DNA of 64,000 bases, from positions 1 to 64,000 of the forward strand of contig JALEKD010000005.1 in NCBI GenBank assembly GCA_022769285.1, given 5' to 3'. The position numbers and the translations under genes are program-made. The notes under the pieces are model-generated. The model had not been told where the DNA came from. It saw nothing but the letters and a program-made list of their open reading frames with translations, and searched no databases. The first letter of the stretch is position 1, and the number at the start of each line of letters is the position of its first letter. Below, piece by piece: positions 1 through 64,000 of this stretch. The DNA comes from Prevotella sp. Lineage in GTDB: Bacteria > Bacteroidota > Bacteroidia > Bacteroidales > Bacteroidaceae.

Positions 1-1567
1 TCAGGTCTACGGGCAGAATAAGCGAGTTCCACATATTGTCGTTCAGCTTGCGGTTCAGATGCAGCACGCTGTTCTTGTATTCGTCTGTCGCCATGGTCAG
101 ATAGCGCAGGTCGGTAGACTCCTCGTCGAGAATCAGCTCCGGGTTGCGTCGCGGTCCGGCATAATACAGTTTGAAGTTGTCTACGGCGGTCAGCTCGTTG
201 TCGGCTACAGCCGGATTTCCGTCGGGTGTAGGGTCTACGTAGAAGCCTATGCGGAGCGTAACGGGATTATCGCTTGTTATTTCCTTCCCATTCGGGGCTT
301 TGTCGAGACATATCTGAACCTGGTTCTCATACTTTCCCTCGAAGAAGGCACGTCCGATACCGGCTCCTTCGTATGTATTGCCAAGCGTCTCGGCATCAGC
401 CTGACTTATACCGTCGAGGGTTGCTGCTGAGTATATTTTTTCAATCGGTTTGCCGTCGGCACCGAGCACTGTAATTAACAGGTTTGCAAGCGGTTTTTTA
501 TTCGTAGCGATGTTCTCCGAGCTGTTCGCTGTGCTGAATCCGTTGCATCGCAGCAGGTACCATCCTGCCTTGTGTACCTTCACGTCCTGGTAGATATTGA
601 AGCCGCGCAGGCCTTTGGTGTAGCAGTAGAAATACTGTCCGTATTTTTGTTGATGGGCTTCAGTTCTACCTATCCAACTCTCATCTTTTGTGTTGCCAAT
701 TACGTTATACGTCTTGTACATTTGTTTGTCTCCAAAGTATACGTGGCTCTTTACGTCATTGGATGAATTTTCACCTCCGATTAGCCATTTTGCAGCATCG
801 GTATCATTTATTCTGAAATCAGGACAAGTAAGAAGGAAAGAGGCATCGACAACCGATTTCATATGTGCAGGGGCTGTGTTGAAGAGCAGGTAATACTCAT
901 TCTTTGTAATCACCTTCCACTCCTGATTCTTGTATTCTGGGGTACCTTCCGTGGCTTTACTTGCATAATTGCAGATTTTATTCTCGTTGTCAGAATATGC
1001 CGTGAGATACCCTTGGCTAGAGATATTGACGAGATAAACCTTGTTTTTTTCTGTATAATCCGCGCCTTTTTCAAAGGTGACAATGCAATTCTTCCAGTCA
1101 GAACTTCCTCTGTCCATAAATACCCCATTTTTTCGAGTAAATTTTTCCCAGGCGATACCCATATATAAGCCCCCAGAAGAACCTGCCACTTTGCTTGCTA
1201 GAAAATACGTTTTTGAACCGCCATTCCAAGTCATATAAATGGAATGTGGTGAACCATCCAGTGCGGCTTGTGTGCCCCACAAACCACCAATACTCAGAAA
1301 CTTCTTCGCACCGACGTTATACAGAAACACAATCTTATCTCCATCGGTTTCAGCCGTTCCATTGCTTGTACAAATTGCTGACGAAGGATCAAAGCCCCAA
1401 AGGTTGTCAACACCTCCAATAGTATTTTCTGTTCCGTTGCTTTCCGGCGCTTTATTTTGTGCCGAGGCTACAGTAGCATTTGCAGCCATCAGTACTGCGG
1501 CCAAAGCGACAGCCGCAATGTTTCCTTTTGCCTTGGCAAAAGAAAATAAAGAATTTTTACTCTTCAT
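1..1567 (-). CDS. Secreted protein of unknown function, C-terminus off the left edge
   Basis: Reading the minus strand from the ATG at 1567 gives about 522 open codons with no stop before position 1. The ORF track shows only other-frame shadows here because this frame never closes. The protein begins MKSKNSLFSFAKAKG, then a hydrophobic stretch rich in Ala, Val and Leu ending ASAQ, which reads as a signal peptide cut after about residue 36. The rest is rich in Gly, Asn, aromatic and charged residues, as in Bacteroidales surface proteins, with a beta-rich look (for example KKFLSIGGLWGTQ). I do not recognise a catalytic motif or named domain. A -7 box lies about 100 bases upstream at 1666-1673. 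The missing C-terminus could hold a sorting domain or adhesin repeats. Confidence 0.8.
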   Translation of the reverse strand, partial: MKSKNSLFSFAKAKGNIAAVALAAVLMAANATVASAQNKAPESNGTENTIGGVDNLWGFDPSSAICTSNGTAETDGDKIVFLYNVGAKKFLSIGGLWGTQAALDGSPHSIYMTWNGGSKTYFLASKVAGSSGGLYMGIAWEKFTRKNGVFMDRGSSDWKNCIVTFEKGADYTEKNKVYLVNISSQGYLTAYSDNENKICNYASKATEGTPEYKNQEWKVITKNEYYLLFNTAPAHMKSVVDASFLLTCPDFRINDTDAAKWLIGGENSSNDVKSHVYFGDKQMYKTYNVIGNTKDESWIGRTEAHQQKYGQYFYCYTKGLRGFNIYQDVKVHKAGWYLLRCNGFSTANSSENIATNKKPLANLLITVLGADGKPIEKIYSAATLDGISQADAETLGNTYEGAGIGRAFFEGKYENQVQICLDKAPNGKEITSDNPVTLRIGFYVDPTPDGNPAVADNELTAVDNFKLYYAGPRRNPELILDEESTDLRYLTMATDEYKNSVLHLNRKLNDNMWNSLILPVDL

Positions 1568-1665
1568 AATACTATCAATGTCTATTGTAGTTTTTTTCTT
1601 TAAAAATAGCGATTCATTAAAATGTGATTTATTACATCCGTAATAATAAAATTGAAAAATCGGTG

Positions 1666-1673
1666 CAAAGTTA
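1666..1673 (-). promoter_or_regulatory. Putative -7 promoter box for the secreted protein
   Basis: TAACTTTG on the minus strand fits the Bacteroidetes -7 consensus TAnnTTTG. It would start a transcript near 1660 with a leader of roughly 90 bases before the ATG at 1567. I see no good -33 TTTG at the right distance. Confidence 0.4.
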
Positions 1674-1894
1674 TGAAAAAAATATTATACAACAGCATTA
1701 CCCCCCCGTCCAGCATCACAACTTTTACTTTTATTAACACAAATAAACGTATTATTCGTGGCTTCAACTCGGCAAAAGACCAGGCTATGAGTAAGAAGGG
1801 ACTCGAAGACATGGGATTCTGTCATTTCGACTTATTCCGTTACGTCAGTAAATGATTCGTCTCTCCCTTATCCTTGCCTCCCTACTTTCGCAGG
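1674..1894. other. A+T-rich intergenic stretch, no supported gene
   Basis: This stretch holds a run of seven C residues (about 1700-1706) and a short plus-strand ORF (1652-1855, 67 codons) whose last 30 residues look protein-like but match nothing I know. The ORF starts inside the divergent promoter, so I do not call it a gene. A box TACTTTCG at 1883-1890, one base off the -7 consensus, sits just before the ATG at 1895. Confidence 0.4.
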
Positions 1895-2347
1895 ATGGAA
1901 GCATTTCTCAAATTAGCCCTCCCCATAGGTTGGCAGTCCCTCTCTGACAGCCAACTCCTTTATTTCTTCCGCCGGTTCTCTCGCAACCTCCCCATGGAAG
2001 AAATCCTCACGCTCTGCCTGTTCAAGTGGGCAGACCTCCGTGTGTTGTGCTGTACTCCCCCCAAAAAAAAATGGCTCATACCTCGTCATGCGCCGCCATG
2101 CTCCCAAGCAACAGGCCCTCCTTCCGTCCTCCAAATTCAGACCGCCACTTGCGCCATTGACTACCTCCACTATTTCCCGATTATGTCCGTCCGCATCACA
2201 GCCATCGGCAAAGCACACGCTATCGACAGAGACTTCTTGGAAGTGCCGCTCGGTCAACTCTATAACTGCTTTTCTACTTCATTCATTCTCAACGATTTTT
2301 CTCTAAAAATTACTGCCTTTCAACTTTTTTGTTGTACCTTTGCATAA
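1895..2347 (+). CDS. Small hypothetical protein, possibly a decaying gene
   Basis: About 150 codons from the ATG at 1895 (MEAFLKLALPIGWQ); the track starts the same frame seven codons earlier. From memory, the N-terminal part (LSDSQLLYFFRRF...ILTLCLFKW) and a later segment (IMSVRITAIGKAHAIDRDF) resemble a small Bacteroidetes protein family of unknown function that is usually nearer 200 residues. Both halves are in one frame, so there is no clear frameshift. The middle is Pro- and Cys-rich, and the last 25 residues look like translated non-coding DNA running into the pyrK promoter. I read it as a truncated or eroding gene rather than a random ORF, with moderate doubt. The minus-strand ORF 1913-2257 is its shadow. 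Confidence 0.4.
   Translation: MEAFLKLALPIGWQSLSDSQLLYFFRRFSRNLPMEEILTLCLFKWADLRVLCCTPPKKKWLIPRHAPPCSQATGPPSVLQIQTATCAIDYLHYFPIMSVRITAIGKAHAIDRDFLEVPLGQLYNCFSTSFILNDFSLKITAFQLFCCTFA
2335..2342 (+). promoter_or_regulatory. Putative -7 promoter box for pyrK-pyrD
   Basis: TACCTTTG fits the Bacteroidetes -7 consensus. It lies inside the last codons of the small upstream ORF and directly before a hairpin repeat (2343-2395). A transcript would have a leader of about 220 bases. The -33 region is poor. Confidence 0.45.
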
Positions 2348-2400
2348 GATAGGCTGCGCCTCGGCCATCCGAGCAAGCTCGTGGCGCTCGGTTCGCCGTT
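2343..2400 (+). repeat. Diverged single copy of the 64-bp hairpin repeat
   Basis: The segment AGGCTGCGCCTCGGCCAT is identical to part of the 64-bp unit tandemly repeated at 58246-58525. It is followed by the same fold: GCCA, a small bulge, CGAGC-AA-GCTCG, TGGC. Against the 58-kb copies, one stem pair changes from T-A to C-G on both sides, so the pairing is kept although the sequence differs. It lies just after the -7 box, so it would be part of the pyrK mRNA leader. Confidence 0.6.
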
Positions 2401-2567
2401 ATCTTGACAGCGGATAGGTTTGGTGGCAGCCATTAGCACAGTGAGAATGGTGCCCGTTGCGTGCGCGTTATATATATAATAAGGTATAAGCGGCAGGCTG
2501 ATGCTGTTGGCTGTCGGCACGACTACTGAGGCATGTCCTTGTATCGTATTAATAGTAAAGGAGAGTT
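2401..2567 (+). other. Structured leader of pyrK with Shine-Dalgarno site
   Basis: The segment contains a hairpin built from GGCA-CCATT and AATGG-GCC (about 2422-2453), then an A+T tract TTATATATATAATAAGGTATA that closely resembles the one before oxyR. Right before the ATG lies AAGGAGAG (2557-2564), an unusually good Shine-Dalgarno sequence for this phylum and the only strong one I noticed in the window. I see no gene. Confidence 0.45.
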
Positions 2568-3344
2568 ATGAAAAAAGCGTGTTTGGACTTACGAGTAAGT
2601 TCGATAGAGAAACAGAACGAGAAATACTTCCTTCTGAAACTGACGCATCAGCTGCCACTGCCGCAGATGATGCCCGGTCAGTTTGTAGAAGTCAGGGTAG
2701 ACCACTCGCCGACGACCTTTCTGCGTCGGCCGATTTCTATTAACAACTATGTGGCCGAGGCCAATGAGCTGTGGCTGTTAGTGGCCCGCGTGGGCGATGG
2801 TACCCGCCAGTTGGGAACCCTCAGCGAGGGCGACGTGGTAAACTGCCTGCTGCCCCTGGGTAACGGCTTTACGATGCCGGCCCACACCGACAGTCGCGTG
2901 CTGCTGGTGGGCGGTGGCGTAGGCGTGGCCCCGCTGCTATACTTCGGAAAGAAAATCAGAGAAGCCGGTGCCCGACCCACATTCCTGCTCGGTGCCCGCA
3001 CCCAGGCCGACTTGCTGCAGCTGGAGTTGTTCGAGGAGCTGGGCGATGTACACGTTACCACCGAGGATGGCAGCTATGGCGAGAAGGGGTTTGTCACCAA
3101 TCACTCTGTGCTTGAAAGGGTGCGCTTCGACCAAATCTCCTGTTGCGGGCCCAAGCCCATGATGATGGCCGTGGCCCGCTATGCGGCCAAGAACGACATC
3201 TTCTGCGAGGTATCGTTAGAGAATATGATGGCCTGCGGCCTTGGCGCCTGTCTCTGTTGCGTCGAGAAGACCGTCAGCGGCAATCTGTGTGTATGTAAAG
3301 AGGGCCCGGTGTTTAATATTAAGAAGTTATTATGGCAAGTTTGA
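2568..3344 (+). CDS. pyrK: Dihydroorotate dehydrogenase B, electron transfer subunit
   Basis: PyrK passes electrons from dihydroorotate oxidation through FAD and a [2Fe-2S] cluster to NAD+ in pyrimidine synthesis. The 258 residues show the ferredoxin-reductase layout: flavin-binding RRPISI near residue 53, the nucleotide-binding GGGVGVAP near 115-122, and a C-terminal cysteine cluster (CGLGACLCC near 223-231, then Cys around 241-243) for the iron-sulphur centre. The length is normal for the family. The start at 2568 is supported by an AAGGAGAG ribosome-binding site. It overlaps the next gene, pyrD, by 13 bases, so translation is probably coupled. Confidence 0.95.
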
Positions 3345-4243
3345 ATGTAAAGATAAACAACCTGGAACTCCCCAATCCTGTGATGACCGCCTCGGGCACT
3401 TTCGGGTATGGTTTGGAGTTCGCCGACTTGGTTCCGCTCAACGAGATAGGGGCCATTATCGTGAAAGGAACAACCCTGCATCCCCGCGAGGGCAACGACT
3501 ATCCCCGTATGGCCGAGGTGGCGTCGGGCATGCTCAACTGTGTGGGCCTGCAGAACAAGGGTGTGGACTATTTCTGCACCGAGATATATCCTAAGATAAA
3601 GGATATAGACACCCGAATTATCGTGAACGTGAGCGGAAGCTCGCCCGACGACTACGCAGAATGTGCCGCGCGCATAGATGCCCTCGGCAAGATACCCGCC
3701 ATCGAACTTAACATCTCGTGTCCAAACGTGAAGGACGGCGGAATGGCCTTTGGCGTTACCTGTGCCGGCGCTGCCAGCGTGGTGAGGGCCGTGCGCCAGC
3801 GGTATCATAAGACGCTCATCGTAAAGTTGTCGCCCAATGTGACAGACATAGCCGAGATAGCCCGGGTGTGCGAGGCTGAGGGTGCCGACAGTGTCTCGCT
3901 CATCAACACGCTTATGGGCATGGCCATAGATGTGGAGCGGCGCAAGCCCGTGCTGAGCATTAAGACCGGCGGACTGAGTGGCCCGTGTGTAAAGCCCGTC
4001 GCCCTGCGCATGGTGTGGCAGGTAGCCCGGGCGGTGAAGATACCGGTGATAGGGCTTGGCGGCATAAGCTGTGCCGAGGATGCCATCGAGTTTCTGATGG
4101 CCGGTGCCACGGCTATAGAGATAGGCACGGCCAACTTTATAGACCCTGCTATCGCCTACAAGGTCAAGGTTGGCATCGGCGAGTGGCTCGACCGCCATGG
4201 CTGTAACTCTATCCAGGAAATCATCGGTGCCATCAATGACTGA
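3332..4243 (+). CDS. pyrD: Dihydroorotate dehydrogenase B (NAD+), catalytic subunit
   Basis: This is the FMN-containing catalytic subunit of class 1B dihydroorotate dehydrogenase, which makes orotate in de novo pyrimidine synthesis and partners with PyrK. The 303-residue TIM-barrel protein has the N-terminal [13 protein letters not shown], the NKG motif near 76, the catalytic cysteine in NISCPNV near 130 (class 1B uses Cys where class 2 uses Ser), and the C-terminal flavin-binding [11 protein letters not shown]. Its ATG lies inside the end of pyrK. The large minus-strand ORF 3179-4285 covering it is a shadow. Confidence 0.96.
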
Positions 4244-4489
4244 CGCGATGGCCACGGCCTTTCGCGCAGTGGTGGCGCGAGCCATAAAAAAGATGAAAAT
4301 TAAGCGGTAAGACTAAAATAATGAAAAATTAAATAGATTTTTCAGATTTTATGGTTACCTTTGTGTCACGTAGCGTCGCCGTTACGACGGCTTGAGCGCC
4401 AGGCACAAAGGTAATTGTTTTTAGGACACTCGCCACCGAGGTGCTGCGAAGAGTAATAATAGTAACTACATTAAATTATATAATCAGGA
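4244..4489 (+). other. Intergenic region with promoter and inverted repeat
   Basis: The stretch after pyrD holds an imperfect hairpin (ATGGC...GCCAT around 4248-4286) without a T-tract, an A-rich segment, and the promoter/inverted-repeat structure at 4355-4414 listed separately. The rest, up to the lipoprotein start at 4490, is A+T-rich leader. Confidence 0.4.
4355..4414 (+). promoter_or_regulatory. -7 promoter box inside an 11-bp perfect inverted repeat
   Basis: TTACCTTTGTG at 4355-4365 is exactly inverted as CACAAAGGTAA at 4404-4414, so a -7 box (TACCTTTG) faces inward from each end. Between the arms is a tetraloop hairpin GCCGT-TACG-ACGGC (4378-4391). The plus-strand box would transcribe the DUF4827 lipoprotein and glmM with a leader of about 120 bases. 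Confidence 0.5.
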
Positions 4490-5128
4490 ATGAAGCGATT
4501 TTTGTATATCTATCTGCTGTTCTTAGGCGTATGTTTCTTAGGAGCCTGCAATGACGGCGAAACTTATGCCGAGAAGAAAACCCGTGAACGCAATGCCATC
4601 GGCAAGTATATCGCCGACTCGGCCGTGACGGTCATCAGTGAGGCCCAGTTCAAGGCCAATGGCTACAAGACCGACGTGTCGAAGAACGAGTTCGTGCTTT
4701 TCGAGAGCAACGGTGTCTACATGCAGATAGTACGACAGGGCTGTGGCGAGAAACTCAAGGACGGCGAGACGGCTTACGTACTCTGCCGCTTTACTGAGCG
4801 TAACCTGCTTACCGATTCGGTACAGCTAACCAATGATATATTGTACTGGTCGGCCATACCCGACCGCATGTCGGTTACCAATACGTCGGGCACATTCACC
4901 GCGTCGTTCGATACCAACATGAGTGTTATGTACCAGGCTTACGGAAGCGCCTCGGTGCCCGGCGGATGGCTGGTTCCCTTTACCTATATCGACCTGGGAC
5001 GTCCAGAGACGGCCGACCAGGAGATAGCCAAGGTACGCCTTATAGTTCCGGCGGCTCAGGGCCAGACGTATGCCACGCAGACCGTCTACCCCTGCCTCTA
5101 TGACATAACTTATAAACGAGGAAGATAA
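4490..5128 (+). CDS. DUF4827-type lipoprotein
   Basis: A 212-residue lipoprotein: the hydrophobic N-terminus ends in the lipobox FLGAC (Cys20), followed by an Asp-rich start to the mature chain. The sequence resembles the Bacteroidetes DUF4827 family, which has a distant FKBP-isomerase-like fold; I recall that family near phosphoglucomutase genes, as here. Segments such as VYMQIVRQGCGEKLKDGE, with a C-terminal VPGGWLVPFTYIDLG, fit a peptidyl-prolyl isomerase-like domain, but whether it is catalytic cannot be told. It is followed 17 bases later by glmM and probably co-transcribed with it from the 4356 promoter. Confidence 0.7.
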   Translation: MKRFLYIYLLFLGVCFLGACNDGETYAEKKTRERNAIGKYIADSAVTVISEAQFKANGYKTDVSKNEFVLFESNGVYMQIVRQGCGEKLKDGETAYVLCRFTERNLLTDSVQLTNDILYWSAIPDRMSVTNTSGTFTASFDTNMSVMYQAYGSASVPGGWLVPFTYIDLGRPETADQEIAKVRLIVPAAQGQTYATQTVYPCLYDITYKRGR

Positions 5129-5145
5129 TACAAATCAAAACAAAG

Positions 5146-6531
5146 ATGACTTTAATCAAATCAATCTCTGGTATCAGAGGTACTATTGGCGGTCACACAG
5201 GCGACACGCTCAATCCTCTGGACATCGTGAAGTTCACTTCTGCTTACGCCACCTTTATTGGCAAGACCAAGAAAGCTAACAAGATTGTCGTAGGGCGCGA
5301 TGCCCGTATTTCGGGCATCATGGTGTCTAACGTAGTGTGTGGAACCCTCATGGGTATGGGTTTCGATGTGATAGACATCGGTCTGGCCACTACCCCTACC
5401 ACCGAGCTGGCCGTGCGTATGAGTGGGGCCGACGGCGGTATCATCATCACGGCCAGCCATAATCCGCGCCAGTGGAACGCCCTCAAGTTGCTCAATGCCG
5501 AGGGCGAGTTCCTGACTGCTGCCGATGGTAAGGAGGTACTTGCCATCGCCGAGAAAGAGGATTTCAATTATGCTGATGTTGACCATTTAGGCCACTATGC
5601 GCAGGACAATACTTTTAACGACCGACATATCAAGAGTGTACTGGCCCTGGAGCTGGTAGACGTAGAGGCCATTAAGAAGGCACACTTCAAAGTGGTGGTC
5701 GACTCGATTAACTCGGTGGGTGGTGTCATCCTTCCTAATCTGCTCGATGCCCTTGGGGTAGAGTACACGTTCCTTAACGGCGAGCCTACAGGCGACTTTG
5801 CACACAACCCAGAACCTCTGGAAAAGAACCTGAGCGGCATTATGGGCGAGGTGGCCAAGGGTGGCTACGACTTAGGTATCGTGGTAGACCCCGATGTAGA
5901 CCGTTTGGCCTTTATTCAGGAAGACGGCAAGATGTATGGCGAAGAGTACACGCTGGTTAGCGTGGCCGACTATATCCTGGATCATGTTAAGGGAGCCACG
6001 GTGAGCAACCTCAGTTCTACCCGTGCCCTGCGCGATGTTACAGAGAAGCACGGCTGCACCTACTACGCTTCGGCCGTAGGCGAAGTCAATGTTACCACTA
6101 AGATGAAGGAAGTGGGTGCTGTTATAGGTGGCGAGGGCAACGGTGGAGTTATCTATCCCGAGAGTCATTATGGCCGCGACGCTCTGGTAGGTATCGCTCT
6201 GTTCCTCTCTTCATTGGCTCAGAAGGGTATCAAGGCCAGTCAGTTGCGCCAGTTGTACCCCAACTACTATATAGCTAAGAACCGTATAGACCTGACGGCC
6301 GACACTGACGTAGACGCAATACTTGTCAAGGTCAAGGAGCAGTACGGCCAAGAACCAGGAGTAACTGTTACCGACATAGATGGTGTGAAGCTCGACTTCC
6401 CGGACAAGTGGGTACATCTTCGTAAGAGCAATACGGAACCCATCATCCGCGTGTACAGTGAGGCGGCTACCATGGCCGATGCCGATGCCTTAGGTAAGAA
6501 ACTCATGGATGTAGTTTACAGCATGCAGTAA
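5146..6531 (+). CDS. glmM: Phosphoglucosamine mutase / phosphohexomutase
   Basis: A 461-residue alpha-D-phosphohexomutase. The phosphoserine loop is TASHNP with Ser near 104, the metal-binding loop is DPDVDR near 248-253, the substrate loop is GEGNGG, and the C-terminal phosphate-binding loop is RKSNTEP. In Bacteroidales the enzyme most often serves as GlmM, converting glucosamine-6-phosphate to the 1-phosphate for peptidoglycan and lipopolysaccharide. Phosphomannomutase activity cannot be excluded from sequence. It is closed by a strong terminator at 6557-6591. Confidence 0.85.
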   Translation: MTLIKSISGIRGTIGGHTGDTLNPLDIVKFTSAYATFIGKTKKANKIVVGRDARISGIMVSNVVCGTLMGMGFDVIDIGLATTPTTELAVRMSGADGGIIITASHNPRQWNALKLLNAEGEFLTAADGKEVLAIAEKEDFNYADVDHLGHYAQDNTFNDRHIKSVLALELVDVEAIKKAHFKVVVDSINSVGGVILPNLLDALGVEYTFLNGEPTGDFAHNPEPLEKNLSGIMGEVAKGGYDLGIVVDPDVDRLAFIQEDGKMYGEEYTLVSVADYILDHVKGATVSNLSSTRALRDVTEKHGCTYYASAVGEVNVTTKMKEVGAVIGGEGNGGVIYPESHYGRDALVGIALFLSSLAQKGIKASQLRQLYPNYYIAKNRIDLTADTDVDAILVKVKEQYGQEPGVTVTDIDGVKLDFPDKWVHLRKSNTEPIIRVYSEAATMADADALGKKLMDVVYSMQ

Positions 6532-6556
6532 ACCTCCATACCTTTTATATATAAAG

Positions 6557-6591
6557 AAGTCCCATGCGGTAATACCGTATGGGACTTTTTT
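6557..6591 (+). terminator. Rho-independent terminator of glmM
   Basis: The stem AAGTCCCATGCGGT / ACCGTATGGGACTT closes a three-base loop (one G-T pair in the stem) and is followed by a run of T. It lies 25 bases after the glmM stop and before the convergent queG. Confidence 0.9.
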
Positions 6592-6608
6592 AGGTTATGC
6601 CCTCTGCA

Positions 6609-7616
6609 TCAGCTATTATGGCTATCAGTCTGCCGCTGGCTCAGCGGCTTGTCGGAAAGACCGGCAGAGGTGATATCGGTACTGCGTATCTCGCCCTGCT
6701 TATTGAGCACAGCGCGTATATTGCGCATTACCCCGCTATACTTGGCCCGCTTTACGGCGCTGCCCTTGAACAGGCGTCGGTAGTCTTCCTCGGTGAGTCG
6801 GGCCCAGTCCTGGGTAGTCATCCTAAGTAACTCCTCATTGGGCTGAAGCTCTGGGGTAGAGCAGGGAGTGGCAAACTTGTTCCACGGGCAGGCCGTTAGG
6901 CAGCGGTCGCAGCCATAGAAGCAGTTGCCCATGGCTGCCTGTGCAGCCGGACTTATCTCGTTGCGATTTTCTATCGTCTGATAGCTCAGGCATCGCCCCG
7001 CATCCATAGTTACCTGACCGCCAGACGTGTGCAGGGCATGGGTGGGGCACGCATCGACACATCGGTGGCAGGTACCGCAGTGGCTGCTCATCGGTTCATC
7101 GTAGTCCAGCGCCATGGGCAGGAATATCTCGCCTAAGAAAAACATGCTTCCGGCCTTGGGGATGATAAGCTGCTGGTTGCGTCCTATCCACCCTAAACCC
7201 GCCCGCTGGGCCCAGTATTGTTCGAGCACAGGTGCCGTGTCTACAAAACACCGGTACTCGCTCAGCCCGAGGTTAGCAGCTAACTGGTGCATCAGCCGTT
7301 TCATAATATCGTGATAATCTTTGCCTAACGCGTAGCGTGCTATCTGTAGCTCGCCGTCGGGCAGCGTGTTGGCGGGGGCGTAGTTGAGTGCCAGCGAGAC
7401 TATGCTCTGCGTGCCGGGTACCAGGAGGCGCGGATCCAGACGCTTGGCCGTATGCTCGTACATGTAGTGCATGTCGGCGAAGCCCTGATGCTCCATACGC
7501 TGGACAAAACGGCGGGCGTAGTCATCATCGACAGCCTGCGCGCGGGCCACTCCACAAGCAAAAAAGCCGAGACTATATGCCTCGGCTTTTATTTTATTCG
7601 AATATCCTGAACTCAT
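6609..7616 (-). CDS. queG: Epoxyqueuosine reductase
   Basis: QueG performs the last step of queuosine synthesis, reducing epoxyqueuosine in tRNA to queuosine with cobalamin and two [4Fe-4S] clusters. The 335 residues carry the two ferredoxin-like cluster motifs CGTCHRCVDACP and CDRCLTACPWN, and the central RYALGKDYH and GWIGRN segments of the family. The start overlaps the end of the upstream deacetylase by 23 bases, placing it last in the DUF2723-deacetylase-queG operon. The C-terminal 20 residues are low complexity. The link to envelope genes looks like positional convenience rather than shared function. Confidence 0.93.
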   Translation of the reverse strand: MSSGYSNKIKAEAYSLGFFACGVARAQAVDDDYARRFVQRMEHQGFADMHYMYEHTAKRLDPRLLVPGTQSIVSLALNYAPANTLPDGELQIARYALGKDYHDIMKRLMHQLAANLGLSEYRCFVDTAPVLEQYWAQRAGLGWIGRNQQLIIPKAGSMFFLGEIFLPMALDYDEPMSSHCGTCHRCVDACPTHALHTSGGQVTMDAGRCLSYQTIENRNEISPAAQAAMGNCFYGCDRCLTACPWNKFATPCSTPELQPNEELLRMTTQDWARLTEEDYRRLFKGSAVKRAKYSGVMRNIRAVLNKQGEIRSTDITSAGLSDKPLSQRQTDSHNS

Positions 7617-8205
7617 AGCCTTGTTCTTTCAGCCACTGCAGTGACTTGGGCAGTGCATAGTGTAGCTTGTCGATGCTTTTAAGCGAGTCGTGGAATGTGA
7701 TGATAGACCCGTTGCGGGCATACCGTTTCACATTGTTGAGCACATCCTCGCCCGTCATCCACTTGGAATAGTCGCGGGTTACCAGGTCCCACATAATGAT
7801 ACGGTACTTACGGTTAATCCACCAATATACCGTACGCCTCATTATCCCGTGAGGTGGCCTGAACAGGTGGGCGTGTATCAACTCGTTCGCCTTTTGCACA
7901 TTCATGGCATAGGTAATTGCCATGTGCTTGAATGCACCCAGGTGGTTAAACGTGTGGTTGCCAACTTGGTGCCCCTCGGACACAATGCGGTTATATAGGT
8001 CATGGTGGCGTAACACGTTCTCGCCCACCATAAAGAATGTGGCCTTAATGTCAAACTCCCTCAATGTATCGAGTATGAATGGGGTGGACTCGGGTATGGG
8101 GCCGTCGTCAAAGGTAAGATAGACGGCCTTAACCCGTTTGTCCATTCTCCATATTGCCTTGGGGTAAATCCACCGCAGCCACATTGAGGGTTGTTCTATT
8201 ATCAT
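7594..8205 (-). CDS. Polysaccharide deacetylase (NodB family)
   Basis: A 203-residue carbohydrate esterase 4 protein that would remove N-acetyl groups from a cell-wall or surface polysaccharide. The metal and catalytic motifs are visible: TFDDGP near residue 31, the zinc-binding H-x3-H in GNHTFNH, the RPPHG motif and a late IITFHD. There is no signal peptide, although the N-terminus WLRWIYPKAIW is amphipathic. The ATG at 8205 overlaps the stop of the DUF2723 gene by four bases, so the two are translationally coupled. The real substrate is unknown. Confidence 0.88.
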   Translation of the reverse strand: MIIEQPSMWLRWIYPKAIWRMDKRVKAVYLTFDDGPIPESTPFILDTLREFDIKATFFMVGENVLRHHDLYNRIVSEGHQVGNHTFNHLGAFKHMAITYAMNVQKANELIHAHLFRPPHGIMRRTVYWWINRKYRIIMWDLVTRDYSKWMTGEDVLNNVKRYARNGSIITFHDSLKSIDKLHYALPKSLQWLKEQGYEFRIFE

Positions 8206-11200
8206 TGGGCTTGCTCCTGATTAGGGTCTATACCTCCGCGGTTGCGATACACAGTGTAGAGCGCGTTGAGCTGTTTCATCTGATTGGCAGCCTGTTTGCT
8301 GTCTACCAACTCGGTGATGGCAGCTACCTGCTGCATGATGTACAGCTGGGTCAGACACTCGTTATAGTACTGCGGGAAGTACTTGTCGTTAAGTGTTACG
8401 TACCACGACATGTACTGTGTGGCATCCTTCCACATGGCGTTGATGGTAGCCTTGGCCTTGGCCTTGTCGCCCACTAATGCGTAAGCCTTGGCGATGTCGG
8501 CGCCTCCGCCTATATAGCGCATGGGCAGGTTATAGGTAGGCAGGAACTTGGCCGCCTTGGCCAGTACGTTCTTGGCCTTCTGTATCTTGCCCTCCTCTAT
8601 CAGCTTCAGGGCCAGTGTGGCCAGCAGCTGTCGGTGGGTATAGCACATGCGGCGTACGGTCTCGTCCAGATACAGCCCTGGTTGCTCGAGTCCGCCAAAC
8701 TTATAGCGGTACATCACGTTGTTATACGTCTTCTCGGTGTCAAAGTTCTTGGCTCCCGGAGCGTTGGTGGTAAACGGCGTGATACGGTAGGCCAGTCCCT
8801 CCTGTACGAAGTTGTCTCCCAGGTTCATATAGTTCTCCTCGCCAACGGTCATGGCCACATATACGGGCCTGGTCCACTGACTGTGAGCCACAAGTTCCAG
8901 CATCATCAGGTCATTCTTGTACAGGGCGCGCTTGCCTTTAAGAGATATAACCATGCGGTCAGGAATGGTGTCCGACACCATCATCATGCCACTGCGCTTC
9001 ACGGCTTCCTTGTCTATGGTGACATAGAGCGTGTCGGTGGGGATGACGTGCATCGACGGGTCTTTGCCTTCTACCCAGTACTTCATCACGTTGGCTACCT
9101 CATAGGGGTTCTCGCCAAATGTCTTGCGGGCTTCGGCGGGGTAGTCATTGTAGAATTTCTGTATCTGAGCCTTGAACTCGGGCTTAACCTCTACATACTC
9201 GTTAGTGCCGGTACAGAACTGCAGACGGGGCCATGTGATGGGCAGTGAGGGAGAGTCGTAGGCGGGTCTCTTCATCTGGTCTATGTACCAATCGGTGGCC
9301 AGGTAGCTCAGGTTGCATACTCGGGCATCGGTGCGCACGCCCTCTACATCCTGGTTGTACCACAGGGGGAAGGTGTCGTTGTCGCCATTGGTAAAGATGA
9401 TAGGGTTGCCCTTGTCCTGGAGCGTCATCAGATAGTTCTGACCGAAGTCGCGGCAGGTGTAGCGGCCGCTGCGGTCGTGGTCGTCCCAGGTCTGGCTGGC
9501 CATCTGGATGGGCACCAGCAGACAGACGATGCTGGCCACAGCGCTGATGACCACACTCTCTTTCTTGAAGCGCTTCTTTATCTCGGCGATGATGGCTGCC
9601 ACACCCATGCCGCACCAGATGGCGAAGGCATAGAATGAGCCGGCGTATGCATAGTCGCGCTCGCGTGGCTGGCCAGGTGTCTGGTTCAGATAGATAACGA
9701 TGGCCAGACCTGTCATGAAGAACAGGAAGGCTACCACCCAGAACTGGCGGATGCCCCGGCGGCCTCGCGACCACTGCCAGAACAGTCCTATCAGGCCCAG
9801 CAGCAGTGGCAGACAGTAGAATACATTGTGGCCCTTATTGTTCTTCAGGTCATCGGGCAGCTTGTCCTGGTCGCCCAGGCGCCAGTTGTCAAACCACTTG
9901 AGGCCGGTAATCCAGTTGCCCTTCTCCAGGGCACCATGGCCCTGCACGTCGTTCTGACGGCCGGCGAAATTCCACATAAAATAACGCCAGTACATAAAGT
10001 TACACTGGTAGGAGAAGAAGAAGCGCAAATTCTCCCACTGAGTAGGCACCTTAACGGTCATGGGCTCACCACAGCGGTCATAACTTACCTCGCGGCCGTC
10101 AACGCCACCCATCCAGTCCTCATACTCCTGGGCATGGGCGCCGTCGTACATACGTGGGAAGTACATGTTCTGCGCGTAGAGATACTTATCCTTGGTGTTT
10201 ACGATGAAGTACGAGTCTTTCTCGTCCTTAGAACTCTTCTCCTTGCGGCTGTAGATGGGTGCGCCCTTCTGCATACGGGGCACGCACATGCCGTTCTGCT
10301 CGTCCAGGGCCACCTGCGAGGTGTAAGCCTGGCCGTAGAAGAGCGGGCGGTCGCCATACTGGTCGCGGCTCAGGTAGTTACCTAAGGTAAAGATGTCCTC
10401 GGGCGAGTTCTGGTCCATAGGCGGATTGGCTGCCGAGCGTATCACGATGAGCGCGTAGCTCGAGTAGCCTATCATCAGCATCAGCATACACAGCAGGGCC
10501 GTGTTCTTGATGCGCGATGATACCAACGCCACTTTCTTGCTTTTCACCCCGCGTTTGTAGTTGAGCACGAAGGCCAGGATGGCCAGCACCACGATGCCCG
10601 TGATGGCAGCCTGGATGCCATAGCCGTAGAAGGGTATGCCCAGCAGGGCCACCGACAGCAGGAAAGCCACGTTCTGACGCTTAAAGCTCTTGTCGGTATA
10701 GGTCTCGTAGATGGCCCATATCACGGTGGCTATCAGCAGGATGATGTAGATTATCTCACCTGTGTTGAAGGGGCATCCCAGTACATTGACGAACAGCAGC
10801 TCAAACCATCCGCCCACCGTGATGATGCCCGGAACCACGCCGTAGAGCACGGCTGCCACCAGCACAAACGAGATGAGCAGTGCGATGATAGAACCCTTGA
10901 GCTCCATGTTGGGGAACTTGCGGTAGCAGAACACCAGGACTATGGCAGGAATACACAGCAGGTTGAGCAGGTGTACGCCGATACTCAGTCCGGTCATATA
11001 GGTAATGAGCACCAGCCAGCGGTCCGAGTGGGGCTCGTCAGCGTGGTCTTCCCACTTGAGGATGAGCCAGAACACGATGGCCGTAAAGGCCGATGAGTAA
11101 GCGTAGACCTCGCCCTCGACAGCCGAGAACCAGAATGTGTCGCTGAAGGTGTATATCAGCGCGCCCACCAGGCCCGATGCCTCGATGGCTATCAGCTTAG

Positions 11201-11543
11201 AGGTGGTCAGTTCGTCCCAGGTCTTTATCACCAGCTTGCGCGTAAGGTGCGTGATGGTCCAGAACAGGAACATGATGGTTACGGCACTGAGCAGGGCACT
11301 CATCGTGTTGACCATGCGGGCCACCATCGACGGGTCGCTTACAAAGTGGGTGAAAAGATTGGCCGTGAGCATGAAGAAGGGGGCCCCGGGCGGGTGGCCT
11401 ATCTCCAGCTTGTACCCTGTAGTGATAAACTCAGGACAGTCCCAGAACGAGGCTGTTGGTTCAATGGTAGAGCAATAGACGAAAGCGGCTACCAGGAAGG
11501 CAACCCATCCGAGTACGTTGTCTACTAATCTGTACTGTTTCAT
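8202..11543 (-). CDS. DUF2723 (TMEM260-like) polytopic membrane protein
   Basis: A 1113-residue protein with an N-terminal membrane part of roughly twelve helices and a long soluble C-terminal part containing helical, TPR-like segments. The opening (FWDCPEFITTGYKLEIGHPPGAP has the acidic and HPPG residues of the first loop) is typical of the DUF2723 family, the bacterial relatives of animal TMEM260, a protein O-mannosyltransferase of the GT-C fold. By analogy it may transfer a sugar from a lipid carrier to exported proteins, but that is inference. It leads an operon with the polysaccharide deacetylase and queG. Confidence 0.85.
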   Translation of the reverse strand: MKQYRLVDNVLGWVAFLVAAFVYCSTIEPTASFWDCPEFITTGYKLEIGHPPGAPFFMLTANLFTHFVSDPSMVARMVNTMSALLSAVTIMFLFWTITHLTRKLVIKTWDELTTSKLIAIEASGLVGALIYTFSDTFWFSAVEGEVYAYSSAFTAIVFWLILKWEDHADEPHSDRWLVLITYMTGLSIGVHLLNLLCIPAIVLVFCYRKFPNMELKGSIIALLISFVLVAAVLYGVVPGIITVGGWFELLFVNVLGCPFNTGEIIYIILLIATVIWAIYETYTDKSFKRQNVAFLLSVALLGIPFYGYGIQAAITGIVVLAILAFVLNYKRGVKSKKVALVSSRIKNTALLCMLMLMIGYSSYALIVIRSAANPPMDQNSPEDIFTLGNYLSRDQYGDRPLFYGQAYTSQVALDEQNGMCVPRMQKGAPIYSRKEKSSKDEKDSYFIVNTKDKYLYAQNMYFPRMYDGAHAQEYEDWMGGVDGREVSYDRCGEPMTVKVPTQWENLRFFFSYQCNFMYWRYFMWNFAGRQNDVQGHGALEKGNWITGLKWFDNWRLGDQDKLPDDLKNNKGHNVFYCLPLLLGLIGLFWQWSRGRRGIRQFWVVAFLFFMTGLAIVIYLNQTPGQPRERDYAYAGSFYAFAIWCGMGVAAIIAEIKKRFKKESVVISAVASIVCLLVPIQMASQTWDDHDRSGRYTCRDFGQNYLMTLQDKGNPIIFTNGDNDTFPLWYNQDVEGVRTDARVCNLSYLATDWYIDQMKRPAYDSPSLPITWPRLQFCTGTNEYVEVKPEFKAQIQKFYNDYPAEARKTFGENPYEVANVMKYWVEGKDPSMHVIPTDTLYVTIDKEAVKRSGMMMVSDTIPDRMVISLKGKRALYKNDLMMLELVAHSQWTRPVYVAMTVGEENYMNLGDNFVQEGLAYRITPFTTNAPGAKNFDTEKTYNNVMYRYKFGGLEQPGLYLDETVRRMCYTHRQLLATLALKLIEEGKIQKAKNVLAKAAKFLPTYNLPMRYIGGGADIAKAYALVGDKAKAKATINAMWKDATQYMSWYVTLNDKYFPQYYNECLTQLYIMQQVAAITELVDSKQAANQMKQLNALYTVYRNRGGIDPNQEQAQ

Positions 11544-11649
11544 TGTATGTTATTTGTAATAATTATGTTGTCAGTATCGGTTAGTACCGTCAGGCTCACC
11601 CTGATAGGCACTGCTGTCCCTGCCAGTACCATAGGGACATACATAACTG

Positions 11650-11657
11650 CAAAGTTA
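11650..11657 (-). promoter_or_regulatory. Putative -7 promoter box of the DUF2723 operon
   Basis: TAACTTTG on the minus strand, about 107 bases before the ATG at 11543. No convincing -33 TTTG at the standard spacing. Confidence 0.4.
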
Positions 11658-11734
11658 CTGTTTTTATGCGAGAAAACGCCTTAAACCTACATGAATTGAT
11701 GCTGCGGCTCATTTTTTTATCCGTTTTTAGCATC

Positions 11735-11923
11735 TGCGGCACCGCTTTGAAAAGTAAAAAAGCAAAAGGCTAAAAAGGTAAAAGCGCTGCCAGAGTGCTG
11801 GCACTTGCTTGCTATGCCACGATAGGCACCGTAGAAAATGAAAAGACCGGTCTTTACGTTTCTAATGATGGCTCCCAACTTGCTAATGACGGCTCCGGGA
11901 AACGTGAAGGTCGGTCTCCACAA
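11735..11923. repeat. Dispersed degenerate repeat with 21-bp units (copy A)
   Basis: Two adjacent 21-bp units, each starting CTAATGAyGGCTCC, lie at 11862-11882 and 11883-11903. They are bounded by a 19-bp inverted repeat (AGACCGGTCTTTACGTTTC at 11844-11862 against its imperfect complement at 11899-11917, 16 of 19 matching). The whole stretch is homologous, in opposite orientation, to 48171-48340: translations of both keep similar strings such as IRNVKTGLFIF and IRNTKAILFIF. Confidence 0.65.
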
Positions 11924-12113
11924 AATGGGTGATGTTTTCCGCCATTACGGAGTGGCTCTCCATTCCAGTGCTTTTTACATTTTTACTTCTCTTTCCTTTT
12001 ACTTTTCTACCGGTGATGGCAACGGCGGGAACTGCGGGTAGACACAAAAAAAATGGTGCTGCCCACCGTAGTGAGCAACACCATCTGTATTACATTCATT
12101 TATGTGCTTGTCG

Positions 12114-14162
12114 TTACTTAATCAGGTTAACCGAGCGCTTGAGGAAGTCGCTCAGACGCTGGCCCTTGAGCATACCGTTCTGGAGCAGTGCCAGGTCAAT
12201 GAGCTGATGGATGATGTCGTTGCCGGCAGCGTACTCGCTCAGTATCTGAGTCTTCTTGGTGCGCTCATCGGCTATGGCCTTCAGCGTATTGGCCTTGTCG
12301 TCTTTCTCTTCCTGGGTTATTTCCTCGGGCTTCTTGTCCTTTTGGCTCTGGTTCAGGGCTGCCAGACGAGCCTCCTGTCCCCGCAGCTCGCTCAGCACAG
12401 GCTTCAGCGCCTCGTCGGTGGCCTTGTCTGTGCTCTCGAGTACTTTCTTGACCAGCGGATGGTCCGTATTGAGTACGAAAGAGTACGAGTCGGGCATCTG
12501 AGCATAGAAACTCATGCCCTGTTGGTACTTGCTGATGTCCTTCATACGGCGCATGTACTCGTTCTGAGTGATGGTTACGGGCTGACCGGTCTCTCCCAGC
12601 GGCAGCACGTCTACCGTAAACTCTGCCTTGTCTATCTTGGGCAGCTGCGAGCGGAACACCTCGGTCAGTTTGTCGCTCTCCTCTTCGCTCAGGTCGCTCT
12701 TCTTGGCGTCGTCCTTTACTATCAGACGGTCCACGATGTCGGCGTCAACACGGGTGAACCGTGTTTTCTCCGTCTTCTGCTCCAATAGCGACACTACTGG
12801 CGTGTCCAGGTCGCCGTCCAGCAGCAGTACGCTGTAGCCCTTGGCCTTAGCAGCCTCGATATAAGCGTATTGCTCGGTGGCGTTGTTAGCGTAGAGATAT
12901 ACCAGGTTGCCATCCTTGTCGGTCTGGTTGTCCTTGATGAGCTTCTGATACTCTTCTTGAGTGAAGTACTTGCCATCAACGTCCTTGAACAGTACGAAGT
13001 CCTTGGCGCGGTTGTAGAAGTCCTCCTGCGAGAGCATGCCGTAGTTGATGAAGAGCTTCAGGTTGTCCCACTTCTCCTCAAAGGCTTTGCGGTCTTCCTT
13101 GAAGAGACTCTGCAGACGGTCGGCCACCTTCTTGGTGATGTACGTAGAAATCTTCTTCACGTTGGCATCGCTCTGCAGATAGCTACGGCTCACGTTGAGT
13201 GGTATGTCGGGCGAGTCGATGACACCGTGGAGCAGTGTGAGGAAGTCGGGGACGATGCCCTCGACCTGGTCGGTCACGAATACCTGGTTGCAGTACAGCT
13301 GTATCTTGTTGCGCTGCAGCTCTATGTTGCTCTTGATGCGCGGGAAGTACAGGATACCCGTCAGGTGGAATGGATAGTCCACGTTGAGGTGTATCCAGAA
13401 CATCGGCTCATCGTGCATGGGGTAGAGCGTGCGGTAGAAACTCTTGTAGTCTTCGTCCTTGAGCGTGCTGGGGGCCTTAGTCCACAGCGGCTCCACGTCG
13501 TTGATGATGTTGTCCTCATCGGTTTCCACCTGCTTGCCGTCTTTCCACTCCGTCTTCTTGCCAAAGGCGATGGGGACAGCCAAGAACTTGCAGTACTTGT
13601 TGAGCAGGGCCTCGATGCGGGCCTTCTCCAGGAACTCTTTGCAGTCGTCGTCTATGTGCAGGATGATGTCGGTACCACGGTCGGCCTTCTCGGTCTCCTC
13701 CAGGGTGTACGATGGACTGCCATCGCAGCTCCACTTCACGGCCTTGGCCCCTTCTTTGTAGCTCTTGGTTATTATCTCCACCTTCTTGCTTACCATGAAG
13801 GCCGAGTAGAAGCCCAGGCCGAAGTGGCCGATGATGGCGTTGGCCTTATCCTTGTACTTCTCCATGAAGTCGTTGACTCCCGAGAACGCTATCTGGTTAA
13901 TGTACCGGTCCACTTCGTCTCCGGTCATGCCAATGCCCCTGTCGCTGATGGTCAGGGTGTCTTTTCCGAGCGTCACGTGTACCGTCAGGTCGCCCAGTTC
14001 ACCCTTGAAGTCGCCCTGAGCGGTCAGGGTCTTCAGCTTTTGCGTGGCGTCAACTGCATTGGACACCATCTCACGCAGAAATATCTCATGGTCTGAGTAA
14101 AGGAACTTCTTGATGACAGGAAAGATGTTCTCTGTCGTTACACCTATATTACCTTTTTGCAT
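12114..14162 (-). CDS. htpG: Chaperone HtpG (Hsp90)
   Basis: A 682-residue Hsp90-family ATP-dependent chaperone. The start is placed at 14162 (MQKGNIGVTTENIFP) because the first 35 residues of the track ORF do not match the family and run into the upstream terminator. The N-terminal ATPase shows REMVSNAVDA, GIGMT and the GHFGLGFYSAFMV lid motif, and the middle domain has SRSYLQ. A four-residue Asp/Glu-Lys stretch in the C-terminal half (KKPEEITQEEKDDK) is a charged linker. It stands alone between terminator-like signals. No clear -7 box was found upstream. Confidence 0.97.
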   Translation of the reverse strand: MQKGNIGVTTENIFPVIKKFLYSDHEIFLREMVSNAVDATQKLKTLTAQGDFKGELGDLTVHVTLGKDTLTISDRGIGMTGDEVDRYINQIAFSGVNDFMEKYKDKANAIIGHFGLGFYSAFMVSKKVEIITKSYKEGAKAVKWSCDGSPSYTLEETEKADRGTDIILHIDDDCKEFLEKARIEALLNKYCKFLAVPIAFGKKTEWKDGKQVETDEDNIINDVEPLWTKAPSTLKDEDYKSFYRTLYPMHDEPMFWIHLNVDYPFHLTGILYFPRIKSNIELQRNKIQLYCNQVFVTDQVEGIVPDFLTLLHGVIDSPDIPLNVSRSYLQSDANVKKISTYITKKVADRLQSLFKEDRKAFEEKWDNLKLFINYGMLSQEDFYNRAKDFVLFKDVDGKYFTQEEYQKLIKDNQTDKDGNLVYLYANNATEQYAYIEAAKAKGYSVLLLDGDLDTPVVSLLEQKTEKTRFTRVDADIVDRLIVKDDAKKSDLSEEESDKLTEVFRSQLPKIDKAEFTVDVLPLGETGQPVTITQNEYMRRMKDISKYQQGMSFYAQMPDSYSFVLNTDHPLVKKVLESTDKATDEALKPVLSELRGQEARLAALNQSQKDKKPEEITQEEKDDKANTLKAIADERTKKTQILSEYAAGNDIIHQLIDLALLQNGMLKGQRLSDFLKRSVNLIK

Positions 14163-14201
14163 AATTAGTATAGTTTTAGTTATATCTGCTAACACTATAA
14201 C

Positions 14202-14227
14202 AAAAAGCGTGCCAACCTGTGGCACGC
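14202..14227 (-). terminator. Rho-independent terminator downstream of ccsBA
   Basis: On the minus strand GCGTGCCA-caggt-TGGCACGC is followed by TTTTTG. It ends the porin-to-ccsBA operon (ccsBA stops at 14291) just before htpG. Confidence 0.85.
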
Positions 14228-14290
14228 CGATTAAATATTTTGATGGTTCTGATGGCTGCAGCCTCATGGCCGGCGGCTGTCAGCCTCGGG

Positions 14291-16486
14291 TTAGTAGTAC
14301 GAGTGCATGCCCGTCATCAGATAGTTAACCCCGAAGTAGGTCATCAGCAATACCCCGAAGGCGCCCACCATATATATATGGTACACCACGGGTCGGGCCA
14401 TGGCCTTGACCGTCCCCCGGTGCATGGGCACGGCGTAGACCATCAGTGTGATGAGCGCCCAGACCTCCTTGGGGTCCCAGCTCCAGTAACTTCCCCACGA
14501 TACGTTGGCCCACACGGCGCCAATGAATATGCCTATGGCCAGGGTGGCAATGGCGGGGTAGAGCATGAGCTGGCTGAGCAGCATAAGTGACTGCAGGGCC
14601 TGTCGGCGAACGATGAGGGCCGTTACCGAGCATAGAAAACTGATGGACAGCAGGGCGTAGGCCAGCATGATGACCGACACGTGCAGGCTAAGCAGTGGCG
14701 ACCGCAGTACCGGCATCGTCGGGGTGATGTTGGGGTCCATCTCGCCGATGTGGCTCACTAACAGGAAAAAGCCGCCCAGTATCAGCCCGAAGGGCAACAT
14801 GATATGCCACCGCCGCGCGCTCACCGTGGCTATCAGCAGGATGGCCCAGGCCAGCGCCAGCATGGTCTCGTAGCCGTTGGCCAGCGGTATGGTGCCCCCT
14901 ATCAGCCATCGCAGGGCTATGCGGGCCGTGAGCAGCAACAGGAATACTATCGCCAGGGCATAGGCCACGCCAAACAGGCGCCCCGTCTTTCTGCCGCTCA
15001 CCATCCTCACCACGATGGCCACCATGAGCACCAGGCCCAGTGTCAGGCATGCCATGAACAGTATCTTGGTGACATCTACCCGGTTGTATAGGGCCTCTGC
15101 CTGCCGTTGGGTGGTCGTGGGCAGCGTGGTGCCGGCATGCAGCGTCTGGTACTTGGCCATCTTGTCTATCACCCTGTCCATGTCGGCATAGCGTCCGGCC
15201 AGCGCGTACTCGTACAGCACGCCGAATACGTTGCGTATGTACAGGCTGTCGGCTGCCGCAGTACCCCGTGGCAGCGCATCCATGGGTGCCAGCCAGCGGG
15301 TAGTGCCCCCTACGGTCTGCGGAAACAGCCGCAGCGAACTGCCGTGGCGCAGCTCCATGATGAGTTGTATGCGTTCGTCTACGTCGGCAGCCTGTTTGTA
15401 CAGCTTGCCATGGTTGCCGTCGTAGTACTGTTGGATGTAGGGCCCCAGGATGTAGCGACTGCTCTCGTAGGTGAAGAAACCCTTGAGCGACATGTAGTCA
15501 GCTAACTTCAGCTGGTTGCTCAGCGCCCCATCCTTGACGCGGATAAACTTCTCGTAGCTCCAGTCGTCGCCCCAGAATATCCATCCGCACAGCACCTGTT
15601 CAGCAGTAAGCCCCTGGTAGCTGTCGCGGCCGTATATCTTACGGGTAAAGTCTATCGCATAGGTCTGCAGCGTACATATACGGCCATTGTATAGTACACA
15701 CAGGCGGCCCATGCGCTCGGCCGTGGCCTTGGGTAGCGATGGCGCAGCCGTGGCCTGGGTCAGATTGGTGGCTAACAATGCCACGCCCAGCAGTCCGCGG
15801 CGCAGCCTGTCGTTGCGCAGCAACTGGCGAAAGGTTCCGCGCGGGTCGGCCAGCATCCCCACGAGCGACAGGGCCAGCAGTATGTAGCCCGCGTAGGTTA
15901 CGGGTATGCCGTATGGGTCGGCGTTTATGGTCAGCGTACTGCCCAGTTGGTCCTCGTCGTACGCTGTCTGGTAGAACCAGTACCCCCTGTGTCTCAGCAC
16001 ATGGTTCATGGATATGGCAGCCTGCTCGGGCTTGCCATGGTCGGTCACGGTGATGGCCGACTGGTAGTCGGCCTCCGTCTGTGTACCCGCGTCGTACACC
16101 ACGTTGAACCCTGTCAGTGTCAAGGCGAACGGCAGCTGCGTGGAAGTGCTTCCCCCCTTGGCCGCGTCACACTGCCACTCCGTGGTGGCCACTCCCCGGT
16201 GCAGGTGTATGGTGCCCTTGCGAGCCGTCAGATGCGTGAGCAGTGCCCCGGCCAGTATCAGCAGCAGCGAGGCGTGCATACACAGCAGCGACCATCTACG
16301 CATGTGCCGTCTGATAATCCATATCACGGCTATGACGGCAAGCGCGGCCCACAGTATGGTGAACCAGCCAGCTGAGTAGATGGTCGCTGCGGCGTAGTCC
16401 TGTCCCTTGCAGGTGGCTACCACAGTGGCTATGGCCATCACTACTGTAACGGCTATGTAGAGGGTGTAGAGTAGGTGTCGTGTCAT
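14291..16486 (-). CDS. Cytochrome c synthase, fused ResB-CcsA (CcsBA)
   Basis: A 731-residue polytopic membrane protein. The N-terminal third looks like ResB/CcsB (several helices and a large periplasmic loop) and the C-terminal third is CcsA, with the haem-handling tryptophan motif WGSYWSWDPKEVW and flanking histidines. Such fusions (system II) move haem across the inner membrane and attach it to CxxCH motifs of c-type cytochromes. The gene directly upstream encodes a protein with two CxxCH sites, a likely client. The middle holds a soluble stretch of roughly 300 residues. It is the last gene of the operon that starts with the porin. A leader CATTATTATAT precedes the ATG. Confidence 0.88.
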   Translation of the reverse strand: MTRHLLYTLYIAVTVVMAIATVVATCKGQDYAAATIYSAGWFTILWAALAVIAVIWIIRRHMRRWSLLCMHASLLLILAGALLTHLTARKGTIHLHRGVATTEWQCDAAKGGSTSTQLPFALTLTGFNVVYDAGTQTEADYQSAITVTDHGKPEQAAISMNHVLRHRGYWFYQTAYDEDQLGSTLTINADPYGIPVTYAGYILLALSLVGMLADPRGTFRQLLRNDRLRRGLLGVALLATNLTQATAAPSLPKATAERMGRLCVLYNGRICTLQTYAIDFTRKIYGRDSYQGLTAEQVLCGWIFWGDDWSYEKFIRVKDGALSNQLKLADYMSLKGFFTYESSRYILGPYIQQYYDGNHGKLYKQAADVDERIQLIMELRHGSSLRLFPQTVGGTTRWLAPMDALPRGTAAADSLYIRNVFGVLYEYALAGRYADMDRVIDKMAKYQTLHAGTTLPTTTQRQAEALYNRVDVTKILFMACLTLGLVLMVAIVVRMVSGRKTGRLFGVAYALAIVFLLLLTARIALRWLIGGTIPLANGYETMLALAWAILLIATVSARRWHIMLPFGLILGGFFLLVSHIGEMDPNITPTMPVLRSPLLSLHVSVIMLAYALLSISFLCSVTALIVRRQALQSLMLLSQLMLYPAIATLAIGIFIGAVWANVSWGSYWSWDPKEVWALITLMVYAVPMHRGTVKAMARPVVYHIYMVGAFGVLLMTYFGVNYLMTGMHSYY

Positions 16487-16567
16487 ATATATAATAATGT
16501 ATAGACACCGCCATGCCCGTCCTTACCCTTTCGGGAGGCCGGCCCATGGCAGTGTCGGATAGGTCGA

Positions 16568-18337
16568 TTATATAGACTGCAAGAATTTGACTACGGCGTT
16601 GCGCTCGCGGGTGCTCAGGTTGTAGAACTTGACCGCAGCGTTGTAGGCGTGGCTCTTCTTGCTGTAGCCGTGCCACATGATAGCCTCTATCTCGTTGCGT
16701 GCGCGACAGTCGTGCAGGCGGTCGCCGCGTCCGGTGTTGATGGTAGACAGGCCGCGACCCCAGAGCGGGGTGGTGCGACACCAGGAGTTGTGTATATCAT
16801 TCTCCATATACAGCTTGTGCTGTACAAAGTCGGAGTAGGGATATATCTTCTGGTTGGCGTAGCGTGGCAGGGCTTTGCCCTTGATGTTGTCAGATGTCCA
16901 GTAGTTGTCTTTGCCAGTGTTCCAGGATGGACGGTGACACTGGGTACAGCCTATCTGCATGAATACCTTCTTGCCAAGCTGCACCTCGGGGTCATTCAGG
17001 TTACGGGCACGTGGGATGGCCAGACCGCGGTGCCATACCATGAAGTCATAGTAGTCGTTGTCGGTCATTTCGGGTGCAAAGGTACCATACTTGTTGTTCA
17101 GCTGGTTGGTACTGGGATCCAGCAGATATTTAACCTTCTCGGCTATCTTCTCATCGGTATCAGCCCAGTAGGGCGAGGTGTGGTCGGCGCGTATCTTGGC
17201 TATCACGCTGGGTTCCTCGGACATGGCGGTGGCCCAGGCCGTAGTGGTGTACAGCTTGGGGCGGTCGCTGCGGGTCACGTTGGTTATGTTCCAGATGGCA
17301 TTGGCACCGGGGCCGTCCTGCAGGGTGGCACGTGTCAGCGCATAGGTGTATCGCTTCAGCATGGCAGGTACCTCCTTGACCGAGCCGTCGGTCTGGGTAA
17401 ACGGACGAGTGGTGGGGTAGCTGCCATCGGCCAGCCGGCCAGCCACAGAGAATGAGTAGAACGCGCCCTCGGCCATGTCGCCTTTGCTGCTGTCCCAGAA
17501 CTGAGGGTTCAGGTACTCACTTACGTCAAGGCCGGCTTTCTTCAGTGAGGCAGCCTCCTCCTTGTACTGGTCTATGATGTCCTGCTCGTCTATAGCGTCT
17601 ATGAGTCCGGTGCCAATGATGCCGATGGTCGACTCTAAGCGGAATGCCAGGTTCGTGGGCTTGGGATTGGTATGGAAGGCATCATCGTCTATGGTCACCA
17701 CGGGGTACTGCAGCGAGTAGGGAGTACCGTCGGGGAACTTCATGGGCAGTCCGCTGGGCATGGCGGCTACCTCGGACCAGCTTATATGTATGCCGCTCTC
17801 CTCGATAGGTGGCAGGAAGGGCGATGCAGCCTGCGTCTGCGGCATGCCGGTAACCTGTTGGTTGTAGGGACCATCGTTGCTGTTGGCGCCATCATTAGGA
17901 TGGTACACCACGAGCAGGTAACCGTTGCCGTTGGTGGCTGTGTACTTGTTCTGCCACTTGCCATGGCCGTAGCCTGGATGGCAGTCCATGCACGACTTGC
18001 GTACCGAGGCCGGGCCGAGGCCAGCAAAGGGCTTGGTACTGCCGTTGAAGTCGCGCTCGAAGAACATCTCTCCGTGCTTGAACTCATTGCTCAGACCCTG
18101 CTGGGTCACGGCAGGAGCCTCGTCCTCGTAGCACTTGGCGCCCACGTTGTCAGTGGTGCCGAGCTCGCCGCCAGGGTACCATTCGCTCTTGTCAAAATTG
18201 CCGATACTCTGGCCTACGTACTTATAGTCGTCGCCAGTAGTGACGGGGGTGTCATCGTCCGAGCACGAACTCATGCTCAGACAGGCACAGCCTATCATCA
18301 GGCTGCTGCTAATCAATGTCTGTAATTTCATATTCAT
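16568..18337 (-). CDS. Di-heme oxidoreductase (DUF1111/IrpB-like) lipoprotein
   Basis: About 589 residues from the start chosen at 18337 (MNMKLQTLISS); the track starts 39 residues earlier in non-homologous sequence, and MKLQ at 18331 is an alternative. A lipobox LSMSSC follows the hydrophobic stretch. Two CxxCH haem motifs are visible, CMDCH in the first third and CTQCH in the last third, as in the DUF1111 family, which is related to di-haem peroxidases. Homologues are found beside imelysin genes in other phyla (irpA-irpB in cyanobacteria). The protein should sit in the envelope and need CcsBA, encoded next, for haem attachment. Its electron donor and substrate are unknown. Confidence 0.85.
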   Translation of the reverse strand: MNMKLQTLISSSLMIGCACLSMSSCSDDDTPVTTGDDYKYVGQSIGNFDKSEWYPGGELGTTDNVGAKCYEDEAPAVTQQGLSNEFKHGEMFFERDFNGSTKPFAGLGPASVRKSCMDCHPGYGHGKWQNKYTATNGNGYLLVVYHPNDGANSNDGPYNQQVTGMPQTQAASPFLPPIEESGIHISWSEVAAMPSGLPMKFPDGTPYSLQYPVVTIDDDAFHTNPKPTNLAFRLESTIGIIGTGLIDAIDEQDIIDQYKEEAASLKKAGLDVSEYLNPQFWDSSKGDMAEGAFYSFSVAGRLADGSYPTTRPFTQTDGSVKEVPAMLKRYTYALTRATLQDGPGANAIWNITNVTRSDRPKLYTTTAWATAMSEEPSVIAKIRADHTSPYWADTDEKIAEKVKYLLDPSTNQLNNKYGTFAPEMTDNDYYDFMVWHRGLAIPRARNLNDPEVQLGKKVFMQIGCTQCHRPSWNTGKDNYWTSDNIKGKALPRYANQKIYPYSDFVQHKLYMENDIHNSWCRTTPLWGRGLSTINTGRGDRLHDCRARNEIEAIMWHGYSKKSHAYNAAVKFYNLSTRERNAVVKFLQSI

Positions 18338-18460
18338 TCTTGTTGATGTTTTGTCAGTTATATCAGCAAAGTTATACGTGGCTATGGGGCCACGTACAAC
18401 TCTTCTGTGTGTCCTGTCAGCCGACACCATGAGAGCCGTGACGGCTGGCGGCATAGTGTC

Positions 18461-19771
18461 TTAGTTCTTCTGAATCCACTCCTTGGCCTCGTTGATGGCA
18501 TCGTTCAGCTCGTTGATGGCATCCATGGCCGCCTTGATTTTCAGCTCGGTCGCCTTGTCGTGGTTGTTGGCAAAGTCTACGAACTTGATGCTTCCCTCCT
18601 TGCAGGTGGTAAGCGCGCTGAGCGAGGCGTCCAGCTTGGTCTGTACGTCGGCTGCTACGGTGGGGTTATACTTATACAGATAAGCTATTACCGACTTGCT
18701 GTCGTAGTTGCTCTGCTCCAGATTGCCATAGAGGGCGTTCTTGATACTGATGATATTGTCATAGAAATCTTCGAACGACTTCTTGCTGTAAGGCGACTCG
18801 ATGTAGTCTGGCGAGTCGGGGCCCTCTTCGCCCTGCTCCGGACGACCTATGGCACAGCGGTACACCTGGCCCATCTTGGAGTTGGCCACTTCATCGCAGA
18901 TATTCATGCAGCCACCGTCCAGGATGGTACTGATAACACCACGCCAAGAAGTGTAGCTCTGTGTCTTGTTCAGAGTAAGCATGGCGTCGCCCGTGTAGGC
19001 ACCGTCAATGAGCAGTTCAAAACCGCGGTTGGTACAGCGGGCCACGTGGGTGGGGTTAGCCTGAGTGCCGAGCCATGCAGCCTCGAGCCAGCAGCAGTGG
19101 TCGTACAGGTCGCCGGCTACAGCAATGGCGAACTTGAGTTCCTGGGCACCGGTAACGTTGGGGTTCTTGGCTGCAAAGTCAGCATCGGTCTCCTTGCCCA
19201 GCAGGTCGGCTGTGGTGCGAGGAGCTCCGTTGCGAAAGAGGATGAACTCCAGTCCGTGGAAGCCCAGCGAGGAAGTCTCATCGTTGAGCGCGCTGACGGC
19301 GGCAATCTGCTGGTCAATCGTCTTGCCGCTCTCGAAGATGCTGGCGTATTGTGTGGCAAAGAAGGTGCCTAAGTCGGCACGGCTCAGAGGCCATGTGTCG
19401 ATGTGTGGGTCTATTCCGAATACTTCAGCAGGGCCATAGAGCCAAGCCTCAGACTTCTCCCACCAGGCGCGAGCCTCCAGGAACTTGTCGCAGGTGGTCT
19501 GTATCTGCGTCTCGGTCACACTACCGTTGGCCACAGATGCCTGCAGGCTCTGTACCAGCCCGAAGAACTCCTCGGTAGAGTTGGCCAGGTTGGTATAGGT
19601 AGGAAATACCACCTTGTTGATGTACTGCTGAGTTACACCCTCAAGCAGGGCGGTCTTCTCGTTCTCCTGTTGCTGTCCATTGCCCCCGTTGTCGTCCGAG
19701 CAAGAGGCAAAGGACACTGTCAGTGCCATGGCGGTGGCCACAGCAAAGGCGTAGCTTACAATCTTTTTCAT
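18461..19771 (-). CDS. Imelysin-family lipoprotein (M75, IrpA-like)
   Basis: A 436-residue lipoprotein: the signal peptide ends in FASC24, followed by an acidic Asp/Asn-rich linker. The HxxE motif of imelysins is present (GFHGLEF, His172 and Glu175), as is the conserved DTWPLS segment. Imelysins are iron-regulated surface proteins; the peptidase assignment is historic and many are thought to bind metal instead. Genomic company (porin upstream; di-haem protein and cytochrome c synthase downstream) fits a role in iron handling. The gap to the di-haem gene is about 120 bases without a clear promoter or terminator. Confidence 0.85.
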   Translation of the reverse strand: MKKIVSYAFAVATAMALTVSFASCSDDNGGNGQQQENEKTALLEGVTQQYINKVVFPTYTNLANSTEEFFGLVQSLQASVANGSVTETQIQTTCDKFLEARAWWEKSEAWLYGPAEVFGIDPHIDTWPLSRADLGTFFATQYASIFESGKTIDQQIAAVSALNDETSSLGFHGLEFILFRNGAPRTTADLLGKETDADFAAKNPNVTGAQELKFAIAVAGDLYDHCCWLEAAWLGTQANPTHVARCTNRGFELLIDGAYTGDAMLTLNKTQSYTSWRGVISTILDGGCMNICDEVANSKMGQVYRCAIGRPEQGEEGPDSPDYIESPYSKKSFEDFYDNIISIKNALYGNLEQSNYDSKSVIAYLYKYNPTVAADVQTKLDASLSALTTCKEGSIKFVDFANNHDKATELKIKAAMDAINELNDAINEAKEWIQKN

Positions 19772-19818
19772 CTTTAATAAAATAACTAATTTATGGGTTA
19801 TACTGATAATGGTGTCTG

Positions 19819-21141
19819 TTAGAGGAAGAAGCCCTGGTAAGCTATGCCGATAGAGACAGAGGGCTCGTTGTTGTAGCCAGCCTTGAGAAAGCGCTTAGAG
19901 TACTCGGCCTTGATGGCTATCTGGGGCACGGGGTAGTAGTTGATACCTGCGGCCATGCGCTTCTTGGCGGTATAGTCGAAGTGATTCTGGTTGGCACCGG
20001 GGATGTACGAGTTGTAGTACTCGTAACGGCCGAACACGTAGAACTTCTGGTTGTCGGCGCGTAGCTTAGCTATCTGCGAGAACACGTTGTAGCCAGCCTC
20101 GATGCCCACAGCTACAGCGTTCTTGCCCACAGGGGCTTTCTTGTAAGGCGAACTGCCGCCGGCGCTGTTAGCTTTGAGGTCGCTTATGCGTGCAGCATCG
20201 CCCAGGTAACCATAGTCAGCATTTCCGCGTACTATCCAGTTGTAGCGGTCGTAGCTGAAGTCGATGGCGCCGATGGCCAGAGTACCCTTGACACTCTTGT
20301 TAACCTGCCCGTCGGCCTCCATGTCGTGGGGGAAACTGTTGTGGAAAGTCTTGCCATAGTAGCCACTCAGGCCCACACGCAGACCAGGCAGTGTGTAGTT
20401 GTCTACCCGGGCAGCGAAACCATACTTGTTGGCTACCTTGAACTCAAAGGGCGACGTGGCGCCATTGTGAATCCAGGTGTCGCGGTCAAAGAGGAAGGCA
20501 TCCAGGCCAGCTAAGAACTGTAGTTCGTAGCGGAAGTCGCCCGAGCGGCCCCAGAAACTGATACCTGTATCGTGCCAGGTACAGGGCAGGATGGTGTTCT
20601 CGCCCTCGGGGCGGTAAACGGTGAAAAAGTTGAGCGGCTCGTGGTGCGCGTTGGTCAGTCCAACCGGTACCACGATGTGGCCCATCCTAACGTTGGCCCA
20701 GGGCGCAAAAGTCTTCTGTATCCAGAACTGCTCCAGCTCCACTTCACCGCCTTTCTCGGTCTCGGCTTCCCATTCGCCGCCCTCTTCCCATTCTTTCTCG
20801 ACAGATCCGCCAGAGCCGCCATGCTCAAACTCTATCTCGCTGGACATAGTCCAACCCTTGCCGAAGTCGTAGCTCAGGTAGACTACAGCATGGGGAATGT
20901 CAAAGCGGCCATGGCTGGGGTCGTTCTTGTATTGGCTGGGATTGCGGTAACGATACACGTTGTCGCTGTAGAAGTTACGTGACATGACGGCCTCGCCGTA
21001 GCCGCCGACGCTGAAACGGTGGCCCGAGGCGTGGGTGGTTACGCTGTCAAAGGCTGCTGTCTGGGCTGCTGCGGGCAGGACGCACAGACAGGTAAGCGCA
21101 CCGGCGCAGATACTGGCTCTCCAGGAAAAATCTCTTGTCAT
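19819..21141 (-). CDS. Outer-membrane porin-like beta-barrel protein
   Basis: A 440-residue protein with a signal peptide (cut near AAAQ, residue 27) and alternating aromatic/polar beta strands ending in ...YQGFFL, a terminal Phe-Leu typical of outer-membrane barrels. The opening motif SVGGYGEAVMSRNFYSDNV resembles Bacteroidetes porins of the phosphate-selective (OprP/OprO) type. An acidic Glu-rich loop (EKEWEEGGEWEAETEKGG) around residues 115-132 could bind cations. It is the first gene of the operon with imelysin, the di-haem protein and ccsBA, transcribed from the promoter at 21199-21230. Substrate unknown. Confidence 0.8.
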   Translation of the reverse strand: MTRDFSWRASICAGALTCLCVLPAAAQTAAFDSVTTHASGHRFSVGGYGEAVMSRNFYSDNVYRYRNPSQYKNDPSHGRFDIPHAVVYLSYDFGKGWTMSSEIEFEHGGSGGSVEKEWEEGGEWEAETEKGGEVELEQFWIQKTFAPWANVRMGHIVVPVGLTNAHHEPLNFFTVYRPEGENTILPCTWHDTGISFWGRSGDFRYELQFLAGLDAFLFDRDTWIHNGATSPFEFKVANKYGFAARVDNYTLPGLRVGLSGYYGKTFHNSFPHDMEADGQVNKSVKGTLAIGAIDFSYDRYNWIVRGNADYGYLGDAARISDLKANSAGGSSPYKKAPVGKNAVAVGIEAGYNVFSQIAKLRADNQKFYVFGRYEYYNSYIPGANQNHFDYTAKKRMAAGINYYPVPQIAIKAEYSKRFLKAGYNNEPSVSIGIAYQGFFL

Positions 21142-21198
21142 CTTACGGAATAATAGGGTTATTAAAAAATGTTCACTTATCTAAAATTCTTTTGACTG

Positions 21199-21230
21199 CA
21201 AAGGTATTTCTATTATCCGTGATGGCCAAT
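21199..21230 (-). promoter_or_regulatory. Promoter of the porin-imelysin operon
   Basis: On the minus strand, ATTG (21227-21230), a 20-base spacer, and TACCTTTG (21199-21206). The -33 box is one base off TTTG. The transcript would begin about 50 bases before the porin start. Confidence 0.6.
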
Positions 21231-21268
21231 ACCTAAAAAAAGGTAAAAACGGGAACCCCCGTAGACGC

Positions 21269-21308
21269 AAAAAAGGCATCTGTACCCCTTTGTGGGTATC
21301 CAGATGCC
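21269..21308 (-). terminator. Rho-independent terminator of rubrerythrin
   Basis: On the minus strand the stem GGCATCTG-ga-TACCC / GGGTA-CAGATGCC is followed by TTTTTTG. It lies about 45 bases after the rubrerythrin stop and before the porin promoter. Confidence 0.85.
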
Positions 21309-21353
21309 TCTATGGGTAGAGCCGTGGCTGCAGCGGGCGGCCGTGGCGTGGCC

Positions 21354-21902
21354 TTAGATGTTGTCGGCCTTGATTTCAAAGTAGCTCTGAGGGTGGTTGC
21401 ATACCGGGCACACCTTAGGAGCCTGCTTGCCCACTACGATGTGGCCGCAGTTGCGGCAGATCCACACAGCGTCGCCCTCGCGCGAGAATACTACGGCATC
21501 CTCGATGTTCTGGAGCAGCTTGCGGTAGCGCTCCTCGTGGTGCTTCTCGATGGCAGCTACGCCCCGCATCTTGGCAGCTATCTCCACGAAGCCCTCCTCC
21601 TCGGCCTCCTGAGCCATGCGGTCGTACATGTCGGTCCACTCGTAGTTCTCGCCCTCAGCGGCAGCCTTTAGGTTGCTTACCGTGTCCTTGATGGCACCGC
21701 CCTCCAGGTACTTGAACCATATCTTGGCATGCTCCTTCTCGTTGTTGGCGGTCTCCTCGAAGAGGGCAGCTATCTGCTCGTAGCCATCTTTCTTGGCGCG
21801 CGATGCAAAGTAGGTGTACTTGTTACGGGCCTGCGACTCGCCGGCAAAGGCAGCCATCAGGTTTTTCTCAGTCTTGGTTCCTTTAAGTTCTTTCATAATC
21901 AT
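21354..21902 (-). CDS. rbr: Rubrerythrin
   Basis: A 182-residue cytoplasmic non-haem di-iron peroxidase that reduces hydrogen peroxide with electrons from NAD(P)H via rubredoxin-like carriers. The ferritin-like domain carries paired Glu and ExxH motifs ([18 protein letters not shown], and the later EKHHEERY), and the C-terminal rubredoxin domain binds one iron through CRNCG and CPVCN. The start may be 21902 (MIMKELKG) or 21896 (MKELKG); the latter fits the family better. It diverges from oxyR across a 230-base region with OxyR-like palindromes, so peroxide-induced control is likely. Confidence 0.95.
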
Positions 21903-21940
21903 GTAGTGTTTAATGTATAATGTTTTTTCTGTTTCTGATG

Positions 21941-21948
21941 CAAAGTTA
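21941..21948 (-). promoter_or_regulatory. -7 promoter box of rubrerythrin
   Basis: TAACTTTG on the minus strand, about 40 bases before the rubrerythrin start. The palindromes at 21960-22017 cover its -33 region and upstream, where an activator such as OxyR would bind. Confidence 0.5.
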
Positions 21949-21959
21949 GTGTATTATCG

Positions 21960-22017
21960 ATTATCGTCCAAACGATAATATCTATCGCTGGATAGAAAAA
22001 ATCTATGATTATGATAA
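21960..22017. promoter_or_regulatory. Candidate OxyR operator cluster
   Basis: Three adjacent elements: the perfect inverted repeat ATTATCG-N6-CGATAAT (21960-21979), the perfect inverted repeat TCTATC-GCTG-GATAGA (21981-21996), and ATAG-N7-CTAT-N7-ATAA (21992-22017). The last closely follows the ATAG-N7-CTAT-N7-ATAG spacing known for enterobacterial OxyR. They sit between the divergent rubrerythrin and oxyR promoters. Confidence 0.55.
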
Positions 22018-22037
22018 CGGCGGCGGTTTTATTTTCG

Positions 22038-22045
22038 TAACTTTG
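22038..22045 (+). promoter_or_regulatory. -7 promoter box of oxyR
   Basis: TAACTTTG, about 88 bases before the oxyR ATG. The leader contains the hairpin GCCACT-ttat-AGTGGTGGC and then an A+T tract ATTATATATAATAAGGTATA just before the start. Confidence 0.5.
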
Positions 22046-22132
22046 CAGCCAGTAGCCACTTTATAGTGGTGGCCTGTCCCGTGGCGATGGCTGCCTGGGA
22101 GCCAGCTATTATATATAATAAGGTATAGGACT

Positions 22133-23059
22133 ATGACATTACAGCAGATGGAGTATATTGTGGCGGTGTACAGGTTCCGCCACTTTGCCAAGGCGGCCGA
22201 GTATTGTGGGGTGACCCAGCCCACGCTGAGCGCCATGATACAGAAACTGGAGGCCGAGCTCGACATCAAGATATTCGAACGCTCCTCGCAGCAGGTGATA
22301 CCCACCGAGGTGGGTCGCAAGGTGGTGGAGCAGGCCTGGAAGGTGCTGGTGCGCGCCAACCGTATCAAGGACATTGTGCGCGAGGAGAAAGGCTCCTGTG
22401 AAGGCACCTTCCGCCTGGGCATACTGCCTACCATAGCCCCCTATCTGCTGCCCCGGTTCTTCACCCAGCTGGAACGCGAGCACCCGGAGACCGATATAAG
22501 GGTCATGGAGATGAAGACGGCCGACATCAAGCGGGCCCTGAGCCGGGGCGAGCTCGATGCGGCCATCTTAGTGAGCTTGGACGACATGGACAATTACGTC
22601 CAGACGCCGCTTTTCTACGAACAGTTCTTGGCCTATGTGTCGCGGGGCGACGCCCTGTACAGCCACCGGGCCATCAAGACGGCCGACCTGCATCACGAGT
22701 TCTTGTGGTTGCTGGACGAGGGGCACTGTTTCCGAGACCAGTTGGTCAAGTTCTGCAACCTACAGGCGGCTACCAGCAGCAAGCAGACCTACTCCTTAGG
22801 CAGCATAGAGACCTTTATGCGTATGGTAGAGGGTGGCCAGGGCGTAACCTTTATCCCCGAGTTGGCGCTGGAGCAGTTGTCGCCCGCCCAGCACGAGTTG
22901 GTGCGCCCCTTTGCCCTGCCCATACCCACCCGGCAGGTGGTGCTGCTCACCACTAAGACCTTTGTGCGTCACTCGGTGCTCAGCCTCATAGCCGAGGCCG
23001 TACGCACCCATGTGCCCGAGCGCATGCTTCACTTTAATAATACCGAGCAGCGCGTCTGA
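22133..23059 (+). CDS. oxyR: Peroxide-sensing LysR-type regulator OxyR
   Basis: A 308-residue LysR-family regulator. The winged-helix domain is N-terminal (AAEYCGVTQPTLSAMIQKLE). The regulatory domain has the two redox cysteines of OxyR in EGHCFRDQLVKFC, at residues 199 and 208, the same numbers and spacing as the enterobacterial protein, so disulfide switching is very likely intact. It lies divergent to rubrerythrin, a classic target, across a palindrome cluster. The neighbouring iron and cytochrome operon could also be under its control, though its promoter at 21199-21230 shows no clear OxyR site. Confidence 0.95.
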   Translation: MTLQQMEYIVAVYRFRHFAKAAEYCGVTQPTLSAMIQKLEAELDIKIFERSSQQVIPTEVGRKVVEQAWKVLVRANRIKDIVREEKGSCEGTFRLGILPTIAPYLLPRFFTQLEREHPETDIRVMEMKTADIKRALSRGELDAAILVSLDDMDNYVQTPLFYEQFLAYVSRGDALYSHRAIKTADLHHEFLWLLDEGHCFRDQLVKFCNLQAATSSKQTYSLGSIETFMRMVEGGQGVTFIPELALEQLSPAQHELVRPFALPIPTRQVVLLTTKTFVRHSVLSLIAEAVRTHVPERMLHFNNTEQRV

Positions 23060-23100
23060 TGTGTCAGATACGCTGCCTATACATTATTATAAAATAGATT

Positions 23101-24384
23101 ATGATCCACTATAACCACCCATCACCCACCACCGTTTTTCTAAAGGCCGTCTTCGGCTCTCTAAAGACGGCTCCCAGCTTGCTAAAGATGGTCGCGGGCG
23201 CGCTCATGGTAGCCACAGGCTCGCTCATGACCGTTGCCGCCACCGCCGCCCCCCACTCTGGCCATTCCCGCACCACCATCAACACCTCCCTGCAGCACCT
23301 GGCCGAGCGGATGATGCGCGGCAAGCAGGGCAGCATAGTGGCCATAGACCCCGCCACGGGTGCCATTAAGTGTATGGTTAGCGCCTCGCCTCGGGGTGAT
23401 AGCCTCCAGCGCGCCGTGTCGGTAGCCTATTCACCCGGATCTACTTTCAAGGTGGCCCAGGCCATCGTCATGCTCTCCGAGGGAACCCTCAGCCCCACCA
23501 CACAGTACAGCTGTGCCCGCGGGTTTACCCAGGGCGGCATACACATAGGCTGCCATGCCCATACATCGCCCCGCGCCGTGGTGGGAGCCCTCGGCACATC
23601 GTGCAACGCCTTCTTCTGCAAGTCGTTTATGGACATGATAGGCAATGCCAAGTATCGCACGCGCGCCGAGGCCATAGACCGCTGGCATGCCTACATGAGT
23701 AGTTTCGGTCTGGGCCGTTGCTTAGGTACCGATGTGGGCCCCGAGGCTACGGGACTTATGCCCTCGGCAGACTATCTGAAGCGTGTACACGGCCAGTGGA
23801 CCCCGCAGACTATCATGTGGGTGGGCATGGGCCAGGGCGAGGTTACCGCCACGCCCATGCAGCTGTGCAACCTGGCCGCCGTGATAGCTAACCGCGGCTA
23901 CTACTACACGCCCCATCTCTGTAGGGCCACTCCGGACCACCCCATAGACTTGGCCTATAGGAGCAAGCACGTGGCCATGGGTACCCCGCAGGCTTACCAG
24001 ATTACCATACAGGGCATGCGTGCCGCCGTGGTTTCGGGCACGTGTGCCTCGATTAACCGTGCGGCTTACGCGATATGTGGCAAGACCGGCACGGCCGAGA
24101 ATGAGGGCGAGGACCACTCACTCTTCATCGGCTTTGCCCCCATGGACAAGCCCCGCATAGCCGTGGCTGTGGTGGTCGATAACGGGGGCTTCGGGGCCGA
24201 CATGGCGGCGCCCATGGCGTCGCTCATCATCGAGCGGTACCTTACCGGCCGGCTGCGCGAGTACTCTAAGTATCAGGTGGAGCACTGGGCCGGCCAGGCC
24301 GTGACACCCTATGTGCCGCCGACGGATACCGCCAAGGCGGTCAAGGCCCCAACGGCCAAGAAGCATAAAGCTCGGCATAAATAA
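23101..24384 (+). CDS. Penicillin-binding protein, transpeptidase domain only
   Basis: A 427-residue secreted or anchored D,D-transpeptidase-like protein of the class B PBP2 type. Active-site motifs are complete: STFK (SxxK), SCN (SxN) and KTGTAEN (KTG), plus the GMGQGEVTATPMQL segment. Class B enzymes usually have 600-700 residues with an N-terminal dimerisation domain; that domain is missing here, and the transpeptidase part follows directly after the signal region. Residues 14-48 are five heptapeptides (LKAVFGS, LKTAPSL, LKMVAGA, LMVATGS, LMTVAAT) encoded by 21-bp repeat units. The C-terminus is Lys/Ala-rich. A start at a later Met (for example Met30) is possible. It converges on the GH25 lysozyme gene. 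Confidence 0.82.
   Translation: MIHYNHPSPTTVFLKAVFGSLKTAPSLLKMVAGALMVATGSLMTVAATAAPHSGHSRTTINTSLQHLAERMMRGKQGSIVAIDPATGAIKCMVSASPRGDSLQRAVSVAYSPGSTFKVAQAIVMLSEGTLSPTTQYSCARGFTQGGIHIGCHAHTSPRAVVGALGTSCNAFFCKSFMDMIGNAKYRTRAEAIDRWHAYMSSFGLGRCLGTDVGPEATGLMPSADYLKRVHGQWTPQTIMWVGMGQGEVTATPMQLCNLAAVIANRGYYYTPHLCRATPDHPIDLAYRSKHVAMGTPQAYQITIQGMRAAVVSGTCASINRAAYAICGKTGTAENEGEDHSLFIGFAPMDKPRIAVAVVVDNGGFGADMAAPMASLIIERYLTGRLREYSKYQVEHWAGQAVTPYVPPTDTAKAVKAPTAKKHKARHK
23140..23244 (+). repeat. Five tandem 21-bp units inside the PBP coding start (copy B)
   Basis: Five units of exactly 21 bases start at 23140, 23161, 23182, 23203 and 23224. The first three begin CTAAAG, the last two CTCATG. The second (CTAAAGACGGCTCCCAGCTT...) closely matches the intergenic unit at 11862-11882 (CTAATGATGGCTCCCAACTT...). 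The units are in frame with the gene and encode its hydrophobic signal or anchor region. Confidence 0.75.
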
Positions 24385-24596
24385 GCGGTGACTGCTAAGC
24401 GTCCCCCTGCAGCAGTGACATCGGCCACGATAACGGCTATCCATAAAATGGGTGTATCGGTCGGCTTTATAATCATCGAGGCACCCTCTGTAGATATCTA
24501 CAGCGGAGTAAAGATTGACGGTACTTTACCCGCTGGTTAACAATATGATAGGTCAAGCCCCATCCTGCCATCAGGATGGGGCTTGACCGTTGCTAA
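24385..24596. other. Convergent intergenic region with palindromes
   Basis: Between the convergent PBP and lysozyme genes are three stem-loops in a row: a perfect 16-bp palindrome CTGTAGATATCTACAG (24488-24503), an imperfect stem GCGG-a-GTAAAG / CTTTAC-CCGC (about 24504-24533), and a 17-bp perfect stem at 24551-24588. No gene is visible. Confidence 0.6.
24551..24588. terminator. Long hairpin, probable bidirectional terminator
   Basis: GGTCAAGCCCCATCCTG and its exact complement flank a four-base loop, giving a 17-bp G+C-rich stem eight bases beyond the lysozyme stop. No real T-tract follows on either strand, so termination is likely but not certain. Confidence 0.65.
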
Positions 24597-26663
24597 CTAC
24601 TTGATGCAGTTCTGCGAAACAAACTTCTTGAACTCGGCTTGATAGCCATTAAACACGTTGATGTCTACTTCGCCCTTGATACCAGCCACGTGGCCATCGG
24701 GGCAGAGCTGCCAGTAAGCCAGGCGCACGTCGGGCTTGTACTCGCCGTAGCGGGCTATCCACACAGGATAGTGGCGCTTGATGTCGGGAGCGTAGGGCAG
24801 ATAGCGGTTAACAAACATCTGGCTGATGTACAGCACTGGAGCGGTGCCCGTGTGGCGCTCCACGATGCGTAGCCATGTGCCCACGCGCTGCCACAGTTCC
24901 GCCGGTCCGCCCATGCGCCGTATCTGCTGAGGCGAAGGCTCTACATCGAGCACCGGGGGCAGGTCGCCCTTGGTGAGGCGGGCGTAGCGGATGAAGTGGC
25001 GGGCCTGGGCCTGTGCTGGTGAGGTAGTAGAGAAGAAGTGGTAGCTACCCGTGCGCAGCCCGTGCTGGCGAGCCTGTCGGTAGTCGGCCGCATAGTAGCG
25101 GTTGCGCAGGCTGCTGCCCTCGGTGGCCTTGATGTAGATAAAGGAGATGGGGTAGTTGACCCGCCCGCTGATACGTTTGCGGCTGCTGTTGCCCAGATGG
25201 CTTATGCGCAGCTGGCTCCAGTCTATGCCGTACTTCTTGCGGCCTATCTCGTGCTGGAACCGCGATATGTCTATGCCGTAGATGCGGTCAGAGGTGTACA
25301 CCAGTCGCTCGCCGCGGTATACCCCGCGATGCCATTCGCCTACACGCAGTGAGGCGTTGAGCCCCGTCTGGCAGCCGAAGCCCTCCTTGCGGTCGGTGCG
25401 CCACTGGCCACTGTAGCTCAGACCACCGGGCTCGCGCAGAGTGCCGTGGCCGTTGGCCTGGGCACGGCTGTCCATATAGCCCGTGTACACCCGGCCCAAG
25501 GTGTCGCGCCGACTGCCGTAGTACAGCGTGTCGGCGCTGTACTTGCCATGGAGCACCATGCTGTCAGGATAGTAAGCCGTGCCCCAGCCCTGGCGCCGGC
25601 CCTTACGCCAGTAGCCGGCATAGGTGATGGTGCCCTTGCCACGGCTTATCCAGTAGCCCGTATAGCGGGCAGGCATGGTGCCGGCCCGGGCTATGAGCAG
25701 CCGGTGGGTAATGGGCAGGGTGGCGGCGGTGGCCATGCGCTGTGCGTAGCGCGCATAGTAGGTGGTGTAGGGGCCCATCAGCATGGCCTCGTCTATGCGG
25801 GTTATCCAGGGAAGCATACTGAGTGGTGCGGCGTCGGCCGGGGTAGTGCCCTCGGTGGTCTGCAGCAGCGTGTAGCCCCGCTTGGCATGCTGAGCCACGG
25901 TCTGGCAGCCCATGCGGTGTAGCTGGTGGCCGTCGGTGTAGATGACGGTGTAGCTGATGTGCTCGCTCACACTGATTTGGGCCTGTGGGCGTAGGGCCTG
26001 GCGTAGGGTGGCGAGCCGCTCGGCCAGTGTGCGTAGCTGGTCAGCCTGGTGGGCGGCGGCCTGGCGCAGGGTGGCAAGTTGCTCCTTGCGGCCCACGGTG
26101 TAGCTGGCTATGTCGTGGTAGCCCTCATCCTGTACACCGTGTACCTTGAGGTAGTAGTCCAGGTTGCCTATCTCGCGCTCCTGCTCGCGTATCTGCCGCT
26201 TCAGGGTATAACCGCCGTTGGCCTGGCCATCGCCCTGCCCATAGTAAGCCATCAGGGCTACGGTCAGGTCTATCTGTCGCTGTATCAGCAGGCTCAGCCC
26301 CGTGCTGTCGGTGCCATATACGGGTGTGGCGATGGGCGTGACCAGCCGGCCGAGGCACGAGGGGACGATGGCGTAGCGGTTGGCCCACACCGCGGGGGTG
26401 TACAGGGTATCGGTGGTCATGGGCTGCCAGCCCGTGCCCATGTGGTAGATGGTGTCGGCCCTCCGGGTGGCTAAGTTGGTTATCAGGGGCACCCGCCGGC
26501 CATTGACCGTCAGCGTGGTGGTACGTACCTGTTCTACCATAGCCACACTGCGGGCCCGGTAGGTATCGGCAGTCATGTGCCACCACCACGCGCCAAGGGC
26601 CGTGAGTGCTGCCACTATTATGATGATAAGGGTGCTTATGATAGTCTTTCTCTTCTGTGCCAT
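24597..26663 (-). CDS. Membrane-anchored MORN-repeat GH25 lysozyme
   Basis: A 688-residue protein in four parts: an N-terminal membrane anchor (residues 8-28, ISTLIIIIVAALTALGAWWW), a periplasmic region with a coiled coil (about 150-230, heptad-like Leu/Gln/Arg), a run of MORN-type repeats (about 330-440: YTGYWISRGKGTITYAGYWRKG, then GHGTLREPGGLSYSGQW), and a C-terminal GH25 muramidase domain from about 460. The GH25 part shows YGIDISRFQ, FIYIKATEGSS, SYHFFS and the catalytic DVEP. It would cleave the glycan strands of peptidoglycan from the inner membrane side. MORN repeats usually bind lipid or protein and are rare on lysozymes. It faces the transpeptidase-only PBP gene. Confidence 0.83.
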   Translation of the reverse strand: MAQKRKTIISTLIIIIVAALTALGAWWWHMTADTYRARSVAMVEQVRTTTLTVNGRRVPLITNLATRRADTIYHMGTGWQPMTTDTLYTPAVWANRYAIVPSCLGRLVTPIATPVYGTDSTGLSLLIQRQIDLTVALMAYYGQGDGQANGGYTLKRQIREQEREIGNLDYYLKVHGVQDEGYHDIASYTVGRKEQLATLRQAAAHQADQLRTLAERLATLRQALRPQAQISVSEHISYTVIYTDGHQLHRMGCQTVAQHAKRGYTLLQTTEGTTPADAAPLSMLPWITRIDEAMLMGPYTTYYARYAQRMATAATLPITHRLLIARAGTMPARYTGYWISRGKGTITYAGYWRKGRRQGWGTAYYPDSMVLHGKYSADTLYYGSRRDTLGRVYTGYMDSRAQANGHGTLREPGGLSYSGQWRTDRKEGFGCQTGLNASLRVGEWHRGVYRGERLVYTSDRIYGIDISRFQHEIGRKKYGIDWSQLRISHLGNSSRKRISGRVNYPISFIYIKATEGSSLRNRYYAADYRQARQHGLRTGSYHFFSTTSPAQAQARHFIRYARLTKGDLPPVLDVEPSPQQIRRMGGPAELWQRVGTWLRIVERHTGTAPVLYISQMFVNRYLPYAPDIKRHYPVWIARYGEYKPDVRLAYWQLCPDGHVAGIKGEVDINVFNGYQAEFKKFVSQNCIK

Positions 26664-26751
26664 GGTCAGTATGTGCTAAACGGCGGCGAATATATAAATA
26701 AAATGTGAGAACGGTTTATAAAAAGAAGAAAAAGCGTGGCCTTGGGGGTAG

Positions 26752-26796
26752 AAAACGTCGTAGGTGTTAGGGGCACCATGCCCGCTAACGCCTACG
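26752..26796 (-). terminator. Terminator of aroC
   Basis: A long stem, CGTAGG-GTTAG-GGGC against GCCC-CTAAC-CCTACG with small bulges, lies just after the aroC stop and is followed on the minus strand by GTTTTC. Confidence 0.7.
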
Positions 26797-26800
26797 CAGC

Positions 26801-27877
26801 TTATAGATGTACCGTCTTGTTGAGCAGATACTGATCCAGTATCACCATGGCCGCCATAGACTCTACGATGGGCACGGCGCGTGGCAGTACGCACGGGTCA
26901 TGCCGTCCGCGCACTTGCAGTTGGGTGTCGTGGCCCGTTATGTCGACTGTCGGCTGAGGCCGCAGCAGTGTTGCCACGGGCTTGAAGGCTACGCGGAAGT
27001 AGATATCCTCGCCATTAGAGATGCCGCCCTGGATGCCGCCGCTATGGTTGGTAAGGGTGGCGATGTGGCCACTGCGGGCCGTAAAGATGTCGTTGACCTC
27101 GCTGCCACGGTGGCAGGCTCCGCTGAAGCCATCGCCATACTCAAATCCCTTGACGGCGTTGATACTGAGCATGGCGTTGCCTAACTGGGCGTGGAGTTTG
27201 CCAAACTCGGGCTCGCCCAGACCGACAGGACAGCCCTGGATAACACAGGTGATGACACCACCCACAGTATCGCCGTCGTTCTTTACCTGGAGTATCAGTT
27301 CCTCCATCTCGTGGGCCTTAAGAGGGTCGGGGCACCTCACGGGGTTGTCGTCTATGTGGCGGAAGTCGTAGGCATGGTAGTCGGGGCTCAGGCTGATGGT
27401 GCCGACCTGCGAGGTGTAAGCCGTAATGCTGATGCCAAACTGGCGTAGGGCCAACATGGCCAGCGTGCCGCCTACGCAGCGGCTGATGGTGATGCGGGCC
27501 GATGAGCGGCCACCGCCCCGGTGGTCGCGTATGCCATACTTATTATAATAGGTGTAGTCGGCATGCGAGGGACGGAACACCTGGCGCAGGTTGTCGTAGT
27601 CGTGCGAGTGCTGGTTGGTATTGCGTACCACGAAACCGATAGGGGCACCCGTGGACTGGCCCTCAAAGACACCGCTCAGCAGTTCTACGCGGTCGGCCTC
27701 GTGACGCTGGGTGGTGAGGCGGCTCTGCCCAGGCCGGCGACGGTCCAGCTGGTGCTGCACGAAGTCCATGTCGATGGCCACGCCAGCAGGATAACCGTCG
27801 ATAACACCGCCCACAGCCTCACCATGGCTCTCGCCAAAGGTGGTGAGGCGCAGTATATTGCCGAAAGTGTTGCTCAT
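26801..27877 (-). CDS. aroC: Chorismate synthase
   Basis: A 358-residue cytoplasmic enzyme that makes chorismate from EPSP with reduced FMN, the last shikimate step. The start is set at 27877 ([19 protein letters not shown]); the 33 residues ahead in the track ORF are the reversed SlyD tail. Family signatures GESHG, RRPGQS, RHDPC and the C-terminal RAVPIVESM are present. It lies 25 bases after the SlyD-like gene and probably shares its promoter. Confidence 0.96.
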
Positions 27878-27902
27878 GTATAGTCTGTAATGGTGAGTAA
27901 GA

Positions 27903-28484
27903 TTATTTGCTGCATCCGTCGCCACAGTGGCCGCATCCACCGTCACCGCAGTTGTCACAGCCGCCACCACAGCCACCGCATCCGCCCTCGCCGCTCAGCA
28001 TGCGGGCCATCTGCTCAATCTCGCTGTTGGTGGCCAGGCGCGATTCGCGTATCTGGCCCTTGAAGTTAAGCGTCTTGCCAGCCAGGGGGTGGTTCAGATC
28101 GACCTTAACCTTACTGTCGCCGATGCTCAGAACCCGGCCCAGGAAGCGGTTGCCGTCCTCATTCTGTAGAGGAATGATGGCGTCGGGGTAGATGTGCTGG
28201 CTGTCGAAGCGTCCGTCTACGCAGAACATCTCTTTGTCCAGGTCTATGACGCGCGCATCGACATACTCGCCGTAAGCACGGTCGGGGGTGAGGGTGAAGT
28301 CAAACTCATCGCCTGTGGCCAGCGGGGCTATCTGGGCCTCGAAGTCCTCGAGCGTGGTTCCAAATCCGCTCAGGAATACAAAGGGCTTGTCGGCGCTGGT
28401 CTCCTCGACCAGTTTAGGGGTGGTGTTGGTTATATCAAAGAGCTTGTAAGCCACGCTGATATACTTGTTGTCTTGCTTGTCCAT
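27903..28484 (-). CDS. slyD: FKBP-type isomerase, SlyD-like
   Basis: A 193-residue peptidyl-prolyl cis-trans isomerase and probable metal-binding chaperone. The start is placed at 28484 ([17 protein letters not shown]), where similarity to the family begins; the extra 51 residues in the track lie in the leader. The FKBP half and insert-in-flap region are clear ([42 protein letters not shown]). The last 30 residues are Gly-Cys-His-rich ([14 protein letters not shown]...), like the nickel/zinc-binding tail of SlyD. It probably forms a short operon with aroC. Confidence 0.92.
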
Positions 28485-28553
28485 CTTGTTGCTGTCTGTG
28501 ATAGTTGTTAATAAAAAAACAGGCGTGGCCATCGGCAGGCCCGCCACACCCTG

Positions 28554-28561
28554 CAAAGTTA
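28554..28561 (-). promoter_or_regulatory. -7 promoter box of slyD-aroC
   Basis: TAACTTTG on the minus strand, about 70 bases before the slyD start. No TTTG at the -33 spacing; a G+C-rich hairpin lies in the leader. Confidence 0.4.
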
Positions 28562-28649
28562 CTAATTTTCTGGCGCTTTTTTTGGCTTTTGTTGCGATAT
28601 TTTTAGCCATTCGCTTGGGGCTGTCGTTAATTTTCACTTATTTTGCAGT

Positions 28650-30806
28650 ATGAAGCGGCTTACTATCCTTATCCTCGGCCTGCTAGGCGGACTGAGCCTG
28701 TGGGCCCAGCGCCCCGACTACGCCAAGATGTCGCCTCTGGTGCGCAGTATCGTGCTGAGCCAGCAAGGCCAGGGCCAGCGCGTGGCCTCTGAGGGAGGTG
28801 CGCGCGATGCGTGGCTGTGTGCCTTTGTCGAGATAGAGGGAGCAGTCGACTCGCTGCTGAGGTCCCAGGGCATCACCTCGCTGGCCCACTTCGGCCCCAT
28901 ACACATAGCCCGTATACCCATAGGAGCCATAGGGCGGCTGTCGGCCCTGCCAGCGGTACGGCGCATAGAGGCCCAGCAGTCAGCAAGGGTTATGCTGGAC
29001 ACCATGGCCACCGTGCTGCGCGCCGACCGGGTCTACAGGGGCGAGGCGCTGCCCCAGGCTTATACCGGCAGGGGCGTGGTGGTAGGCGTGCAGGACATAG
29101 GGTTTGACTATACCCATCCCACATTTGTGGACACCATCGCCCAGCGCTGCCGCATACAGGCTGTGTGGGACCAGTTGGCTCCCGATGATGGGACGATGCC
29201 TTTAGGCACTGCCTACGAGGGCGAGGCCGTGTTAGCGCATGCCCACTCGGCCGACGGACAGGACCAGACCCATGGCACCCACACCACCGGCATCGCTGCC
29301 GGCAACGGCTACCGCTCGCCTTACCGTGGTGTAGCCTACGAGAGCGACATCTGTCTGGTGGCCAACGCTACATCGGACAACGCCAGCCTGATACCGCCAG
29401 ACAAAGTGTATCGCTATACCTATGCCACGGATGCCTTGGGCTTCAAGTACCTTTTTGACCGGGCCAGTCGTGATGGGCGCCCCTGTGTGGTGTCTTTCAG
29501 CGAGGGCTCGGGCCAGGATTTCAGGGGCGACGACCGCCTCTACTATCAGGTACTGGACTCGTTAGTGGGCCCGGGACGCATCTTGGTGGCCTCGGCTGGC
29601 AACGGTGGACTGGTAAAGAGCTACTTCAGCAAGCCTCGCGGGGTGGCCTCGGCCGGAACGTTTATCCGCCCGTCGGGGCAGCGTGCGGCCTTTACCGTCA
29701 AGGGGGCTCAGCGCTATGCCGTAAGACTGGTAAACTACGAGGCAGGCCCCGACACGCTGCTGCTCAGTTCGGCCCGGGTGGCCGCCGACTCGGTGTACAC
29801 CTGCCGGTGGGCTGGGGCGCGGGTTACGGCTACGGCCTATGCCTCGGCGTATGCTGCTACCGATACGGTGGTCGACGTGGTCATAGACAGCATAGCTTCG
29901 CGGACACTGTCGGCCGAGGTAGTGGGCGACGGGGCCGAGGTGTCGTTCTACCGGGTGGTGGGCGACCTGGTAACCCATGCGGCCAACGACCGGCTGACGG
30001 CTGGCGAGTGTACGCACAACATCGGTTCGCCCGCCAGTGCGCCGGCGGTTATCTGCGTGGGTTCTACGGCTTATCGGCAGGATATCTATACCTACCTGGG
30101 AGCCCACAGGGTGTACGACATGGGCCACAATGGCGAGCGAACCTATACCTCGTCGGTGGGGCCTACCTACGATGGGCGCATCAAGCCCGACGTAATGGCG
30201 CCCGGAACCAACATTGTGTCGGCTTACAGCAGTTACTATCTCGAAAATCACCCTAAGGCGTGGGACATCGTCAACTCTGATAAGGAACACTTTGACTACC
30301 ACGGACGTACCTATGCGTGGAATTACAACTCGGGCACCTCGATGTCTACACCCGCCGTGGCCGGGGCTATCGCCCTGTGGCTTCAGGCGTGTCCCACGCT
30401 CACTCCCGACGGGGTGCGCAGTCTGCTGGCCAAGACCTGTAGGCGCTACGACCCGTTGCTCGACTATCCCAACAACTACTATGGCTGGGGCGAGATAGAT
30501 GTCTACGCCGGCCTGCTCCATCTGTTAGGCTTAAACTCGGTCGAAGGGCTCTCGCAGCACCAGTCCCGTGGTGTGCAGATACGTCCGGTTAACGGGGGTG
30601 TGGCCCTGCGTTTTGACCAGGCTCCCCGGCGTGGCTTTACGGTGTCGGTCTATAGCGTGGGTGGTGGGGTAGTGTACCGCGGCACCTGTCCAGGTGGCCG
30701 CAGCGAGTACAGGGTGGCGCTGCCAGCCATGGCTCATGGTGTATATGCCGTCCAGGTAACCACGGGTACCCACGAAAGCACAGGCTCACAGTTGGTAAGG
30801 TACTAA
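28650..30806 (+). CDS. Secreted subtilisin-like protease with sorting-type C-terminus
   Basis: A 718-residue S8 serine protease. The signal peptide ends near LSLWAQ (residue 20). Catalytic motifs are complete: Asp in VVVGVQDIGFDYTHP, His in HGTHTTGIAAGNG, and Ser in NSGTSMSTPAVAGAIALW. The large spacing between His and Ser leaves room for an inserted beta domain (about residues 330-450). The final 75 residues (FTVSVYSVGGGVVYRG ... HGVYAVQVTTG ... QLVRY) look like a type A C-terminal domain used by the type IX secretion system. The protein is therefore probably exported to the surface or medium. It starts 12 bases after the divergent SlyD region. Confidence 0.87.
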   Translation: MKRLTILILGLLGGLSLWAQRPDYAKMSPLVRSIVLSQQGQGQRVASEGGARDAWLCAFVEIEGAVDSLLRSQGITSLAHFGPIHIARIPIGAIGRLSALPAVRRIEAQQSARVMLDTMATVLRADRVYRGEALPQAYTGRGVVVGVQDIGFDYTHPTFVDTIAQRCRIQAVWDQLAPDDGTMPLGTAYEGEAVLAHAHSADGQDQTHGTHTTGIAAGNGYRSPYRGVAYESDICLVANATSDNASLIPPDKVYRYTYATDALGFKYLFDRASRDGRPCVVSFSEGSGQDFRGDDRLYYQVLDSLVGPGRILVASAGNGGLVKSYFSKPRGVASAGTFIRPSGQRAAFTVKGAQRYAVRLVNYEAGPDTLLLSSARVAADSVYTCRWAGARVTATAYASAYAATDTVVDVVIDSIASRTLSAEVVGDGAEVSFYRVVGDLVTHAANDRLTAGECTHNIGSPASAPAVICVGSTAYRQDIYTYLGAHRVYDMGHNGERTYTSSVGPTYDGRIKPDVMAPGTNIVSAYSSYYLENHPKAWDIVNSDKEHFDYHGRTYAWNYNSGTSMSTPAVAGAIALWLQACPTLTPDGVRSLLAKTCRRYDPLLDYPNNYYGWGEIDVYAGLLHLLGLNSVEGLSQHQSRGVQIRPVNGGVALRFDQAPRRGFTVSVYSVGGGVVYRGTCPGGRSEYRVALPAMAHGVYAVQVTTGTHESTGSQLVRY

Positions 30807-30861
30807 ATTCATCAAAAATAGGTATTGCGCCATCGGCTCTAATGGTGTACCTTTGCACCCA

Positions 30862-30960
30862 GATGAAAGTTTGTTGATTATTCACTGAGTGATCATGATG
30901 TTTTGTATAATAATGGAATTGGAGAGACAGACAGGCGGTCGGTTCTCTCCTTTTCTTTTT
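30862..30960 (+). ncRNA. Candidate small RNA of about 95 nt
   Basis: Upstream is an ATTG-N20-TACCTTTG promoter (box at 30848-30855). Downstream is GGAGAGA...TCTCTCC (30921-30950) with an inner GAC/GTC pair and then TTTTCTTTTT. Nothing translatable lies between. It matches no RNA family I recognise. The hairpin could instead terminate the protease transcript. Confidence 0.4.
30921..30960 (+). terminator. Rho-independent terminator
   Basis: A seven-base stem GGAGAGA/TCTCTCC with an inner GAC/GTC pair, followed by a ten-base T-rich tract. Confidence 0.7.
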
Positions 30961-31040
30961 CTATGGGGATGGAGCCCGCAGTTCCCGGAGTTATCCGCAG
31001 TGTCACTGGAGTCAGCTCGACTACGAAAATGGTGAAAATG

Positions 31041-31072
31041 TTTGGCCTATTCGTAGTAATTGTTTACTTTTG
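31041..31072 (+). promoter_or_regulatory. Full promoter of the M48-MaoC genes
   Basis: TTTG (31041-31044), exactly 20 bases, then TACTTTTG (31065-31072). The M48 start follows 23 bases later. Confidence 0.75.
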
Positions 31073-31095
31073 TGCCAATTTAAGCTAAAAATACA

Positions 31096-32028
31096 ATGAA
31101 GAATGTTAAATTATTGCTGCTTGTCTGGGTGGTAGCCTTGCTGGCGGCTTGTGGAACTACACGCACGGTACCTATAACGGGGCGTAAACAGAACCTGATG
31201 GTTTCTAACGAGGAGATAATGACCCTGAGCAATAAGGAATACACTCAGTATATGGCCTCGGCGAAGAAATCTACCAATGCTGCTAATACTGCTATGGTTC
31301 AGCGAGTGGGCAAGCGGTTGGCCACAGCCGTAGAGAACTATCTCAAAACCCACGGCCTGAGCAGCGAGGTAAAGGAGTACGGCTGGGAGTTCAACTTGGT
31401 GCAGGACAAGAGCGCCAATGCGTTCTGTCTGCCTGGCGGCAAGATAGTAGTGTACGAGGGTCTGCTTCCCTATACGCAGAACGAGGCTGCCCTGGCCGTC
31501 GTGTTGGGGCACGAGATAGCTCATGCGGTGGCCAAGCACAGCGCCGAGCAGTTGTCTAAGCAGATTAAGCAGCAGTATGGTACCAAGATACTGAGTGGAG
31601 TACTCAATGCTGCTACGGGGTCTAACGTGGGTAGCTATGCAGCCGTTCTGGCGCAGCAGGGGCTCAAGCTCCGCAATCTGAAATATAGTCGTGACCACGA
31701 GTCTGAGGCCGACCACATGGGGCTGATATTCGCTGCCATGGCTGGTTATGACCCCCAGGTGGCTATACCTTTCTGGCAGCGTATGTCTAACGGCAATAGT
31801 AACCAGAGTGATTTTCTCTCGGACCACCCTTCGGATGCCAAGCGTATTGCTGCTCTGCAACAGGAAATGCCCGAGGCGTTGAGATACTATCAGGCTGCAG
31901 CCAAGGCTACTCAGACTACCACGACCAGTAGGACTACGGCAGTCAAGAAGACCACGACTACCAAGAAGACTACCACCAAGAGCAGCCGTTCGACAACTGC
32001 CAAGAAGAGTAGCGCCCGCAAGAAGTAA
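31096..32028 (+). CDS. M48-family metallopeptidase lipoprotein
   Basis: A 310-residue lipoprotein with lipobox LLAAC (Cys19). The zinc site HEIAH is at residues 139-143 and the third ligand lies in HESEADHMG, so the enzyme looks active. It resembles BepA/LoiP-type proteases that act on outer-membrane proteins. The last 45 residues are a simple-sequence tail of Thr, Lys, Ser and Arg (KKTTTTKKTTTKSSRSTT), strongly basic and not part of the catalytic domain. A MaoC-like gene follows 28 bases later in the same direction. Confidence 0.88.
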   Translation: MKNVKLLLLVWVVALLAACGTTRTVPITGRKQNLMVSNEEIMTLSNKEYTQYMASAKKSTNAANTAMVQRVGKRLATAVENYLKTHGLSSEVKEYGWEFNLVQDKSANAFCLPGGKIVVYEGLLPYTQNEAALAVVLGHEIAHAVAKHSAEQLSKQIKQQYGTKILSGVLNAATGSNVGSYAAVLAQQGLKLRNLKYSRDHESEADHMGLIFAAMAGYDPQVAIPFWQRMSNGNSNQSDFLSDHPSDAKRIAALQQEMPEALRYYQAAAKATQTTTTSRTTAVKKTTTTKKTTTKSSRSTTAKKSSARKK

Positions 32029-32056
32029 CAGCTAATTACACATTATTATATATATT

Positions 32057-32515
32057 ATGTTAGAGATTAATTCGTATGAAGAGTTTGCCGCTCACCTGGG
32101 TCAGGAGTTGGGCACGTCGGACTGGCTGGAGGTAGACCAGGACCGGGTAAACATGTTTGCTGACGCCACGCTGGATCACCAGTGGATACATGTGGACATA
32201 GAGAGAGCCAAGGCCGAGAGCCCATACAAGGGTACCATCGTTCATGGTTATCTGACCCTCTCGCTGTTGCCATACTTCTGGGAGCAGATCATCAAGGTCA
32301 ACAACCTGAAGATGCTGGTTAACTATGGCATGGACAAGATGAAGTTTGGACAGGCCGTACCCGTGGGCAGCAGGCTCCGCATGGTGACCAAGCTACACGA
32401 GATAACCAACCTACGTGGAATATGCAAGGCCAGCATACAGTTCAAGATAGAAATAGAAGGCCAGCGTAAGCCGGCACTTGAGGGAATAGCCACTTTCCTT
32501 TATTATTTCAATTAA
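32057..32515 (+). CDS. MaoC-like hotdog-fold dehydratase
   Basis: A 152-residue hotdog-fold protein of the MaoC/NodN type. The catalytic region FADATLDHQWIHVD (Asp and His) and VHGYLTLSLLPYF are typical of (R)-specific enoyl-CoA hydratases. The natural substrate is unknown; acyl-CoA or acyl-ACP is likely. The start codon is preceded by a pure A+T leader (CATTATTATATATATT), a motif that recurs before other genes here. A terminator follows at 32569-32609. Confidence 0.85.
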   Translation: MLEINSYEEFAAHLGQELGTSDWLEVDQDRVNMFADATLDHQWIHVDIERAKAESPYKGTIVHGYLTLSLLPYFWEQIIKVNNLKMLVNYGMDKMKFGQAVPVGSRLRMVTKLHEITNLRGICKASIQFKIEIEGQRKPALEGIATFLYYFN

Positions 32516-32568
32516 CAGGTTACTGACAGCATACTCTGGCCCTGTGCCAGAAAGCGCGTTAACAATAA

Positions 32569-32609
32569 CAACAAAGTCCTGACTTCTCTAAGCCAGGGCT
32601 TTGTTGTTT
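32569..32609 (+). terminator. Rho-independent terminator after the MaoC-like gene
   Basis: A long stem ACAACAAAG-CCTG-CTT / AAG-CAGG-CTTTGTTGT followed by T residues. A smaller hairpin TCTGGC-N5-GCCAGA sits just before it at 32535-32551. Confidence 0.85.
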
Positions 32610-32742
32610 ATAATAGCCTCTGTGCCTATAGAGTATTCGTTTATAATTGTATATATGTAAGTTAAATGTATTATTATAGTTAATATTGTTAAATCGGTGG
32701 TAAATAATTAACTTTTTGATGTTAATAAATTAAGTAATTTGC

Positions 32743-32750
32743 TACATTTG
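32743..32750 (+). promoter_or_regulatory. -7 promoter box touching the start of rprX
   Basis: TACATTTG ends only four bases before the ATG at 32755, so the transcript would begin at or inside the start codon. The nearest TTTG upstream (32715-32718) is 24 bases away, beyond the usual 19-21. Confidence 0.45.
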
Positions 32751-32754
32751 CAAT

Positions 32755-34314
32755 ATGAAGAAGAAAACAATATGGACTATAGCAATCATAATGGGAGTAT
32801 CGTTCCTGTTATTGCTTTTCCTTCAGCTCAAATATATCCAGGAGATGGTGAATATGAAGAAGGAACAGTTCGACGAGAGTGTAAACCGTTCTCTTTATCA
32901 AGCCTCGCGCAACCTGGAGCTGAACGAGACCCTGCGTTATCTGGAGAAAGATGTCAACGAGACCGAGCGCAAGGCTTATAAGAAAGACTCTGTGGGCACC
33001 CGTTCTGGTCAACCTGATGCCACGGTGCAGCAGTCGCATCAGTACGCTGCTGTAGGCAAGGACGGCACGGTCTATACATCGTTCGAGCTGAAGACCATAT
33101 CGTCTAATCCGGCCTCAAAGCCCAAGGCCATGATATTAGAGAATGACAAGGGATCCATATCAGAGGCTTCGCGCTCGCTCCAGGAAATCGTTAAAAACCG
33201 CTATGTATATCAGAAAGCGCTGCTGGACGAGGTTGTGGTTTCTATCCTCTATTCCGCTTCGGACAAACCACTCAAGGAGCGTATTAACTTTAAGCTGCTG
33301 GATCAGGATCTCAAGGCCGAGCTGATGAATAACGGCATTAATATCGGTTATCACTTCACCGTATCGACCCAGGATGGTCGCGAGGTGTACCGTTGCCCCG
33401 ACTACTCTGAAGAAGGCGAAGAGTACACTTACTCGCAGGTGCTGTTCCGCAATGACCCAGCCTCTAAGATGGGTGTCGTGAAGGTTCACTTTCCCGATAT
33501 GAACAGCTATATCTACTCGTCTATCCGCTTTATGATACCGAGTGTCATCTTCACGATAGTGCTGCTCATCACCTTTATCTTCACGATAGTAACTATCTTC
33601 CGCTCTAAGCGGTTGTCTGAGATAAAGAACGACTTTATCAATAATATGACCCACGAGCTGAAGACCCCCATTGCCAGTATATCGCTGGCAGCCCAGATGA
33701 TGAACGACCAGAGCGTAACCAAGAGTGAGACGATGATGAAACATCTGGCCGGAGTGGTACAGGATGAGTCCAAGCGGCTCCGCTTCTTGGTGGAGAAGGT
33801 CTTGCAGATGAGTATGTTTGACCGCAAGAAAGCCGTGTTCAAGAAGAAAAAGTTAGACCTTAACGAGATAGTGGAGAATATGGCCAACTCGTTTACCCTG
33901 AGGGTAGAGCATACTGGCGGAAAAATCTATACCGACATCGAGGCCGTAGACTCGGCAGTATATGTCGATGAGGTTCATTTCCAGAACGCCCTCTTCAATC
34001 TGATGGACAACGCCGTCAAGTATGGCAAGCCCGACCAGCCGTTGGACATCTACCTCAAGACATGGAATGACGACAACCACCTCTACTTCTCTATCCGCGA
34101 CACCGGTATCGGTATCAAGAAGGACAACCTGAAGAAGGTTTTCGAGAAATTCTACCGTGTCCACACCGGCAATGTCCATGATGTAAAAGGCTTCGGACTG
34201 GGTTTGGCCTACGTAAAGAAGATAATAGACCTGCACAATGGCGACATTAAGGTAGAGAGTGAACTGGGCAAAGGTACCACGTTTACCATTAAGTTGCCCA
34301 AGATAGACGACTGA
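32755..34314 (+). CDS. rprX: Sensor histidine kinase RprX
   Basis: A 519-residue membrane kinase: first helix at residues 7-23, a periplasmic sensor domain to about 258, second helix 262-282, then a HisKA domain with the phospho-acceptor His300 in NNMTHELKTP, and an ATPase domain with N-box NLMDNAVKYG and G-boxes DTGIGI and GFGLGLAY. It pairs with the response regulator 60 bases downstream. The pair corresponds to Bacteroides RprX/RprY. The -7 box lies so close to the ATG that a leaderless message, or a start at Met14, is possible. Confidence 0.92.
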   Translation: MKKKTIWTIAIIMGVSFLLLLFLQLKYIQEMVNMKKEQFDESVNRSLYQASRNLELNETLRYLEKDVNETERKAYKKDSVGTRSGQPDATVQQSHQYAAVGKDGTVYTSFELKTISSNPASKPKAMILENDKGSISEASRSLQEIVKNRYVYQKALLDEVVVSILYSASDKPLKERINFKLLDQDLKAELMNNGINIGYHFTVSTQDGREVYRCPDYSEEGEEYTYSQVLFRNDPASKMGVVKVHFPDMNSYIYSSIRFMIPSVIFTIVLLITFIFTIVTIFRSKRLSEIKNDFINNMTHELKTPIASISLAAQMMNDQSVTKSETMMKHLAGVVQDESKRLRFLVEKVLQMSMFDRKKAVFKKKKLDLNEIVENMANSFTLRVEHTGGKIYTDIEAVDSAVYVDEVHFQNALFNLMDNAVKYGKPDQPLDIYLKTWNDDNHLYFSIRDTGIGIKKDNLKKVFEKFYRVHTGNVHDVKGFGLGLAYVKKIIDLHNGDIKVESELGKGTTFTIKLPKIDD

Positions 34315-34374
34315 CAGATAGAGATAATCAACCATTAATAGATAATAATAATAACAATTTTAAACGATACCGTT

Positions 34375-35073
34375 ATGGATGACAATTTGAAGATTTTGCT
34401 TTGCGAGGACGACGAGAATTTGGGAATGTTGCTTCGCGAGTATTTACAAGCCAAGGGCTTCCAAGCCGTGCTTTGCCAGGATGGCGAGGTAGGGTACAGA
34501 GAGTTTACCAAGAGCAAGTTTGATATTGCCGTGCTTGACGTGATGATGCCCAAGAAAGACGGCTTTACTCTGGCGCAGGAAATCCGTCAGGTCAATGCCG
34601 AGATTCCAATCATATTCCTGACTGCCCGTACTCTCAAGGACGACATTCTGGAAGGCTTTAAGATTGGCGCCGACGACTATATTACCAAGCCGTTCTCTAT
34701 GGAGGAACTCGTATTCCGTATTGAGGCCATCCTGCGTCGTGTTCGTGGTAAGAAGAACAAGGAAGCTACCGTGTACAAGATTGGCCGCTTCACCTTTGAT
34801 ACCCAGAAGCAGTTGCTGACCATCGGCGACAAGCAGACCAAACTGACAACAAAGGAGAATGAGCTGCTGGCCTTGCTCTGCGCTCATGCCAATGAAATCT
34901 TGCAGCGCGACTTTGCCCTCAAGACTATCTGGATAGACGACAACTATTTCAACGCCCGCTCTATGGACGTGTACATCACTAAGCTGCGTAAGCACCTGAA
35001 GGATGACGACCAGATTGAGATTATCAATATTCACGGTAAGGGTTATAAGCTCATTGTTCCCGATGCCGAATAA
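34375..35073 (+). CDS. rprY: OmpR-family response regulator RprY
   Basis: A 232-residue regulator. The receiver domain has the acidic pair EDD at 11-13, phospho-acceptor Asp55 in VLDVMMP, and the conserved Lys in YITKPF. The C-terminal winged helix (residues 130-230) ends with the HGKGYKLIV motif. It follows rprX and probably shares its message. Its targets are not evident in this window, although homologues have been linked to stress and membrane genes. Confidence 0.94.
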   Translation: MDDNLKILLCEDDENLGMLLREYLQAKGFQAVLCQDGEVGYREFTKSKFDIAVLDVMMPKKDGFTLAQEIRQVNAEIPIIFLTARTLKDDILEGFKIGADDYITKPFSMEELVFRIEAILRRVRGKKNKEATVYKIGRFTFDTQKQLLTIGDKQTKLTTKENELLALLCAHANEILQRDFALKTIWIDDNYFNARSMDVYITKLRKHLKDDDQIEIINIHGKGYKLIVPDAE

Positions 35074-35105
35074 CTCTTTCTTGTGTTTCTGCTAAGAGAT
35101 ACATT

Positions 35106-35137
35106 GCCTCCTTGCCACATGGCGGGGAGGCTTTTTT
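35106..35137 (+). terminator. Rho-independent terminator of rprXY
   Basis: GCCTCC...GGAGGC with an inner GCC/GGC stem, then TTTTTT. Confidence 0.88.
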
Positions 35138-35166
35138 GTTTCTGGCACGTGTAAAAAATATGGAAA

Positions 35167-35184
35167 TTGACATGGCCATGTCAA
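35167..35184. promoter_or_regulatory. Perfect 18-bp palindrome over the GH3 promoter
   Basis: TTGACATGGCCATGTCAA is its own reverse complement. It covers the -33 region of the TACCTTTG box at 35195-35202, the place a repressor or activator dimer would bind. Confidence 0.6.
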
Positions 35185-35194
35185 CTATTATATC

Positions 35195-35202
35195 TACCTT
35201 TG
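35195..35202 (+). promoter_or_regulatory. -7 promoter box of the GH3-nuclease operon
   Basis: TACCTTTG, about 110 bases before the chosen GH3 start. The upstream -33 position is replaced by the palindrome at 35167-35184. Confidence 0.55.
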
Positions 35203-35312
35203 TCCTAAAGGTTTAAGTGCGGTCGGCCGTTAATGCTTCTCGGTGCGTGGCAGTGGCCGTATCAGGTTCTACAGTGAAAGTGCATCTACCCATAAAACTA
35301 AATACTGATGAT

Positions 35313-37568
35313 ATGAAAATCAGATCTATTGCCCTGGCCATCGCGCTGATGACTGCAAATAATCTTCTGGCTCAGCAACTTACCCTGAGGGCCGATAACA
35401 TAGACGAAGTGCTTCAGGCCATGACCCTGAAAGAGAAAGTGCGGCTCTTGGTGGGACGCAATAATGACCATGGTGAAAGCGGAGTACCCGGCGCTGCCGG
35501 TGTTACCCAGGCCATACCCCGGTTGGGTATCCCAGCGCTTGTGCTGACCGATGGCCCTGCCGGCGTGCGTATCAGCCCGACTCGTTCGGGTACCAAGCAG
35601 ACTTTCTATGCCACGGGCTTTCCGGTAGGGACGGCTCTGGCCTGTACCTGGAACCCTGCCTTAGTTAAGCAGATAGGTCAGGCCATTGGCAACGAGGTGC
35701 TGGAGTATGGCTGCGATGTGCTCCTGGCTCCCGGTATGAACATCCAGCGCACGCCGCTCTGTGGGCGCAACTTTGAATACTACTCCGAAGATCCTGTCGT
35801 AACTGGTGTCATGGCTGCCGCTTATGTCAATGGTGTGCAGAGCAATGGCGTGGGTACCAGCATCAAGCATTTTGCCGTTAATAGTCAGGAGACCAACCGT
35901 ATTGAGGTTAGCGAGGTGGTGTCGCAGCGTGCGCTGCGCGAGATTTATCTGCGTGGTTTTGAGCTGGCAGTAACCACGGCATCTCCATGGACAGTCATGT
36001 CCTCGTACAATCGTATCAATGGCATCTGGACGCAGTCAAGTCACGACCTGCTCTCCACCATCCTGCGCGACGAGTGGGGCTATAAGGGCATAGTGATGAC
36101 CGACTGGACCAACGAGCATCGCTCCTCGTACGACCGAGTGGCTGCGGGCAATAACCTGCTGGCTCCGGGCTACGACTGGCAGGAGGCTGACATCATAAGG
36201 CATGTCGACAAGGGTGACCTGGACATCGCCACGGTCAACGCGCGTGTACGCCAGATGCTCGAGCTGATAGTGAAGACTCCGCACTTCAGAAACTACAAAT
36301 ATACCAATCATCCCGACTTGGAAGCCCATGCCCAGCTTACTCGCCAGAGTGCCGCCGAGGGCATGGTTCTTCTGAAAAACCAAAATCAGACGCTTCCTTT
36401 ACAGGGTGTCAAGAGTATTGCCCTCTTTGGCAACACCTCTTATAACTTTATAGCAGGCGGCACGGGCTCTGGCGATGTCCATAAGCCCTACGTGGTAGAC
36501 CTGAAGACGGGCCTCGCCCATGCCGGTTTTATCATAGACCGTGACCTCCAGACCGTTTATGAGCGTTCCCAGGCTTATAATGACGGCTTGCGCCAACTTG
36601 GGAACGGCTCCCGTATGGGCGAACAGAACTTTGACCGTTGCGTCATTGAGCGTTTGGCCCTGCGCAACGACCTGGCCATTATCACCATAGGCCGCCAGGC
36701 TGGCGAAGCTTATGACCGGCAGGTAGCTAATGACTTCGACATGACGCAGACAGAGCGCGAACTGCTGTCCAACGTGTGCAATGCTTTCCATGCTGTACAC
36801 AAGAAAGTGGTCGTGATACTCAATATGGGTAACGCGATGGAAACCGCCTCGTGGAAGGGTATGCCCGATGCCATCCTGATGGCTTGGCAGCCTGGGCAGG
36901 AGGGCGGCAATTCTGTAGCCGATGTCATTACGGGCAAGTCTACACCATCGGGCAAGCTTGCGATGACCTTCCCCGTCATGGCCTCTGATATTCCGGCTGT
37001 CAACAATTTTCCCACAGGTACCGGTGTCAAGCAGGGCGATAGCCGTCGTAACATAGACTACACCCTGCATGAGGAGGACATCTATGTGGGTTATCGCTAT
37101 TTTACCACCTTTGGCCAGCCCGTGTCTTACCCATTCGGCTACGGGCTCAGTTACACCACCTTTAGTTACAGCAAGCCTGTAGTTCAAGCTGTTGGCAATG
37201 GTTTCAGAGCCAGTATCGTCGTTACCAATACGGGTAAGGTTCCCGGTAAGGAGGCTGTCCAGCTCTACGTGTCGGCTCCAGCCAAGCAGCTTGCCAAACC
37301 ACTCCGCGAGCTCAAGGCTTTTGGCAAGACCCAGTTGCTGCAGCCTGGCCAGAGTGAGCGTCTGTACTTCCAGGTCAGCACCTACGACCTCGCCTCGTTT
37401 GTCTCGTCGTCATCTGAGTGGCAGACAGAGCCCGGGCGTTACTCGGTGCAGTTTGGCGCATCGTCCGAGGATATACGCGCTCAGGCCACTTATACTCAGA
37501 AGAAACTGTGGACCAAGCGGGTACGCAACGTGATGGCCCCAAACCATCCCCTAAAGTTAATCAGATAG
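35313..37568 (+). CDS. Glycoside hydrolase family 3 beta-glycosidase
   Basis: A 751-residue secreted enzyme. The start is set at 35313 (MKIRSIALAIALMTANNLLAQ), which gives a clear signal peptide; the track ORF begins 32 codons earlier in the leader. The N-terminal TIM barrel contains NIQRTPLCGRNFEYYSEDP, KHFAVN and the nucleophile Asp in IVMTDWT. The alpha/beta domain and a C-terminal fibronectin-III-like domain (GKEAVQLYVSAP) follow. It would release terminal sugars, probably glucose or xylose, from oligosaccharides in the periplasm. It is followed 39 bases later by a secreted nuclease gene. Confidence 0.92.
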   Translation: MKIRSIALAIALMTANNLLAQQLTLRADNIDEVLQAMTLKEKVRLLVGRNNDHGESGVPGAAGVTQAIPRLGIPALVLTDGPAGVRISPTRSGTKQTFYATGFPVGTALACTWNPALVKQIGQAIGNEVLEYGCDVLLAPGMNIQRTPLCGRNFEYYSEDPVVTGVMAAAYVNGVQSNGVGTSIKHFAVNSQETNRIEVSEVVSQRALREIYLRGFELAVTTASPWTVMSSYNRINGIWTQSSHDLLSTILRDEWGYKGIVMTDWTNEHRSSYDRVAAGNNLLAPGYDWQEADIIRHVDKGDLDIATVNARVRQMLELIVKTPHFRNYKYTNHPDLEAHAQLTRQSAAEGMVLLKNQNQTLPLQGVKSIALFGNTSYNFIAGGTGSGDVHKPYVVDLKTGLAHAGFIIDRDLQTVYERSQAYNDGLRQLGNGSRMGEQNFDRCVIERLALRNDLAIITIGRQAGEAYDRQVANDFDMTQTERELLSNVCNAFHAVHKKVVVILNMGNAMETASWKGMPDAILMAWQPGQEGGNSVADVITGKSTPSGKLAMTFPVMASDIPAVNNFPTGTGVKQGDSRRNIDYTLHEEDIYVGYRYFTTFGQPVSYPFGYGLSYTTFSYSKPVVQAVGNGFRASIVVTNTGKVPGKEAVQLYVSAPAKQLAKPLRELKAFGKTQLLQPGQSERLYFQVSTYDLASFVSSSSEWQTEPGRYSVQFGASSEDIRAQATYTQKKLWTKRVRNVMAPNHPLKLIR

Positions 37569-37607
37569 GCAGGACTGATAGATAGAATTAATATTATATA
37601 GATAGAT

Positions 37608-39167
37608 ATGAAACGAACCCTCATCCTACTGGTCAGCACCCTTATGGCCATCGCAGCCGGTGCCCAGGACAAATTTGCGATATGTAAGCATAGTAAGGCC
37701 AAGCCTTCTGTGGCCACCTACCATCTCTATGACCGTGCCCAGGTGGCTCAGGCCGATTTTGATGCCAATGGCATGCTGGTCGTGTCTTACCAGGGCGAAC
37801 AGCACAGCTACCCCCGGGCCGAGATAGACAGCATAGTCTTCACCCGGCCTGCAGGTTACGATGATATTATAGGCGTGCGGCCGTATAACAAGATGTTCCT
37901 TAGTGAGACGTTTGCCTCTTCGTTGGGTCATCTTGAGGTGGCCACCATCCGGGGTGTGGCTTGGGCTTACAGTTCTACGTACAAGTGCGCCATCGCCACG
38001 GGCTACAGTAACAAGAAGACCACTCCCTCGGAAAGTTATCTGTACACGCCGGCGTTCGACTTTACCAATACGACCAAGGCTACGCTCGAGTTTGACTACA
38101 AGATGAACTACCCAGGGTCCACTCATCGCGTGCTCATCACCGATGCTTTTACAGGCGACCCCGCCACCACCGAGTGGATTACCTTGGTAGACCATGGCGA
38201 TATAGAAAACCCTGGCAGCTTTAACACTACCAAGCATATCAGTTGTGTGATACCCTCGCGCTTCCTGGGCGAAAGCAATGTTACGGTAGCTTTCTACTAT
38301 AGCTGTAACACGTCATCCTCTACCTGGGAGCTGATGAATGTCAGGATGGCCGACCTCTCTCCCAGTCAGGGCGGCGACCAGCCCGACCAGCCTGGAGGCG
38401 ACGACCCGACCAATGTTAACCGTAACAATGTGGCCAAATCGGCCAACAAGGAAGTTTGGCGACTGGAGTTTCCTAAGATAGTGGGCGACGATATGAACCT
38501 GGTGATAACCCATAGTACCGCCAATTATGGCATTACCTATTCGTTAGAGTGGGACTGTGCCAAGCGCGCCAACCGCTGGACTTGTTATGAGATGTACCCG
38601 TCTAATAGTGTAAGCAATGTAAAACGCTCGGATGACTTCCGCGAAGACCCAGACATCCCTACTCAGTACCAGACCACTTTGGCCGATTACAGCGGTAGCG
38701 GCTATAGCCGTGGCCACCTCTGCCCGTCGTCCGATCGCCTCTGCTCGCGTGAGCAGAACAGCCAGACGTTCTTCCTCAGCAATATGCAGCCTCAGATACA
38801 GGCGCACAATGGCGGCGTATGGAACAAGTTGGAGATACGGGTGCGTGATGAGTGGAACCGCGACTCGAAGCGCGATACGCTCTATGTGGTCAAGGCGGCC
38901 ACCATTGACGATGCCAACATCCTGAAGCATACCAGCCGCGGACTGATAGTACCTAAGTACTTCTACATGGCCCTGCTCAGTGTCAAGGATGGCGTGTACC
39001 GCGCCTTGGGCATCTGGTCGCCACATGCCAGCGGCAGCACTACCGAGTTTATTACCATCGACGAGCTGGAGAAGCGTACCGGTATCGACTTTTTCTGTAA
39101 TCTGCCCGATGACATAGAGAACAAGGTCGAGGCTGCCTACGATGCTTCTTACTGGGGCAAACCATGA
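37608..39167 (+). CDS. Secreted DNA/RNA non-specific endonuclease
   Basis: A 519-residue protein: signal peptide (cut near AGAQ, residue 19), an N-terminal beta domain to about 250 with the look of a Bacteroidetes binding or choice-of-anchor module, a short linker rich in Asp, Gln, Gly and Pro (QGGDQPDQPGGDDP), and a C-terminal NUC1 nuclease domain. The catalytic segment YSRGHLCPSSDR is the RGH form of the DRGH motif, followed by the metal-binding Asn in FFLSNMQPQ. It would degrade extracellular nucleic acid for nutrition or biofilm remodelling. It probably shares the GH3 promoter. Confidence 0.88.
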   Translation: MKRTLILLVSTLMAIAAGAQDKFAICKHSKAKPSVATYHLYDRAQVAQADFDANGMLVVSYQGEQHSYPRAEIDSIVFTRPAGYDDIIGVRPYNKMFLSETFASSLGHLEVATIRGVAWAYSSTYKCAIATGYSNKKTTPSESYLYTPAFDFTNTTKATLEFDYKMNYPGSTHRVLITDAFTGDPATTEWITLVDHGDIENPGSFNTTKHISCVIPSRFLGESNVTVAFYYSCNTSSSTWELMNVRMADLSPSQGGDQPDQPGGDDPTNVNRNNVAKSANKEVWRLEFPKIVGDDMNLVITHSTANYGITYSLEWDCAKRANRWTCYEMYPSNSVSNVKRSDDFREDPDIPTQYQTTLADYSGSGYSRGHLCPSSDRLCSREQNSQTFFLSNMQPQIQAHNGGVWNKLEIRVRDEWNRDSKRDTLYVVKAATIDDANILKHTSRGLIVPKYFYMALLSVKDGVYRALGIWSPHASGSTTEFITIDELEKRTGIDFFCNLPDDIENKVEAAYDASYWGKP

Positions 39168-39208
39168 CGAGTAGTCCATCAGACCTAATAGTAAATATTC
39201 TGCATACC

Positions 39209-39239
39209 GTTAAGGCTCTCTTGACCAGAGAGCCTTAAC
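39209..39239 (+). terminator. Hairpin terminator of the GH3-nuclease operon
   Basis: A perfect 13-bp stem, GTTAAGGCTCTCT and its complement, with a five-base loop, followed by the A+T-rich TATATTATATAA rather than a pure T-tract. Confidence 0.7.
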
Positions 39240-39346
39240 TATATTATATAAATAGGTGTGGGCCCGTACCCTCTCGGTAGAGCGGGGCAGCAACGACCAG
39301 CCCCGATGCTATTTCTGACTTTTTCGGACATTTTATTAGGAAAACT

Positions 39347-39378
39347 TTTGCCAACGTAAAGTTTTTTATCTACCTTTG
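39347..39378 (+). promoter_or_regulatory. Full promoter of the OmpA-family gene
   Basis: TTTG (39347-39350), 20 bases, TACCTTTG (39371-39378): an exact match to the Bacteroidetes consensus, as expected for an abundant outer-membrane protein. Confidence 0.8.
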
Positions 39379-39425
39379 CACGTCCATTGAGAACAACATG
39401 TGTAACTTTTAATATAAAAGAAAAG

Positions 39426-40496
39426 ATGAAAAAGTTAGTATTAATGTTTGCTGCTGCTGTGATGGCAGTTTCAGCATCTGCTCAGACTGTTACAGAGAGC
39501 AAGACTTTTGACAACTTCTACCTTGGAGTAAATGGCGGACTGGCCACCACGACCCGTCCGTCGGTTCTGGGCCCCGAGCATCACACTTGGCTCCGCGACA
39601 TTGCCCCTAACGCTGGCATCCGGGTAGGTCGCTGGTTTACCCCTGTGTTCGGTCTGGCTCTGGAGAGTAACGCTTACTTCAAGAATCTGCACCACGCCAA
39701 CGTACAGGGTACGCTGGTTAATGGTCTGAATACTTCGCTGCTGGCTACTGTTAACCTTAGCAACTGGTTTGGTGGCTACACTGGCGAGCCCCGCTGTTTC
39801 GAGGTTATCCCTGTATTCGGTTTTGGCTGGGGCCATACCTTCGGTACTCCCTCTGCTAACTGGAAGGCCGATGCCCTTACCTCTAAGCTGGGTGTAGACC
39901 TCGCTTTCAACCTGGGGGCAAAGCGCGCCTGGCAGTTCTACGTTGAGCCGTCTATAAACTGGGACCTCAACGGTAATGGTTACGAGGGTGTAGCTTACAA
40001 TATCAATCAGTCTATGTTCCAGCTTAACGTTGGCGTAAATTATAAGTTCAAGAACTCTAATGGTAGCCACAACTTCACGCTGGTTAAGCTGCGCGACCAG
40101 GCTGAGATTGACGGCCTGAACGCTCAGATTAACGACCTGCGCAACGAACTGGCCAAGAAGCCTAAGGAAGTAGTCAAGGAAGTAGTTAAGGAAGCACCAG
40201 TTCCTCAGGAAGTAAAGGTAGAGAACTTGGTATTCGTGACTTTCGCTCAGGGAAAGACCATTCTGACCAAGGAGGCCAAGGCAGCCCTCGATGGCGTAGC
40301 TAAGGGTAAGCACGTACAGATTGTAGGTACTGCTTCTCCTGAGGGTTCTAAGGAAATCAACGATAAAATTTCTCAGGGCCGTGCCGATGCCGTTGCCGCT
40401 TACCTCAGCAACCGTGGCGTTGTTGTTGACGAGGCTACTGGTAAGGGTGTTCAGGGTACTACCTCTAACCGTCTGGCTGTCGTTTATGTAAAGTAA
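39426..40496 (+). CDS. OmpA-family outer-membrane protein
   Basis: A 356-residue protein, start set at 39426 (MKKLVLMFAAAVMAVSASAQ, a clean signal peptide). Residues 20-215 form a beta-barrel with aromatic-rich strands. A short coiled linker follows (LNAQINDLRNELAKK) with a Lys-Glu-Val repeat (PKEVVKEVVKEAPVPQEV). Residues 250-356 are an OmpA C-terminal domain binding peptidoglycan (VGTASPEGSKEINDKISQGRADAV). It tethers the outer membrane to the wall. It is monocistronic between a consensus promoter and a strong terminator. Confidence 0.92.
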   Translation: MKKLVLMFAAAVMAVSASAQTVTESKTFDNFYLGVNGGLATTTRPSVLGPEHHTWLRDIAPNAGIRVGRWFTPVFGLALESNAYFKNLHHANVQGTLVNGLNTSLLATVNLSNWFGGYTGEPRCFEVIPVFGFGWGHTFGTPSANWKADALTSKLGVDLAFNLGAKRAWQFYVEPSINWDLNGNGYEGVAYNINQSMFQLNVGVNYKFKNSNGSHNFTLVKLRDQAEIDGLNAQINDLRNELAKKPKEVVKEVVKEAPVPQEVKVENLVFVTFAQGKTILTKEAKAALDGVAKGKHVQIVGTASPEGSKEINDKISQGRADAVAAYLSNRGVVVDEATGKGVQGTTSNRLAVVYVK

Positions 40497-40526
40497 TAGC
40501 CGACTAATTATAATCCAACCAATAAA

Positions 40527-40562
40527 AAAAGCTCCAATATCCTTTGGGTATTGGGGCTTTTA
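40527..40562 (+). terminator. Terminator of the OmpA-family gene
   Basis: AAAGCTCCAATA-CC / GG-TATTGGGGCTTT followed by T residues. The loop contains TTTG, which also fits as the -33 box of the next promoter. Confidence 0.88.
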
Positions 40563-40573
40563 TTGTACTTTTG
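40543..40573 (+). promoter_or_regulatory. Promoter of the acyl-ACP thioesterase
   Basis: TTTG (40543-40546) in the terminator loop, 19 bases, TACTTTTG (40566-40573). The leader then carries a short palindrome GGCCCCATGGGCC before the ATG at 40653. Confidence 0.65.
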
Positions 40574-40652
40574 CGTAGTTATTGGCAGCTGGCTGATGGT
40601 CACGATGGCATAGCAGATGACGGCCCCATGGGCCCTAATAACGTAACAAGAT

Positions 40653-41423
40653 ATGGAAACAACTAAGATAGGTAAGTACAGGTTCCTGGCCGAACCCTTT
40701 CATTGTGATTTTGATAGCCGCCTCTTCATGGGCCACCTGGGCAATCATCTGCTTAACGCTGCCGACTTCCATTCTACCGACCGTGGATTTGGCATGAACT
40801 ACTTGATGCCTCGCCACAAGACTTGGGTGTTGTCGCGTTTGGCTATCGAGATGTGCGAGATGCCTGCTGCTTACGACCAGTTTGATGTAGAGACCTGGGT
40901 AGAGAGCGCCATGCGCTATTTTACTGCCCGCAACTTCGCCATCACCTCGCCCGATGGTCGCACCTATGGCTATGGCCGTAGCGTGTGGGCCATGATAGAC
41001 ACGCAGACTCGCCAGCCTGCCGACATCCTTGCCATTCATGACGGCAAGATTAACGATTATATAGAGGTCGATTACCCTTGCCCCGTCGACCGTCCGTCAA
41101 GGGTCAAGATGAGTGCTGCCGCACAGCGCGTCGAGGCTGTCCGTACCCACTATAACGATGTGGATATCAATGGCCATATTAACAGCGTGAAGTATATCGA
41201 GCATGCACTCGACCTGTTTCCTATAAGTCAGTATCGTGACTATTTTCTGAAACGGTTCGAGATGGCGTATGTGGCCGAGGCTCATGGTGGAGATGTCTTG
41301 GTATTCTATCTGGAACAGACGGCCGATGGCGAGTATAGCATCAAGATAACCAAGCAGGTGGATGACGATAAAGAGGAAACCGAGGTGGCTCGCGGCAGGG
41401 CCGTCTTCATTCCAAAGGCATGA
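40653..41423 (+). CDS. Acyl-ACP thioesterase
   Basis: A 256-residue cytoplasmic thioesterase made of two hotdog domains (about 1-125 and 150-256), which releases fatty acids from acyl carrier protein. The conserved segments are RLFMGHLGNHLLNAADFHSTDRGFG and the catalytic DVDINGHINSVKYIEHAL with Asn and His. The length is normal for bacterial members of the FatA/FatB-like family. It precedes the convergent recQ gene with no obvious terminator between them. Confidence 0.92.
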   Translation: METTKIGKYRFLAEPFHCDFDSRLFMGHLGNHLLNAADFHSTDRGFGMNYLMPRHKTWVLSRLAIEMCEMPAAYDQFDVETWVESAMRYFTARNFAITSPDGRTYGYGRSVWAMIDTQTRQPADILAIHDGKINDYIEVDYPCPVDRPSRVKMSAAAQRVEAVRTHYNDVDINGHINSVKYIEHALDLFPISQYRDYFLKRFEMAYVAEAHGGDVLVFYLEQTADGEYSIKITKQVDDDKEETEVARGRAVFIPKA

Positions 41424-41439
41424 CCTGCGCGACGGCAGG

Positions 41440-43335
41440 TCAGCCCTTGCGTATCTGTCCGTCTTCTACTACTATCTCTTCTTCGCTAACCATATCGGCA
41501 AGGGTTGCATGAAGTATTTTCTCAGGCAAGTTGAGGCTGTGTAGCACCGTGATAGGGTGTAGCTCGCCGTCGGCTATGCAGCTTAGGATGGCCTGGTGCG
41601 CCTCTTCCTGCTGTTGGCTGTTTATGCGGCCGTAGTGCTCGGCACACACATCGCACCGGTGGCAGTCGGTGCTGTCTTTTTCTCCAAAATAACGCAGCAG
41701 CTGCCGGCTGCGACACTCTTTGTCATTCTCTATATACGCTATCATCGCCTGGATGCGCTTGCTGTAGTTCTCTTTGCGCTCTTCGTAGATGTCGCGGCCC
41801 AGAACCACCTCTTCGGGGGCCACGCGCTCGCAGAGGTAAGTAATATAAGGCGACTTGCGCTGTGGTATAAAGTGTACGATGTGGCGCTGGTTGAGCTGTT
41901 TGAGTACAAAGTAGACCTGCTGATGCTCCAGACCGCTTTGTAGGGCTATGAGCGAGAGATCTATGTACACGTAGTCGGTAAACAGGCCACCATAGCAGCG
42001 CAGCAGGGCCGTGATGACCCGCTCCTCGTAGTCGGTGGTCTGCTCCAGACGGTACAGCTCGTCGCGTTTGAGCAGAAACAGGATGCGTGCCCGTGCGTCT
42101 GGGTCGGTCTCGTACACTATATAGCCCGCCCGTTGCAGTATACGCAGGGCCGAGTCGGTTCTGATGGTAAAGAGGTGATAGATTTGGCAGAATTTGTCGA
42201 GGCTGAAAGCTCCTGTGAAGCCACGCCCGCTGCCCAGCCCTATCTGGAAGTAGTAGGCCAGATGCTCGTAGACCTCGCGGATGAAGTCCTTGTCGGGATA
42301 GTTGTCATCTATGCGCTTGTTGAGCTTTACCTTGTCGCTCGTGTCATACAGCAGCACGGCGTAGGCATGCTGCCCGTCGCGCCCGGCACGCCCGGCCTCC
42401 TGGAAGTAAGCCTCGATAGAGTCGGGGCAGTCGTAGTGGATGACCACGCGCACGTCAGGCTTGTCGATACCCATGCCAAAGGCATTGGTGGCGACGATGA
42501 CACGCTTGTCGTTGTGCTGCCACTCGTCCTGGTGCTTGTCCTTGATGGCAGGGTCGAGCCCCGCATGGAAGTAGTTGGCCGAGATGTGGGCCGACTCTAA
42601 GTAGCGAGCTATCTCGCGGGTACGCTTACGGCTGCGTACATACACGATGGCCGAGCCGCCCACGGCCTGCAGTATGTGCAGCAGCTCATGGTCCTTGTCG
42701 CTACAATGGCGGATAACGTACCCGAGGTTCTTGCGTTCAAAACTCATACTGAATACGTTACGCGTCTTGAACTTCAACTTCTTCTGTATATCCTCGACTA
42801 CCTCGGGGGTAGCCGTGGCCGTCAGCGCCAGCACGGGTACGTCTGGCAGCAGGTGCCGTATGTCGGCTATGTGTAGGTAACTGGGGCGGAAGTCGTAGCC
42901 CCACTGGCTGATACAGTGAGCTTCGTCTACGGTGATGAAACTCACAGGAATGTGCCTGAGCTTAGCCAGAAAAATATCAGAAGTGAGGCGCTCAGGCGAG
43001 ATATAGAGAAGTTTGGTTTCGCCGAAGATGCAGTTCTCTAAGGTTACGATTATCTCCTGGCGCGACATGCCCGAGTAGATGGCAGCGGCCATGATGCCTC
43101 GTTCCTGCAGGTGCACGATCTGGTCTTTCATCAGGGCGATGAGCGGGGTGATGACCAGGCACACCCCCTTGGCTGCGAGCGCCGGAACCTGAAACGTTAT
43201 CGACTTGCCACCGCCCGTGGGCATCAGGCCGAGCGTGTCCCTGCCCGCCCCGATGCTCTCTATGATGGGCCGCTGTATGCCGCGGAAGTCCTCGTAGCCC
43301 CAGTACGCTCTTAGCAGTCGTTCATATTCGTTCAT
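41440..43335 (-). CDS. recQ: ATP-dependent DNA helicase RecQ
   Basis: A 631-residue RecQ helicase, start set at 43335 (MNEYERLLRAYWGYEDFRGIQ), which overlaps the recJ end by 14 bases. The two helicase domains carry GGGKS (Walker A), DEAHCISQWG, and QEAGRAGRDG (motif VI). A zinc-binding domain follows, with CRSRQLLRYFGE and CHRCDVC. The usual HRDC domain at the C-terminus is absent; the protein ends about 90 residues after the zinc site. It unwinds DNA for recombination repair with the nuclease RecJ, encoded immediately upstream. Confidence 0.93.
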   Translation of the reverse strand: MNEYERLLRAYWGYEDFRGIQRPIIESIGAGRDTLGLMPTGGGKSITFQVPALAAKGVCLVITPLIALMKDQIVHLQERGIMAAAIYSGMSRQEIIVTLENCIFGETKLLYISPERLTSDIFLAKLRHIPVSFITVDEAHCISQWGYDFRPSYLHIADIRHLLPDVPVLALTATATPEVVEDIQKKLKFKTRNVFSMSFERKNLGYVIRHCSDKDHELLHILQAVGGSAIVYVRSRKRTREIARYLESAHISANYFHAGLDPAIKDKHQDEWQHNDKRVIVATNAFGMGIDKPDVRVVIHYDCPDSIEAYFQEAGRAGRDGQHAYAVLLYDTSDKVKLNKRIDDNYPDKDFIREVYEHLAYYFQIGLGSGRGFTGAFSLDKFCQIYHLFTIRTDSALRILQRAGYIVYETDPDARARILFLLKRDELYRLEQTTDYEERVITALLRCYGGLFTDYVYIDLSLIALQSGLEHQQVYFVLKQLNQRHIVHFIPQRKSPYITYLCERVAPEEVVLGRDIYEERKENYSKRIQAMIAYIENDKECRSRQLLRYFGEKDSTDCHRCDVCAEHYGRINSQQQEEAHQAILSCIADGELHPITVLHSLNLPEKILHATLADMVSEEEIVVEDGQIRKG

Positions 43336-45052
43336 CCTCGGCTGGCCGTATGTCCTCGATCTGCAACTGGATGGCATTGTGCTTGAATACGTTGTCCTCG
43401 AGCGTGTATGCTATGTCGAAACTGCGCTTCGACTTGATGTAGCGGGCCGAGGCGCTCTGCCCGAAGGCTATTCCCTTGACCACGTTGCTTGACTTAGAGT
43501 CCACGAGTTCCAGTTTGATGTGCTCCTGTTCGCGTCCCACGACCTTACTGGTACCATAGTCGTACACGTTGAGCGTGCAGAAGAGTGGTTTGGGGTTGCC
43601 CGGTCCGAAGGGCGAGAACTTCTTCAGGTCATTATGCAGGCGCTTAGTGATATCCTTGAAGTCTATAACGGCGTCGATGTTCAGGTTAGCCTCGGTCTGT
43701 TCGGGCAGGATGTGCTCGTCGACGTAGCGCTGAAACGCCTGTCTGAACTCCTTGACCCTATCCCATCTCAGGGTGAGTCCGGCAGCATACGTATGTCCGC
43801 CAAAGTTGACCAGCAGGTCACGGCAGCTCTTGATGGCCGAGTAGATGTCAAACCCGGTGACGCTGCGGGCCGACCCGGTGGCAAATTCGCCCTCCCGGGT
43901 GAGCACCACGGTAGGTCGGAAATATATTTCCGTCAGTCTTGAAGCCACGATACCGATAACTCCCTTCTTCCAGTTCTCGTCATAGAGCACGATACTGGAC
44001 TGGTGCTTCTGGTTCTCGAGGCGGGCCACTATCTGGTTAGCCTCTTCGGTCATCTGCTTGTCTATATCCTTGCGCTGCTCATTGTACTCGTTGATGTTCT
44101 TGGCTTTGTGCAGGGCAGCGCCGAGGTCTTTCTCCACCAGCAGGTCCACGCTCTCGCGCCCGTTCTCCATACGGCCCGATGCGTTGATGCGCGGGCCTAT
44201 CTTGAAGATAATGTCGCTCATGGAGAGTTCGCGGTTGTTGAGCCCGCAGATGTCTATGATGGCTTTCAGACCCACGCTGGGGTTCTGGTTGAGCTGTTTG
44301 AGCCCATGAAAGGCCAGGATGCGGTTCTCGTCGACCACCGGCACGATGTCAGCGGCTATGCTTACCGCACAGAAGTCCAGCAGCGGGATAAGCCGCGAGA
44401 ATGGTATGCCGTTGTTCTTGGCAAAAGCCTGCATGAACTTGAACCCCACGCCACACCCACACAAGTGCTTGAAAGGGTAGGGGTCGTCCTCACGCTTGGG
44501 GTTGAGGATGGCCACGGCATCGGGCAGGGTCTCGTCGGGTACATGGTGGTCACATATAATGAAGTCGATGCCCTGCTGTTTGGCATAGGCTATCTCCTCG
44601 ATGGCCTTGATACCGCAATCGAGTATAATAATCAACTTTACTCCCGTTTCCTTTGCATGGTCTATTCCTTTCTTGCTTACTCCGTACCCCTCGTCATAGC
44701 GGTCGGGGATGTAGTACTCGATATTAGAATAGAACTGCTGCAGAAACTTGTACACCAGGGCCACGGCTGTACAGCCATCTACATCGTAGTCGCCGTAGAC
44801 CAGTATGCGCTCCTTACGCCCCATGGCATCGTTGAGTCTGTCTACGGCCACGTCCATGTCCTTCATCAGAAATGGGTTGATAAGGTCGGCCAGCTGTGGC
44901 TTGAAGAACCGCTTGGCCGCCGACTCGGTGGTGATGCCGCGCCGTATGAGCAGCGTGGTGAGTATGGAGCTCATGTTGAGCTTTTCGCCCAGCTCCTTAG
45001 CCGCTTGTGCCTCTTCTGGTGTGGGAGATTTGTAGTTCCATTTGAAGTGCAT
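43322..45052 (-). CDS. recJ: Single-stranded-DNA exonuclease RecJ
   Basis: A 576-residue 5'-3' exonuclease of the DHH family. The DHH domain has DYDVDGCTA and the namesake CDHHVP; the DHHA1 part has GRMENGRESVDLL and later FGGHTYAAGLTLRWD; a C-terminal OB-fold follows. It resects DNA with RecQ. A -7-like box TAATTTTG on the minus strand (45122-45129) lies about 70 bases upstream. The large plus-strand ORF 44003-45241 is a shadow. Confidence 0.95.
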   Translation of the reverse strand: MHFKWNYKSPTPEEAQAAKELGEKLNMSSILTTLLIRRGITTESAAKRFFKPQLADLINPFLMKDMDVAVDRLNDAMGRKERILVYGDYDVDGCTAVALVYKFLQQFYSNIEYYIPDRYDEGYGVSKKGIDHAKETGVKLIIILDCGIKAIEEIAYAKQQGIDFIICDHHVPDETLPDAVAILNPKREDDPYPFKHLCGCGVGFKFMQAFAKNNGIPFSRLIPLLDFCAVSIAADIVPVVDENRILAFHGLKQLNQNPSVGLKAIIDICGLNNRELSMSDIIFKIGPRINASGRMENGRESVDLLVEKDLGAALHKAKNINEYNEQRKDIDKQMTEEANQIVARLENQKHQSSIVLYDENWKKGVIGIVASRLTEIYFRPTVVLTREGEFATGSARSVTGFDIYSAIKSCRDLLVNFGGHTYAAGLTLRWDRVKEFRQAFQRYVDEHILPEQTEANLNIDAVIDFKDITKRLHNDLKKFSPFGPGNPKPLFCTLNVYDYGTSKVVGREQEHIKLELVDSKSSNVVKGIAFGQSASARYIKSKRSFDIAYTLEDNVFKHNAIQLQIEDIRPAEDERI

Positions 45053-45121
45053 TTATGTATTATTCTTATTTTATCTGTAGTGAGGGGTGTTGTGGGGAGT
45101 GTCACGATACTAATGCGTGCC

Positions 45122-45129
45122 CAAAATTA
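45122..45129 (-). promoter_or_regulatory. -7 promoter box of recJ-recQ
   Basis: TAATTTTG on the minus strand, about 70 bases before recJ and just after the terminator of the upstream peptidase gene. Confidence 0.4.
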
Positions 45130-45142
45130 CAAAAATAATACA

Positions 45143-45184
45143 AGAAAACGGCAGCTTCTGACCAAAAAATCAGAAACCGCCGTT
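45143..45184 (-). terminator. Terminator of the C1 peptidase gene
   Basis: On the minus strand AACGGC-G-TTCTGA / TCAGAA-C-GCCGTT with an eight-base loop, followed by TTCTTG. Confidence 0.75.
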
Positions 45185-45209
45185 ATTTTTGCTTGCGCCG
45201 AAGTGGCTC

Positions 45210-46415
45210 TTAGATGCCTAACTTCTTACGTATATCCTTAGGGATGGCGTTCTTATTAACCATGAAGTCCATCGTGTTGGCGATAATGAAGTTCTTGGTC
45301 ATGTACCATATACCCTTGTATTCGCCGGTTTCGCCCCAGGAGTTCTTAACCATGTAGTATTCCTTGCCGTTCTGGTCTTTGGCGATGCCGTAGATGAGCA
45401 TGCCGTGGTCATCGGTCAGTTCCCAGTTGTCATAGCGCTCCTGGCGCTGTTCCTGGGTGGGCACCAGTTCGGGCACGTTAACGCCCAGCGAGTCTATTAG
45501 GCTCGTCTTCTTGGTCTTGGACAGCTTGAGCCAGCGGGCCATGTCGCTGCCGGTCAGGCTCTCCATCTTCTTGGTGTCATAGAAGTAAGCCAGGCCCTGG
45601 CGGGTAAATCCCTCTTCCGACACGTCGCCTCCCCAGGCCACCGTGTAGCCGTTCATCACGGCATTGTCTATGATGCGGGCCATGTCGTCCATGGGCACGT
45701 TCCAGGAGAGCGGGTTGCGCCAGTTATCCTGTACCTCTACGGCAAAGGCAGTCCAGAATGGGTGATGGGTGTAGCTTGTTATAGACACATAGTCGTCCCA
45801 GTTGAGTCCCAGGCTGGCTGCGAAGGTCTTGGGCGTGTACTTCTTGCCCTCGTAGGTGAAGTTCTCAGGACATTTGCCGAGGTAAGCGTCCAGAATACCC
45901 TGGAGGCCAACCTTCCACTGACCGGAGATTTTCTTGGCGCTGCTTGTTGCAATGGCCTTAACATAAGGCTCCATCACGGCGAAGAACTCATTGAAGTTAT
46001 TAAGAGAGTCGCCGTACAGACTGCCAGGGAAAGGCATGATGCCCTGAGGTACGATACCGTAGTGCTGGATGCAGTAGAGAGGGTCGTAAGCCGAACCGCC
46101 CTGCGAGAACTGGCAGTCACCGTGCAGGCGCACCACCTGGATGGCGCGGTCCATGTAAGTCTTGCTGGCCACGAAGCTCTCGTCCAGGTCGTAGGTCTTG
46201 CCAGTGGCCTTAAGGATTTCAGCCTCGAAGAAACTCAGTGTCGAGTAGTCCCAGCAGGTACCCGAGCGGTTCTGGTCCTTGATGCTTGTGATTTTGTTCT
46301 CTTTCACCACGGTAAACTTAGGCTTGTTGGGGTTCTCCTTGGCAGCCTTGGTTTCCTGTGCGTTTGCGCTCATTGCCATCAGGGCAACCAGCGCCATCGT
46401 CATAAGTTTTCTCAT
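45210..46415 (-). CDS. Secreted C1-family peptidase (bleomycin-hydrolase type)
   Basis: A 401-residue cysteine peptidase with a signal peptide (cut near SANAQ, residue 20). The active-site Cys is in QNRSGTCWDYSTLSF, the His in DDHGMLIYGIA and the Asn in VKNSWGE, the papain-fold triad in the order of aminopeptidase C. Unlike the classical cytoplasmic PepC it carries a signal peptide, so it acts in the periplasm or outside. It lies next to aminopeptidase P, forming a peptide-processing pair, though the two may be separately expressed. Confidence 0.92.
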   Translation of the reverse strand: MRKLMTMALVALMAMSANAQETKAAKENPNKPKFTVVKENKITSIKDQNRSGTCWDYSTLSFFEAEILKATGKTYDLDESFVASKTYMDRAIQVVRLHGDCQFSQGGSAYDPLYCIQHYGIVPQGIMPFPGSLYGDSLNNFNEFFAVMEPYVKAIATSSAKKISGQWKVGLQGILDAYLGKCPENFTYEGKKYTPKTFAASLGLNWDDYVSITSYTHHPFWTAFAVEVQDNWRNPLSWNVPMDDMARIIDNAVMNGYTVAWGGDVSEEGFTRQGLAYFYDTKKMESLTGSDMARWLKLSKTKKTSLIDSLGVNVPELVPTQEQRQERYDNWELTDDHGMLIYGIAKDQNGKEYYMVKNSWGETGEYKGIWYMTKNFIIANTMDFMVNKNAIPKDIRKKLGI

Positions 46416-46461
46416 TGTTTGCGTTATGTTTTATAATATGTTGTTTATTGGTTGTGGCGCC

Positions 46462-47865
46462 TTACTTGTTGCCTGCCATGAATGCCTCTACATCCTTGGG
46501 ATGATAGGGTATGCGCTCCTTGCCTATAAAGCGGGCCCCGGTGGCGGTGATGAGCAGGTCGTCCTCGATGCGTATGCCTCCGAAGTCCTTGTAGGTGTCC
46601 AGCGTGTCAAAGTTAAGGAAGTCCTTGCAGTGGCCGGTGGCTCGCCACTCGTCTATAAGGGCCGGTATGAAGTAGATGCCCGGCTCGTCGGTTACCACGA
46701 AGCCCTCCTGCAGTCTGCGGCCCATGCGCAGGCAGTTAGTGCCAAACTGCTCCAGGTTGGGACGCGTCTCCTCGTCGAAGCCCACGTTCACCTGGTCCAG
46801 GTTCTCCATGTCGTGTACGTCCATGCCCATCATGTGACCCAGGCCGTGGGGCAGGAACATGGCGTGAGCCCCCTCGCGGACAGCCGCGTCGGTGTCGCCC
46901 TTGGCCAGGCCCAGCTCCTTGAGCCTGTCGAATATGAGCCGGCACACCGAGAAGTGTACGTCGGCGTACTTGACACCCGGCTTGGCCACCTCGAGGGCAT
47001 GGTCGTGAGCCGCCTCTACTATGGAGTATATATCCAGCTGCCGCTGCGTAAAGGTGCCACTCACTGGATAGGTGCGGGTGTTGTCTGAGCAGTAGTTGTT
47101 AATGGTCTCGGCGCCCGCGTCGCACAACACCAGTCGGCCGCTTTCCAGGGGAGCCATAGAGGGGTTGCCGTGCATTATCTCGCCATGCTGTGAGAAGATA
47201 GTGGGGAAACTTACCATCGCCCCGTACGAGTTGGCTATGCCATCTACCTGTCCGCCGACGTACTTCTCCGTTACGCCGGGCCGGGTGAGCCTCATGGCCG
47301 TGGTGTGCATCTTGTAGCCTATCACGGCGGCCCGCTCCAGCTCGTCTATCTCTTGCTGCTCCTTGGTAGAGCGCATCTTGACCACGGCCCTGATGAGCTC
47401 CATCGATGCTGCGTCCTTCTGCTGGTTGGGGTGTATGCCCAACAGGTCGAAAACCATCAGCTTGATGTCGTAGCGGTATGGCGGCAGGAAGTGTATGGTC
47501 CGCTTCTTGATCAGCGCGTCGTTACACAGCGTGCGCATGGCTTTCATGGGGGCTGTGTGGGCCACGCCCACTTGTGCGGCCATATCGGCCACGCTGTCTA
47601 CGTCCCCGTACCACACTATATCCTCTATGTCTATGTCGTTGCCCACCAGCGTTTCCTGGTCGTTGTCGATGTCTATGACACCCACCAGGCCGTCGCGTTG
47701 CAGCCCGAAGTAGTACAGGAATGTGGAGTCTTGACGAAAGGGATAGTAGCCGTTGTTCGGAAAATTGGCCGGCGACTCATTGTTGCCGAATAAGATGATA
47801 ATACCACTTTTTACCAGTTTCTTCAGTTCCGCCCGTCGACGGATATAAGTTTCTTTACTAAACAT
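46462..47865 (-). CDS. pepP: Xaa-Pro aminopeptidase (M24B)
   Basis: A 467-residue cytoplasmic aminopeptidase P that removes the N-terminal residue before proline. The N-terminal domain has the PFRQDSTFLYYFG segment of the family. The pita-bread domain has the five metal ligands in LCDAGAE, SDNTRTYP, GLGHMMG, TDEPGIY and IRIEDD. The promoter at 47953-47984 is a full consensus on the minus strand. Its stop is 46 bases before the C1 peptidase start, with no terminator between, so co-transcription is likely. Confidence 0.94.
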   Translation of the reverse strand: MFSKETYIRRRAELKKLVKSGIIILFGNNESPANFPNNGYYPFRQDSTFLYYFGLQRDGLVGVIDIDNDQETLVGNDIDIEDIVWYGDVDSVADMAAQVGVAHTAPMKAMRTLCNDALIKKRTIHFLPPYRYDIKLMVFDLLGIHPNQQKDAASMELIRAVVKMRSTKEQQEIDELERAAVIGYKMHTTAMRLTRPGVTEKYVGGQVDGIANSYGAMVSFPTIFSQHGEIMHGNPSMAPLESGRLVLCDAGAETINNYCSDNTRTYPVSGTFTQRQLDIYSIVEAAHDHALEVAKPGVKYADVHFSVCRLIFDRLKELGLAKGDTDAAVREGAHAMFLPHGLGHMMGMDVHDMENLDQVNVGFDEETRPNLEQFGTNCLRMGRRLQEGFVVTDEPGIYFIPALIDEWRATGHCKDFLNFDTLDTYKDFGGIRIEDDLLITATGARFIGKERIPYHPKDVEAFMAGNK

Positions 47866-47952
47866 TTCTAACCTTGATTTATACTCTTTTCTCTGTCTGG
47901 GACCATGACCGATGGCGGGGGTGCTGTGGGCACGATAGCCCCTATAGTGCTA

Positions 47953-47984
47953 CAAAGTTACAGATATTACAAATAGTAACCAAA
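47953..47984 (-). promoter_or_regulatory. Full promoter of pepP
   Basis: On the minus strand TTTG (47981-47984), 20 bases, TAACTTTG (47953-47960), giving a leader of about 80 bases. Confidence 0.75.
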
Positions 47985-48404
47985 GAAAAAGCCATAAAAA
48001 TAACGGCCACGCCCTATTTTGGGGCAATAGGTAAAAGCGGCAACTCCCTAAGTCCCCCCTCAAGGGGAAATCATTGCAGACACATGCTCCCAGACCTCTA
48101 AAATGGGAGTGGAGAGCGTAAATGTGGAGACTGGTAGCCACTCAGGGATAACGGGAACTATTCCTAAAAACGTGGAGACCGGTCTTTATGTTTCTCGGAG
48201 CCACCTTTAACGAGCTGGAAGCCGTTATTAGAAACACAAAGGCCATCCTTTTTATTTTTCGCGACAGCCATTGGTGTGTAGAAAGCCGGTGCCTTCACGC
48301 AGGTAGTGCTTTTTACTTCTTCACCCTTTTATCTTTTTACCTCTCAAAATCTTTTTTACCTTTAAAATTCTGCTCTCCGAGGGGGATAAAACGGCCGAAA
48401 TGAT
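47985..48404. other. Intergenic region, mostly degenerate repeat
   Basis: No gene is supported. It holds a C-rich segment (AAGTCCCCCCTCAAGGGG near 48050), then the repeat at 48171-48340, homologous to 11735-11923, and a pyrimidine-rich end. The ORF 48188-48403 is translated repeat. Confidence 0.5.
48171..48340. repeat. Dispersed degenerate repeat with 21-bp units (copy C)
   Basis: Read on the minus strand, two 21-bp units lie at 48211-48231 (begins CTAATAACGGCTTCCAGCT) and 48190-48210 (begins TTAAAGGTGGCTCCGAG), followed by AAAGACCGGTCTCCACG. Copy A ends its second unit with GGTCGGTCTCCACA in the same way. Translations of the two copies share more than half of about 50 residues. Confidence 0.65.
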
Positions 48405-48412
48405 TAACTTTG
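48405..48412 (+). promoter_or_regulatory. -7 promoter box of the patatin gene
   Basis: TAACTTTG overlaps the first codons of the track ORF (start 48400), which argues for the later start at 48439. Confidence 0.5.
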
Positions 48413-48438
48413 CCGTTGGAAAACCTACAGGACAACTT

Positions 48439-49290
48439 ATGAAGATAGGAGAGAATACTGGATTAGTGTTAGAGGGCGGCGGTATGCGCGGCGTGTTTAC
48501 CAGTGGAGTGCTCGATGCCTTTATGGTTCATCAGCTCTACTTTCCCTATGTCGTGGCCGTGTCGGCCGGAGCCTGCAATGGCATGTCATACATCAGCCGT
48601 CAGCCTCGCCGGGCCCGTATCTCTAACATCGACTACCTGGCCCGCTATCATTACATCGGTCTGCGCCATCTGGTTACCCAGGGCTGCATCTTCGACCGTA
48701 AGCTACTCTATGACAAGTTCCCCAATGAGTTTATCCCCTTCGACTTTGATACCTACTTCAAGTATGCCGACCATTTCGAGATGGTTACTACCAACTGCCT
48801 TACCGGCCGGGCTATGTATCTCAGCGAGACCCACGACCGCCAGCGCGCCCTGGACATCGTCAAGGCTTCGAGCAGCCTGCCCTACGTGAGCAAGATAGTC
48901 ATGGTAGACGGCGTACCTATGCTCGACGGCGGCATTGTCGACTCCATCCCCCTGCGCCGTGCCGAGGAGTTGGGCCATGAGCGCAACGTGCTGATACTGA
49001 CACGCAACCGCGGTTACCGTAAGACGGGCCGCGACCACAAGATACCCCATTTCATCTACAAGAACTATCCCCGGCTGCGCGTGGCTTTGAGCCGTAGGCT
49101 TGAGACTTACAATGAGCAATTGGCTTATGTGGAGCAGGCCGAGGCCGAGGGTCGCGTGGTGTGCATACGCCCTGAGCGCCCCGTCGAAGTAGACCGTATC
49201 GAGAAAGATACAGCCAAGTTAGAGGCCCTCTACGAAGAGGGCTATCGTCTGGGCGAGCAGTTCTGCCAGCAGGAAGGGCAGTTATGGTAA
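48439..49290 (+). CDS. Patatin-like phospholipase
   Basis: A 283-residue cytoplasmic serine hydrolase of the RssA/YjjU type. The start is moved to 48439 (MKIGENTGLVLEGGGMRG), because the earlier ATG lies in the promoter. The oxyanion hole GGGMRG, nucleophile Ser in VSAGACNG and catalytic Asp in LDGGIVD form the Ser-Asp dyad. It would hydrolyse acyl esters of lipids; the substrate is unknown. It is followed by a 240-base gap and then deoD. Confidence 0.9.
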   Translation: MKIGENTGLVLEGGGMRGVFTSGVLDAFMVHQLYFPYVVAVSAGACNGMSYISRQPRRARISNIDYLARYHYIGLRHLVTQGCIFDRKLLYDKFPNEFIPFDFDTYFKYADHFEMVTTNCLTGRAMYLSETHDRQRALDIVKASSSLPYVSKIVMVDGVPMLDGGIVDSIPLRRAEELGHERNVLILTRNRGYRKTGRDHKIPHFIYKNYPRLRVALSRRLETYNEQLAYVEQAEAEGRVVCIRPERPVEVDRIEKDTAKLEALYEEGYRLGEQFCQQEGQLW

Positions 49291-49426
49291 GGGTAGCCCT
49301 TGCGTGGCCCAGCCACGGCTGTTGCCTTACACCTTATTAATATATACGCGCGCGCGTAAGAGCACCGTAAGCCTCCGGGCAGATAAGATAAAATTCTTTT
49401 TATGCGTGCTTTTCAAGAAAAAAGCG

Positions 49427-49434
49427 TACTTTTG
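49427..49434 (+). promoter_or_regulatory. -7 promoter box of deoD
   Basis: TACTTTTG, with a leader of about 95 bases containing a hairpin GTGAC...GTCAC around an inner CCCG/CGGG stem (about 49450-49490). No -33 TTTG at standard spacing. Confidence 0.45.
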
Positions 49435-49534
49435 TAACCGATAGTCGGCGTGACGGCTCCCGTGCGGGTTATCGCAGGGATGTCACGGGCTATATATAAC
49501 GAGCTGATTACTAACAATTCTAATAACAATAGAT

Positions 49535-50251
49535 ATGGCTACACCGCACATTTCAGCCGCCAAGGGCGACTTTGCCAAGACCGTACTGATGCCGGGCGAC
49601 CCCCTGCGCGCCAAGTTTATCGCAGATACTTTTCTTGAGACCCCCAAGCTGGTAACCTCTGTACGCAACGTACTGGGATACACCGGTCTCTACCACGGAA
49701 AGCCTGTGTCAGTCATGGCCAGCGGCATGGGCATGCCCAGCATGGGCATCTACTCGTACGAGTTGTACAGTTTTTATGACGTAGATAACATTATACGTAT
49801 AGGGTCGGCTGGCAGCTACCGCGAGTGGCTCCACGTAATGGACGTGGCCCTGGCCAGCTCGGCCGTGAGTGACTCTACCTATGCCCGCATACAGGGTGGA
49901 TGTACCGACAGGGTCATCCTGCCCAGTCCGGAACTCAACCAGGTTATCGAGGCCAAGGCCAAGGAGCTGGCCATAGAGTGCAAGCCCTGCGTGGTTCACT
50001 CCAGCGACGTATTCTACGGCGACCCGTCGCAGGGAACATGGCAGGACATCGCCGAGCGTACCGGCTCAGACTGCGTGGAGATGGAGAGCTTCGCCCTGTT
50101 CCACAATGCGCACATGCTGAACAAGCGTGCTGCCTGCATACTTACCATTAGCGACTCGTTCGTAGACCATACCGAGCTCTCGGCCGAGGAGAGGCAGAAC
50201 TCGTTTACCAAGATGATGACCCTGGCCCTCGAGAGCGCCATCGTGTTATAA
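49535..50251 (+). CDS. deoD: Purine nucleoside phosphorylase DeoD
   Basis: A 238-residue cytosolic hexameric-type purine nucleoside phosphorylase that splits (deoxy)nucleosides with phosphate for base salvage. Family motifs: MPGDPLRAKFIA, ASGMGMPSMGIYSYELY, RIGSAGSY and the specificity segment CVEMESFALF, with the catalytic Asp in TISDSFV. The length is normal. It is followed by an ABC-F gene after 88 bases with no clear terminator. Confidence 0.95.
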   Translation: MATPHISAAKGDFAKTVLMPGDPLRAKFIADTFLETPKLVTSVRNVLGYTGLYHGKPVSVMASGMGMPSMGIYSYELYSFYDVDNIIRIGSAGSYREWLHVMDVALASSAVSDSTYARIQGGCTDRVILPSPELNQVIEAKAKELAIECKPCVVHSSDVFYGDPSQGTWQDIAERTGSDCVEMESFALFHNAHMLNKRAACILTISDSFVDHTELSAEERQNSFTKMMTLALESAIVL

Positions 50252-50339
50252 GACATACTTTTACTGATAAGTGCCTCACCCGGCCCGGCTGTCGTCCCGA
50301 CGGTGGGACTGGGCGGGCATCCTGTGTATTCATATCATA

Positions 50340-52292
50340 ATGATTTCGATAGAAAACCTCAGCGTTGAGTTCAGCGCCCGCCCGCTGTTTCATGATGTGA
50401 GCTTTGTCATCAACGACCGCGACCGTATCGCCCTGGTAGGAAAGAACGGCGCCGGAAAGTCCACTATGCTCAAAATACTGTGCGGCCTGCAGAAGCCCAC
50501 GTCCGGTACCGTGGCCATACCTGGCGATACCACCATAGGGTACCTTCCGCAGGTTATGAAGTTGGCCGATGACACTACCGTGGTCGAGGAGGCGCGCAAG
50601 GCGTTTGCCCAGACCACCCGTATGAAGGCTCGCATAGAGCGCATGCAGCAGGAGATGGCCGACCGGACCGACTACGAGAGCGACAGTTACGCTCAGCTGG
50701 TCGAGAAGTTTACTCTGGAGCACGACCGTTACATGATGCTGGGCGGCGATAACTACGAGGCCGCCCTGGAACGCACCCTTACCGGACTGGGCTTTCAGCG
50801 AAGCGACTTCGACCGGCCCACACGCGAGTTCTCGGGAGGGTGGCGTATGCGCATCGAACTGGCCAAGATACTGCTGCAGCAGCCCGATGTGCTGCTGCTC
50901 GATGAGCCCACTAATCACCTGGACATCGAGAGCATCCAGTGGTTGGAACAATTTTTGGCCCAGTCGGCCAAGGCGGTGGTGCTGGTAAGCCATGACCGCG
51001 CCTTTATCAACAATGTCACCACCCGGACCATCGAGATAACCTGTGGACATATCGAGGACTACAAGGTCAAGTACGACCAGTATGTGGTGCTACGTGCCGA
51101 GCGGCGCGAACAGCAGCTCCGTGCCTACGAGAATCAGCAGAAGGAGATAGCCGACATCAAGGACTTTATTGAGAGGTTTCGCTACAAGCCCACTAAGTCT
51201 GTCCAGGTACAGAGCCGTATCAAGCAGCTGGCTAAGATAGTGCCCATCGAGGTTGACGAGGTCGACAACTCGGCTATGCACCTCAAGTTTCCGCCCTGTC
51301 TGCGCAGTGGCGATTATCCAGTTATCTGCGACGATGTCCGCAAGGCTTACGGCGACCATGTCGTCTTCTCCGGTGTCAACCTCACTATCAAGCGCGGCGA
51401 GAAAGTGGCCTTCGTGGGTAAGAACGGTGAAGGCAAGTCGACCCTTGTCAAGTGCATCATGGGCGAAATACCCTTCGACGGAACCCTGAAGGTGGGCCAC
51501 AATGTCCAGATAGGCTATTTTGCCCAGAATCAGGCTCAACTGCTGGATGAGAACCTCAGTATCTATGACACGATAGACCGTGTGGCCACGGGTGACATGC
51601 GCCTCAATATTAATGACCTGCTCGGTGCCTTCATGTTTGGCGGCGAAGTGTCTGAAAAGAAAGTGCGTGTACTGAGCGGAGGCGAGCGGAGCCGCCTGGC
51701 CATGATACGGCTGTTGTTGGAACCGGTCAACCTGCTCATACTGGATGAGCCTACCAATCACCTGGACATGCCCTCGAAAGACGTGCTCAAGGAGGCCATC
51801 CGCGCGTTCGATGGTACGGCCATTATAGTAAGTCATGACCGCGAATTTCTCGACGGCCTTGTCACCAAAGTCTATGAGTTTGGCCAGGGTCACGTGCGCG
51901 AGCATCTGGGCGGTATCTACGACTATCTGCGCGCCCACAATGCCGAGACCATCCATGAGGCACTTAGTGGCCAGGGGCCGTCAGGGCCTTCTCCCGCACC
52001 GTCGCCCCAGCCGGCACAGGAGCCGCCCGTACCTTCCAAGCAGTCGTATGCCGAGCATAAGGAACAGCAGAAACGGCTGCGCAAGGCCCAGCGGGCCGTA
52101 GAGGACTGTGAGCGCGACATAGCCAAGATGGAGGCTCGGCTGAAGGAACTGGACGAGCTGCTCATGCAGCCCCAGAACGCATCGGACATGACACTGGTAA
52201 CCGAGTACACTACCACCCGTCAGGCCCTGGACCGTGCCAACGAGCAGTGGATGGTGCTGTCCGAGCAGTTAGAGGCTCTGCAGCAGGCATAG
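50340..52292 (+). CDS. ABC-F family ATPase
   Basis: A 650-residue cytoplasmic protein with two ABC ATPase domains and no membrane part; the start is set at 50340 (MISIENLSVEFSARPL). Walker A motifs are GKNGAGKST and GKNGEGKST, signatures FSGGW and LSGGERSRL, and Walker B LLLDEPTNHLD and LILDEPTNHLD. An arm/linker of about 90 residues separates the domains. A Pro-rich linker (QGPSGPSPAPSPQPAQEPP) and a Uup-like coiled coil form the C-terminus. ABC-F proteins act on ribosomes (translation factors or antibiotic protection); this one looks housekeeping. Confidence 0.92.
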   Translation: MISIENLSVEFSARPLFHDVSFVINDRDRIALVGKNGAGKSTMLKILCGLQKPTSGTVAIPGDTTIGYLPQVMKLADDTTVVEEARKAFAQTTRMKARIERMQQEMADRTDYESDSYAQLVEKFTLEHDRYMMLGGDNYEAALERTLTGLGFQRSDFDRPTREFSGGWRMRIELAKILLQQPDVLLLDEPTNHLDIESIQWLEQFLAQSAKAVVLVSHDRAFINNVTTRTIEITCGHIEDYKVKYDQYVVLRAERREQQLRAYENQQKEIADIKDFIERFRYKPTKSVQVQSRIKQLAKIVPIEVDEVDNSAMHLKFPPCLRSGDYPVICDDVRKAYGDHVVFSGVNLTIKRGEKVAFVGKNGEGKSTLVKCIMGEIPFDGTLKVGHNVQIGYFAQNQAQLLDENLSIYDTIDRVATGDMRLNINDLLGAFMFGGEVSEKKVRVLSGGERSRLAMIRLLLEPVNLLILDEPTNHLDMPSKDVLKEAIRAFDGTAIIVSHDREFLDGLVTKVYEFGQGHVREHLGGIYDYLRAHNAETIHEALSGQGPSGPSPAPSPQPAQEPPVPSKQSYAEHKEQQKRLRKAQRAVEDCERDIAKMEARLKELDELLMQPQNASDMTLVTEYTTTRQALDRANEQWMVLSEQLEALQQA

Positions 52293-52331
52293 GTCATCGA
52301 CAGATTACACATTATTATATATATAGTAACA

Positions 52332-54365
52332 ATGAAAATGAAACAATTCATTCCGATGGTTCTCATGGTGTCGGCACCCCTTATGGGCATGGGACAGACT
52401 AAGTCGGGACTCGTCATGTCCAACTTGGACACGGCCGTCAAACCTGCTGACGACTTCTACCGCTTCGCCACGGGCGGCTGGCAGAAGAATAACCCGCTTC
52501 CCGCTGCTTACAGCCGTTTTGGCAGCTTTGACCAGTTGCAGGAGAACAACAACAAGCGTATCAACAGCATCCTGAGCGACTTGCAGAAGAAGCATTACAA
52601 GAACGGTACCATCGAGCAGAAGTTGTCTGACTTCTACCGTCTGGCCCTGGATGTAGACCGCCGTAACCGCGAGGGCATCGCCCCCGTCAGACCTGTGCTT
52701 GACGAGATTGAGGGCGCCCGCACCGTGGCTGCCCTGCGCCAGCTGCAGCTTAAATATGCCGACCAGGGCTATGGTGTCCAGTTTGGCTCTTACTTCAGTG
52801 CTGACGACAAGAATGTGAGCATGAATATCTTCTCTGTCTCACAGGGCGGCATGACCCTGGGCCAGAAAGACTATTATATCAACAACGACTCGGCCACGGT
52901 AGCTATCCGCCAGGCTTACCGCAAGCACATCGCCCGCATGTTTGGCCTCTACGGCTTCAGTCAGGCCGATGCCCAGCGCAAGGCCGAAGCCGTATTCCGT
53001 CAGGAAACGCTGATAGCGCTCATCTCCAAGAGTGCTACCGAGCTGCGCGACCCGCAGGCCAACTATAACAAGATGACCTTGGCAGAGTTCGAGACGGCTT
53101 ACCCCGACATACCATTGGCTCAGCTGGCCCAGGCAGAGGGCATTAAGCGCGAGTACATAGATACGCTCATCGTGGGACAGCCCTCCTTTATGGCCGGACT
53201 GGACAAGCTGATGACGCTGCAGACTGCCGATGAGCTGCAGGCTCTCATGGAGTGGGATGTCATACAGAGCTCGGCAGGCTATCTTACCGATGCTATCCGC
53301 GAGGCTAACTTTGACTTCTTCGGCAAGACCATGAGCGGTCGCAAGGAAGACTTCCCACTCTGGAAGCGTGCCACCAACCAGGTAGAGGCCCAGATGGGCG
53401 AGGCCCTGGGCCGTATCTATGCCCAGCGCTACTTCCCCGAGTCGTCTAAGAAGATTATGGAGCAGTTGGTCAAGAACCTTCAGGTATCTCTGGGACAGCG
53501 TATCGATGCCCAGTCGTGGATGAGCGAGGAGACCAAGGCCAACGCCCACCGCAAGTTGGATAAGTTCTATGTCAAGATAGGCTATCCCAACAAGTGGACC
53601 GACTACAGCCGGCTCGTCATCGACCCTTCCAAGAGTTTCTACGACAATGTGATGGCTTGCCGCAAGTTTGCTCACGATAAGCATATTGCCGACAAGGCCG
53701 GTAAGCCAGTTGACCGCGACGAGTGGTTTATGAATCCCCAGACCGTCAACGCTTACTACAATCCTACTACCAATGAGATATGTTTCCCCGCAGGTATCCT
53801 GCAGTACCCCTTCTTTGACCCCAAGGCCGATGAAGCATTTAATTACGGAGCTATCGGCGTGGTTATCGGTCACGAGATGACCCACGGATTTGATGATCAG
53901 GGTCGCCAGTACGATGCCGATGGCAACTTGAAGGACTGGTGGACCGCCCAGGACGCTGCGGGCTTCAAGAAACGTGCCGATATGTACGCCGACTTCTTCA
54001 GCAACATCAAGGTGCTGCCCGACCTCAATGCCAACGGTCGCTTTACACTGGGCGAGAATCTGGCTGACCATGGCGGCTTGCAGGTAGCGTTCAACGCCTA
54101 TCGTAATGCTACTGCCCACAAGCCCCTCAAGGTCAAGGACGGCTTTACTGCCGACCAGCGCTTCTTTATCGCTTATGCCGGTGTATGGGGCCAGAACATT
54201 ACCGACCAGGAGATACGTAACCGGGTAAAGCGCGACCCTCATGCGCTCGGTGAGTGGCGTGTCAACGGAGCCCTGCCTCACATCGACGCCTGGTACAAGG
54301 CTTTCGGTGTCAAGGAGGGCGACAAGCTCTTCATTCCCAAGGCCAACCGCCTGGACCTCTGGTAA
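52332..54365 (+). CDS. pepO: M13-family zinc metallopeptidase (PepO/neprilysin-like)
   Basis: A 677-residue secreted endopeptidase with a signal peptide (cut near GMGQT, residue 22). The zinc site is HEMTH followed by GFDDQGRQYD, the third ligand lies in ENLADHGG, and the substrate-binding NAYYNP is present. It cleaves oligopeptides in the periplasm. The start is preceded by the A+T leader ATTATTATATATATAG. It follows the ABC-F gene after 39 bases and is closed by a terminator at 54397-54425. The minus-strand ORF 52839-54437 is its shadow. Confidence 0.95.
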   Translation: MKMKQFIPMVLMVSAPLMGMGQTKSGLVMSNLDTAVKPADDFYRFATGGWQKNNPLPAAYSRFGSFDQLQENNNKRINSILSDLQKKHYKNGTIEQKLSDFYRLALDVDRRNREGIAPVRPVLDEIEGARTVAALRQLQLKYADQGYGVQFGSYFSADDKNVSMNIFSVSQGGMTLGQKDYYINNDSATVAIRQAYRKHIARMFGLYGFSQADAQRKAEAVFRQETLIALISKSATELRDPQANYNKMTLAEFETAYPDIPLAQLAQAEGIKREYIDTLIVGQPSFMAGLDKLMTLQTADELQALMEWDVIQSSAGYLTDAIREANFDFFGKTMSGRKEDFPLWKRATNQVEAQMGEALGRIYAQRYFPESSKKIMEQLVKNLQVSLGQRIDAQSWMSEETKANAHRKLDKFYVKIGYPNKWTDYSRLVIDPSKSFYDNVMACRKFAHDKHIADKAGKPVDRDEWFMNPQTVNAYYNPTTNEICFPAGILQYPFFDPKADEAFNYGAIGVVIGHEMTHGFDDQGRQYDADGNLKDWWTAQDAAGFKKRADMYADFFSNIKVLPDLNANGRFTLGENLADHGGLQVAFNAYRNATAHKPLKVKDGFTADQRFFIAYAGVWGQNITDQEIRNRVKRDPHALGEWRVNGALPHIDAWYKAFGVKEGDKLFIPKANRLDLW

Positions 54366-54396
54366 CATCGTCGTCAGGGAAACCATAGATAGCATC

Positions 54397-54425
54397 AGGG
54401 CTGCCAAAAAATATTTGGCAGCCCT
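54397..54425 (+). terminator. Terminator of pepO
   Basis: AGGGCTGCCAAA and its exact complement around a five-base A+T loop, followed by TTGCTTTG, which also supplies the -33 box of metA. Confidence 0.8.
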
Positions 54426-54455
54426 TTGCTTTGTCAACTTATTTTGCTATTTTTG
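54425..54455 (+). promoter_or_regulatory. Full promoter of the metA operon
   Basis: TTTG (54425-54428), 19 bases, TATTTTTG (54448-54455). The -33 box begins at the last base of the pepO terminator stem. The -7 box is the same sequence as in the 64-bp repeat units. Confidence 0.7.
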
Positions 54456-54506
54456 CAGCGACAAATGGTATCGCGCCGTTTGTACACATTATTTAAATAG
54501 ATTATT

Positions 54507-55415
54507 ATGCCGTTGATACTGCCCTCCGGGTTTCCCGCCATATCCACCCTTGCCACCGAAAACATTCCCCTCACCCTTACTGACGGTAAGGCTGCTGCGG
54601 GCAGCGTAGCTCCGATACGCATAGCGGTGCTAAACCTGATGCCGCAGAAGATAGAGACTGAGACCGACATCGTGCGCATGCTCTCGTACTCGGCGCATAC
54701 CATCGACCTGAAGTGGATGAAGCTGCGCAGCCATGTATCTACCCACGTGCCATCTGGGCACATGGACACATTCTATGAGTTTGCCGACAACCTGATGGCC
54801 CAGCCCCTGGATGGGCTCATCGTGACAGGGGCCCCGGTAGAAACCATGGCCTACGAGGCGGTAGACTACTGGACTGAGCTTACCGCCATACTCGACTGGG
54901 CCCGCACGCATGTGCGCAGCACGCTATACTTATGCTGGGGAGCCATGGCGGCTCTCTACTATTTCTACGCCATACCCAAACATCTTCTTCCCACCAAGTG
55001 CTTCGGTGTGTTTGACACCATGCCGAGCAGCGGGGGCCTGCCCATCTTCCGCGGGATGGACGATGTGTTCCGTATGCCCAACAGCCGGCATACCGAGATA
55101 CATGCTGCTGATGTAGAGGCCACCCCGGGCATCAGCGTGATAGCCCACTCGCCCGAGGCAGGGGTGTCTATCGTAGCTTCCAGTCATGGCCACGAGTTCT
55201 ATGTACTCGGCCACCTGGAATATCCTGTCTGGACGTTGGGCAATGAGTATCGCCGCGACTTGGGTAAGCGCGATGACGTAGATATTCCACAGCACTATTA
55301 TCCCAACGATAATCCGGCCTGCCAGCCGCAGGCTACCTGGCGCTCGGCGGCCACCTTATTTTATAACAACTGGGTACAGTATTACGTGGCGCCGACTGCA
55401 TCCGTAAGCAAGTGA
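54507..55415 (+). CDS. metA: Homoserine O-acyltransferase MetA
   Basis: A 302-residue cytosolic enzyme that activates homoserine with succinyl- or acetyl-CoA for methionine synthesis. The glutamine-amidotransferase-like fold shows the catalytic Cys in LYLCWGAMAALYYFY, the His in RHTEI and the Glu in LGHLEYP. Many MetA proteins of this type use acetyl-CoA; the donor cannot be told by eye. The stop overlaps the next start region (TGATG). The A+T leader CACATTATTTAAATAG precedes the ATG. Confidence 0.95.
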   Translation: MPLILPSGFPAISTLATENIPLTLTDGKAAAGSVAPIRIAVLNLMPQKIETETDIVRMLSYSAHTIDLKWMKLRSHVSTHVPSGHMDTFYEFADNLMAQPLDGLIVTGAPVETMAYEAVDYWTELTAILDWARTHVRSTLYLCWGAMAALYYFYAIPKHLLPTKCFGVFDTMPSSGGLPIFRGMDDVFRMPNSRHTEIHAADVEATPGISVIAHSPEAGVSIVASSHGHEFYVLGHLEYPVWTLGNEYRRDLGKRDDVDIPQHYYPNDNPACQPQATWRSAATLFYNNWVQYYVAPTASVSK

Positions 55416-55423
55416 TGACAAGT

Positions 55424-57253
55424 ATGAGAAAACTTGAACTGTTAGCTCCTGCCAAGAACTTAGAATGTGGCATCGCCGCCATCGACTGCGGGGCTGATGC
55501 CATATATATAGGGGCAGCGCGCTTCGGGGCCCGTGCGGCTGCCGGCAACTCGGTAGAGGACATAGCCGCTCTGTGTCGCTATGCCCATGTTTTTGGTGTC
55601 CGTGTGTACGTGACGCTTAACACCATTATCTACGACAGCGAGCTGGCCGACACCTTGGCACTGGCCGAATGTCTGCGCCAGGCTGGGGTCGATGCCATTC
55701 TTGTACAGGACATGGGGCTTGTGGGGCGAGTGTCCTTGCCACTGCACGCGTCGACCCAGTGCGACACCCGGACGGCCGACAAGGCGCTGTGGCTGCGCTC
55801 TTTGGGCTTCAGTAGGGTAGTATTGGCCCGCGAGCTGTCGGCCAACGAGATACAGGCCATACACCAGGCAGCCCCCGACCTCGAACTCGAAGTGTTTGTC
55901 CATGGTGCGCTCTGTGTGAGCTATTCCGGTGTATGCTATGCATCGCAGTACTGCTTTGGGCGCAGTGCCAACCGGGGTGAGTGTGCTCAGTTCTGCCGCC
56001 TCAAGTTCGACCTCATTGATGCCGATGGTCGCGAGATAGAGCATCAGCGTCACCTGCTCTCGCTTAGGGACCTCTGTCAGATAGATGCCCTTGAGCAGTT
56101 GGCTGATGCTGGCGCCTGCTCTTTTAAAATCGAAGGCCGCCTGAAAGATGCTGACTACGTCAAGAACGTAGTGGCTGCCTATTCGCGCCGCCTGGATCAG
56201 TTGGTGGCCAGCAGGCCCCACGACTACTGCCGGACTTCGCGCGGGCGGGTGGAGTACCACTTCGAGCCCAATCTTCATAAGACTTTCAACCGTGGCTATA
56301 CCCACTACTTCCTGAATGGGCGTCAGCCCGACATTGCCAGCTTTGACACGCCCAAGGCCATGGGCGAGTACGTGGGCCGGGTCAAGGAGTTGCGCGGCAA
56401 CTCATTCAGCGTGGCCGGTGTAGCAGACTTCGCCAATGGCGATGGCCTCTGCTTCATCAATGCCGACCATGAACTGGAGGGCTTTCGGGTGAACCGTGCC
56501 GAGGGCAACCGCCTTTATCCTCAGAAGATGCCGCCGATGCTCCGTCCGGGCATGGCCCTGTATCGTAACAGTGATGTGGCCTTTAGTAAGGTGCTGGCCG
56601 GCAGGGTAGCCGAGCGCAAGGTGCCGGTCGACATGACCCTCTCGCTGTCGCCCACGGGTTTTGTCTTGCAGGCGCAGCAGGCGCGTGCTGAGGTGGCGTT
56701 CGACCACCAGGAGGCCCGCACCGGTCAGCACGACAATATCGTGCGTCAGCTGTCCAAGTTGGGCAATACCCCTTACACCTTGGGCCATCTTACCATAGCC
56801 GATGGGGCCGACGGGCTGTTTATCCCATCCAGCCTGCTGTCCGACTTGCGTCGCATGCTCGTCGAGCAGCTCCAGCAGACCGTCCCCGATGCCTCTGGCG
56901 AGGCTCCGGCAGCCTGTCCCCAGCCTGGCGATGCCCCCCTGTCGCATGGTTGGCAACGCGAGTACCTGCAGTACCCCTACCTGTACAATATAGCTAACCA
57001 GTCGGCGCGTGCCTTCTATCAGCGGCGTGGCCTCTCACCCTTGGCCCCAGCTTACGAGCTCTCGCCCACGTCCCGCCCACTCATTATGCAGTGCCGTCAC
57101 TGTCTGCGCTACGCCTTAGGCTACTGTGTACGCCGTGGAGGACGCAAGCCCCAGTGGCGCGAGCCCCTTTATCTGCGTCTGGGCGATGGCCGACGCTTTG
57201 AGTTGAAGTTCCAGTGTGACGAATGTCAAATGAATATTTATGCCGAAGAATAG
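55424..57253 (+). CDS. U32-family peptidase (RlhA/YegQ-like)
   Basis: A protein of about 609 residues. The start is uncertain: GTG 55412, ATG 55415 (overlapping the metA stop) or ATG 55424 (MRKLELLAPAKN), the last matching the family best. The U32 signature E-V-F-x-H-G-A-L-C ... SGVCYASQYCFGRSANRGECAQFCR is intact, with its cysteine cluster. A further C-terminal domain ends in a Cys motif (CRHCLRYALGYC and later CDEC), possibly binding metal. Relatives are involved in 23S rRNA hydroxylation or peptide degradation; which applies here is open. Confidence 0.87.
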   Translation: MRKLELLAPAKNLECGIAAIDCGADAIYIGAARFGARAAAGNSVEDIAALCRYAHVFGVRVYVTLNTIIYDSELADTLALAECLRQAGVDAILVQDMGLVGRVSLPLHASTQCDTRTADKALWLRSLGFSRVVLARELSANEIQAIHQAAPDLELEVFVHGALCVSYSGVCYASQYCFGRSANRGECAQFCRLKFDLIDADGREIEHQRHLLSLRDLCQIDALEQLADAGACSFKIEGRLKDADYVKNVVAAYSRRLDQLVASRPHDYCRTSRGRVEYHFEPNLHKTFNRGYTHYFLNGRQPDIASFDTPKAMGEYVGRVKELRGNSFSVAGVADFANGDGLCFINADHELEGFRVNRAEGNRLYPQKMPPMLRPGMALYRNSDVAFSKVLAGRVAERKVPVDMTLSLSPTGFVLQAQQARAEVAFDHQEARTGQHDNIVRQLSKLGNTPYTLGHLTIADGADGLFIPSSLLSDLRRMLVEQLQQTVPDASGEAPAACPQPGDAPLSHGWQREYLQYPYLYNIANQSARAFYQRRGLSPLAPAYELSPTSRPLIMQCRHCLRYALGYCVRRGGRKPQWREPLYLRLGDGRRFELKFQCDECQMNIYAEE

Positions 57254-58244
57254 ATTATCCTGGGCGCGGATAGCCTTAGCCGCCCTGTTGGTGCTGTTGG
57301 TAAGTTCGTGTTACCACCGGCCCCATCGGTACTCCAGTCTGTTGTTGCAGCGCAGTACTCCGCAGACCGATACGCTGTCGTTCTACGCCCTGCATCACTA
57401 TACAGTCAACTACAACTTCTTAGTAAAGACCGACTCGCTGTCGCTCATGGTCCAGCAGCCCGAGGAGATGTTGGGCTGCTTGCCTACCGATACCTTTACG
57501 GTACACAAGGGCGACCGCCTTGTGGTGGCCGACTTCCGCATGCTGTCTCAGGATCCCACCGACTCCGTCTGGGTACAGGTGGCTACGGCTGCGCGCCGCT
57601 TCGGATGGATTCACGAGAGTGCGCTGCTGCCATCGGTGGTTCCCGATGACCCTATTTCTGAGTTTATCTCCGTCTTCTCGGACACCCACCTGCTCATTTT
57701 CCTTATCGTCATTTGCATTATCTCGGCCGCTTACCTCATCCGTAAGCTGCGGCGTATGGATGCGCCGATAGTACACTTCCGCGACATCCACTCGTTTTAC
57801 CCCACGCTGCTCACGCTGCTCGTGGCCTCGGCGGCCACGCTCTATGCCAGCATACAGACCTTCGCCCCCGATGTGTGGCGTTACTTCTACTACAACCCCA
57901 CGCTTAACCCACTCTCCGTGCCCATTATCTTAGCCGTGTTCCTTACCTTAGTGTGGCTGATGCTTATCGTAGGTGTGGCCGTGTTAGACGATGTGAGGGC
58001 CCAGTTGCCTGTGGGCGAGGCCATCGTGTACCTGTCAGGGCTGGCAGCCGTTTGCGCGGTCGACTATATCGTGTTTAGCATTACTTCGCTTTACTTTGTG
58101 GGTTATCTGCTCCTCGTTTTCTACTTCTGGTACGCCATCCGCCAGTACCTGCGCCATGGCCGCATCGTCTGTGTGTGTGGCCAGTGTGGTGCACCGCTTC
58201 AGCACAAGGGCCGCTGTCCTCACTGCGGGGCGATCAACGACTGA
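57240..58244 (+). CDS. Membrane protein with C-terminal zinc ribbon
   Basis: A 334-residue protein I do not recognise by name. The N-terminus has a hydrophobic segment ending LLVSSC24, a possible lipobox, then an extracytoplasmic region of about 120 residues with an SH3-like look (GDRLVVADFRML...WVQVATAARRFGWIHES). Four membrane segments lie between about 145 and 300, and a C-terminal zinc ribbon CVCGQCGAPLQHKGRCPHCG follows. It overlaps the U32 gene end by 14 bases, so it belongs to the metA-U32 operon. The repeat array begins two bases after its stop. Confidence 0.75.
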   Translation: MPKNRLSWARIALAALLVLLVSSCYHRPHRYSSLLLQRSTPQTDTLSFYALHHYTVNYNFLVKTDSLSLMVQQPEEMLGCLPTDTFTVHKGDRLVVADFRMLSQDPTDSVWVQVATAARRFGWIHESALLPSVVPDDPISEFISVFSDTHLLIFLIVICIISAAYLIRKLRRMDAPIVHFRDIHSFYPTLLTLLVASAATLYASIQTFAPDVWRYFYYNPTLNPLSVPIILAVFLTLVWLMLIVGVAVLDDVRAQLPVGEAIVYLSGLAAVCAVDYIVFSITSLYFVGYLLLVFYFWYAIRQYLRHGRIVCVCGQCGAPLQHKGRCPHCGAIND

Positions 58245-58245
58245 G

Positions 58246-58525
58246 GGCGCTCGGCTTGTACTATTTTTGCATAAAATAGGCTGCGCCTCGGCCATTAGAG
58301 CAAGCTCATGGCGCTCGGCTTGCACTATTTTTGCATAAAATAGGCTGCGCTTCGGCCATTAGAGCAAGCTCATGGCGCTCGGCTTGCACTATTTTTGCAT
58401 AAAATAGGCTGCGCCTCGGCCATTAGAGCAAGCTCATGGCGCTCGGCTTGCACTATTTTTGCATAAAATAGGCTGCGCCTCGGCCATTAGAGCAAGCTCA
58501 TGGCGCTCGGCTTGCACTATTTTTC
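58246..58525 (+). repeat. 64-bp tandem repeat array, four copies plus a partial
   Basis: Four almost identical units of exactly 64 bases start at 58246, 58310, 58374 and 58438, with a fifth partial copy to 58525; only a few bases differ between copies. Each contains TATTTTTG (a -7 promoter box) within the inverted repeat TATTTT-tgcat-AAAATA, and a hairpin GCCAT-ta-GAGC-aa-GCTC-ATGGC. A diverged single copy lies at 2343-2400. Confidence 0.92.
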
Positions 58526-58539
58526 CTCATAAATGAGGA
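58524..58539. promoter_or_regulatory. Palindrome over the -33 region of the receptor promoter
   Basis: TCCTCAT-aa-ATGAGGA, a perfect inverted repeat directly after the repeat array and about 24 bases before the -7 box TACCTTTG (58563-58570). It is a good candidate operator. Confidence 0.5.
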
Positions 58540-58562
58540 CTAAGGGTACGGATAATTATATG

Positions 58563-58570
58563 TACCTTTG
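58563..58570 (+). promoter_or_regulatory. -7 promoter box of the TonB-dependent receptor
   Basis: TACCTTTG, 33 bases before the ATG at 58604. The -33 position lies at the edge of the palindrome at 58524-58539. Confidence 0.55.
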
Positions 58571-58603
58571 CAGCTGTAACAAACCATACAATTTTATAGA
58601 TAG

Positions 58604-61051
58604 ATGAATAGTCAAGGAGCGGCGGCTTTAGTGGCGCTGATGATAGCGTCGGCCGGACATGTTATAGCTGATAACAGGATAACCCATATAGATAATCCAT
58701 CGGTCAACGACACCTCGCGGGTGGTTGACATCGACGAGGTAGTTATTGTGTCTCAACCCAAGGAGAGTTTCCGTCTCCGTAAGCAGCCTGTAAGCAGTTC
58801 CATGTTTTCTGGTGGTGAACTGCAGCGCATGGGCCTCCGCGCCTTGCGCGATTTGTCGCTCTACGTTCCCTCGTTCTCGATGCCTGCTTATGGGTCGCGT
58901 TACACCAGCTCGATATACATACGTGGCATAGGCTCACGCATCAGCAGTCCGGCCGTGGGCATTTACTCCGACGGTCTGCCGCTGATGAGCAAGAGTGCCT
59001 ACAACCATCACAACTACGAGTTGGGCCGTGTCGATGTGCTCCGGGGCCCCCAGGGTACCCTCTATGGCATCAATACCGAGGGCGGACTGATACGTACCTA
59101 CAGCCGCGACCCCCTTACTTGTCAGGGCACCCATCTGCGCATTGGGGCCAGCAACCACTTCGGACGCAATGTAGAGGTGGCCCACTATGCCCGCCCTAAT
59201 GACAAGTTGGCTTGGTCGCTCGCGGGTTTTTATAACGGTCAGAACGGTTACCTCACTAACGCCACCACCGGCCAGAGAGCCGACCAACTCAACGAGGCGG
59301 GCGGCAAACTGCACTTAGTGGGCTTGCCCACCGCCACCCTCAAGCTCGACTATATCCTCGACTATCAGTACACCCGCCAGAACGCCTTCCCCTACGGGGT
59401 GTGGAACCCGCAGACTGACGAGACGGCCTTGCCCTCGGCTAACCGCCAGGGCAACTACCGCCGTAACATGCTCCACACCGGCCTGATACTTACCCAGCGG
59501 TGGGGCGGTGTCACCTTCAGTTCTACCACCAGCTACCAGTATCTCAAGGACTACATGGCGATGGACAATGACTATCTGCCGGCCGATTTCCTGCAACTCG
59601 AGGAGCGCCAGCATCAGAATACGGTTACCCACGAGATGGTTTTTAAGGGCGCTGTGCCCCTTGGCACCGGACGCGACAGTCGTTCGTGGCACTGGACAGC
59701 CGGCTCGTTTACCACCTATCAGTGGAACAAGACCGAGGCACCGGTAACCTTTTATGCCGACATGAACACCTTGGTGGCCGGACAGATACAGACGGCCATG
59801 TACCAGGCTATGGTACAGTCCATGGCAGCCCGCTTTGTGGCATCGGGGATGAGTGAGGCTCAGGCCAAGGCACGGGCTGAGCAACTTATAGCCAGCCACG
59901 GCGGGGTGAGCATGACGGTCCAGCTGGGCACCATCCCCGGCCAGTTCCACCTGCCCACGTTCAACCAGGGCATCTTCCACGAGTCGGCCATAGACCTTAC
60001 CCCTAGGCTCACGGCCACCCTCGGACTGCGCTATGATTACTCGTGGGTCAAGTTGGGCTACGACACCCAGGCCCAGATGACCTGTGACGCCCTCGTCATG
60101 GGCGCGGCGGCCACAGCCAAGCTTACCTCGCACCTGGTTCACTCGTGCCACAATGGCTACAGTCAACTGCTACCCAAGGCAGGGCTGAGTTACCGGCTGG
60201 GCAGTCATGGCTCCAATGTCTATGCAGTGCTCAGCAAGGGCTATAGGGCTGGCGGCTTCAATTTTCAGATGTTCTCCGACATTCTTCAGACCGAACTGCG
60301 CAACAATTCCAGTCAGCGCGGCGATTACGACATACCCCATACCGACGATGACTATCAGCGCATAGCGCAGACCATATCGTACGCCCCCGAAACCACATGG
60401 AACTACGAGGTGGGAGCCCACCTTAACCTATTGGGCAACAGCCTACAGATGGATATAGCGGGTTATCTTATGCAGATACACAATCAGCAGTTGTCTGTGA
60501 TGGCTGGCAACTACGGTTTTGGCCGTATGATGGTCAATGCCGGCCGTAGCCGCAGTCTGGGTGTCGAACTCTCGCTGCGTGGGAGCCATCTGGACAATCA
60601 TCTTACCTGGGCCCTGAACTACGGCTATACCAACTCCGAGTTTCGCGACTATACCGATGCTGTTACCGAGGACGGTGCCACACGTACGGTGAGCTACCGT
60701 CACCATCGGGTGCCGTACATACCGCTGCATACACTGGCCGCTAATGTCGACTATCGTATCGCCCTGCGTGCAGGCAGCCTCCAGGCCTTAGTGTTAGGGG
60801 CCAACCTCCAGGCCCAGGGACGCACCTACTGGGACGAGACCAATGTGTACAGCCAGAAAGCCTATGCCCTGTTGGGTGCCCATGCCGATGTGTGCTGGCC
60901 CAAGGTCACCGTGAGCCTGTGGAGCCGCAATATGACCAGTGCCCATTACAATAGTTTCGCTATAGAGAGTGCCGCCAGCGGCCAGTCGCTTGTTTTCGCC
61001 CAGCAGGGCAGCCCATTCCAGTTGGGCGTCGACGTGCGGTTCGACTTCTGA
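58604..61051 (+). CDS. TonB-dependent outer-membrane receptor
   Basis: An 815-residue receptor: signal peptide (to about residue 23), a short region with a TonB-box-like stretch (DIDEVVIVSQ at about 43-52), plug domain with IYIRGIGSRI and VDVLRGPQGTLYG, and a 22-strand barrel ending in FQLGVDVRFDF with a terminal Phe. It lacks the N-terminal carboxypeptidase-like domain of SusC proteins and has no SusD partner, so it resembles siderophore, haem or vitamin receptors. No ligand gene lies beside it; a MATE exporter follows after 50 bases. Its promoter region holds a palindrome and the 64-bp array. Confidence 0.9.
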   Translation: MNSQGAAALVALMIASAGHVIADNRITHIDNPSVNDTSRVVDIDEVVIVSQPKESFRLRKQPVSSSMFSGGELQRMGLRALRDLSLYVPSFSMPAYGSRYTSSIYIRGIGSRISSPAVGIYSDGLPLMSKSAYNHHNYELGRVDVLRGPQGTLYGINTEGGLIRTYSRDPLTCQGTHLRIGASNHFGRNVEVAHYARPNDKLAWSLAGFYNGQNGYLTNATTGQRADQLNEAGGKLHLVGLPTATLKLDYILDYQYTRQNAFPYGVWNPQTDETALPSANRQGNYRRNMLHTGLILTQRWGGVTFSSTTSYQYLKDYMAMDNDYLPADFLQLEERQHQNTVTHEMVFKGAVPLGTGRDSRSWHWTAGSFTTYQWNKTEAPVTFYADMNTLVAGQIQTAMYQAMVQSMAARFVASGMSEAQAKARAEQLIASHGGVSMTVQLGTIPGQFHLPTFNQGIFHESAIDLTPRLTATLGLRYDYSWVKLGYDTQAQMTCDALVMGAAATAKLTSHLVHSCHNGYSQLLPKAGLSYRLGSHGSNVYAVLSKGYRAGGFNFQMFSDILQTELRNNSSQRGDYDIPHTDDDYQRIAQTISYAPETTWNYEVGAHLNLLGNSLQMDIAGYLMQIHNQQLSVMAGNYGFGRMMVNAGRSRSLGVELSLRGSHLDNHLTWALNYGYTNSEFRDYTDAVTEDGATRTVSYRHHRVPYIPLHTLAANVDYRIALRAGSLQALVLGANLQAQGRTYWDETNVYSQKAYALLGAHADVCWPKVTVSLWSRNMTSAHYNSFAIESAASGQSLVFAQQGSPFQLGVDVRFDF

Positions 61052-61102
61052 CCCCCTATCCCAGTGCGGGGCGTGGCCCCGCTGATACTCTTGCTATAGG
61101 CT

Positions 61103-62422
61103 ATGAATGTAGTAGACCACCAGATATTCCGATTGGCCATCCCTGCCATAGTGACCAATATCACCGTGCCCCTGTTGGGGCTGGCCGACCTTACCATCGT
61201 GGGCCACATGGGCAGCACGGCCTATATAGGGGCCGTGGCGGTAGGTTCTATGGTGTTCAATGTCATCTATTGGGTATTCGGGTTCCTTCGCATGGGTACC
61301 AGCGGGCTCACCTCGCAAGCCTTAGGTGCCGGTGCCCCGCGGGCCATCGTCAGTCTGCTGCGCCAGTCGCTCACGGCCGCCATGGCCATAGCCCTGGCCA
61401 TGCTGATAGGGCAGCGTGGCCTGTTAGCCCTGGCCATGCTGGCCATGAAGCCCCAGGCCGATGTGGCCCAGGCGGTAGATACCTACTTCTCTATCTGCAT
61501 CTGGGGAGCCCCGGCCATGATGGGCCTGTATAGTCTTACCGGCTGGTTTATAGGCATGCAGAATACGCGCATACCTATGTACGTGTCTATCGTGCAGAAT
61601 GTGGCTAATCTGGTGGCATCGGTCGCCCTGGTCTATGGTGCAGGAATGTACATCGAGGGTGTGGCCATGGGCACCCTGATAGCCCAGTGGACAGGTTTTC
61701 TCATGGCCATCTACTGTCTGTGGCGTAGCCATTTGCTGCCTGTTGTCCCCTACGGCTTGCGTGGCGATAATGATGGTGGCAACCAGGGCTTCCTCCACTT
61801 CTTTGCCGTTAACCGCGACATCTTTCTGCGTACCCTTTTCCTGGTTTCGGTCAACTTGTTTTTTACCTCGGCAGGTTCGCGTCAGGGAGCCCTGACCCTC
61901 TCGGCTAATACCCTGCTGCTGACCCTCTTTACCATTACCTCGTTTACTATGGACGGACTGGCCTATGCGGCCGAGGCGTTAGGTGGCCGCTGCTGTGGAG
62001 CCCACGACAGGGCCGGATTCAGTCTGTTGGTGCGCCGGCTCTTCCTCTGGGGCGGTCTATCTGCGGTGTTGTTCACGTTGGTGTATATCCTTGGCGGAGG
62101 CGCCTTGCTCAGACTGCTCACCTCCGATGCCCCGGTTGTGGCCGAGGCCCTTCGTTATCTGCCCTGGGCGGCCGTCATCCCCCTGGCAGGCGTGTCGGCC
62201 TTTTTGCTTGACGGCCTGTTTATCGGTCTTACCGCCACCCGTGCCATGCTGTGGTCGTCTGTGCTGTCAGCCCTGCTGTTCTATGCCGTCTACCTGGTCT
62301 TTACGCCCCTCATGGCCAACCATGCCTTGTGGATGGCCTTGATAGTCTATCTGTCCATGCGCGGCATCATCCAGGCCGTTATGCTTCGCCGCTCCTCGCC
62401 CGTCTGGCGTAGGTTTGAGTAG
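61103..62422 (+). CDS. MATE-family efflux transporter
   Basis: A 439-residue inner-membrane protein with twelve predicted helices in two bundles of six, of the MATE/DinF type. The first loop TVPLLGLADLTIVGHMG and FGFLRMGTSGLTSQALGAG fit the family. It exports cationic compounds or toxins with proton or sodium exchange; the substrate is unknown. It follows the receptor gene by 50 bases with only a G+C-rich hairpin (GCGGGGC-gtg-GCCCCGC) between, so read-through is likely. Confidence 0.9.
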   Translation: MNVVDHQIFRLAIPAIVTNITVPLLGLADLTIVGHMGSTAYIGAVAVGSMVFNVIYWVFGFLRMGTSGLTSQALGAGAPRAIVSLLRQSLTAAMAIALAMLIGQRGLLALAMLAMKPQADVAQAVDTYFSICIWGAPAMMGLYSLTGWFIGMQNTRIPMYVSIVQNVANLVASVALVYGAGMYIEGVAMGTLIAQWTGFLMAIYCLWRSHLLPVVPYGLRGDNDGGNQGFLHFFAVNRDIFLRTLFLVSVNLFFTSAGSRQGALTLSANTLLLTLFTITSFTMDGLAYAAEALGGRCCGAHDRAGFSLLVRRLFLWGGLSAVLFTLVYILGGGALLRLLTSDAPVVAEALRYLPWAAVIPLAGVSAFLLDGLFIGLTATRAMLWSSVLSALLFYAVYLVFTPLMANHALWMALIVYLSMRGIIQAVMLRRSSPVWRRFE

Positions 62423-62512
62423 GCTCCCCAGGCAGCATCTGGTAGCATGGTATCCCATAGATGGGCAATAGCCTCCCGTAAATAAGCAATGACAATCTGA
62501 ATGTTTGATTCC

Positions 62513-62575
62513 TGGCTCCATTCTAAGTCTGCGGACGTGCGTCCGAAACCTTAGAATATACATCCGAAACTTTAG
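62513..62575 (-). repeat. Three 21-bp degenerate units (copy D)
   Basis: On the minus strand, units of exactly 21 bases lie at 62555-62575 (starts CTAAAGTTTCGGATG), 62534-62554 (starts CTAAGGTTTCGGACG) and 62513-62533. The first two share CTAARGTTTCGGAyG. They have the same length and starting CTAA as copies A-C but a different core. The middle also forms the hairpin CGGAC-gtgc-GTCCG. The rest of 62423-62676 shows nothing else. Confidence 0.55.
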
Positions 62576-62676
62576 AACGCACATTCTCTGTCTCAGCATC
62601 CACGGGGCGAAGGTCGGCCGCGTTCGGCAGACCGATTTCCGGAAAAACAAGGCATACGAAAGAAACGATAAGGCAC

Positions 62677-62711
62677 AAAAAAAGCAAGGCATGGATGTCA
62701 AGCCTTGCTTT
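62677..62711 (-). terminator. Terminator of fabG-pseudouridine synthase
   Basis: On the minus strand AAAGCAAGGC and its complement around an 11-base loop, followed by TTTTTTT. It starts next to the synthase stop codon. Confidence 0.9.
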
Positions 62712-62712
62712 A

Positions 62713-63384
62713 TTATTCGGGTGCGAGCGCTCGCCAGAGCGCATCGGATGGGGTAGGGGCCTTGATGGCTATTCGCTCTTTGGTCACAGGGTGTACAAAG
62801 TCTATCTGCTTGGCCATAAGAGATATTCCGCCATCAGGGTTAGAGCGTGGCGCGCCATACTTCAGGTCTCCCCGGATGGGACAGCCCATGTGCGCCAACT
62901 GGCAGCGTATCTGGTGGTGTCTGCCCGTCATCAGGTGTATCTCCAAGAGTGTGTACCGGTCGGTCTTGCCAATGATGCGGTAGCTCAGAAGGGCTCGCTT
63001 GGCCCCCGGCACATCATGGTCGTGTGCATAGCTCTTGTTCTGTTTCTCGTTGCGCACTATCCAGTTCTCCAAGGTACCCTCGGGCTGCACCGGTGTATTC
63101 TTGACGATGGCCCAGTAGGTCTTGTGTATGTCGCCGGTACGAAACAGGTCGTTCAGGCGGGTCAGGGCTTTCGACGTGCGGGCAAAGAGCACCAGGCCAC
63201 TTACCGGGCGATCCAGGCGGTGTACCACGCCGAGGAAAACGTTCCCCGGCTTGTGATACTTCACCTTGATATAGTCCTTCACCGTCTCTGCGAGCGGTTT
63301 GTCGCCGGTCTTGTCGCCCTGTACGATTTCTCCGCTACGCTTATTGACGATGATGATGTGGTTATCTTCGTAAACTACTTCCAT
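62713..63384 (-). CDS. RluA-family pseudouridine synthase
   Basis: A 223-residue RNA pseudouridine synthase. The catalytic Asp is in the HRLDRPVSG motif; GRHHQIRCQLAHMGCPIRGDLKYG completes the family core. It has no S4 RNA-binding domain at the N-terminus, so it is one of the short forms that modify rRNA or tRNA at a site not predictable here. The ATG shares one base with the fabG stop (TAATG), so the two are translationally coupled. Confidence 0.9.
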   Translation of the reverse strand: MEVVYEDNHIIIVNKRSGEIVQGDKTGDKPLAETVKDYIKVKYHKPGNVFLGVVHRLDRPVSGLVLFARTSKALTRLNDLFRTGDIHKTYWAIVKNTPVQPEGTLENWIVRNEKQNKSYAHDHDVPGAKRALLSYRIIGKTDRYTLLEIHLMTGRHHQIRCQLAHMGCPIRGDLKYGAPRSNPDGGISLMAKQIDFVHPVTKERIAIKAPTPSDALWRALAPE

Positions 63385-64000
63385 TACATGTTCATTCCGC
63401 CGTCTACCTGGATTACCTGGCCGCTTACATACGATGACAGGTCAGATGCCAGATACAGTGCCGTATTGGCAATGTCGTCGGTAGTACCGCCACGACGCAG
63501 AGGAATCTTGTTAGTCCACTCCTTGCGGATGTCATCGGGCAGAGCCTGAGTCATGGCAGTATCTATGAAGCCCGGGGCGATGGCATTGGCGCGTATGCCC
63601 TTAGGGCCCATCTCCTGGGCGATACTCTTGGCCAGGGCTATCAGTCCTGCCTTAGAGGCAGCGTAATTGGCCTGACCGGCATTGCCGTGTACGCCTACTA
63701 CAGAGGCCATGTTGATGATAGAGCCCTTGCGCTGGCGCATCATCACGGGTACACAGGCGTGGATAAAGTTGAAGGCGCTCTTCAGGTTGACGGCTATCAC
63801 AGCGTCCCACTGCTGCTCGGTCATGCGGAGCATCAGTCCGTCCTTTGTAATGCCGGCATTGTTGACCAGAATGTCTACCGACCCAAATTCTTCCTTAACC
63901 TTGCCCACTACATCGGCTGTCTGTGCAAAGTCGGCAGCGTTGCTGGCATATCCTTTAGCCTTTACGCCCAGGGCAGCGATTTCGCGCTCTGTGGCCAGGC
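63384..64000 (-). CDS. fabG: 3-oxoacyl-ACP reductase FabG, N-terminus off the right edge
   Basis: The short-chain dehydrogenase that reduces 3-oxoacyl-ACP in fatty acid synthesis. The reading frame stays open to position 64000 (continuing upstream as LATEREIAALGVKAKGYASN), longer than the track ORF, which begins at an internal GTG. Motifs in view are NNAG, the catalytic Ser in INMASVVG, YAASKAG (Tyr and Lys) and the C-terminal SGQVIQVDGGMNM. Only the N-terminal Rossmann glycine motif and about 35-40 residues are missing. It is followed by the pseudouridine synthase. Confidence 0.93.
   Translation of the reverse strand, partial: LATEREIAALGVKAKGYASNAADFAQTADVVGKVKEEFGSVDILVNNAGITKDGLMLRMTEQQWDAVIAVNLKSAFNFIHACVPVMMRQRKGSIINMASVVGVHGNAGQANYAASKAGLIALAKSIAQEMGPKGIRANAIAPGFIDTAMTQALPDDIRKEWTNKIPLRRGGTTDDIANTALYLASDLSSYVSGQVIQVDGGMNM

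Follow-up and report, generated by a model that had tools for sequence, protein, structure and literature searches.

The window, the whole 64,000-nucleotide stretch of a Prevotella sp. genome analysed here, carries on its + strand a penicillin-binding protein (PBP) transpeptidase gene at 23101..24384, encoding 427 aa. The call is based on the open reading frame from ATG 23101, its start context and a PF00905 domain, which scores 141.5 bits against a curated Pfam cut-off of 22.1 and identifies the product as a transpeptidase. The gene scores below the cut-off for full-length PBP2/MrdA, and a PBP paralogue occupies a separate 616-codon frame elsewhere in the genome (C5:16850). A LysR-type regulator gene (22133..23059, +; Pfam PF00126 and PF03466) ends 41 bp before the PBP start at 23101; within 21354-23101 it sits between the rubrerythrin and PBP genes. 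In two relatives rubrerythrin is the direct divergent neighbour of the PBP orthologue, with no LysR gene between them, and no LysR match was found at orthologue loci in the relatives examined. Alignment of the PBP with its orthologues, from the genus and from the three best GTDB relatives (57-58% identity), begins only at about residue 33-59, mostly 42-59. Those that could be read have ordinary signal peptides of unrelated sequence, such as MFRLKTLIAGLIAACPVMA in Hallella bergensis. Because a LysR gene intervenes here and not in two relatives, and because the N-terminus differs from those of the orthologues, the comparison indicates that the 5' end of the PBP gene is rebuilt in this lineage, where both the upstream gene and the N-terminus are new.

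What makes up this N-terminus? Five 21-bp units occupy 23140-23244 and are read in frame as PBP codons 14-48; the coordinates and frame that the sequence-only reading assigned to them proved correct. Scored on the + strand against a unit profile trained without the PBP, unit 1 (LKAVFGS, 23140..23160) reaches 7.0 bits, unit 2 (LKTAPSL, 23161..23181; 0 mismatches to the family pattern) 32.7 bits, unit 3 (LKMVAGA, 23182..23202) 11.8 bits, the weak unit 4 (LMVATGS, 23203..23223) -5.2 bits and the probable unit 5 (LMTVAAT, 23224..23244) 1.4 bits. The edges of the array are sharp, with unit-profile scores of -33 and -54 just outside it. As a control for these scores we used 1,130 hydrophobic Leu-starting N-terminal 21-mers from other genes, none of which scores 7.0 or more, while 0.44% score at least 1.4, the value of unit 5, and 1.7% at least -5.2, that of unit 4. 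Measured against these comparable 21-mers, the leave-out scores place units 1-3 securely above chance, make unit 5 a probable true unit and leave unit 4 a weak candidate, marginal on its own.

Unit 2 belongs to a dispersed family: allowing up to 3 mismatches, the 2.3-Mb genome contains 126 copies, against 0 for a reversed control pattern; about 100 of the 126 matches are listed with positions. The assembly comprises 52 contigs and is about 85% complete; ~817 kb of it (about a third), window included, was read directly. The rest was covered by pattern and protein searches and by stretches taken around the listed matches. Genes were called with a simple codon-usage script fitted on the surveyed 817 kb. 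The 21-bp family proves to be the core of a MITE-like element of about 200 bp with inverted arms and usually two units; among 107 distinct copies, the PBP aside, the unit number is one in 20, two in 82 and three in five. A left part ending at about GAAAAGACCGACCTTTAGCTTT is followed by the units, a right part from GTAAAGGTCGGTCTCCACGATTT and a pyrimidine-rich tail. Matches to an element profile built from 38 intergenic elements reach about 220 bp. The intergenic copies previously noted in the window at 11.86 kb (+) and 48.2 kb (-) both proved to be genuine members of this large family: the first spans 11817..12021 on the + strand (units 11862-11903; nhmmer 181.7 bits) and the second 48104..48288 on the - strand (units 48190-48231; 134.9 bits), each being itself in the profile-building set. 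The element is short (within the 50-1000 bp of MITEs), present in more than 100 copies, mostly intergenic and non-coding, with no coding-type variation, as expected of a MITE. The units lie between strong inverted arms, yet conservation runs on beyond these arms.

How is the element distributed and moved? Among 397 other genomes of the genus, just eight have a match within two mismatches, one match each, which suggests a family confined to this species or to unsampled near relatives. The three genomes with the closest orthologues contain isolated 3-mismatch matches and no more; no element was found in viral contigs, and the window has no Rfam match. The sole Y1_Tnp (IS200/REP-type) transposase gene lies at G000:C3:18131-18475, with an element copy at C3:18917, about 340 bp past the gene end; this transposase is a possible mobiliser of the element. 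Two roles for the element were considered and set aside. A lone consensus folds into a long stem, though RNAalifold on an ungapped alignment gives only weak structure, and we do not propose a conserved RNA hairpin. A regulatory or attenuator role is unsupported, since copies are found in each of the four gene arrangements, at no set distance from gene starts, and every same-strand downstream gene start is at least 173 bp away.

The PBP array is clearly related to this element. The stretch 23142..23191 (+) aligns to the intergenic-element profile with 41.9 bits (nhmmer, E=1.4e-11 in 817 kb), where the best match in a reversed-sequence control has E=0.07. Could the 21-bp periodicity instead have nothing to do with the dispersed repeat and have arisen by chance in a hydrophobic segment with biased codon use? 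The compositional bias of signal peptides lends this idea some plausibility, yet it fails already at unit 2, an exact 21-base family member, and it is opposed by the combined match to the element. Nor are the N-termini of other genes anywhere near as repetitive: the PBP has the most repetitive N-terminus at a 21-bp period among 588 genes in the surveyed 817 kb. Its units share 11-13 of 21 bases pairwise (52-62%), and their mean pairwise identity of 12.0 compares with 6.4 +/- 0.64 in codon shuffles, none of 20,000 of which reaches 12.0. We give chance hardly any credence. Unit 1 admits two alignments: one, with a 1-base gap, to the left arm of the element, the other, ungapped, to a unit in an atypical element on contig C28. 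The first 17 bases of unit 3 match C39:87615 with 1 mismatch. That site belongs to an atypical copy at C39:87573-87631, which has oppositely oriented units beside CCAAAGATGGTCGCGGG (the match to PBP unit 3, 1 mismatch). This copy could be close to the source of unit 3.

How much of the array derives from the element? One alternative holds that units 1-3 alone do, having lengthened the n-region, while an ancestral hydrophobic core survives as units 4-5, whose likeness to the repeat would stem from the recurrent use of Leu, Met, Val and Ala codons in hydrophobic segments. The nhmmer match ends at 23191, extension to the right of 23198 is not significant (p=0.12), unit 4 scores -5.2 bits, and a codon shuffle on units 4 and 5 alone gives p=0.047, all as this alternative would predict. 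It accounts less well for unit 5, which in exact register outscores 99.6% of comparable 21-mers, and for a codon shuffle on units 3-5 together, which gives p=0.00015. We regard this reading as possible but do not favour it. Extension of the element match to the left of the array is likewise not significant (p=0.22). At the other extreme, the entire export signal, n-region lysines and core together, would be an array of five units that grew out of a selfish intergenic repeat, the open frame of which resembles an export signal; this we think rather unlikely. If that were so, the repeat could serve as a portable source of new export signals. Neither unit 4 nor unit 5 is strong on its own, so an ancestral signal peptide may account for part of the hydrophobic core.

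Is the array translated at all? Starts in this genome have an A-rich upstream context. By this measure the score of ATG 23101 equals the median for 287 well-defined starts, and all 1,683 internal ATGs tested score lower. The candidates within the array (TTG 23179 and ATG 23188, 23206 and 23227) score like internal ATGs, at levels to which no more than 0.7% of true starts fall. Because ATG 23101 has a typical start context and the downstream candidates lack one, the array is probably translated from ATG 23101; codon statistics also favour the frame from 23101. The contrary view is that the array is an ordinary intergenic copy in a 5'-untranslated region, with the start at TTG 23179 or at ATG 23188, 23206 or 23227, so that only its last part, or none of it, is translated. 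All other convincing copies are indeed intergenic, and initiation at TTG 23179 would leave a signal peptide of 23 residues, a length like that in the orthologues. Against this stand the start scores and the codon statistics, and we judge an untranslated array improbable. If translated as proposed, the element sequence forms codons 14-48 of a PF00905 gene, as in fused elements of the RPE/RU type.

Any such translation is not the rule for the family at large. Of 108 copies inspected, the PBP copy is the sole one in a convincing gene; the remaining overlaps either involve short open frames with low scores or are single-unit matches at the rate of the reversed control. In a protein-level search of the genome with the 35-residue array segment, all other matches fall in open frames of 158 codons or fewer. 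The copy at G000:C52:6638 has a hydrophobic open frame of 68 codons reading LMTAPSLLMMVISLMAMLSALAVVFIL; it was considered as a second coding copy and rejected, the frame being short and showing no sign of a gene. Further candidates overlap weak, short gene calls, none of them convincing. Of the 38 intergenic elements, 34 are open in the same frame (frame 0) as the PBP array, so an open frame by itself proves nothing. Variation at codon positions 1-3 (0.18, 0.24 and 0.16) is not concentrated at third positions, and we therefore reject routine translation of intergenic elements. The similar peptides previously read from intergenic copies do arise from one open frame, which is no evidence that they are made.

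What would translation of the array provide? Lysines 15, 22 and 29 are encoded by the CTA-AAG starts of units and precede the segment MVAGALMVATGSLMTVAATA, which is followed by APHS; cleavage between the two is plausible. In a crude signal-peptide score the N-terminus has a net charge of +3, a best 15-residue hydropathy of 1.76 (1.6-2.2 in the orthologues) and an ATA/AP site. Its n-region is long, at 30 residues. Proline occurs in 83% of intergenic units read in the same frame versus one of the five PBP units, and the PBP array is more hydrophobic than intergenic units (P=0.01; 0.019 versus simulated drift of equal divergence). Because the PBP units mostly lack proline and are more hydrophobic, the array fits adaptation to export, at modest significance.

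We consider it likely that the PBP acquired its export signal by capturing an array derived from the element. The case for capture is good: family copies occur throughout the genome and, this one apart, between genes, the best start precedes the array, and the signal peptides of the orthologues are unrelated. An element copy, or part of one, would have landed at the 5' end of the transpeptidase gene, downstream of the LysR gene. One open frame of the element reads Leu-Lys/Met-Thr-Ala-Pro-Ser, so translation from ATG 23101 could pass through it. About five units would then give the lysines and most or all of the hydrophobic segment of a Sec-type export signal (LLKMVAGALMVATGSLMTVAATA/APHS), and the array would have replaced the unrelated signal peptide present in relatives. 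Translation, export, cleavage and the order of these events are what we infer from the sequence. The sequence-only reading had proposed this capture, and had named orthologues with unrelated signal peptides and a start after the repeat as observations that would speak against it; the orthologues do lack the repeat and carry unrelated signal peptides, but the start here precedes the array. Its further suggestion, that changes in copy number could alter the length of the hydrophobic segment, did not hold up. The units are just 52-62% identical, and the array is not reported by Tandem Repeats Finder. With 11-13 of 21 bases shared, the units are too diverged for easy slippage, which makes ongoing copy-number tuning unlikely. 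Elsewhere in the window, at 58246-58524, lies a 64-bp tandem repeat of 4.4 copies with a 98% match; far better conserved than the 21-bp array, it is the better candidate for copy-number variation.

The PBP thus offers a clean, testable case in which a non-coding repeat would have become a protein-targeting sequence in a conserved enzyme, with more than 100 parent copies remaining for comparison, and the Prevotella group gains a new MITE-like family with internal 21-bp units. A close precedent is found in the enterobacterial repeat units RU-1, RU-2 and RU-3, above all the RU-2 copy in Y. pestis YPO1552 (PMC2759123). RU-2 differs in sequence, is longer, has no 21-bp units and belongs to a different phylum; its host gene encodes a small putative exported protein, whereas the host gene here encodes a conserved transpeptidase. 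In-frame fusion of prokaryotic MITEs with genes is known, and is frequent for the Rickettsia palindromic elements (PMC10969869). Like the PBP case, these are small repeated palindromic DNA read in frame in host proteins (PMC10969869); they occur in many genes, whereas only one of the 108 copies inspected here falls within a convincing gene, and there at the export signal. In build, the closest known element is BrickBuilt of Porphyromonas gingivalis, a species-restricted Bacteroidales MITE with an internal minisatellite, reported to be strictly intergenic (PMC4596501). The two are alike in build: both are intergenic and place short direct repeats between a leader and a tail with inverted repeats, but BrickBuilt has 23-nt units, longer arrays and 19 copies. 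Mobile DNA put to such use is not unprecedented, and the PBP case joins in-frame element fusion with a MITE of the BrickBuilt type.
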